Source: Pseudonocardiales bacterium (lineage in GTDB: Bacteria; Actinomycetota; Actinomycetes; Mycobacteriales; Jatrophihabitantaceae). From it: a stretch of 33,675 bases of DNA. The position numbers and the translations under genes are program-made. The notes beneath the pieces are model-generated. The model was not told the DNA's origin, searched no databases, and saw only the letters and a program-made list of their open reading frames with translations. This document shows positions 1-33,675 of this stretch, one piece after another; the first letter of the stretch is position 1; each line of letters starts with the position of its first letter. Where the stretch lies: NCBI GenBank assembly GCA_025965875.1, contig JAOPWD010000447.1, positions 1 through 33,675 on the forward strand, given 5' to 3'.

Positions 1-1
1 C

Positions 2-424
2 GGGTTGATCCTGGCGCGCGCCACGACAGCCGTCGCGGCCGCCGTGCTCGTCATCGGCACCGTCGTGTCAGGCAGTGGCCCGCACGCCGGCGACCTCAAG
101 AACGGTCGGGTCCACCGCATCCACCTATCGACCTCAGGGCTCGCGCAGTTGCACGCCGACGCCGTCATGGTGCTCATCGGCTTGACCGTGGGCCTCCTGT
201 TGCTGGCATACGCGCTGCGTTTGGCCCAGCCGGTGCGGCAGGCGGTGTGGGTGCTGTTCGCGGTGGAGCTGGCGCAGGGGGTCGTCGGCTACACGCAGTA
301 CTTCCTGCACGTCCCGCCGCTGCTGGTGGCGCTGCACATGCTGGGTGCCTGCCTGGTGTGGCTCGCCGCGCTGCGCGTGCTGCTGATGGTCGAACCCGGA
401 ACCGGCGGCCCGAGTCGGCAGTAA
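2..424 (+). CDS. ctaA: Heme A synthase CtaA (COX15 family), 3' part only
   Basis: Partial gene: the frame is open at the left edge, so the true start lies outside the window and only about 140 C-terminal residues are seen. CtaA is an integral membrane protein that oxidises the C8 methyl of heme O to make heme A for aa3-type cytochrome oxidase. Support comes from the pattern of alternating hydrophobic helices with histidines at their ends (the HRIHLSTSGLAQLHAD stretch and the later HVPPLLVALHMLGA helix) and the short polar tail ending PSRQ. The histidines in these helices are the type that ligate heme in this family. Its partner enzyme ctaB is also in this window, at 6123-7094 on the other strand, which fits the assignment. 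The TAA stop is 74 bp before the next gene. Assignment is good but rests on the C-terminal half only. Confidence 0.82.
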   Translation, partial: GLILARATTAVAAAVLVIGTVVSGSGPHAGDLKNGRVHRIHLSTSGLAQLHADAVMVLIGLTVGLLLLAYALRLAQPVRQAVWVLFAVELAQGVVGYTQYFLHVPPLLVALHMLGACLVWLAALRVLLMVEPGTGGPSRQ

Positions 425-438
425 CGAGCCGGGCTCGG

Positions 439-466
439 TGTCGTTTTCGCCCTGCCGCCATTCGTC
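439..466 (+). promoter_or_regulatory. Candidate ECF42-type promoter (TGTCGT-N18-CGTC)
   Basis: TGTCGT lies at 439-444 and CGTC at 463-466, separated by 18 bases and about 33 bases upstream of the DGPF gene start. ECF42 sigma factors are reported to recognise TGTCGA in the -35 region and CGA/TC in the -10 region. This site matches 5 of 6 and 4 of 4 positions, and the downstream operon encodes exactly such a sigma factor, so autoregulation is the natural inference. The spacer is at the long end for an ECF promoter, which lowers confidence. Confidence 0.5.
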
Positions 467-498
467 GTACTTCCGTAGCGTCCACACAAGGAGGATTC

Positions 499-834
499 AT
501 GGAGTACATGCTGTTCGTCGCCACTGACTCGGAGCCTGACGCACGGACCGAGCAGGAGAACGAGGTCGAGGACTGGGTCGAGGAGGGCGCGCGCCGCGGT
601 ATCCGCCTGCGGGGTGACGTGCTGCGCCCTGTCCAGGACGCCACCACGGTGCGGGTCCGCGGCGGCGAGGTCCTCGTCACCGACGGTCCGTTCACCGAGT
701 CCAAGGAGTGGATCGTCGGCTACGACCTCCTCGAGTGCACGGATCTGGACCAGGCGATCGACTACGTGTCACGGCACCCGATGGCGCGCAACGGCCGCAT
801 CGAGATCCGACCGGTGATGCAGTTCGACGAATGA
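499..834 (+). CDS. DGPF-motif YCII-family protein paired with ECF42 sigma factor
   Basis: A 111-residue single-domain protein of the YCII-related / DGPF family. The defining D-G-P-F motif is at residues 62-65, followed by TESKE. The N-terminus [10 protein letters not shown] and the closing segment with [14 protein letters not shown] are typical of the family fold (ferredoxin-like alpha/beta dimer). Its biochemical function is unknown; the family is best known as the conserved genomic partner of ECF42 sigma factors. The start is well fixed: ATG at 499 has a near-perfect AAGGAGG at 488-494, only 4 nt away. The stop TGA overlaps the sigma-factor ATG (ATGA at 831-834), so the two are translationally coupled. 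Role as a signal sensor or effector for the sigma factor is inferred from context only. Confidence 0.85.
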
Positions 835-2015
835 CGTCCGCCTCGGACGCCGTTGCAGACGCACACGAGTCGGACTGGGCCCGGATCGTCGCGGGCCTCA
901 TCCGTGTCACCAGGGACTGGACCCTCGCTGAAGACGCAGCGAGTGACGCGTTCGCCACTGCGCTGCAGCGGTGGGAGGTCGACGGCGTTCCACCCAACCC
1001 GCCCGCCTGGCTCACGACGACCGCACGCAATCGCGCGATCGATCTGCTGCGCCGGTCAGCGTCCGAGCGGGCCAAGCTGGCCGAGGTTGCGATCATGAAT
1101 GAATCGAGCGAACCGCCGGAGGACGACCGACTGCGACTGATCTTCACCTGCTGCCACCCCGCGCTGGAACTGCCTGCGCGTGTCGCGCTCACCCTGCGCA
1201 CGGTGGCCGGATTGAGCGTCGCCGACATCGCCACCGCGTTCCTGGTGCCCGAGCCGACGATGGCGCAGCGGTTGGTGCGAGCCCGCCGCAAGATCGCCCA
1301 TGCCGGCATCCCGTACCGGGTACCGCCGCCAGAAGCGCTCGGTGAGCGGCTGACCGGCGTGCTCGCGGTGATCTACCTGGTGTTCAACCAGGGCTACTCG
1401 GCACTCGCCGACCCCGCCCTCGCCTCGACCGCCATCTCGCTGGCCGCGCAGGTGGTGGCCTTGATGCCGACAGAGTCCGAGGCCCACGGTCTGCTCGCGC
1501 TGCTGCTCCTGCAGCATTCACATCGAGCTGCGCGGCACGGCCCCGACGGCGAATTGCGCACGCTCGAGGAGCAGGACCGGTCGCGGTGGAACGAACAGGA
1601 GATCGCCCGCGCCACCGGTGAGCTGCGCGCAGCGCGGGAGCGAGGTCCGTACGTGCTCCAGGCAGCGATCGCGCAGTGTCACGCGGTCGCGGGCTCGGCG
1701 GCGCAGACGGACTGGCAACGGATCGTCGCGATCTACGACGAACTCGACACGGTCGCGCCCTCGCCGATCGTCGCGCTCAATCGGGCCATTGCCGTCGGGA
1801 TGCGCGACGGGCCGGACGTCGGGTTGGCCGTACTGGACACCCTTACCCCGACATTGCGCGGCTTCCGGTTGTTGCCGGCCGCGCAGGCAGACCTCCTGCT
1901 TCGCAGCGGCAGGATCACCGAGGCCGTGTCCCGCTACCGCGAAGCGCTTGCGCTGACCGAATCCCCGGCCGAACGGGCCCAGCTGCAACGCCGTCTCGCC
2001 ACCCTGAAAGTCTGA
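831..2015 (+). CDS. RNA polymerase sigma factor, ECF42 type with C-terminal TPR-like extension
   Basis: A 394-residue ECF sigma factor, about twice the usual ECF length because of a long C-terminal extension. Region 2 is near residues 12-80 ([17 protein letters not shown], then the [19 protein letters not shown] helix), and region 4 near 110-160 with a helix-turn-helix ([22 protein letters not shown]). The FTCCHPAL motif at 105-112 between the two regions is characteristic of this group. From about 170 on ([18 protein letters not shown]) comes the DUF6596/TPR-like helical domain that ECF42 proteins carry instead of relying on an anti-sigma factor; no anti-sigma gene is seen next to it. The ATG overlaps the stop of the DGPF gene by 4 nt. 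Signal and regulon are unknown; in Streptomyces, ECF42 factors mostly control their own DGPF genes. Confidence 0.88.
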
Positions 2016-2035
2016 GCCGCCGGGCTCAGCCGGCT
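2015..2035. terminator. Possible bidirectional hairpin between convergent genes
   Basis: Between the sigma-factor stop and the DUF445 stop on the other strand there is a GC-rich inverted repeat: GCCGG (2019-2023), six-base loop, CCGGC (2030-2034), or alternatively AGCCG/CGGCT with a longer loop. It has no T-tract, so as an intrinsic terminator it is weak. The position between convergent genes is the main argument. Confidence 0.3.
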
Positions 2036-2069
2036 GCGCGAATGGTGAACATGCCTCGGACACGCGACG

Positions 2070-3323
2070 CTAGAGCAGTTGGCTGATCGCGTAGATCGCC
2101 AGGCCGGCCAGCGAACCCACCACCGTGCCGTTGATGCGGATGAACTGGAGGTCGCGACCGACCTGGAGTTCCAGGCGCCGGCTCGTCTCCTCCGCGTCCC
2201 AGCGCTCGACGGTCGCTGAGATGACCTGGGCGATGTCGTCGGCGTAGTGCGTCACGACGTAGGTGGTGATCCGCTGGAGCAGGTCGTCGATCTTCGCGCC
2301 AAGCTCGGCGTCGTCGCGCAACGCCTGTCCCGCGCGAATCGTCAGCGACTGGACCGAGCGGCGTAGGTCGGAATTGGGGTCGGCCGCGCCGTCGACGATC
2401 AGCTTCTTCAGATTCGTCCACAACGTGTTGAGCCATTCACGCACATCGGGCCGGTCGAGTAGTTGTAGCTTCGCCCGCTCGATCTTCTCGGCCTGGGCCG
2501 GGTCGCTGCGCAGCCGTTCGGCGAAGGCCCGCAGCTGCGTGTCGAATGTTTTGCGCAGCTCGTGCGACTCGTCCTGGGCGACGTCGGCGAGGAACGACTG
2601 CAGCGCGGTGAAGCCCCTGGCGAACACCCGGTCGTCGACCCATTCGGGCACCCACTCGGGCGACTCGTCGGCCAGCCGCTTGCGGAACACGGCCCGGTTC
2701 TCGTCCAGGAAGCGCATCAGGCCTTTCAGTGCGGCGGTCAGCGCCGCCTGGTGCTGGCCTGAGTCGCACACCGCGTCGAGCAGGCGAGCCAGGTGCGGCG
2801 ACACCTGTAACTCGCGCAGCCGCTTGTCGGCGAAGCTGGCGACCGCATTGCGCAACTCGTCGTCGTGCAGGATCGAGGCCATCCCGCCGACCGCACCGGC
2901 TAGCTCGTCGGCGACCTGGCGGGCGTGGTCCGGATCGGCCAGCCACTCCCCGAGTCGCTGGGGTACCCGCGCCGCCGCGACCCGCTCCCCCACGATCGAC
3001 GGAGTGAGGAAGTGCTCGCTCACGAAGCCGGCCAGGCCTTCGCCGATCTCGTCCTTCTTGCGCGGGATGATCGCGGTGTGCGGGATCGGCAGCCCCAGGG
3101 GATGGCGGAACAGGGCGGTGACCGCGAACCAGTCGGCCAAGCCGCCGACCATCGACGCCTCGGCCGCCGCCTGGACGTAGCCCCACACGCCGTGTCCGTC
3201 GGTGAGGGTCCGGCACAACACGTAAACGATCGCGGCCGCGACGAGCAGACCCGCGGCGATGGCCTTCATCCGGCGCAGCGCGCGCAGGCGCTCACGGGCC
3301 GGCATCGGCATGGGAATCGTCAT
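2070..3323 (-). CDS. DUF445 family membrane-anchored protein (YjiN-like)
   Basis: A 417-residue protein of the DUF445 family, function unknown. A basic N-terminus (ARERLRALRRMK) leads into one membrane helix (about 21-43), followed by the family signature near residues 50-80 (EASMVGGLADWFAVTALFRHP, then PHTAIIPRKKDEIGEGL). A long, helical, charged middle part follows, probably coiled, and a C-terminal hydrophobic helix (about 394-417, GTVVGSLAGLAIYAISQLL). Both ends are thus membrane-embedded with a large soluble region between. The ATG overlaps the TGA of the ATP-grasp gene upstream (ATGA), so the pair is translationally coupled. An internal start at Met4, Met6 or Met19 cannot be excluded. 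Family assignment is firm, function is not known. Confidence 0.85.
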   Translation of the reverse strand: MTIPMPMPARERLRALRRMKAIAAGLLVAAAIVYVLCRTLTDGHGVWGYVQAAAEASMVGGLADWFAVTALFRHPLGLPIPHTAIIPRKKDEIGEGLAGFVSEHFLTPSIVGERVAAARVPQRLGEWLADPDHARQVADELAGAVGGMASILHDDELRNAVASFADKRLRELQVSPHLARLLDAVCDSGQHQAALTAALKGLMRFLDENRAVFRKRLADESPEWVPEWVDDRVFARGFTALQSFLADVAQDESHELRKTFDTQLRAFAERLRSDPAQAEKIERAKLQLLDRPDVREWLNTLWTNLKKLIVDGAADPNSDLRRSVQSLTIRAGQALRDDAELGAKIDDLLQRITTYVVTHYADDIAQVISATVERWDAEETSRRLELQVGRDLQFIRINGTVVGSLAGLAIYAISQLL

Positions 3324-4192
3324 GCCGAGACCCGTGCGGTGATCGCGTCGGCGAATCGGTCAGTCGCGTCGTCGTCGAAGCTCAGGAACAGCGACGGCTC
3401 GGTGATCTCGAGCTCGATGAGGACCGGACCGGCCGGCGTCGGCAGCAGGTCGACGCGGGCATACAACAGATCGGCACCGAGACGGTCGCGCAGCACGGCG
3501 ATGACCTGCTCGCCCACCGCAAGCTCGGCCGGAGACGCTTCGCGAGCCTGCACCTGTTCGAACACGTAGAGCGTGTCTGCGGAGAGCTCGTGGAGGGAGT
3601 TCGTCATCTCCGGCGGGAGCATCGCGCCCTTGCGGATCGCGTGGCTGAACCGGCCGTCGAGATAGATCAGCGCGGTTTCTCCGGCGGTGTCGACGTCGGC
3701 CACGTAGGGCTGGATGAGCACGATCCGCCCTGCGTCGTGCAGGGTCGCCATGTGCGCCTGCGCCGCCACGACGGCGTCGTCGGCAAATCGTCCCGCGCCC
3801 CTTGATCCGGCGCCGATCGACGGCTTGAGCACGAATTCACCGGATACCGGCAACGGCGCGGTCTCGCCCGGCGCGACGAACGTCGTCGGCACGACGGGGA
3901 CGCCAGCGTCGGCGAGGTCATGCAGGTAGGTCTTGTCGGAGTTCCACGCGATCACGTCGGCCGGATTCGCCAGCCGCGGCACGGAGTGCGCCCAGTCCAC
4001 GAACGCGTCGCGGTCGCGCGTGTAGTCCCAGGTTGACCGGACCACGACGAGTTCGTCCCCCCACGAGGCGGCCGGGTCGTTCCACACCTGCCACCGAGCC
4101 GTCACCCCGCGCGCGGCGAGCGAGGCGACCAGCGAATCGCCGTCCTCGTCACCGTCCGGCAACTCGGCGCACGTTGTCAGGACCACAGTCAT
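3320..4192 (-). CDS. ATP-grasp domain protein (glutathione-synthetase-like ligase)
   Basis: A 290-residue protein with an ATP-grasp fold of the RimK/glutathione synthetase type, which would couple ATP hydrolysis to forming an amide or peptide-like bond; the substrate is not predictable. Visible elements are the WDYTRDRDAF segment (about 69-78), the ATP-binding lysine and glycine-rich loop in EFVLKPSIGAGSRGAG (about 138-153), IQPYV (hinge), the ARVDLL metal-site segment and the final ELEITEPSLFLS, which holds the Mg-binding glutamates. The start is placed at ATG 4190-4192 because a TACGAT -10 box ends 6 nt upstream (leaderless). An upstream extension of 38 residues is possible on paper but lacks conserved sequence. 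It overlaps the DUF445 gene, suggesting a shared task. Confidence 0.8.
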   Translation of the reverse strand: MTVVLTTCAELPDGDEDGDSLVASLAARGVTARWQVWNDPAASWGDELVVVRSTWDYTRDRDAFVDWAHSVPRLANPADVIAWNSDKTYLHDLADAGVPVVPTTFVAPGETAPLPVSGEFVLKPSIGAGSRGAGRFADDAVVAAQAHMATLHDAGRIVLIQPYVADVDTAGETALIYLDGRFSHAIRKGAMLPPEMTNSLHELSADTLYVFEQVQAREASPAELAVGEQVIAVLRDRLGADLLYARVDLLPTPAGPVLIELEITEPSLFLSFDDDATDRFADAITARVSA

Positions 4193-4198
4193 CCATTG

Positions 4199-4204
4199 AT
4201 CGTA
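4199..4204 (-). promoter_or_regulatory. -10 box TACGAT, 6 nt before the ATP-grasp start
   Basis: On the minus strand TACGAT fits the actinobacterial -10 consensus TANNNT and is followed by 6 nt and then ATG. Transcription would begin at or next to the start codon, giving a leaderless mRNA. No Shine-Dalgarno sequence is present here. No clear -35 element was seen. Confidence 0.5.
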
Positions 4205-4262
4205 AGCATGCGACGATGTCACCCGCGCCAGAGACCGCATCGCGAATGCACAGGAGTCGTCC

Positions 4263-6113
4263 ATGTACCCAGCCGGCTGGTTTGCCGACCCGCAGGATCC
4301 GAACATGCTGCGGTACTACGACGGCCAGGCGTGGACCGAACACCAGCGCCCCGTCGCACCCGCCGCTGCCGCGCCTGTCGCACCGCCCCAGCCGGCCGAG
4401 CAGGCCTGGCCAATCTGGGCGCCCGAGCCGACCGCGCCCCAGCGGGCCGAGCCGGCCCAGTCGCCCCAGCACGCCTGGCAGCCCGAGCCAACCGCCGCCC
4501 TGCCCGTCACACCGGCCCAACCAACGCAGCCGCCCCAGCACACCCAGCCGATCTGGGAGGCCGAGCCGACCGCGGCGCTGCCCGTCGTACCTGCCCAGCC
4601 GACCTGGGGTGAGCCGGCCGCACAGGCGTGGCAACCCGCCCCCGCGCCGGCCTGGCAGCAACCCCCGAACGTGGGCGGCTACCCGCCGCAGTACCCGCCG
4701 CCCGCCGGCGGCCGACGCAACCGGCCATTGATCATCGGCCTGGTTGCGGTCCTCGTCGCCGGGCTGCTCACCGGCGGCTATTTCGTCTTCTTCGGCGGCG
4801 ACAATGCGCCGAAGCTCACGTACCAGGGCGCCAAGATCAAGGACGCCTCCGGCGTGTTGAAGTCGGCGGAACAGAGCCTCGATTCCGTCGTCACCAACCG
4901 CCACGGCGCAAAGGGCGACAACACGCGCTGTTACTACGCTGTCCTCAAGACCCAACCCAGCGGCGCCAAGAAGACCGACGTCGACACCAACCTGCGCTGC
5001 GGCCCGGTGCTGTTCGTCGACGGCGATCCCGCCAACGAATACCTGAAGTTCGCGCTCACCAGGTCGGGCACCGACACACCAGCGACGCTGACCGCGGCCA
5101 CCAGTCCGCTGACCGACGTCCCGGTCGCCGCTGACGACGTCAAGCTGCAGCGTCCCGACGGCAAGAAGGCCCCCTCCGGGGCGGGCGGGCTGAAGGCGCC
5201 CGCTCCCCCGGCGGCCGCCGCGGATTCGATCGCCGCTGCCGACCTCGGGTCCACCACGGTCCCCGCGGCGCCCAAGGGCGCAGTGATCGGCTCCTGGTCC
5301 GGCGGAATCGCGCTGACGAACCTGGGCCCGGTCACCCGCTACGGCAAGGACGACGAGGCTCGCTCGGCGCCCTCGGGGCAGAAGCTGATCGCGTTCGCGG
5401 CGACTGGCGCTCCGGGCAACGACCTGGTGAGCACTGACCTGACGTCGTCGGCCACCGTGTCGGTCGACGGTGGCACGGCCCGCGATGTCCCCCATGCCAG
5501 CAGCGGCCAGTATGTCGTCGTCGCCGTCTCGACCGGCGCGAGGAGTGTCGACCTGGTCCTCGACGACAAGGGGCTGAAACAGTCCATCTCGTTGCTGGAC
5601 GGGAAGCCGGGGACGGGCAACGTCGTGGTGCTGGCCCGCAAGAACCGCGACACCGCCCGGGCCACGACCACGAAGGCTGTGTTCACGTTCGCCCCGTCCG
5701 TCGTCTTCGCCGACAACACGTCAGGTACGAGCGAGAACGCCACCGTGACGTTCCGGCTCGCCGACATCTCCTACCGCAACACCGACCAGTCGAAGTCGGT
5801 CACCGCGAGCAGCCACAGCAAGGCGATCATGCACGTGGCGATGACGTATGTCGGCGCGCACGACAAGGGCACGTTCGGCTTCCCGGCCGGACTGCTCACG
5901 TTCACGCCCACCGGCGGCGCACCCGTGCACGCTCGCAACATATCTCCGGTAGCGGGCCGGATCTTCAACGTCTTCGAGGTCCCGGGCAACGTCACGACCG
6001 GGGCGTTGACGCTCTCCGGCTCGGTGCTGCAGACCTTCCAGGGCAGCGCCGGCAGCTATCGGTTCGGCATTCGCACGCCCGTCAAGATCCCGATCGCCAT
6101 CCCGGCGGGCTGA
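4263..6113 (+). CDS. DUF2510 domain, Pro/Gln-rich linker, single-pass membrane protein with large exported region
   Basis: A 616-residue protein. Residues 1-30 form a DUF2510 domain (PAGWFADP, then LRYYDGQAWTEH), a short WW-like module found at the cytoplasmic N-terminus of many actinobacterial membrane proteins. Residues 31-150 are a low-complexity Pro/Ala/Gln/Trp linker holding imperfect repeats, such as EPTAALPV at 75-82 and 101-108. After RRNR (151-154) comes one transmembrane helix (about 155-177), so the remaining about 440 residues are outside the membrane. This exported part seems to contain two beta-rich domains of the DUF4352/Ig-like kind (about 330-455 and 455-615) preceded by a disordered Ala/Pro linker (about 300-330). 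There are few cysteines. SD AGGAG at 4252-4256 supports the start. Function is unknown; an envelope-associated or sensing role is inference. Confidence 0.8.
   Translation: MYPAGWFADPQDPNMLRYYDGQAWTEHQRPVAPAAAAPVAPPQPAEQAWPIWAPEPTAPQRAEPAQSPQHAWQPEPTAALPVTPAQPTQPPQHTQPIWEAEPTAALPVVPAQPTWGEPAAQAWQPAPAPAWQQPPNVGGYPPQYPPPAGGRRNRPLIIGLVAVLVAGLLTGGYFVFFGGDNAPKLTYQGAKIKDASGVLKSAEQSLDSVVTNRHGAKGDNTRCYYAVLKTQPSGAKKTDVDTNLRCGPVLFVDGDPANEYLKFALTRSGTDTPATLTAATSPLTDVPVAADDVKLQRPDGKKAPSGAGGLKAPAPPAAAADSIAAADLGSTTVPAAPKGAVIGSWSGGIALTNLGPVTRYGKDDEARSAPSGQKLIAFAATGAPGNDLVSTDLTSSATVSVDGGTARDVPHASSGQYVVVAVSTGARSVDLVLDDKGLKQSISLLDGKPGTGNVVVLARKNRDTARATTTKAVFTFAPSVVFADNTSGTSENATVTFRLADISYRNTDQSKSVTASSHSKAIMHVAMTYVGAHDKGTFGFPAGLLTFTPTGGAPVHARNISPVAGRIFNVFEVPGNVTTGALTLSGSVLQTFQGSAGSYRFGIRTPVKIPIAIPAG
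4485..4603 (+). repeat. Degenerate in-frame repeats in the DUF2510 protein linker
   Basis: The linker encodes two close copies of the unit EPTAALPV-x-PAQPT (residues 75-87 and 101-113), plus related shorter units (EPTAPQ, IWAPEP, IWEAEP) on either side. The DNA copies differ at many third positions, so this is an old protein-level duplication rather than a recent tandem array. Confidence 0.55.
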
Positions 6114-6122
6114 CCGCCGGCG

Positions 6123-7094
6123 TCAGCGCACGAACGTGTCGACGGCGATCGCGACGAACACGAAGGCCAGGTAGCTGTTCGAGAGGTGGAACAGCTGCAT
6201 CGGCTTGGCATTCTCGCCGCGACGGGTGCGCTGCAGCAACCGGTGGGCGCCGACGAGCAGCACCACGCCGGCCGCCGACGCAAGCACCCCGTAGACCCAG
6301 CCGGTGGCGAGTGGCCAGAGTGCGAGCGAGGCCGCGACGGTGAGCCAGGCATAGATGACAATCTCGCGCGCAACCCGCATCGGCGCGGCGACGACCGGCA
6401 GCATCGGCACGCCCGCCCGCGAGTAGTCCTCGCGGTAGCGGATGGCGAGCGCCCAGAAGTGTGGCGGCGTCCAGAAGAACACGATGCCGAAGAGCACCAG
6501 CGGCGCCCAGGCCAACGAATGCGTGACGGCCGACCAGCCGATCAGCACTGGCATGCAGCCCGCCGCGCCGCCCCAGACGATGTTCTGGGCCGTGCGCCGC
6601 TTGAGCAGCATCGTGTAGACGATGACGTAGAAACTGATCGCTACCGCAGTGAGCCCGGCCGCCAGCCAGTTCGTCGCCAGACCCATCAACAGCACCGCGA
6701 TGACGCCGAGCGCCAGGCCGAAGACGAGCGCCCCCGTCGGCGACACGTCGTGCCGCGCCAGAGGTCGATGCCCGGTGCGTCGCATCAGGGCGTCGATGTC
6801 ACGGTCGACGTAGCAGTTCAACGCATTGGCACTGCCGGCAGCGAGCGTTCCGCCGAGCATCGTGGCCACGACGACGGACCAGCCGGGCAGGCCACCCGCG
6901 GCGAGAATCATCGCGGGCAGGGTCGTCACGAGCAGCAGCTCGATGATGCGCGGCTTGGTGAGCGCGATGTAGGACTTGAGCGTGGAGCGGCGGCGCTTCG
7001 GCCGCGCGGGGCGCACTTTGGGCGGGTCCGGCGTGGCCGACGGGAGTACCTCGTGCGGGCCCGCTGACACGGGCGCAACCGGGGTCTGCGTCAC
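6123..7094 (-). CDS. ctaB: Protoheme IX farnesyltransferase (heme O synthase)
   Basis: A 323-residue UbiA-superfamily prenyltransferase that adds a farnesyl group to heme B to give heme O, the step before CtaA. The first aspartate-rich motif is N93-C-Y-V-D97-R-D99-I-D101 followed by MRRTGHRPL, the CtaB form of NDxxDxxxD. The second conserved loop is [16 protein letters not shown]. About eight or nine hydrophobic helices follow the basic N-terminus ([17 protein letters not shown]). The start is GTG at 7092-7094 because a TACCCT -10 box lies exactly 6 nt upstream. A 96-residue N-terminal extension is open but would run across the tkt start and has no family similarity. It is divergent from tkt, the common actinobacterial arrangement, and converges with the DUF2510 gene, 9 bp away. 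Confidence 0.95.
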
Positions 7095-7100
7095 GAGTTG

Positions 7101-7106
7101 AGGGTA
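7101..7106 (-). promoter_or_regulatory. -10 box TACCCT, 6 nt before ctaB
   Basis: TACCCT on the minus strand fits TANNNT, followed by 6 nt and the GTG start of ctaB, as expected of a leaderless transcript. There is no Shine-Dalgarno sequence upstream of this GTG. Confidence 0.5.
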
Positions 7107-7175
7107 TCTGTCGTCTCCGGCGGCCCGGAACTCAGTCCCGGCCGACGTGATCGGTCTGGCACTGCGTGATGTGGC

Positions 7176-7181
7176 TACGCT
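7176..7181 (+). promoter_or_regulatory. Possible -10 box TACGCT for the tkt operon
   Basis: TACGCT with an upstream TG three to five bases before it lies in the ctaB-tkt divergent region. A start of transcription near 7188 would leave a leader of about 49 nt before GTG 7237. No good -35 is visible, so this is a weak call. Confidence 0.33.
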
Positions 7182-7236
7182 TGACGGGTAGGCGGTACCG
7201 CGTGTGCCACCCCACCTCGAAGGGACACGATCGGCC

Positions 7237-9369
7237 GTGACCGACTCCGACAAGGCCAGCCAGCAGGGCGTCGTCACCACGCATCCGAAGTGGTGGACCG
7301 ACCTCGATACCAAGACCGTGGACACGGCTCGGTTGCTGGCCGCTGACGCCGTCCAGAAGGTCGGCAACGGCCACCCGGGCACGGCGATGAGCCTCGCGCC
7401 CTTGGCCTACCTGCTCTACCAGCGCGTCATGCGCCACGACCCCACCGAACCCAGCTGGATCGGCCGCGACCGCTTCGTCCTGTCCAACGGACACGCCTCG
7501 CTGACCCAGTACATCCAGTTGTTCCTGTCCGGCTACGGGCTCGAGCTCTCCGACCTCGAGGCCTTGCGCACCTGGGGGTCCCTGACGCCCGGCCACCCCG
7601 AGCACGGGCACACCGCCGGCATCGAGGTCACGACCGGCCCGCTCGGCCAGGGCGTTGGGAACGCGGTCGGCATGGCGATGGCGGCACGGCGCGAGCGCGG
7701 CCTGCTCGACCCGGACGCCGCGCCGGGCGAATCGCCCTTCGACCACCACATTTACGTGATCGCCGGCGACGGCGACATGGAAGAGGGCGTCTCGAGCGAG
7801 GCGTCCTCGTTGGCCGGCCACCAGCAGCTCGGCAACCTCATCCTCTTCTACGACGACAACCACATCTCCATCGAGGACGACACTGCGATCGCGTTCAGCG
7901 AGGACGTCGTCAAGCGCTACGACGCCTACGGTTGGCACACCCAGCGGGTCGACTCCGGCGAGGATGTCGTCGCTCTCGAAGCCGCGATCAAGAAGGCCCA
8001 GGCCGTCACCGACAAGCCGTCGTTCATCGCGGTGCGCACGATCATCGGCTGGCCCGCGCCCACGAAGCAGAACACCGGTGCCGCGCACGGCTCCGCCCTG
8101 GGCGAGGATGAGATCCGCAAGACGAAGGAGATCCTGGGTTTCGACCCGGACGCGCATTTCGCCGTCGACCCCGAGGTGCTCGCGCACACCCGCCAGGTCG
8201 TCGAGCGGGGCCGGGTCGCGCACGCCGAGTGGGAGCAGAGCTTCGACAAGTGGGCGGCGGACAACGCCGATCGGGCTGCGCTGCTCGAGCGGATGATCCG
8301 CCGCCAACTGCCCGACGGCTGGGCCAGCAAGCTGCCCACGTTCCCGACCGAAAAGGACGGCAAGCCCAACGCCATCTCCACCCGGGCGGCGTCCGGCAAG
8401 GTGCTGACTGCGCTGGCCGCCGTCCTGCCCGAACTGTGGGGCGGCTCGGCCGACCTGGCCGAGAGCAACAACACCACGATGGAGGGCGAGCCCAGCTTCA
8501 CCCCGGCCGAGTTCCAGACCAAGTCGTGGCCCGGCGGCCCGTACGGGCGCACGCTGCACTTCGGCATCCGCGAGCACGCCATGGGCTCGGTCATGAACGG
8601 CATCACACTGCACGGCGGCACCCGTGTGTACGGCGGCACGTTCCTGGTGTTCAGCGACTACATGCGCCCGCCGGTGCGGCTCGCCGCGCTGATGAAGCTG
8701 CCGACGATCTATGTCTGGACCCACGACTCGATCGGCCTCGGTGGCGACGGTCCCACGCACCAGCCGATCGAGCACCTCGCCGCGCTGCGGGCGATCCCGG
8801 GCCTGGACATGGTCCGTCCGGCCGACGCGAACGAGACCGCGGTCTGCTGGCAGGCGACTCTCGAACACACTGATCGACCGGTCGGACTGGCCCTGTCGCG
8901 GCAGAACCTGCCGGTGCTCGACCCGGCCAAGGTCGTCGACGCGGCCAAGGGTGGCTACGTCCTCGAGGAGGCGTCGGCCGGGCTGCCGCAGCTGATCATC
9001 ATCGCGACGGGCTCCGAGGTGTCGCTGGCGCTCACCGCCCGCGAGCGGCTCGAGGCAGAGGGCTGGCCCACCCGCGTGGTGTCGATGCCGTGCGTCGAAT
9101 GGTTCAACGCGCAGACCCCGGCATACCGCCAGCAGGTGCTGCCGCCGGATATCAAGGCACGCGTCAGTGTCGAGGCCGCGATCAGCCAGGGCTGGCGCGA
9201 GATGGTCGGCGACGCAGGCGAAATCATCAGCATCGAGCACTTCGGCGCCAGCGCCGAGGGCTCCATCCTGTTCGAGCAGTTCGGCTTCACCCCCGACCGC
9301 GTCGTTGCCGCGGCCCATTCCGCACTCGAGCGCGCCGGCCAGATCCGCGGCGCGACCACCGGCAACTGA
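7237..9369 (+). CDS. tkt: Transketolase
   Basis: A 710-residue thiamine-diphosphate enzyme that moves two-carbon units between ketose and aldose phosphates in the non-oxidative pentose phosphate pathway. Seen motifs: [13 protein letters not shown] (about 43-56), the TPP/Mg motif [13 protein letters not shown] starting at residue 177 with N in [12 protein letters not shown], the catalytic-glutamate stretch [14 protein letters not shown], and [16 protein letters not shown] with the substrate-binding histidines. Length is normal for the family. The GTG at 7237 (VTDSDK) is chosen because AGGGA lies 11 nt upstream and it gives the usual N-terminal length; GTG 7204 is the alternative, 11 codons longer. 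It is first in the tkt-tal-zwf-opcA-pgl operon; tal follows after 12 nt. Confidence 0.96.
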
Positions 9370-9381
9370 AGGAGATCCGCC

Positions 9382-10491
9382 ATGAGTGACCCACTTGCCG
9401 ACCTGTCCGCGCAGGATGTCTCCATCTGGCTCGACGACATCAGCCGAGAGCGGCTGCAGAGCGGGAACCTGAAGGACCTCGTCGAACGCAAGCACGTCGT
9501 CGGCGTCACCAGCAATCCGACGATCTTTCAGAAGGCATTGGAGAAGGGCACTGCCTACGACGAGCAGGTGCGCGAGCTGGCCGCGCGCAAGGTGGCGATC
9601 GACGGCGCCGTCCGCTACCTGATGGCCTACGACATCCGCTGGGCCTGCGACGTGTTGCGCCCGATCTACGAACTGACCGACGGCAAGGACGGGCGGGTCT
9701 CCATCGAGGTCGACCCGCGGATCGCACACGACTCGACGCGGACCACCGCCGAAGCCAAGGGCTTGCACTGGCTCGTCGACCGCCCCAACGTCCTGATCAA
9801 GATCCCGGCCACCCTCGAAGGACTGCCGTCGATCACGGCTGCCACTGCCGCGGGGGTCAGCGTCAACGTCACGCTGATCTTCGGCCTCGACCGCTACGAC
9901 GGTGTGATGGACGCCTACCTCACCGGCCTCGAGCAGGCGAAGGAGGCCGGCATCGACCTGTCGACGATCCGCTCGGTTGCCTCGTTCTTCGTCTCGCGGG
10001 TCGACACCGAGATCGACAAGCGCCTCGACAAGATCGGCAGCGACGAGGCCAAGGCGCTGCGCGGCAAGGCCGGTATCGCCAACGCGCGACTGGCCTACGA
10101 GCGTTACGAGAAGGTGTTCTCCTCCGACCGGTGGGCCCCGCTCGAGGCCGCGGGCGCGCACAAGCAGCGACCGCTGTGGGCCTCCACGGGCGTCAAGGAT
10201 CCGACGTACGACGACACGATGTACGTCGTCGAACTCGTGGCGCCCAACACCGTCAACACCATGCCGGAAGCCACACTCGACGCCGTTGCCGACCACGGCA
10301 CGATCCGCGGCGACACGATCCATGGCACCTACGACGACTCGCGCAAGGTGATCGACGACCTCAACGCGCTGGGCATCGGCTACGACGACGTGATCGAGGT
10401 CCTCGAGGTCGAGGGCGTGCAGAAGTTCGAGGACTCCTACGCGCAGCTGGCCGAGAGCGTCCGAGAGCAACTGGAGGCGGCTGCGTCATGA
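9382..10491 (+). CDS. tal: Transaldolase
   Basis: A 369-residue transaldolase of the actinobacterial subfamily. It transfers dihydroxyacetone units between sedoheptulose 7-phosphate and glyceraldehyde 3-phosphate. The Schiff-base lysine is K140 in NVLIKIPAT, followed by [34 protein letters not shown] near the N-terminus and [16 protein letters not shown] are further family signatures. SD AAGGAG at 9369-9374 fixes the ATG. The stop overlaps the zwf ATG (ATGA at 10488-10491), implying translational coupling. In several actinobacteria a pgi or a tal-pgi fusion sits at this point; here there is no pgi domain, since the protein ends at normal transaldolase length. Confidence 0.95.
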
Positions 10492-12104
10492 CCGAGCCGG
10501 CCGCCACGGCGCTGCAGGGCGATCCGCCGCCCAAGACGCCGGGGTCTACGCCGGCCACGTCGCCGGTCGGAGCACCGGTGAGCGTGTCCGGCAACCCGCT
10601 GCGCGACCCGCGCGACCGTCGCCTGCCGCGCGTGCCGGAGCCGTGCGCACTTGTCGTCTTCGGAGTCACCGGCGACCTGGCCCGCAAGAAGCTGCTGCCA
10701 GGGATCTACGACCTGGCCAACCGTGGGCTCCTGCCGCCGGACTTCGTGCTGCTCGGCTTCGCCCGCCGCGACTGGGGCGACGGCGAATTCGAGGACCTGG
10801 CCCGCAAATCGGCGCAGGAGTATGCGCGGACGGCCTGGAACGAGGAGGTTTGGAAGCGGCTGGCCGGCAACATCAAGTTCGTCCCCGGTTCGTTCGACGA
10901 CAACGAGGCGTTCGACACGCTGTGCGAGACGCTCGACGAGCTGCGCGCCAGTCACGGCATCAAGGGCAACGCGGCGTTCTACCTGTCCATCCCGCCGAGC
11001 ATGTTCCCGGTGGTGCTCGAGCAGATGGAGCGCACCGGGATGGCCAGCAACAAGCAGAGCGGCGGCTGGCGGCGGGTGGTGGTCGAGAAGCCGTTCGGGC
11101 ACGACCTCGAGAGCGCGCTGGAGCTCAACCGCCTCGTCGACAAGGTCTTCACCCCACAGGACGTTTTCCGCATCGACCACTACCTGGGCAAGGAAACCGT
11201 CCAGAACATCATGGCCTTGCGGTTCGCCAACCAGCTGTTCGAGCCGGTCTGGAACTCCAACTACGTCGACTCGGTGCAGTTCACCATGGCCGAGGACGGT
11301 GGCATCGGCGGCCGCGCCGCCTTCTACGACGCCACCGGGGCGGCGCGTGATGTGCTGCAGAACCACCTGCTTCAACTGCTGGCGCTCACCGCCATGGAGG
11401 AGCCGGTCGAGTTCTCCCCCGAAGCGATCCGCACCGAGAAGATCAAGGTGCTGCGGGCGATCTCGCTGCCCGACAACCTGGCTGAGTACGCGATCCGGGG
11501 CCAGTACGACCAGGGTTGGCTGGCCGGCGAGCGCAGTGTCGGCTACCGCGCCGAGAAAGACATCAAGCCCGACTCCAAGACCGAGACCTATGTTGCGGTG
11601 CGGTTGGGCATCGAGACCCGCCGCTGGGCCGGTGTGCCGTTCTACATCCGCACCGGCAAGCGCCTGCCCCGCCGGGTCACCGAGATCGGCGTGCTGTTCA
11701 AGAAGGCACCGCACCTGCCGTTCAGCCGGACCGATACCGAGGAACTCGGCCACAACCAGCTCGTCATCCGGGTCCAGCCCGACGAGGGCGTGACGCTGAA
11801 GTTTGGCTCGAAGGTTCCGGGCACCGCGATGGAGGTCCGCGATGTCGCAATGGACTTCCTCTACGGCGAGGCCTTCACCGAAGCTTCCCCCGAGGCCTAC
11901 GAACGGCTCATCCTGGACGTGCTCATCGGCGACGCCACGCTGTTCCCGCGCAACGACGAGGTCGAGGCGTCGTGGCGGGTCATCGACCCGCTGGAGGACT
12001 TCTGGGCCGGGCAGGAGCCCTACCTCTACCGCGCTGGCGAGTGGGGCCCCAAGGAGGCCGACGAGATGCTCGCGCGCGACGGCCGGGTCTGGAGGCGGCC
12101 GTGA
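10488..12104 (+). CDS. zwf: Glucose-6-phosphate 1-dehydrogenase
   Basis: A 538-residue NADP-dependent enzyme that oxidises glucose 6-phosphate to 6-phosphogluconolactone. The nucleotide-binding motif [15 protein letters not shown] spans residues 57-71, and the catalytic motif RIDHYLGKE starts at R228 with the active-site histidine at 231. The first 50 residues (Pro/Thr/Ala-rich) are longer than in most homologues. A second good start is GTG 10578, 31st codon, with GGAG 5 nt before it, giving 508 residues beginning [13 protein letters not shown], which looks closer to the usual N-terminus. ATG 10488 overlaps the tal stop and has GGAGG 10 nt upstream. It is coupled to opcA (GTGA overlap at 12101-12104). 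Confidence 0.95.
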
Positions 12105-13087
12105 CAACGCTGTGGGACACGACCGGGGCTGCGGTGGTTCGCGCGCTTGCTGCCGAGCGGCGCTCGGGTGGAGCGGTGACGAGCGGTAACGCGCTGACCC
12201 TCGTCATCGTCGTGAACGAGAAGGACGTCGCCGCCGGCGAGGAGGCGGCGACGATCGCCGCCAGCAAGCACCCGATGCGAATGCTGATGGTGATCCGCAG
12301 GCAGATCGACGCCCCGGTGCCGCGGCTGGATGCCGAGGTATTGATGGGCGGGCGGCTCGGCCCGGGCGAGGCCGTGATCCTGCGGATGCATGGGCGCCTC
12401 GCGCTGCACGCCGAGTCAGTGACGCTGCCGCTGCTCGCGCCCGATGCGCCCGTAGTCACCTGGTGGCACGGCACGCCACCCGACCGGATTGCCTACGACC
12501 CGCTCGGGGTCTTCGCCGAGCGACGCATCACCGATGTGTCCCGTACGTCGGACCCGGTGGCAGCTCTCACCAAGCGCGCCAATGACTATGCCGCAGGTGA
12601 CACCGACCTGGCCTGGACCAGAGTCACCGGCTGGCGGGCGGCGCTGGCGTCTGCGTACGACAGTGCCGACGCACCGGCCGTCTCGGCCAGTATCGATGGC
12701 GACGACACCGACCCGTCGGCCCTGCTGCTCGCCGGCTGGCTGTCGTGGGCCCTGGGCTGCTACGTCCCGGTCAACAAGGTGCCCGGCGCTGCGATCGAAT
12801 CGGCCACGATCGGTTTTGAGAGCGTGCCGAGCATCAAAGCGTTCCGCGACGGTTCGCGGTTGGTGCTGCGGCGCGAGGGCCAACAGGACTCGATCGCGCC
12901 GTTCCCCGAGCGGACGCTGGGTGAGTTGCTCGCCGAGGAGTTGCGCCACCTGGACGCCGACGAGATCTACGCCAATGCACTCGGGACCGTGTGCGGTGTG
13001 CCGGACCTCGAGGAACGCCTCGTGCAGCGTACGCATGTGTGGAACGACCCGGCGCTGGCCGACGACCCCGCATCGGCGGCCTGGTAG
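12101..13087 (+). CDS. opcA: Glucose-6-phosphate dehydrogenase assembly protein OpcA
   Basis: A 328-residue OpcA protein, which promotes assembly or activation of Zwf and occurs next to zwf in actinobacteria and cyanobacteria. It starts at GTG 12101 ([16 protein letters not shown]), overlapping the zwf TGA by 4 nt. Typical segments are NALTLVIVVNEKD, SKHPMRMLMVIRRQ, PVVTWWHGTPP with DPLGVFAERRITD, and LLAGWLSWALG. There is no known enzymatic active site. The TAG stop shares its last G with the GTG start of pgl. Assignment is firm from sequence and context. Confidence 0.93.
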   Translation: MTTLWDTTGAAVVRALAAERRSGGAVTSGNALTLVIVVNEKDVAAGEEAATIAASKHPMRMLMVIRRQIDAPVPRLDAEVLMGGRLGPGEAVILRMHGRLALHAESVTLPLLAPDAPVVTWWHGTPPDRIAYDPLGVFAERRITDVSRTSDPVAALTKRANDYAAGDTDLAWTRVTGWRAALASAYDSADAPAVSASIDGDDTDPSALLLAGWLSWALGCYVPVNKVPGAAIESATIGFESVPSIKAFRDGSRLVLRREGQQDSIAPFPERTLGELLAEELRHLDADEIYANALGTVCGVPDLEERLVQRTHVWNDPALADDPASAAW

Positions 13088-13869
13088 TGGCGCCCGGAGC
13101 GACCGCACCGCCCGAGATCGTCGTCGAAGCGTCGGCCGACGTTCTCGCCGAGAACACCGCCCGGCGACTGGTGGCCACCCTGTCCTCGGCGCTGTCCGTG
13201 CGCCCGGAGGCGCACCTCGTCCTGACCGGCGGCGGGATCCTGGAGCAGACGCTGCGCGCCCTGCGCGACCTGCCGGGCCGTGACGACCTCGACTGGCCGC
13301 GCGTGCACGTCTGGTGGGCAGACGAACGCTATGTCGCGTCGGACTCCGACGAGCGAAACGACAAGGCCGCGTTTGCCGCGGGTCTCGACGCGCTGCCACT
13401 CGACCCGGCGCTGGTGCACCGGATGCCGGCCGCGGACTCCGACTTCGGCGACGATGTCGAGGCGGCGGCCGAGTTCTATGCCGAGGCACTCGCCGCGGCC
13501 GTCCCACCGGACCAGGGTCAAGACGACGTCCCGCACTTCGACGTCGTGCTGCTCGGCGTCGGGCCCGACGGCCATTGCGCCTCGTTGTTCCCGGGACACC
13601 CCGGCGTATACGAGCAAGACGCTGCCGTGATCGCCGTTCGCGATGCGCCCAAGCCGCCGCCCACGCGGTTGTCCTTCACCTTCCGCACCCTCGACGCCGC
13701 GGACGAGGTGTGGTTCGTGGCGTCGGGTGAGGGCAAGGCGGACGCCGTGGCCATGGCCCTCAGCGGCGCCGACCGAGTCACGGTGCCGGCCGCAGGCCCG
13801 CGCGGGCGGTCCCGCACGCGCTGGCTCATCGACCCGGCCGCTGCGGCCAAGCTGCCACCGAACCGCTAG
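13087..13869 (+). CDS. pgl: 6-phosphogluconolactonase
   Basis: A 260-residue DevB/NagB-fold lactonase that hydrolyses 6-phosphogluconolactone to 6-phosphogluconate, the step after Zwf. Motifs: VLTGGGILEQTL (phosphate loop, about 42-53), HVWWADERYVASDSDERND (about 74-92), the GVGPDGHCASLFPG loop with the catalytic histidine (about 158-171) and RLSFTFRTLDAADEVWF. It starts at GTG 13087, the G of which is the last base of the opcA stop (TAGTG). No 6-phosphogluconate dehydrogenase (gnd) follows; the operon ends here. The gene is convergent with rbpA and the two stop codons overlap by 4 bases. Confidence 0.93.
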   Translation: MAPGATAPPEIVVEASADVLAENTARRLVATLSSALSVRPEAHLVLTGGGILEQTLRALRDLPGRDDLDWPRVHVWWADERYVASDSDERNDKAAFAAGLDALPLDPALVHRMPAADSDFGDDVEAAAEFYAEALAAAVPPDQGQDDVPHFDVVLLGVGPDGHCASLFPGHPGVYEQDAAVIAVRDAPKPPPTRLSFTFRTLDAADEVWFVASGEGKADAVAMALSGADRVTVPAAGPRGRSRTRWLIDPAAAAKLPPNR

Positions 13870-14210
13870 GACTCGCCGCGGCGGGCCTTGAGCCGCTGCA
13901 GTGCCTCTTCCAGGATCGCGGCGCCGTCCTCGTCGGAGCGGCGCTCCTTCACGTAGGCAAGGTGAGTTTTGTACGGCTCGTTGCGGGGCGCGTTGGGTGG
14001 CGCCTCCGATTCCCGACCAGCGGGGAACCCGCACTTGGGACAGTCCCAGGTGTCGGGCAGGGCGGCGTCGACGGCGAACGCCGGCCGCACCTCGTGCCCA
14101 TTGGCGCAAAAGAACGAGACGCGTTGCCGGGGCGCAGCCTCGCCGCGCTCCTTTTCGCCCATCGGTCCAGCACCGACTCGGCTGCCACGAATGGCACTGC
14201 CACCAGCCAC
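13866..14210 (-). CDS. rbpA: RNA polymerase-binding protein RbpA
   Basis: A 114-residue RbpA, the actinobacterial protein that binds group I/II sigma factors and the RNA polymerase clamp and stabilises open complexes. The N-terminus AIRGSRVGAGPMGEKERGEAAPR matches the core-contacting tail and linker. The central barrel carries C35-ANGH39 and C57-P-K-C60, the zinc-site pattern of Streptomyces-type RbpA, which the mycobacterial type lacks. The C-terminal THLAYVKERRSDEDGAAILEEALQRLKARRG is the sigma-interaction domain. It starts at GTG 14208-14210 with GGAG 7 nt upstream and lies 45 bp after secG, so it is either the last gene of the gap-secG operon or has its own promoter. The stop overlaps that of pgl on the other strand. 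Confidence 0.94.
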   Translation of the reverse strand: MAGGSAIRGSRVGAGPMGEKERGEAAPRQRVSFFCANGHEVRPAFAVDAALPDTWDCPKCGFPAGRESEAPPNAPRNEPYKTHLAYVKERRSDEDGAAILEEALQRLKARRGES

Positions 14211-14255
14211 GTTTGTTCTCCGACTCTCTTTAGTCTCTTGCGCTATCGGCTCGGG

Positions 14256-14492
14256 TCAGCCGGTGTTCTTGTACAGCAGTCCGAGCCCGATGATGCAGAT
14301 CGCCCATACCAGGCCGGCGATCACCGTTAACCGGTCGAGGTTGCGTTCCACGACCGACGAGCCGGACAAGTTCGAGTAGAACGAGCCGCCGAGCATAGAC
14401 GACAACCCACCGCCCTTGCCTCTGTGCAGAAGCACCAGCACCACGAGAAGCAAGCTCGTGACGATGAGGACAAGGGACAGGGTAAAGATCAT
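14256..14492 (-). CDS. secG: Preprotein translocase subunit SecG
   Basis: A 78-residue membrane protein, the small SecG subunit of the SecYEG channel. Two hydrophobic helices (about 2-23 and 57-75) flank the conserved cytoplasmic loop HRGKGGGLSSMLGGS with following SSVVERNLDRLT, which is the family signature. The length is right for actinobacterial SecG. It lies 66 bp downstream of tpiA in the usual gap-pgk-tpiA-secG order. Start ATG 14490-14492 has GAGG about 10 nt upstream. Confidence 0.93.
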   Translation of the reverse strand: MIFTLSLVLIVTSLLLVVLVLLHRGKGGGLSSMLGGSFYSNLSGSSVVERNLDRLTVIAGLVWAICIIGLGLLYKNTG

Positions 14493-14544
14493 CTTGGCTG
14501 GCCTCAGTTGCGTTCGGTTGGAGATCGGTTGGCGTTGCTGGACA

Positions 14545-14573
14545 AGGATACCTGGCGTTCAGCCAATGTCGGC
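14545..14573 (-). promoter_or_regulatory. Possible promoter for secG-rbpA (CCGACA-N16-TATCCT)
   Basis: On the minus strand CCGACA (inside the end of tpiA) and TATCCT (14545-14550, in the tpiA-secG gap) are 16 nt apart. The -10 fits TANNNT and the -35 matches TTGACA at 4 of 6 positions. It would give secG-rbpA transcription independent of glycolytic gene control. It is a pattern match only. Confidence 0.33.
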
Positions 14574-15356
14574 CGGTTTGCGTGCGGCCAGGCAAATCGC
14601 AGCGAATTCGGCCCCGTCCAGGCTCGCCCCGCCGACCAGTGCGCCGTCCACGTCAGGGGGACTCAGGATCTCGGCCGCGTTGCTCGCTTTGACCGATCCG
14701 CCGTACAGGATGCGCACGCCTGCCGCGAGATCCGGGGTGTACAGCACGCCCAGCCGCTCGCGGATCGCCGCACACACCTCCTGGGCGTCGGCAGGCGTGG
14801 CCACCTTGCCGGTGCCGATCGCCCACACCGGCTCGTAGGCGACAACGAGCGTCTGGGCCTGCTCGGCCGGGACGCCGGCCAAGCCGCCGTCGAGTTGCCC
14901 AGTGACGTGCGCGATCTGCTCGCCGGCCGCACGGACGTCGAGGGTCTCCCCGACGCAGAGGATCGGCGTCAGGCCGTTGCGGAAGGCGGCGGTGACCTTG
15001 GCGTTGACCACGGCGTCGTCCTCGCAGTGGTACTGGCGACGCTCGGAGTGGCCGGCAAGGACGTAGCTGCAGCCGAGTTTGGCCAGCATCGGCCCGCTGA
15101 TGTCGCCGGTGAAGGCGCCGGAGTCGTGGGGCGAGAGGTCCTGCGCGCCGTACTTGAGCAGCAGGCGGTCGCCGTCGACCAACGTCTGGACGCTGCGTAT
15201 GTCGACGAACGGGGGCAGCACGACGGCCTCGACCGCGGTGAGCTGTTCCTCGTTGAGGCTGAACGCGATCTTCTGGGTGAGTGCGATGGCCTCGAGGTGG
15301 TTCAGGTTCATCTTCCAGTTGCCGGCGATGAGCGGCGTGCGGGTGACGGCGGCCAC
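14559..15356 (-). CDS. tpiA: Triosephosphate isomerase
   Basis: A 265-residue TIM-barrel enzyme that interconverts dihydroxyacetone phosphate and glyceraldehyde 3-phosphate. The active-site set is complete: N13-W-K15 in AGNWKMN, the catalytic histidine in [12 protein letters not shown], the catalytic glutamate in [13 protein letters not shown] and the phosphate loop [11 protein letters not shown]. It starts at GTG 15354-15356, directly abutting the TGA of pgk with no base between, so it is translationally coupled. Length is normal. Confidence 0.97.
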
Positions 15357-16586
15357 TCAGGCCTCTTCCAGGACGGCGACGCCGGGCAGCGTCTTGCCCT
15401 CGAGGAATTCCAGCGACGCACCGCCGCCAGTGGAGATGTGGCCGAACGCGTTGACGTCCAGGCCCAGGGCCCGCACGGCGGCGGCTGAGTCGCCGCCTCC
15501 GACGACGGAGAGGCCGTCGACGGCCGCAACCGCCTCGGCGACTCCCTTCGTCCCCGCGGCGAACTGGGCTACCTCGAAGACACCCATGGGGCCGTTCCAG
15601 AAGACCGTCCGTGCCGAGCCGAGTTCGGCCGCGAACGCCTGCACCGTGTCCGGGCCGATGTCCAGCCCCACCATGTCGGCCGGAATCGCATCGGCCGGGA
15701 CCACCTGACTGGGCACGTCGTCGCTTACCTCCGCCGCCACCACGATGTCGGACGGCAGCACGATCTTGGTCGTGCCGTCACTCGACTTCGCGCCCAGGAG
15801 CTCGCGGCAGGCGTCGATCTGGTCGGCTTCGAGCAGCGATTCGCCGACCTCGTGACCCTGTGCGGCGAGGAAGGTGAAGCACATCCCGCCGCCGACGAGC
15901 AGCTTGTCGACCTTCGGCAGCAGCGACTCGATCACGGCCAGCTTGTCGCTGACCTTGGATCCGCCGAGCACGACGACGTAGGGCCGCTTGGGTTCGCCGG
16001 TCAGTTCGCGCAGGACCTCCAACTCGTCGCGCACCAGGTCACCGCAGTAGTGCGGCAGCAACGTGGCGACGTCATACACGGAGGCGTGCTTGCGGTGCAC
16101 CGCACCGAACGCGTCTTCGACAAACGCGCCACCGTCGTCCTCGCCGCCGGTCAGCAACGCCAGGCACCGGCCGAACTCACGCCGCTCGGCGTCGTCCTTG
16201 CTCGTCTCGCCCGCGTTGAACCGGACGTTCTCGAGCAGTAGCACCTCGCCGTCCTGCAGGCCGTCCGCGAGCAGGCGCGCGCTCACGCCGACGGTGTCGA
16301 GCGCGAACTCGACGGGACGGCCGAGCAACTGAGCGAGGCGGTCGGCGACGGGGCCGAGGGAGTACGCGGGATCCGGCTCGCCCGCGGGACGGCCCAGGTG
16401 GGCAGTGACGATCACGCGCGCACCGTGGTCGAGCAGCTTGGTCAGCGTCGGCAGCGAAGCCCGGATCCGGCCGTCGTCCGTGACAGCGCGCTTTCCGTCC
16501 TTGCTGAGCGGGACGTTCAGGTCGCTGCGGACGAGGATCCGTCGCCCCTGCACACCGTGCTTGATGAGACCGTCGAGCGTGCGCAC
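15357..16586 (-). CDS. pgk: Phosphoglycerate kinase
   Basis: A 409-residue two-domain kinase that makes ATP from 1,3-bisphosphoglycerate. Motifs: [12 protein letters not shown] (about 16-27), [22 protein letters not shown], the nucleotide-domain [15 protein letters not shown] and the C-terminal [11 protein letters not shown] and [14 protein letters not shown]. The start is GTG 16584-16586 (VRTLDGLI), the usual actinobacterial N-terminus and 8 nt after the gap stop; the upstream extension to 16652 is rejected because it runs into gap. There is no strong SD, so expression probably depends on coupling to gap. Confidence 0.96.
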
Positions 16587-16594
16587 CGCGAGCC

Positions 16595-18538
<1,944 letters not shown>

Positions 18539-18542
<4 letters not shown>

Positions 18543-19498
18543 CGCGGGCCCGCCTCTGCCCCGGCCGGCATGACGTTCCCGTCCGCGGACCCGTCCCCTT
18601 GGGCGCCGTACTCGACGCTGCCGCGGGTCAACTCCATGAATGCCTCCTCCAGCGAGGCGAGCTGCGGCGTCAGTTCGTGCAGCACCAGGCCCTCCCGCGC
18701 GGCGAGTTCGCCGATGCGCGGCGCCCCGAGGTCGCTGACCTTCAACGCGCCGTCGTCGCCTGAGCTCACCCGGCCACCCTCGGCGCTGATCACCTGCTCG
18801 AGCCGCGCCCGGTCCGGTCCGACGACCCGTACCGACTTTTCCGAGCTACGCGCGATGAATTCGTGGGTGGGGCAGTCGGCTATCAGCTGTCCGCGACCGA
18901 TCACGATCAGATGGTCTGCGGTGACCGCCATCTCGTTCATCAGGTGGCTGGAGACGAATACGGTGCGGCCTTCGCCGGCCAGCCGCTTCATCAGGTTGCG
19001 GATCCAGCGGATGCCCTCGGGATCCAGCCCGTTGACCGGCTCGTCCAGAACGAGGACCTGTGGATCACCCAGCAGTGCCGCGGCCAGGCCAAGCCGCTGG
19101 CTCATGCCGAGGGAGAAGCCACCGGCCCGTTTGTTCGCGGCCTCGCGCAGCCCGATGAGGTCGATCACCTCGTCGACGCGCTTTCGCGGCAGGCCCTGCG
19201 TTTGCGCCAGCACGAGCAAGTGGTTATACGCGGTGCGGCCCGAATGCACCGCGCGAGATTCCAACAGTGCGCCGACCGTCCGCAGCGGGTCGGCCAGTTC
19301 GCGGTAGGGCCGGCCGCCGATCGTTGCCGTCCCGCTGTTCGGCTTGTCCAGCCCCAGGATCATCCGCATCGTCGTGGACTTGCCGGCACCGTTCGGGCCG
19401 AGGAAGCCGGTCACCGTTCCGGGCGCGACGATGAAGGACAGCTGGTCGACGGCGAGCTTGTCGCCGTAACGCTTGCTCAGATCGCGGACCTCGATCAC
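18539..19498 (-). CDS. ABC transporter ATP-binding protein (ABC-2/DrrA-like)
   Basis: A 319-residue ATPase with a complete nucleotide-binding domain: Walker A GPNGAGKST (34-42), signature SLGMSQRLGLAAAL, Walker B VLVLDEPVNGLDPEG and H-loop VSSHLMNE. The C-terminal about 90 residues (from KSVRVVGPDRARLEQ) form the regulatory extension of the DrrA/CcmA kind that ends in LEEAFMELTRG. It starts at GTG 19496-19498 with a perfect AGGAGG at 19507-19512, 8 nt upstream, the best SD in this half of the window. With the permease it forms a two-gene exporter inserted between whiA and gap. A long inverted repeat lies in the upstream region. Confidence 0.93.
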
Positions 19499-19540
19499 CC
19501 GATCTGCCTCCTAAAACGGTAGAAATCGGCGCCGAGCACA

Positions 19541-19587
19541 ACCGTAGCGGCTGGCGCCACTCGCTTTCGCCGTCGCCCAGCACCCTA
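19541..19587 (-). promoter_or_regulatory. Two candidate -10 boxes upstream of the ABC operon
   Basis: On the minus strand TACGGT (19541-19546) and TAGGGT (19582-19587) both fit TANNNT. The second directly abuts the left arm of the inverted repeat at 19588-19607. Neither has a convincing -35. Either would place a start of transcription in the leader of the ABC ATPase gene. Confidence 0.33.
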
Positions 19588-19649
19588 TGATCAACTCTCG
19601 TCTGGTGAGCGGATTCCGGTGAAGACGCGCACCAAACGCGAGTTGATCA
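19588..19649. repeat. Inverted repeat, 20-bp arms, between whiA and the ABC operon
   Basis: Left arm 19588-19607 and right arm 19630-19649 are reverse complements at 18 of 20 positions, with a 22-base spacer. The right arm also belongs to a perfect 16-bp palindrome, CGAGTTGATCAACTCG, at 19639-19654, and the left arm holds its half-site. It could be a REP/MITE-like extragenic element, a transcript hairpin after whiA, or a pair of operator sites for the ABC operon. There is no T-tract. No second copy was noticed in this window. Confidence 0.7.
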
Positions 19650-19682
19650 ACTCGTCGGGCGGGGACTCCTTGGGAGCGAGCC

Positions 19683-20663
19683 TTACGGGGCGAGCATCTC
19701 GGGGGTGACGGCCGATTCGGTGTCGGGGATCCCCTGGTCGGCCGCGCGCTTGTCGGCCATCGCCAGCAGTCGCCGGATGCGCCCGGCTACGGCGTCCTTG
19801 GTCATCACCGGGTCGGACAATGCGCCGAGTTCCTCGAGTGAGGCCTGCTTGTGCTCCAGGCGCAGCCGGCCCGCCTGCAACAGGTGTTCGGGTGCATCGT
19901 CGGCCAGGATGTCCAGTGCTCGCTCCACGCGCGCTCCGGCGGCGACCGCGGCACGTGCGGAGCGCCGCAGGTTGGCGTCGTCGAAATTGGCGAGACGGTT
20001 CGCGGTGGCCCGCACCTCACGCCGCATCCGGCGTTCCTCCCAGGCCATGACCGATTCGTGCGCGCCGATCCTGGTGAGCAACGCCCCGATCGCATCGCCG
20101 TCACGCACCACGACCCGGTCGCTGCCGCGCACCTCACGAGCCTTGGCCGAGATGCCCAGTCGACGCCCGACGCCGACGAGCGCCAGCGCTGCCTCGGCCG
20201 ACGGGCAGGTGATCTCCAGTGAGCAGGCCCGGCCAGGTTCGGTGAGCGATCCGTGGGCGAGGAACGCGCCGCGCCACGCCGCTTCGGCGTCGCCGAGCCC
20301 GCCGGCGACCACGTGGTGCGGCAGCCCCTTGATCGGCCGGCCCCGCAGGTCGATGAGCCCGGCCTGACGCGCAAGACCTTCGCCGTCCTTGGTCACCCGG
20401 ACGAGATATCGACTGCCCTTGCGCAGGCCACCGGCCGCGACGATGTGCACCTCGGAGCCGTAGCCGAAGATCTCGGCGATCTCCTTGCGCAGCCGCCGCG
20501 CCACCGAGCCGGTGTCGAGCTCGGCTTCGATGACGATGTGCCCGCCGACCAGGTGCAGCGCACCGGCAAATCGCAACATCGTCGCCATTTCAGATTTGCG
20601 AGCGGACAGTTTGGCCACCGGGACGCGGCTGAGTTCGTCCTTGACCGCTGCCGTCATCGCCAT
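19683..20663 (-). CDS. whiA: Sporulation/cell-division regulator WhiA
   Basis: A 326-residue WhiA protein: an N-terminal LAGLIDADG-homing-endonuclease-like fold without catalytic activity, joined to a C-terminal helix-turn-helix DNA-binding domain ([29 protein letters not shown], about 275-305). The start [14 protein letters not shown] and [20 protein letters not shown] are typical. In Streptomyces WhiA works with WhiB on sporulation septation genes; in non-sporulating relatives it is linked to cell division. It overlaps yvcK by 10 nt; ATG 20657 is a second possible start two codons in. It is the last gene of the uvrC-rapZ-yvcK-whiA operon. Confidence 0.96.
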
Positions 20664-21640
20664 GCGTGTTCCCCTTCGGTTACCGCTCTCTCGGCGAGGG
20701 CTTGCGCAAAGGCCTCACTCAGCCGCTTCGGATCGTGCCGCTCCGCGCTGTCATCGGCGGCGAGCTTCGAGACTACGAGACTCGCGCCGATCGTGCGCGC
20801 GTAGGCCGTCAATTCCTTCAGGTCCGGGACTGCATCGACGTCCGCGACGACCGTGTCGACCTGCAGGCCGCCGAACGTTTCGGCGTGCGCGAGCAGTACC
20901 CGCAGCAGGTCCTGCGGCGAATAGTCATCGGTTTCCCCCGCCTGCGGTACGAGGTTCAAGGTGACAACGATCCGCGCGCGCGTTGCCGCCAACGCGCGAC
21001 CCAGTTCACGCAGCAGCAGGTGCGGGATGACACTCGTGAACCACGACCCTGGCCCCAGCACGACGACGTCCGCCTCGCGCACCGCGTCGACAGCCGTCGC
21101 GCAGGCCGGGGCACCGGGCGGCAGCAGTCGAACGGCGCGGACCCGTCCCGGCGTCGCCGCAATGGACGACTGGCCGCGGATCTGCCTCGTGCGGTTGGGA
21201 TCGTCGGGATCGAAGCGGTCGGCGTCGGCGACCAGGTCGAGCGGCACCGGGCTCATCGGCAGCACGCGTCCGACCGAACCGAGCAGCTCACCGAGCCAGG
21301 CAAGCGACTCGACCGGGTCGGTCCCGCGCTCGAGCAGTCCCGTCAGCAACAGGTTGCCCAACGGATGGCCGGCCAGCACTCCGGTGCCACCGAGTCGGTG
21401 CTGCAGCACGTCGGCCCACTCCTGCTGGTGCGGCTCGTTGCCGGCCAGGGCGGCCAGGGCCATCCGCAGGTCGCCGGGCGGCAGCACGTTGAGCTCTCGT
21501 CGGATGCGGCCGGAGGATCCCCCGTCGTCGGCGACCGTGACCACCGCGGTGAGGTCGGTGGTGATCAGCCGCAGCGCCGACAGCGATGCGTGCAGTCCGT
21601 GACCGCCGCCCAGTGCGACGGCCCGTGGTGGTCTACTCAC
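20654..21640 (-). CDS. yvcK: Gluconeogenesis factor YvcK (CofD-like)
   Basis: A 328-residue YvcK/CofD-superfamily protein. Family members bind UDP-sugars and are needed for growth on gluconeogenic carbon and for cell-wall homeostasis. Seen motifs: [16 protein letters not shown] (about 8-23), [15 protein letters not shown] (about 33-47), [16 protein letters not shown] and [20 protein letters not shown]. It starts at GTG 21638-21640 (VSRPPR), overlapping the rapZ stop by 8 nt; the open extension upstream to 21676 has no similarity. The association with rapZ and whiA is very widely conserved in Gram-positive bacteria. Confidence 0.94.
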
Positions 21641-22532
21641 GGCCCAGGTCCCGGTGCACGACGGTGGTGCGCACACCCGTTGCGGTAAGACGGTCAGCGA
21701 GTTGCTGGGCCATCACGACCGAGCGGTGCTTGCCGCCGGTGCAGCCCACCGCGAGTGTGAGGTAGCGCTTGCTCTCGCGCGTGTAACCGGCACCGATGAT
21801 CTCGAGGATTTCGGCGTAGCGGTCGAGGAAATCCTTGGCATCCTGCTGACCCAGGACGTAGTCACGCACCTCGTCGTCGCGTCCGGTGAGGTCGCGAAGT
21901 TCGGGGATCCAGAACGGGTTGGGCAGGAACCGAACATCGACGACGAGATCGGCGTCGACCGGCAAGCCGTACTTGAACCCGAACGAGACGACCGTTGCGC
22001 GCAGTTCGGGCATGCCCTCGAGTGGGCCGCCCCCGGTGAACGCCGACTCGATCGCGTGCCGCAGCTCGTGCACCGACCGATCGCTGGTGTCCAGAACGAG
22101 GTCAGCCTCGCCGCGCAGCCCTTCGAGCATTTGCCGCTCCGCCGCGATTCCGTCGACGAGGCGGCCGTCGCCCTGCAGCGGATGGGCCCGCCGCACGTTC
22201 TCGAACCGGCGCACGAGCACGTCGTCGCGGGCTTCCAGGAACAGCACTCGCGGGCTCAGGCCGCGTTCGGCCAGCTCCCGGATCACGCCGACCAGGTCGG
22301 AGGAAAACGCCCGGCTGCGCACGTCCATGACGACGGCCAGCCGGGTGACCGCGCCTTGGCTGCGGCTGCCGAGATCGGCCAGCGTGGCGACCAGCTCGGG
22401 CGGCAGGTTGTCGACGACGAAGTAGCCGAGGTCCTCGAAGCACTTCGCCGCGGTGCTGCGGCCCGCCCCGGACAGGCCCGTGACGATCACCGTTTCCAGG
22501 GCGCCCTGGGTGGCCGGTTCGGTCTCACTCAC
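21633..22532 (-). CDS. rapZ: RNase adapter/nucleotide-binding protein RapZ
   Basis: A 299-residue RapZ (YvcJ) protein. Walker A is GLSGAGRST (19-27), where the usual GKS is GRS, the common actinobacterial variant. The Walker-B-like VVMDVRSR and the C-terminal [18 protein letters not shown] motif are present. In E. coli RapZ guides RNase E to the small RNA GlmZ and binds glucosamine 6-phosphate; the role in actinobacteria is not settled. It starts at GTG 22530-22532, overlapping the uvrC TGA (GTGA). R25 in place of lysine in the Walker A motif may affect nucleotide hydrolysis. Confidence 0.94.
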
Positions 22533-24595
22533 GTCGATCCCTCCGCCGCGTCGGCTACATCCTCCCCCGACGCCGCCCGGACGCGCTCGACGGTGTTGTC
22601 GTCGAGTATCTCGCCAGTCGTGACATTGACCGCCGGCGCGCCCGGCGATTCCTTGGCGAATGCGGCCACGATCGCCTCGGCGGTGCTTGCGCCGATACCC
22701 CGGACCTGCACCAGTTCGTCGACATCGGCGGCCCGCAGCTTGCGGACCGAGCCGAAGTAGGCGAGCAACGCCTTGCGTCGCGTCTCGCCCAGACCGGCGA
22801 TGCCGTCGAGGGCGGAGACGGTCATTGCCTTCGAGCGCTTCTCGCGATGGAACGTGATCGCGAAGCGGTGCGCCTCGTCACGCACCCGCTGCAGCAGGTA
22901 CAGCCCTTCGGAGGCGCGCGGCAGGATCGTCGGGTACGCCTCGCCCGGTCGCCAGACCTCCTCGAGTCGCTTGGCCAGACCGACCAGCGCGACGTCGTCG
23001 ATACCGAGGTCGTCGAGGACGGCCTGCGCGGCGGCCACCTGTGGCGCACCGCCGTCGACGACGAGCAGGTTGGGTGGGTAGGCGAACTTGCGGGCCCGCC
23101 CAGTGGCACTGTCGATGCCGGGGCGGCCCTGCTCGGTGGCCTCGGCGACCTCGGCGGCCGGATCTGAGTCGGCGTCCGCGCCTTCGGCCACCTGCTCGTC
23201 CAGATAGCGAGCGAAGCGCCTGCGGACCACCTCGGCGATCCAGTCGGTGTCGCCGGTGCCTTCACGCATAGCGAAGCGGCGGTACTCGCTCTTGCGGGCC
23301 AGCCCGTCCTCGAAGACGACCATGCTGGCCACGACGTTCGTGCCCTGCACATGGCTGATGTCGAAGGACTCGATCCGCAGCGGGGCGACGTCGAGGCCCA
23401 GTGCGTCCTGCAGTTCGCCCAGCGCCAGCGAGCGGGCGGTGAGGTCCGACGCGCGCTTGAGCTTGTGCTGGCTCAACGCCTGGGCTGCATTGCGGGCGAC
23501 GGTCTGCTGCAACGCCCTCTTGTCGCCGCGCTGTGGCACCCGCAGATGGACGCGCGAGCCGCGCCGCTCGCACAGCCATTCGCCCAGTGCCTCGGCGTCG
23601 TCGGGCAGGACGGGCACCAGCACCTCGCGCGGAATGCCGGAACTGGCCGCGCCCTCGGACTCGGCCCCGTAGAACTGCGTCACGAACTGCTCGACCAGAT
23701 CGCCCATCGTCATCTCGTCGAGCTTGTCGACGACCCAGCCACGCTGGCCGCGCACCCGGCCGCCGCGGACGTGAAAGACCTGGACGGCGGCCTCCAGGTC
23801 GTCCTCGGCGAAGGCGACGACATCAGCGTCGGTGCCGTCGCCGAACACGACGGCCTGCTTCTCCATCGCCCGGCGCAGCGCCTCGAGGTCGTCGCGCAGC
23901 CGGGCGGCGAGCTCGAACTCCAGGCCCTGGCTGGCCTCGGCCATCTTGCGCTCGAGCCGCTTCATCATCAGGTCGGTCTTGCCGGCCATGAAATCGCAGA
24001 AGTCGTTGACAATTTGTCGATGCGCCTCCGCTGACACCCGGCCGACGCACGGCGCGCTGCACTTGCCGATGTAGCCGAGCAGGCACGGCCGGCCGATCTG
24101 GCCGGCGCGCTTGAACACCCCGGCCGAGCAGGTACGGGCCGGGAACACCCGCAGCAGCAGGTCGAGGGTCTCGCGGATCGCCCACGCGTGGGAGTACGGG
24201 CCGAAGTAACGCACCCCCTTGCGCTTCGCACCGCGCATCACCTGCAGTCGCGGGTACTCCTCGTAGAGCGTGACGGCCAGGAACGGGTAGGACTTGTCGT
24301 CGCGGTAGCGGACGTTGAAGCGCGGGTCGTACTCCTTGATCCAGGTGTACTCGAGCTGCAGTGCCTCGACCTCGGTGCGCACCACCGTCCACTCGACGCT
24401 GGCCGCCGTGGTCACCATCTGCCGGGTTCGGGGATGCAGAGCCGAGACGTCGGCGAAGTAGGAATTCAGCCGCTGGCGCAGGCTCTTCGCCTTGCCCACG
24501 TAGATGACCCGAGCGCGCGCGTCAAGGAAGCGGTACACCCCCGGTCCGACCGGGATGGTGCCCGGCGCGGGCCGGTAAGTGGACGGATCGGGCAC
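22529..24595 (-). CDS. uvrC: Excinuclease ABC subunit C
   Basis: A 688-residue UvrC, the nuclease that makes both incisions in nucleotide excision repair after UvrAB recognise damage. GIY-YIG domain: [25 protein letters not shown] (19-43). Four cysteines C156, C171, C179 and C183 match the reported iron-sulfur cluster site. The UVR domain that binds UvrB is [20 protein letters not shown] (about 225-245); the RNase-H-like nuclease has [22 protein letters not shown]. The C-terminus carries helix-hairpin-helix motifs ([29 protein letters not shown]). GTG 24593-24595 has no SD but a TACGCT -10 box ends 7 nt upstream. An acidic insert ([19 protein letters not shown]) in the middle is variable in this family. 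Confidence 0.97.
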
Positions 24596-24602
24596 AGGTC
24601 CA

Positions 24603-24608
24603 AGCGTA
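24603..24608 (-). promoter_or_regulatory. -10 box TACGCT, 7 nt before uvrC
   Basis: TACGCT on the minus strand is 7 nt from the GTG of uvrC, a leaderless-type arrangement. This would give the uvrC-rapZ-yvcK-whiA operon its own promoter in the 48-bp gap after the deaminase gene. Confidence 0.45.
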
Positions 24609-24643
24609 GTCAGCCGGACTGACCGCTGGCGCCCGCCGACTGG

Positions 24644-25663
24644 TCAGGCCGTCCGGGCGTAGGTGTCGATCTCGGCCAGCAGCGCGGCCTGACCTGGTTC
24701 GTCGAGGAAGGACGCGGTGACTGCGGCGCGGGCCAGGTCGGCCAACCCGGACTCGTCGAGGCCGAGCAGGGCGGCCGCCACCGCGTACTCGCGGTTGAGC
24801 GTGGTCGAGAACATGTGCGGGTCGTCGGAGTTGATCGTGACCGGCACTCCGGCGGCTACGAGAGCGGGCAGTGGGTGCTCGGCCAGCGACGGCACCGAGC
24901 GGGTGCGTACGTTCGATGTCGGGCAGATCTCGAGGGTGATCTGCTGGTCACGCAGGTGCGCCATGAGTTGCGGATCCCGTGCGGCCGCGATGCCGTGCCC
25001 GATGCGTTCGGCGCCCAGATGAGTGATCGCGTCCCAGATCGTTTCGGGCCCCGTCGACTCGCCCGCATGCGGCACGCTGCGCAGCCCGGCCGCTCGCGCG
25101 GCCGCGAAATGCGGTGCGAACTGTCCGCGGCCGACGCCCAGCTCCGGACCGCCCAGCCCGAAGCTGACCAGCCCGTCGGGGCGCAACCGCAGCGCGACGT
25201 CGAGGGTGACGTCCGCCGCGGGCAGGCCGGCCTCGCCCGGGATGTCGAAGCACCACCGCAGCTGCACGCCGTGGTCGGCCGCCGCCCGCTGCCGGGCATC
25301 CTCGACGGCCTCGCAGAATGCCTCGGCGGGGATGCCGCGCGCGATGGACGAGTAGGGGGTCAAGGTCAGCTCGGCGTAGCGCACGTTCTGCGCAGCGAGG
25401 TCACGCGCGACCTCGTAGGTGAGCGTCCAGACGTCGGCCGGGTCGCGGATCAGGTCGACGACAGAGAGGTAGACCTCGATGAAGTGCCCGAAGTCGGTGA
25501 AGGTGAAGTAGTCGGCCAGCAGCGCCGGGTCGGCGGGCACCGGGGAGGCGCCCGCGTGGCGGGCGGCCAGTTCGGCCACGATGCGCGGCGATGCGGAGCC
25601 GACGTGGTGGACGTGCAATTCCGCCTTCGGCAGGCCGGCGATGAACAGGTCGAGATCAGTCAT
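24644..25663 (-). CDS. Adenosine deaminase family (amidohydrolase) protein
   Basis: A 339-residue metal-dependent hydrolase of the adenosine deaminase family. Metal ligands H17 and H19 (ELHVHH), the HAGE motif with its histidine and catalytic glutamate, RIGHG, and NSDDPHMF with the metal aspartate are all present, so it should be an active deaminase. The usual HLHLEG/HLDG after the first metal site is H-V-H-H-V-G here, so the substrate pocket differs from classical adenosine deaminase. Aminodeoxyfutalosine or another purine nucleoside are possible alternatives. ATG 25661-25663 is the start because a palindrome and a possible -10 lie just upstream; the open frame continues to the uvrA stop and seems to be a gene remnant. 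It lies 48 bp before uvrC. Confidence 0.85.
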   Translation of the reverse strand: MTDLDLFIAGLPKAELHVHHVGSASPRIVAELAARHAGASPVPADPALLADYFTFTDFGHFIEVYLSVVDLIRDPADVWTLTYEVARDLAAQNVRYAELTLTPYSSIARGIPAEAFCEAVEDARQRAAADHGVQLRWCFDIPGEAGLPAADVTLDVALRLRPDGLVSFGLGGPELGVGRGQFAPHFAAARAAGLRSVPHAGESTGPETIWDAITHLGAERIGHGIAAARDPQLMAHLRDQQITLEICPTSNVRTRSVPSLAEHPLPALVAAGVPVTINSDDPHMFSTTLNREYAVAAALLGLDESGLADLARAAVTASFLDEPGQAALLAEIDTYARTA

Positions 25664-25671
25664 GCAGCATT

Positions 25672-25689
25672 CTGACACATCCGTGTCAG
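25672..25689. promoter_or_regulatory. Operator-like palindrome CTGACAC-N4-GTGTCAG before the deaminase gene
   Basis: Perfect 7-bp arms, CTGACAC (25672-25678) and GTGTCAG (25683-25689), with a 4-base spacer. The nearest base is 8 nt from the ATG. On the minus strand it overlaps a possible -10 (CAGAAT, 25669-25674). The size and spacing suit a dimeric repressor such as TetR or GntR type. No candidate regulator gene is adjacent. Confidence 0.45.
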
Positions 25690-25717
25690 GTTTCGTCGGC
25701 CGGGGCCGGATGCGTTC

Positions 25718-25786
25718 GGAGAGGCGGAACTCGCGGCCCTCAGGGTCGTGCATCAGCCAGAAGGCCCGTGCGCACCGCCGGATCGG
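25718..25786 (-). pseudogene. Probable 3' remnant of a VOC/glyoxalase-like gene
   Basis: Immediately after the uvrA TGA the same reading frame stays open and reads [20 protein letters not shown] then RL. The FWLM-x-DPEG-x-EF-x-L pattern is the usual last beta-strand of glyoxalase/VOC-fold proteins (Glyoxalase_6-like, where DPEGNEFC is common). There is no start and no N-terminal part, so it would be only the tail of a lost gene, left between uvrA and the deaminase. It rests on pattern recognition of about 20 residues. Confidence 0.45.
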
Positions 25787-28693
25787 TCACCGGGCAGCTG
25801 CCGTCGCCTTGGTCTTGGTCCGGGCTCGCTTCGCGGGCTTGCGCACCGGCCGCTCGTCGAGCATGTGCCGCAGGTACTGCCCGGTGTAGGAGCCGGGTAC
25901 GTCGACGACCTGCTCGGGCGTGCCCTGTGCGACCACCTGCCCGCCGCCCGAGCCGCCCTCGGGGCCCATGTCGATGATCCAGTCGGCCGTTTTGATGACG
26001 TCGAGGTTGTGCTCGATGACGATGACCGAGTTGCTCTTGTCGACCAGCTCATGCAATACGCCGAGCAGCTTGCTGACGTCCTCGAAGTGCAGGCCGGTGG
26101 TCGGCTCGTCCAGAACGTAGATCGTGCGGCCGGTGGAGCGCTTCTGCAGCTCGGAGGCCAGCTTCACCCGCTGCGCCTCTCCCCCGGACAGCGTCGGCGC
26201 CGGCTGCCCGAGACGGACGTAACCGAGCCCGACATCGACGAGCGTGTCCAGGTGCCGGGCGATCCGGGTGATCGGCGCGAAGAACTCGGCGGCCTCCTCG
26301 ATCGGCATCTCGAGCACTTCGCTGATCGTCTTGCCCTTGTAATGCACCTCGAGCGTCTCGCGGTTGTACCGGGCGCCCTTGCAGACCTCGCACGGGACGT
26401 AGACGTCGGGCAGGAAGTTCATCTCGATCTTGATCGTGCCGTCGCCGGCGCAGTTCTCGCACCGCCCGCCCTTGTCGTTGAACGAGAACCGGCCCTGCTG
26501 GTAGCCGCGGATCTTCGCCTCGGTGGTCTCGCTGAACAGCTTGCGGATGTGGTCGAAGACGCCGGTGTAGGTGGCCGGGTTGGACCGCGGGGTGCGGCCG
26601 ATCGGCGACTGGTCGACACCGACGACCTTGTCGACTTGCTCGACACCGCGCACCCGCTTGTGCCGGCCCGGCGGCAGCTTGGCGCCGTTGATCTTGTTGG
26701 CCAGCGAGGCGTACAGGATGTCGTTGACGAGCGTCGACTTGCCCGAGCCGCTGACCCCGGTGACCGCGACGAAGCAGCCGAGCGGGAAAGCGACGTCGAT
26801 GTCGCGCAGGTTGTGCTCGCGGGCGCCTTCGACAACGAGTTCGCGGCCGCGCGCCCGCGGCCGGCGGATCATCGGCACCGGGATGGACCGTCGCCCCGAC
26901 AGGTAGGCGCCGGTGATCGAGTCGTCGGACGCGAGCAGATCGTCGACCGTGCCACTGACGACGATGTTGCCGCCGTGCTCGCCGGCATGCGGGCCGATGT
27001 CGACCACCCAGTCGGCCGCGCGGATGGTGTCTTCGTCGTGCTCGACGACGATCAGGGTGTTGCCGAGATCGCGCAGCCGCACGAGCGTTTCGATGAGCCG
27101 GTGGTTGTCGCGCTGGTGCAGCCCGATCGACGGCTCGTCCAGCACATACAGCACCCCGACCAGGCCGGAGCCGATCTGGGTGGCGAGCCGGATGCGCTGC
27201 GCCTCGCCGCCGGCCAGTGTGGCCGCGGCGCGGTCGAGCGAGAGGTAGTGCAGGCCGACGTCGACGAGGAAGCCGAGGCGGGCGTGCACTTCCTTGAGCA
27301 CGCGCTCGGCGATGAACAGGTCGCGGTCGCTGAGCTCGAGGTCTCGCAACACGTCGGCGGCATCGCCGATCGAGAGCGCGGCCACCTCGGCGATCGAGCG
27401 GCCGCCGACCGTTACCGCCAGGATCTCGGGCTTGAGCCGGGTGCCCTGGCAGGTCGGGCACGGCACCTCGCGCATGAAGCCCTCGTACTTCTCGCGCGAG
27501 TAGTCGCTCTCGGTCTCGGCGTAGCGCCGCTCGATCCACGGCACGACGCCCTCGTAGTTGGCGTAGTAGGAGCGGTCGCGGCCGTACCGATTCCGGTAGC
27601 TGACGTGCACCTGCTCGCCGGTGCCGTGCAGCACCGCCTTCTGGGCCCGCGCCGGCAACTTCTCCCACGGCGTGTCGAGGTCGAAGCCCTCGGCGTCGGC
27701 CACGCCCTGCAGCAGCCGCAGGAAGTATTCGCTGGTCTGACCGGCCGCCCACGGGGCGATTGCGCCCTCGCTGAGCGGCAGTTCCGGGTCGGGGACGACC
27801 AGCTCAGGGTCGACCTCCTTGCGGGTGCCCAGGCCGGTGCAGACCGGGCAGGCACCGAAGGGCGCGTTGAACGAAAACGACCGCGGTTCGAGCTCGTCGA
27901 TGGCCAGCGGATGGTCGTTGGGGCAGGCCAGCCGTTCGGAATAGCGCCGCTCGCGGTGCGGGTCGTCGTCGGGCAGGTCGATGAAGTCGAGGATGACCAG
28001 CCCCCCGGCGAGGCCGAGCGCCGTCTCGACGGAGTCGGTGATGCGCTGCTTGCTGGACGCCTTCGCGGTGAGCCGGTCGACGACCGCCTCGATGGTGTGC
28101 TTTTCCTGCTTCTTGAGCTTGGGCGGCTCGGTGAGTGAGTGCACGACGCCATCGACACGCACCCGCGCGAACCCCTTGGTCTGCAGGTCGGCGAACAGGT
28201 CGACGTATTCGCCCTTGCGCTCGCGAATGACGGGCGCCAGCACTTGAAAGCGGGTGCCCTCGGGCATCTCGAGGATGCGGTCGACGATCTGCTGCGGGGT
28301 CTGCTTGCTGATCGGCTCGCCGCAGACCGGACAGTGCGGCTTGCCGATGCGGGCGTACAGCAGGCGCAGGTAGTCGTAGACCTCGGTGATCGTGCCGACC
28401 GTGGAGCGCGGGTTGCGCGACGTCGACTTCTGGTCGATCGAGACGGCGGGCGACAGCCCCTCGATGAAGTCGACGTCGGGTTTGTCCATCTGGCCCAGGA
28501 ACTGGCGGGCATACGCGGACAGTGACTCGACGTAACGGCGCTGGCCCTCGGCGAAGATCGTGTCGAACGCCAGGCTGGATTTGCCCGATCCGGACAGCCC
28601 GGTGAACACGATCAGGGAGTCGCGGGGCAGGTCGATATTGACGTCCTTGAGGTTGTGCTCTCGGGCGCCGCGCACGATCAGACGGTCGTTCAA
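25787..28693 (-). CDS. uvrA: Excinuclease ABC subunit A
   Basis: A 968-residue UvrA, the damage-recognition ATPase of nucleotide excision repair. Two ABC modules are seen: Walker [10 protein letters not shown] (32-40) and GVSGSGKST, signatures [12 protein letters not shown] and [12 protein letters not shown], and Walker [12 protein letters not shown] and [11 protein letters not shown]. Zinc-binding cysteine pairs [14 protein letters not shown] and CENCAGDG with CEVCKGARY are present. The UvrB-binding insert follows the first Walker A. The C-terminus has a basic tail ([17 protein letters not shown]). The start is TTG 28691-28693 ([16 protein letters not shown]); an in-frame TGA sits two codons further upstream, so no longer start exists. 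The SD is weak. uvrB is not in the window. Confidence 0.96.
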
Positions 28694-28730
28694 GCTGCTT
28701 CAACGCTCTTTCAGTCATGGTTGGCTGGGT

Positions 28731-28736
28731 ATAGAA
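28731..28736 (-). promoter_or_regulatory. Possible -10 box TATACC for uvrA
   Basis: TATACC lies on the minus strand in an unusually AT-rich part of the 146-bp divergent region between uvrA and the split-barrel gene. The expected start point is about 28-30 nt before the TTG. No mycobacterial-type LexA box (GAAC-N4-GTTC) was seen here, so SOS control is not supported by this region. Confidence 0.35.
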
Positions 28737-28839
28737 ATGCAACAACTACTCAACACCGACTGCCGCGTGCGCAGTCCCTACCGAGAGTAGTGAACGACAC
28801 CGACAACACGCCCACCCGAGGGCTGCGAAGGATCGACCG

Positions 28840-29301
28840 ATGCCCCGAACCATCGCCACCAACACCGCCGTCGACCAAGCAGAGTTGCTCGATTTCGTCC
28901 GGCCGCGACACCGACTGATCCTCATCACGGCTCGGCGCAGCGGCGGACCACAAGCCTCACCCGTGACTGGAGGTGTGGACGAAGCCGGTCGGATCATCGT
29001 GTCCAGCTACCCCGAACGGGCCAAGGTGGCCAACCTCCGCCGCTCCCCGGAGTGCAGCGTGTTGGTCCTTTCCGACGACTTCGGCGAGGCGTGGGTGCAG
29101 GTGGACGGCACGGCCGAGGTGCTCGACATGCCCGAGGCGCTGGAGCCGCTCGTCGACTACTACCGCGCCATTGCCGGCGAACACCCGGATTGGGACGAGT
29201 ACCGCGCCGCCATGGTCGGGCAGGGCAAGTCACTGGTCCGGATCACACCGACTCGCTGGGGCCCCATCGCCACCGGCGGCTTCCCCGCCCGCCTCGCCTA
29301 G
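28840..29301 (+). CDS. PPOX-class F420/FMN-dependent split-barrel protein (Rv1155-like)
   Basis: A 153-residue protein of the pyridoxamine-5'-phosphate-oxidase-like split-barrel fold, closest in pattern to the actinobacterial probable F420-dependent enzymes. Typical elements: LLDFVRPRHRLILITARRSGGPQASPV, IIVSSYPERAKVANLRRSPECSVLVL, WVQVDGTAEVLDMPEALEPLVDYYRAIAGEHPDWDEYRAAM, and the RITPTRWGP ending. These proteins use F420 or flavin; the substrate is unknown. SD GAAGGA at 28827-28832 is 7 nt before the ATG. It is monocistronic, divergent from uvrA and convergent with ung. Confidence 0.88.
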   Translation: MPRTIATNTAVDQAELLDFVRPRHRLILITARRSGGPQASPVTGGVDEAGRIIVSSYPERAKVANLRRSPECSVLVLSDDFGEAWVQVDGTAEVLDMPEALEPLVDYYRAIAGEHPDWDEYRAAMVGQGKSLVRITPTRWGPIATGGFPARLA

Positions 29302-29302
29302 C

Positions 29303-29402
29303 TCACGGCTGGGGCGCAATACGCCAACTCGACAGCTTCGCCGCGAGCTCGGCCAGCGCCAGCTGTCCGTGCGCGACCGCCCGGACGGACTCGTCACCGA
29401 GC
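29303..29402 (-). pseudogene. Coding-like fragment after ung; possible tail of a lost gene
   Basis: The 101-bp gap between the split-barrel gene and ung holds an open minus-strand frame that ends at TGA 29303-29305 and reads [19 protein letters not shown], then LAAKLSSWRIAPQP. Third codon positions are G or C in about 27 of 33 codons, as in real genes here, and it predicts an amphipathic helix. No start codon or N-terminal part is evident, and upstream the frame runs into ung. I do not recognise the family. Inverted repeats GAGCTCGG (29345-29352) and CCGAGCTC (29397-29404) with an inner GTCCG/CGGAC also lie here and could serve as a structured terminator between the convergent genes. Confidence 0.3.
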
Positions 29403-30080
29403 TCAGGCGAGTTTCCAGTCGACGGGTTCGGCGCCCTGTTCAGCGAGCAGCGTGTTGGCGCGGCTGAACGGGCGGGAGCCGAAGAAGCCGCGGTCGGCCG
29501 ACATGGGACTCGGATGGGCCGACTCGATGCAGGGCACGCCGGTCAGCATCGGCCGCAGCGTCTGGGCGTCACGTCCCCAGAGGATCGCGACCAGCGGGCT
29601 GCGCCGGGCCACGAGGGCACGGATCGCCTGGTCGGTGACGGCCTCCCACCCCTTGCCCCGATGCGCGGCCGATGCCCCAGGGGCCACCGTGAGCACTCTG
29701 TTCAACAGCAGCACGCCATGCTGCGACCACGGGGTCAGGTCGCCGTTCGCCGGGGTCGGCAGGCCCAGGTCGGTGCCGAGCTCGCGGTAGATGTTCTGCA
29801 GGCTGCGCGGGATCGGCCGCACGTCGGGCTCGACCGAGAACGACAGCCCGACCGGGTGCCCCGGCGTCGGGTACGGGTCCTGGCCGACGATCAGCACCCG
29901 CACGTCCGCGAACGGCCGGGTGAAGGCCCGCAGCACGTTCTCCCCGGCCGGCAGGTAGCTGCGCCCGGCCGCGATCTCGGCACGCAGGAAGTCACCCATC
30001 GCCGCGATCCGGTCGGCCACCGGCGCCAGCGCCTGGGCCCAGCCCGCCTCGACGATCTCGCTCAGCGGACGCGCGGGCAT
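29403..30080 (-). CDS. ung: Uracil-DNA glycosylase, family 1
   Basis: A 225-residue family 1 uracil-DNA glycosylase that removes uracil from DNA. The water-activating loop [17 protein letters not shown] holds the catalytic aspartate; [12 protein letters not shown] and the Leu-loop [18 protein letters not shown] with the catalytic histidine are intact. The start is set at ATG 30078-30080 ([14 protein letters not shown]), the usual N-terminus; ATG 30104 adds eight residues and is also possible. Neither has a good SD. It lies 55 bp after proS on the same strand and is likely co-transcribed with it. Confidence 0.95.
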
Positions 30081-30135
30081 CGTCTTGGCGATCTGGTGGG
30101 ACATCGGTGGCCAGGGCAGCGGATTCGCAACCGGA

Positions 30136-31884
30136 TCAGCTCCGGACGGCGGCTGCGATCGCGTCCACCGCGTCAGCGACCGGGACGTCGGTGCGCTCGT
30201 CCGTGCGGCGATCGCGCAGTTCGATGACACCGTCGGCGAGGTTCTTGCCCACGATCACGATCGTCGGGACGCCCAGCAGTTCGGCGTCCTTGAACTTGAC
30301 GCCCGGCGAGACGCCGCGGCGGTCGTCGTAGAGCACCCGCACGCCGCCGGCCTCCAGCCCGTCCGCGATAGACGTGGCCGCCTCGAACACCGCGTCGTCC
30401 TTGCCGGTGGCGACGATATGCACGTCGGCCGGCGCGACGATGCGCGGCCAGCACAGCCCCTTCTCGTCATGGGTCTGCTCTGCCAGCGCGGCCACCGCCC
30501 TGGTGATGCCAACGCCGTAGGAGCCCATCGTCACCGTCACCGGCTTGCCGTTCTGATCGAGCGCGGTGAGCCCGAACGCCTCGGCGAACTTGCGGCCGAG
30601 CTGGAAGACGTGCCCCAGTTCGATGCCGCGGGAGATCTTCAACGGACTGCCGCACCGTGAGCACAGATCGCCGTCGCGGATCTCCACGGCGCCGATCTCG
30701 CCGTCGGGCGTGAAGTCGCGGCCGCGCACGACAAAGGCCGCGTGCCGGTCCAACTGGTTGGCGCCGGTCACCCACGCGCTGCCCTCGACCACCAGCGGGT
30801 CGACCAGGTAGCGCACCTTCGCGTCGGCCAAGATCTGCGGACCGATGTAGCCCTTCACCAGCTGGGGCGCCTGGGCCAGATCCTCGGGACCGGCCTGCTC
30901 GACCTCGGTGGGCTCCAGCTGGCCGCCGATGCGCTTGAGGTCGACGTCGCGGTCGCCCGGCACGCCGACGACGAGCAGCTCCCACTCGTCCGAACCCGGG
31001 GCGCGGGTCTTCAGCACGACGTTCTTGAGCGTGTCCGCAGCCGTGAACTCCTTGCCAAGATCCATCTCGTTCAACCGATCGACCAGCGTCTGGATCGTGG
31101 GGGTGTCGGGCGTGTCCAGGACCTGCTGCGCGTCGTGATCGGTCGGGTCGTGCGGGGCGGGTGCGGCGATCTCGACCGCCTCGGTGTTGGCCGCGTAGTC
31201 GCAGTTGGTGCACTGGACGAACGTGTCCTCTCCCGACGGAGTGGGAGCCAGGAACTCCTCGGACGCGGAGCCGCCCATCGCCCCCGACATGGCGAACGCG
31301 ATCCGGTAGTCGAAGCCGAGGCGGGTGAAGATCCGCTCGTAGGCGTCGCGGTGCGCCTTGTACGACGCGGCCAGCCCCTCATCGGACAGGTCGAACGAGT
31401 ACGAGTCCTTCATGATGAACTCGCGCCCGCGCAGGATGCCGGCCCGCGGGCGTGCCTCGTCGCGGAATTTGGTCTGAATCTGGTAGAGCGAGAGCGGGTA
31501 GTCCTTGTAGGACGAGTACTCGCCTTTCACCAGCAGGGTGAACAGCTCCTCGTGCGTCGGGCCCAGCAGGTATTCGGCGCCCTTACGGTCGCGCAGCCGG
31601 AACAGCGCGTCGCCGTAGTCGGCCCACCGCCCGCTCGCTTCGAAGATCTCGCGCGGAATCAACGCCGGGAAGTGCACCTCCTGCGAGCCGATCGAGGCCA
31701 TCTCCTCGCGCACGACCCGTTCGACGCTGTTCAGCACCGCCAGTCCGAGCGGCAGCCACGAGTAGATGCCCGGCGCCACCCGCCGCACGTACCCGGCGCG
31801 GACCAGCAGGCGGTGGCTCGGCACCTCGGCATCGGCGGGGTCGTCGCGCAAGGTTCTGAGGAAGAGGGTCGAGAGTCGCAGCAC
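30136..31884 (-). CDS. proS: Prolyl-tRNA synthetase, bacterial type
   Basis: A 582-residue class II aminoacyl-tRNA synthetase that charges tRNA-Pro. Motif 2 region: [31 protein letters not shown]; motif 3 region: [17 protein letters not shown]. Between them is the about 180-residue insertion (editing) domain of the bacterial-type enzyme, with [10 protein letters not shown] and the [10 protein letters not shown] stretch. The anticodon-binding domain closes the protein ([18 protein letters not shown] to the end). N-terminus [26 protein letters not shown] is typical. It starts at GTG 31882-31884, 6 nt after a TAGCCT -10 box, so the mRNA is probably leaderless. It is divergent from the RIO kinase gene. 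Confidence 0.97.
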
Positions 31885-31890
31885 GCCGCA

Positions 31891-31896
31891 AGGCTA
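31891..31896 (-). promoter_or_regulatory. -10 box TAGCCT, 6 nt before proS
   Basis: TAGCCT on the minus strand fits TANNNT and is followed by 6 nt and GTG. No SD is present. It supports both the start chosen for proS and a leaderless transcript. Confidence 0.48.
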
Positions 31897-31993
31897 TCCA
31901 CCCGCTTATTCAGTTGCGCAGGGGTTGTCGACCGACCAGTCTGGACGGTGATTCGCGCTCGTGGAGCGCTGACGGTTGCGAAGGAGGGTCCCC

Positions 31994-32050
31994 GTGTCGA
32001 TGACTGCCGCCCGGGTGACGACCTTGCGCACCCGTCCCCCCTCGCGCTGA
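31994..32050 (+). CDS. Upstream ORF (18 codons) in the RIO kinase leader
   Basis: A short ORF, VSMTAARVTTLRTRPPSR, starts at GTG 31994 with a perfect AAGGAGG at 31981-31987, 6 nt upstream, and ends at TGA 32048-32050, 46 nt before the kinase start. ATG 32000 is an alternative start. The SD is stronger than that of almost any real gene in the window, which argues that it is translated. The peptide is basic, with four arginines and a PP pair near its end. It has no known relatives that I recognise. A regulatory leader peptide is the most likely role, but it could also be a chance ORF. Confidence 0.45.
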   Translation: MSMTAARVTTLRTRPPSR

Positions 32051-32052
32051 GC

Positions 32053-32089
32053 GCCCGGCTTCCGGGCAGGCGCGAGCCCTCCCGAGGAG
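32053..32089 (+). promoter_or_regulatory. Hairpin after the upstream ORF and partly sequestered RIO kinase SD
   Basis: GCCCGG (32053-32058), 3-base loop, CCGGGC (32062-32067) forms a perfect 6-bp stem that begins 3 nt after the upstream ORF stop. Downstream, CTCC (32079-32082) can pair with GGAG (32086-32089), which is part of the kinase Shine-Dalgarno GAGGAG (32084-32089). A ribosome on the upstream ORF would disturb the first stem. The order of uORF, hairpin and masked SD resembles translational attenuation. Confidence 0.4.
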
Positions 32090-32096
32090 CCTTCCA

Positions 32097-32939
32097 GTGC
32101 AACTGGACCCAACCCCGTTCGACGATCCATTCAGTGATTCCGACAGTGATTCCGACAGTGCTTCCGACAGTGAGCCCAACTTCTCCAGTTGGGACACCGC
32201 AACACACGGCCCCGAACCCAGGCCCGATTGGGTGGTCACCGACCTGTCCGCCATCGACACCGAGTTCGGCATCCTGAAGACCGGAAAAGAAGCCGACGTC
32301 CACCTCGTGCGGCGCGCCCAGGACAGCGGACCCGAGTCACTGCTCGCCGCCAAGCGCTACCGCACGGCCGAGCACCGCATGTTTCATCGCGACGCCGGCT
32401 ATCAAGAGGGTCGGCGCACCCGCCGCACCCGTGACACCCGCGCCATGGCGCGCCGGACGACCTTCGGCCGCGATCTGCTCTCCGGCCAGTGGGCCGCGGC
32501 GGAGTTCGCCGCCCTGAGCTCCCTCTGGCTGGCCGGCGCACCGGTCCCCTACCCCGTGCAGTTAGCCGGGACCGAGCTGATGATGGAGTTCATCGGCGAA
32601 CCGGACGGCACGGCCGCGCCGCGGTTGGCCCAGTCGCGTCCAACCCCGACCGAACTGACCGATCTGTTCGACCAGTGCGTCGCTGCGATGCGACTGCTCG
32701 CCCGGGCCGGACTGGCCCATGGTGACCTCTCGGCCTACAACCTGCTGGTGCACCACGGCCGGCTGGTGATGATCGATCTCCCGCAGATCGTGGATCTGGT
32801 CGCAAACCCACGGGGACAGGACTACCTGCATCGCGACTGCGAGAACGTCTGCAAATGGTTCGCGGGCCGCGGGCTGGAGACGATCGAGTTCGAACACCTC
32901 TTCGGCGACCTGATGGCCGAAGCGGTCGGCAGGTGGTAG
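32097..32939 (+). CDS. RIO-type serine/threonine kinase
   Basis: A 280-residue RIO1-like atypical protein kinase. The phosphate loop analogue is FGILKTGKEADVHLV (57-71), the ATP-binding lysine is K86 in AAKRY, the catalytic loop is H208-GD210-LSAYN215, and the metal-binding aspartate is D227 in VMIDLPQ. YLHRDCENVCKWF near the C-terminus is the typical RIO tail. Before the kinase domain is an acidic Ser/Asp run (residues 13-26) encoded by a 12-bp tandem repeat. Eukaryotic and archaeal RIO kinases act in ribosome maturation; the bacterial role is unknown. It starts at GTG 32097 with GAGGAG 7 nt upstream. The gene has its own leader with an upstream ORF and is divergent from proS. Confidence 0.88.
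   Translation: MQLDPTPFDDPFSDSDSDSDSASDSEPNFSSWDTATHGPEPRPDWVVTDLSAIDTEFGILKTGKEADVHLVRRAQDSGPESLLAAKRYRTAEHRMFHRDAGYQEGRRTRRTRDTRAMARRTTFGRDLLSGQWAAAEFAALSSLWLAGAPVPYPVQLAGTELMMEFIGEPDGTAAPRLAQSRPTPTELTDLFDQCVAAMRLLARAGLAHGDLSAYNLLVHHGRLVMIDLPQIVDLVANPRGQDYLHRDCENVCKWFAGRGLETIEFEHLFGDLMAEAVGRW
32133..32168 (+). repeat. 12-bp tandem repeat (3 copies) in the RIO kinase N-terminus
   Basis: AGTGATTCCGAC occurs at 32133-32144 and 32145-32156, then AGTGCTTCCGAC at 32157-32168, followed by a partial copy AGTGAG. It encodes the run SDSDSDSDSASDSE. Being in frame and a multiple of three, copy-number change would lengthen or shorten the acidic tail without a frameshift. Confidence 0.9.
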
Positions 32940-32974
32940 CCGCGGCAGCGCGGGGCAGCTGAATCCGGCTGAGC

Positions 32975-32980
32975 TACCGT
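32975..32980 (+). promoter_or_regulatory. -10 box TACCGT, 6 nt before the mycothione reductase start
   Basis: TACCGT fits TANNNT and is followed by 6 nt and GTG at 32987. There is no SD. The arrangement matches the other leaderless candidates in the window and supports this start. Confidence 0.48.
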
Positions 32981-32986
32981 CGTCGC

Positions 32987-33675
32987 GTGCAGCACTACGA
33001 CCTGGCGATCATCGGATCCGGCTCCGGCAACTCGGTGGTCGGGCCCGAGTTCGACGACTGGCAGGTCGCCGTCATCGAGGAGTCGACGTTCGGTGGCACC
33101 TGCCTGAACGTCGGTTGTATCCCCACCAAGATGTTCGTCTATCCCGCCGACCTGGCCGAGGGAGTACGGCACAGCGCCCGGCTCGGAGTCGACGCCCAGC
33201 TGCGCGGCGTGCGCTGGCGCGACATTCGCGATCGCGTGTTCGGCCGCATCGACCCCATCTCGGCGGGCGGCCGCGAGTACCGCGCAACCGGGTCGCCGAA
33301 CACGACCCTGCTCGAAGCCCACGCGTCCTTTGTCGACCCGCACACGCTCGAGCTGTCGACCGGCGAGACGATCACCGCCGACCGGATCGTCCTGGCGACG
33401 GGTTCGCGACCGAGGCTGCCTGCGGTGGTCATGGCCACGGACGCGCCGTTCCACACGTCCGAGACGGTCATGCGGGTGGACGACCTGCCCGAGCGCATCG
33501 CGATCTTGGGCGGGGGCTACATCGCGGCCGAGTTCGCGCACATCTTTGCCGCGTTCGGCGTCCACACCACTGTGATCGCGCGCAGCCACCCATTGCTGCG
33601 TCATCTCGATCTGGAGATCGCCGGGCGTTTCACCGAACTGGTGAAGGACCGCTGGGATGTTCGGCTGGATGCTGC
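32987..33675 (+). CDS. mtr: Mycothione reductase, 5' part (cut by the window end)
   Basis: The first 229 residues of a flavoprotein disulfide reductase; the gene runs off the right edge. The FAD motif GSGSGN (10-15) and the redox-active disulfide C39 and C44 in FGGTCLNVGCIPTK are present, followed by the TGSRPRLP segment and the NADPH-binding GGGYIAAEFAHIFAAFG. The N-terminus VQHYDLAIIGSGSGNSVV is the form seen in mycothione reductase rather than lipoamide dehydrogenase or mercuric reductase. It would reduce mycothiol disulfide with NADPH, fitting an actinobacterium that uses mycothiol. It starts at GTG 32987, 6 nt after a -10 box. Other pyridine nucleotide disulfide reductases cannot be fully excluded without the C-terminal half. 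Confidence 0.85.
   Translation, partial: MQHYDLAIIGSGSGNSVVGPEFDDWQVAVIEESTFGGTCLNVGCIPTKMFVYPADLAEGVRHSARLGVDAQLRGVRWRDIRDRVFGRIDPISAGGREYRATGSPNTTLLEAHASFVDPHTLELSTGETITADRIVLATGSRPRLPAVVMATDAPFHTSETVMRVDDLPERIAILGGGYIAAEFAHIFAAFGVHTTVIARSHPLLRHLDLEIAGRFTELVKDRWDVRLDA

Follow-up and report, generated by a model that had tools for sequence, protein, structure and literature searches.

A conserved upstream open reading frame, competing RNA pairings and a putative WhiB7/WblC-type promoter in the leaders of actinobacterial RIO kinase genes

The RIO kinase gene of a Pseudonocardiales contig (JAOPWD010000447.1; the window, that is, the whole stretch of 33,675 nt that was analysed) is preceded by a leader which probably ties the expression of the kinase to ribosome trouble, by combining a WhiB7-type promoter with a translational attenuator. 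This reading draws on features read from the sequences, namely the conservation of a short upstream open reading frame (uORF), coevolving RNA pairings, the promoter, and its co-occurrence with WhiB7. From these, we infer that the uORF is translated and bound by ribosomes, that WhiB7 binds the promoter, which way the switch works, what induces it, and that the kinase acts on ribosomes.

The kinase matches the domain PF01163 (E 4.8e-36) and the chains of RIO1 structures (E 2.8e-19), and carries a RIO domain with TGKEADV, HGDLSAYN, and IDLPQ, which we take to be the RIO kinase motifs. In the archaea and eukaryotes, RIO proteins are widespread as ATPases/kinases of ribosome maturation, whereas their bacterial counterparts are not known to have an established role. 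The N-terminus in the window bears an Asp-Ser repeat (DSDSDSASDSE, 32130-32175), which is missing in a relative of the same genus. A gene for mycothione reductase begins at 32987 (forward strand), 47 nt past the end of the RIO gene, with which it may share a transcript; this order is found in 4 of the 161 oriented loci compared below, all near relatives, many loci being too short to tell. Elsewhere in the window, an open frame of 796 codons (25748-28138, forward strand) lies antisense to a gene at 25787-28693 (reverse strand), presumably UvrA-like, as named from its translation, and is probably a shadow ORF of GC-rich DNA.

The elements of the leader, in which SD stands for Shine-Dalgarno, are as follows:

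31906-31910, forward strand: AT-rich box TTATT, 3 nt upstream of the -35 element, a putative WhiB7 AT-hook site at the published spacing
31914-31919, forward strand: -35 element TTGCGC, following the WblC-type grammar
31937-31942, forward strand: -10 element CAGTCT, after a 17-nt spacer, with A2 and T6 of the WblC-type grammar kept and T1 lost
31981-31987, forward strand: uORF SD AAGGAGG (segment A), read directly
31994-32050, forward strand: uORF of 18 codons, MSMTAARVTTLRTRPPSR, from GTG at 31994 to TGA at 32048-32050, from sequence and comparison
32041-32048, forward strand: segment C, the 3' end of the uORF, CTCGCGCT, pairing with 32069-32076 (GGCGCGAG) in the predicted C:D form
32053-32067, forward strand: perfect 6-bp stem, GCCCGG (32053-32058), CTT, CCGGGC (32062-32067), enclosed by C:D
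32057-32066, forward strand: segment D, GGCTTCCGGG, forming the 5' arm in the predicted SD-masking hairpin D:E
32081-32091, forward strand: segment E, 3' arm CCCGAGGAGCC of the same predicted hairpin, holding the kinase SD
32097-32939, forward strand: RIO kinase of 280 aa with a GTG start, identified by PF01163 and RIO1 structures

Across loci, A denotes the uORF SD, B the middle of the uORF, C its 3' end, D the arm past its stop, and E the region of the kinase SD. The 6-bp stem begins 3 nt past the uORF stop, and the kinase SD, GAGGAG (32084-32089), has a complementary CTCC just upstream. Direct reading bears out all that the initial annotation had described here, that is, AAGGAGG, the ORF of 18 codons, the 6-bp stem, and a kinase SD able to pair. 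The fold of 151 nt in the window is modestly stable (z -1.75, with 11 of 200 shuffles as good).

The comparison covered loci within the Actinomycetota, gathered from a set of 80 loci, a search of the phylum (35 of 296 genomes matched), and a search of the class (64 of 394); the 169 tblastn loci were reduced to 161 by the removal of identical leaders. A uORF was defined as an ORF of 8-60 codons near the kinase, with a start codon and an SD in which five or more contiguous bases are complementary to the anti-SD, and is present in 148 of the 161 non-redundant RIO loci. The other 13 loci, set aside as having no short ORF with such an SD, include at least six with a family-like uORF whose SD is weaker or whose position is more distant. 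The kinase start was undefined in 4 of the 148 loci. In 140 of the remaining 144 (and thus of the full 161), the uORF lies 25-160 nt before the kinase start, while a uORF at this distance precedes 11 of 230 other ORF starts from these loci, taken as controls, and appears in 2.8% of leaders after shuffling. Kinase starts were chosen downstream of the uORF, which lends the comparison a small favourable bias. The uORF is found even in very distant members of the phylum, in which the kinase is only 33-40% identical. The retention of the uORF or stem in close relatives, whose absence the initial annotation had named as adverse, holds for the uORF in most of this sample, and for the exact 6-bp stem only within the genus (L084), with different stems taking its place elsewhere.

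The loci fall into two main classes, with 7 of the 148 assigned to neither. In class I (90 loci), 20-110 nt, mostly 34-103 nt, separate the uORF stop from the kinase, and in class II (51 loci), the uORF overlaps the kinase start, so that the stop-to-start distance is negative. Of 50 class II leaders, 38 have a start-to-start offset (52-70 nt overall) of 1 mod 3 and 12 one of 2 mod 3, an offset of 0 mod 3 being excluded by construction. Two loci (L101, L103) have two short ORFs with strong SDs before the kinase, and in six distant members of the phylum (L099, L106, L108-L111), the uORF SD GGAGGGAUG can pair with CGUCCCUCC, a stretch within the uORF that encodes the recurring Arg-Pro-Ser.

The putative promoter of the leader resembles a known type. 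In the available sections of PMC7157823, the WblC/WhiB7 promoter is given as GAAAWY, 3 bp, a -35 element TKGMNN, a spacer of 16-19 bp, and a -10 element TANNNT, with less T at the first -10 position of the strongly WblC-dependent promoters, and a grammar of this type also appears in the parts available of PMC3905903 and PMC10727445. The window reads TTATT-CAG-TTGCGC from the box to the -35 element (31906-31919), the latter fitting TKGMNN, and its 17-nt spacer lies within the range given in those sections. By the 7-8 nt rule given there (PMC7157823), transcription is predicted to start at about 31949-31950, upstream of 31994, the position past which a start had been named as adverse by the initial annotation. 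A promoter of the form TTG-N-[TC]ANNNT occurs upstream of the uORF in 67 of 144 leaders, compared with 4.2 in shuffles, and an AT-rich box was found upstream of the -35 element. When the scan required A/T at four positions of the box, and not the T1 of the -10 element, the WblC-type promoter was recovered in 83 of 144 RIO leaders, mostly with spacers of 17-18 nt, where shuffling predicts 0.1 matches, and in just 2 of the 4,533 windows used as controls. Both strands of the whole window were scanned, and the promoter of the RIO leader is the only one of this type.

The genome to which the window belongs encodes a WhiB7 with EPWGVWGG and the AT-hook RGRPRK, and the region upstream of this whiB7 gene has an AT-rich box before TTGCGG. 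A promoter matrix trained on 55 sites, and applied to other genomes at a control rate of 0.5%, gave a hit in 52 of 59 genomes that encode a WhiB7-like protein and 1 of 21 that lack one (Fisher p 5e-12), an association that is partly phylogenetic, given that the genomes lacking WhiB7 sit in a few clades. This covered 80 of the 85 RIO genomes, with the WhiB7 status judged by E-value (about 1e-18 or better). The lineages without WhiB7 retain the uORF, and of the two controls, the attenuator therefore seems to have the wider distribution.

The conserved feature of the leader is the logic of its RNA, in which C and E compete for the intervening arm D. Against shuffles of the partner in 88 leaders, the C:D pairing has a mean z of -1.55, with 36 leaders within the best 5%, and D:E a mean z of -1.13, with 25 leaders, the controls giving 0.09 (B:E) and -0.29 (A:D). 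The best C:D and D:E stems share D in 88 of 89 leaders, although much overlap is to be expected in any case, D being short. In the window, C:D has a z of -2.22, with none of 100 shuffles as good, and D:E (z -1.09, 13 of 100) is not exceptional. Own partners were also compared with partners swapped between 42 leader clusters, with a signal for C:D (z -0.74 ± 0.15; 36 of 42 better than the median), D:E (-0.59 ± 0.11; 32 of 42), and A:B (-0.53 ± 0.16; 28 of 42), and none for the controls (A:D 0.04, B:E 0.11, C:E 0.12, A:E 0.05). Judged from these sequences, C:D and D:E coevolve across the 42 clusters, and the control pairings do not. There was no signal for B:E in either the shuffle or the swap test, and A:B had no median excess over shuffles in class I (z -0.09). 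The structure tests omit leaders with N or with a stop-to-start distance outside the chosen range, and the swap test also omits one further leader (L144).

In an alignment of 23 sequences, RNAalifold recovered the C:D helix unprompted, with 98.4% of it paired and a double change from GC to CG in 9 of the 23, and the covariation of the whole structure was 0.117, compared with 0.063 (none of 500 shuffles). For alignments A1 (class II) and A3 (Pseudonocardiales), both based on sequence, the same program returned no pairs. Within class II, one leader (L038) was left out, 46 of 50 were used in the swap test, and alignment A1 omits 10 of the 50. A:B gave no signal in the class II swap test (-0.15 ± 0.19), which only the central hairpin passed (P:Q z -0.73 ± 0.22). 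This covarying hairpin, GGCCUG..CAGACC or GGGC..GCCC, lies inside the overlapping uORF (in L172, L161, and L086, for example). In the same class, a conserved ACTGTC follows the start codon, and may be a site for a protein or ligand.

The uORF is probably translated. In pairs of class I leaders that share 75% identity or more, pairs which are not independent of one another, 40 of 68 gaps inside the uORF are multiples of three, against 32 of 213 outside it, a contrast that fades at looser cut-offs (weak at 0.60-0.70). No such signal was found in class II at any identity cut-off, and the test was uninformative with lax filters. Valine, threonine, alanine, and isoleucine are enriched in the frame of the uORF relative to its other frames. 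The variable columns in 12 groups of close relatives are distributed 39/44/38 over the three codon positions, with no codon-position bias found in these groups, and the peptide is thus under no visible selection, which suggests that the product of the uORF is not the signal.

To approach the direction of the switch, we computed how much energy it takes to open the kinase SD and start when masking of the leader ends at varying positions. Of the 42 clusters, 31 open the kinase SD more easily with an early stall than with masking to the uORF stop, and 7 less easily (p 6e-7); with a footprint to stop+9, the counts are 25 and 9 (p 6e-4), and at stop+12, where the effect fades, 22 and 15 (p 0.08). 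The leader's own C opens the kinase SD better than a swapped C in 31 of 42. At the level of the phylum, the model thus predicts that full translation of the uORF favours the OFF state of the kinase and early stalling the ON state, with the kinase SD masked in one form and freed in the alternative. In the window, the cost is 9.6-12.9 kcal/mol when the masking ends within the uORF, highest (16.5) when it reaches about stop+3, and lowest (7.8) at stop+9, and the direction is ambiguous, since it depends on the footprint assumed.

Under the proposed mechanism, transcription would be driven by a sigma-A promoter that depends on WhiB7/WblC (AT-rich box, 3 nt, TTGCGC, 17 nt, CAGTCT), and the induction of WhiB7 by ribosome-targeting antibiotics or amino-acid starvation would provide more RIO mRNA, on which the uORF, with its strong SD, would be translated. 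A ribosome that reaches the end of the uORF would cover C, leaving D:E to form and mask the kinase SD, whereas an early stall or a failure to initiate would allow C:D to form and leave the kinase SD freer. The position of the ribosome would count, and the peptide itself would hardly matter. In class II, translation of the uORF across the kinase start should interfere directly with the initiation of the kinase. Given that the promoter is of the WhiB7 type, ribosome-targeting drugs, one of several signals suggested by the initial annotation, are now favoured.

Another of these signals was the supply of arginine or proline, and an attenuator sensing either amino acid has some appeal in the window itself, where the peptide has four arginines and two adjacent prolines, and proS lies divergently upstream of the kinase. 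Over the whole comparison, this appears very improbable, as the peptide is not conserved and both residues occur less often in the frame of the uORF than in its other frames (Arg 12.4% against 18.9%, Pro 13.6% against 21.3%), with Pro-Pro in just 10 of 42 clusters. The even spread of changes over codon positions speaks against such sensing, as does the lack of a terminator; no intrinsic terminator was found before the kinase, in 31800-32200, by which a reading as a transcriptional terminator was also rejected. The proximity of proS, a clue in the window, recurs in only 5 of 161 loci. No run of regulatory codons of the trp type was found in the uORFs, nor any match to an NCBIfam leader-peptide family. 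The modest stability of the 151-nt fold is what a chance ORF with chance hairpins in GC-rich DNA might give, yet every comparative test opposes this (the uORF counts, controls, swap test, promoter, and WhiB7 co-occurrence), and conservation across the phylum refutes a chance origin, which we regard as scarcely credible.

It is also conceivable, if rather doubtful, that the WhiB7 promoter is real and that the uORF serves only for translation coupling or mRNA protection, keeping the leader open and raising the translation of the kinase. The strong SD and the lower opening cost in the window with masking to stop+9 agree with this, and reinitiation after leader genes has been proposed for the Actinobacteria (PMC4833913, in the part available). 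The proposed peak of 10-11 bp in that part of the source is, however, far from the distances of class I and the overlap of class II, and short-distance reinitiation was rejected on these grounds; nor does coupling have any need of coevolving C:D and D:E. The attenuation half of the earlier suggestion of attenuation or coupling is thus supported by the conserved uORF and the competing SD-masking structures, and coupling by reinitiation is unlikely from the distances. A further alternative is a structured RNA to which a ligand or protein binds, in the manner of a riboswitch or of autogenous control by the kinase, with an incidental uORF; this would account for conservation at the level of nucleotides rather than peptide, for the covarying central hairpin of class II, and for a hairpin near the start codon in some leaders. 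It seems an unlikely explanation, given the conserved SD and start of the uORF, the class I gaps in multiples of three, the class II offset that stays at 1 mod 3 in 38 of 50 leaders over lengths of 52-70 nt, and the in-frame enrichment of valine, alanine, and threonine; no Rfam element matched the leader.

According to PMC11550727 and PMC10727445, a uORF mediates the induction of whiB7 itself by antibiotics that target the ribosome, and PMC7157823 describes the WblC regulon of S. coelicolor as rich in proteins associated with the ribosome. A RIO kinase under a WhiB7-type promoter and a uORF attenuator fits a stress response to ribosome antibiotics. The evidence leans, if only slightly, toward a broader reading of the sequences, in which the actinobacterial RIO kinases would be ribosome-stress factors in the WhiB7/WblC response to starvation and to antibiotics that block translation, under a phylum-wide, peptide-independent uORF attenuator that persists without WhiB7. 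By analogy with RIO kinases of the archaea and eukaryotes, their target under these conditions may be the small ribosomal subunit. If so, bacterial RIO would have a testable role in helping ribosomes to survive or recover from antibiotic stress, and the WhiB7 regulon would gain a candidate factor of intrinsic tolerance.

No link of RIO to a uORF, WhiB7, or WblC was found among the matches listed from the open-access literature. The word RIO is absent from the main texts on S. coelicolor (PMC7157823) and M. abscessus (PMC10727445), and the word "kinase" from the former. The gene may have been overlooked because the standard model organisms for WhiB7 seem to lack it, given that it was found in none of eight same-order genomes of one family, inferred to be mycobacteria, and, among the genomes in the class search (394) inferred to be Streptomyces, in only two. 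The component parts are of known kinds, and their combination and the RIO gene as target are apparently new.

In translational attenuators such as those of ermC and cat, a first SD (SD1) and a short leader ORF are followed by competing stems and a masked second SD (SD2), and the erm leaders rely on a drug-specific stalling peptide. The RIO leader differs from the latter in that its uORF peptide is not conserved, and its target is a RIO kinase rather than a known resistance gene. The same order of SD1, short leader ORF, competing stems, and masked SD2 is shared with cplR, in the available text of PMC10201436. The toiL-topAI leader of E. coli, as described in the accessible sections of PMC12121999, is similar in having a multipurpose uORF that senses several classes of ribosome-targeting antibiotics, and a main gene whose occluded ribosome-binding site becomes free when ribosomes stall at one or another position. 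It is unlike the RIO leader in its gene, phylum, and promoter, and in toiL-topAI, Rho termination follows. With the promoters of the WblC regulon in S. coelicolor (PMC7157823) and the WhiB7 regulon in M. abscessus (PMC10727445), the RIO leader shares an AT-rich box 3 bp before a -35 element TKGMNN, and a spacer in the range of 16-19 nt. The whiB7/wblC leader itself, in the sections available of PMC11550727 and PMC10727445, is likewise actinobacterial, with alternative pairings that use the sequence of the uORF, an AT-rich WhiB7 promoter, and a gene that is off when the uORF is translated completely and on when translation is interrupted, as predicted here. It has a Rho-independent terminator and a long leader in those sections, whereas in the RIO leader, where no terminator was found, the element predicted to be masked is the SD of the kinase.
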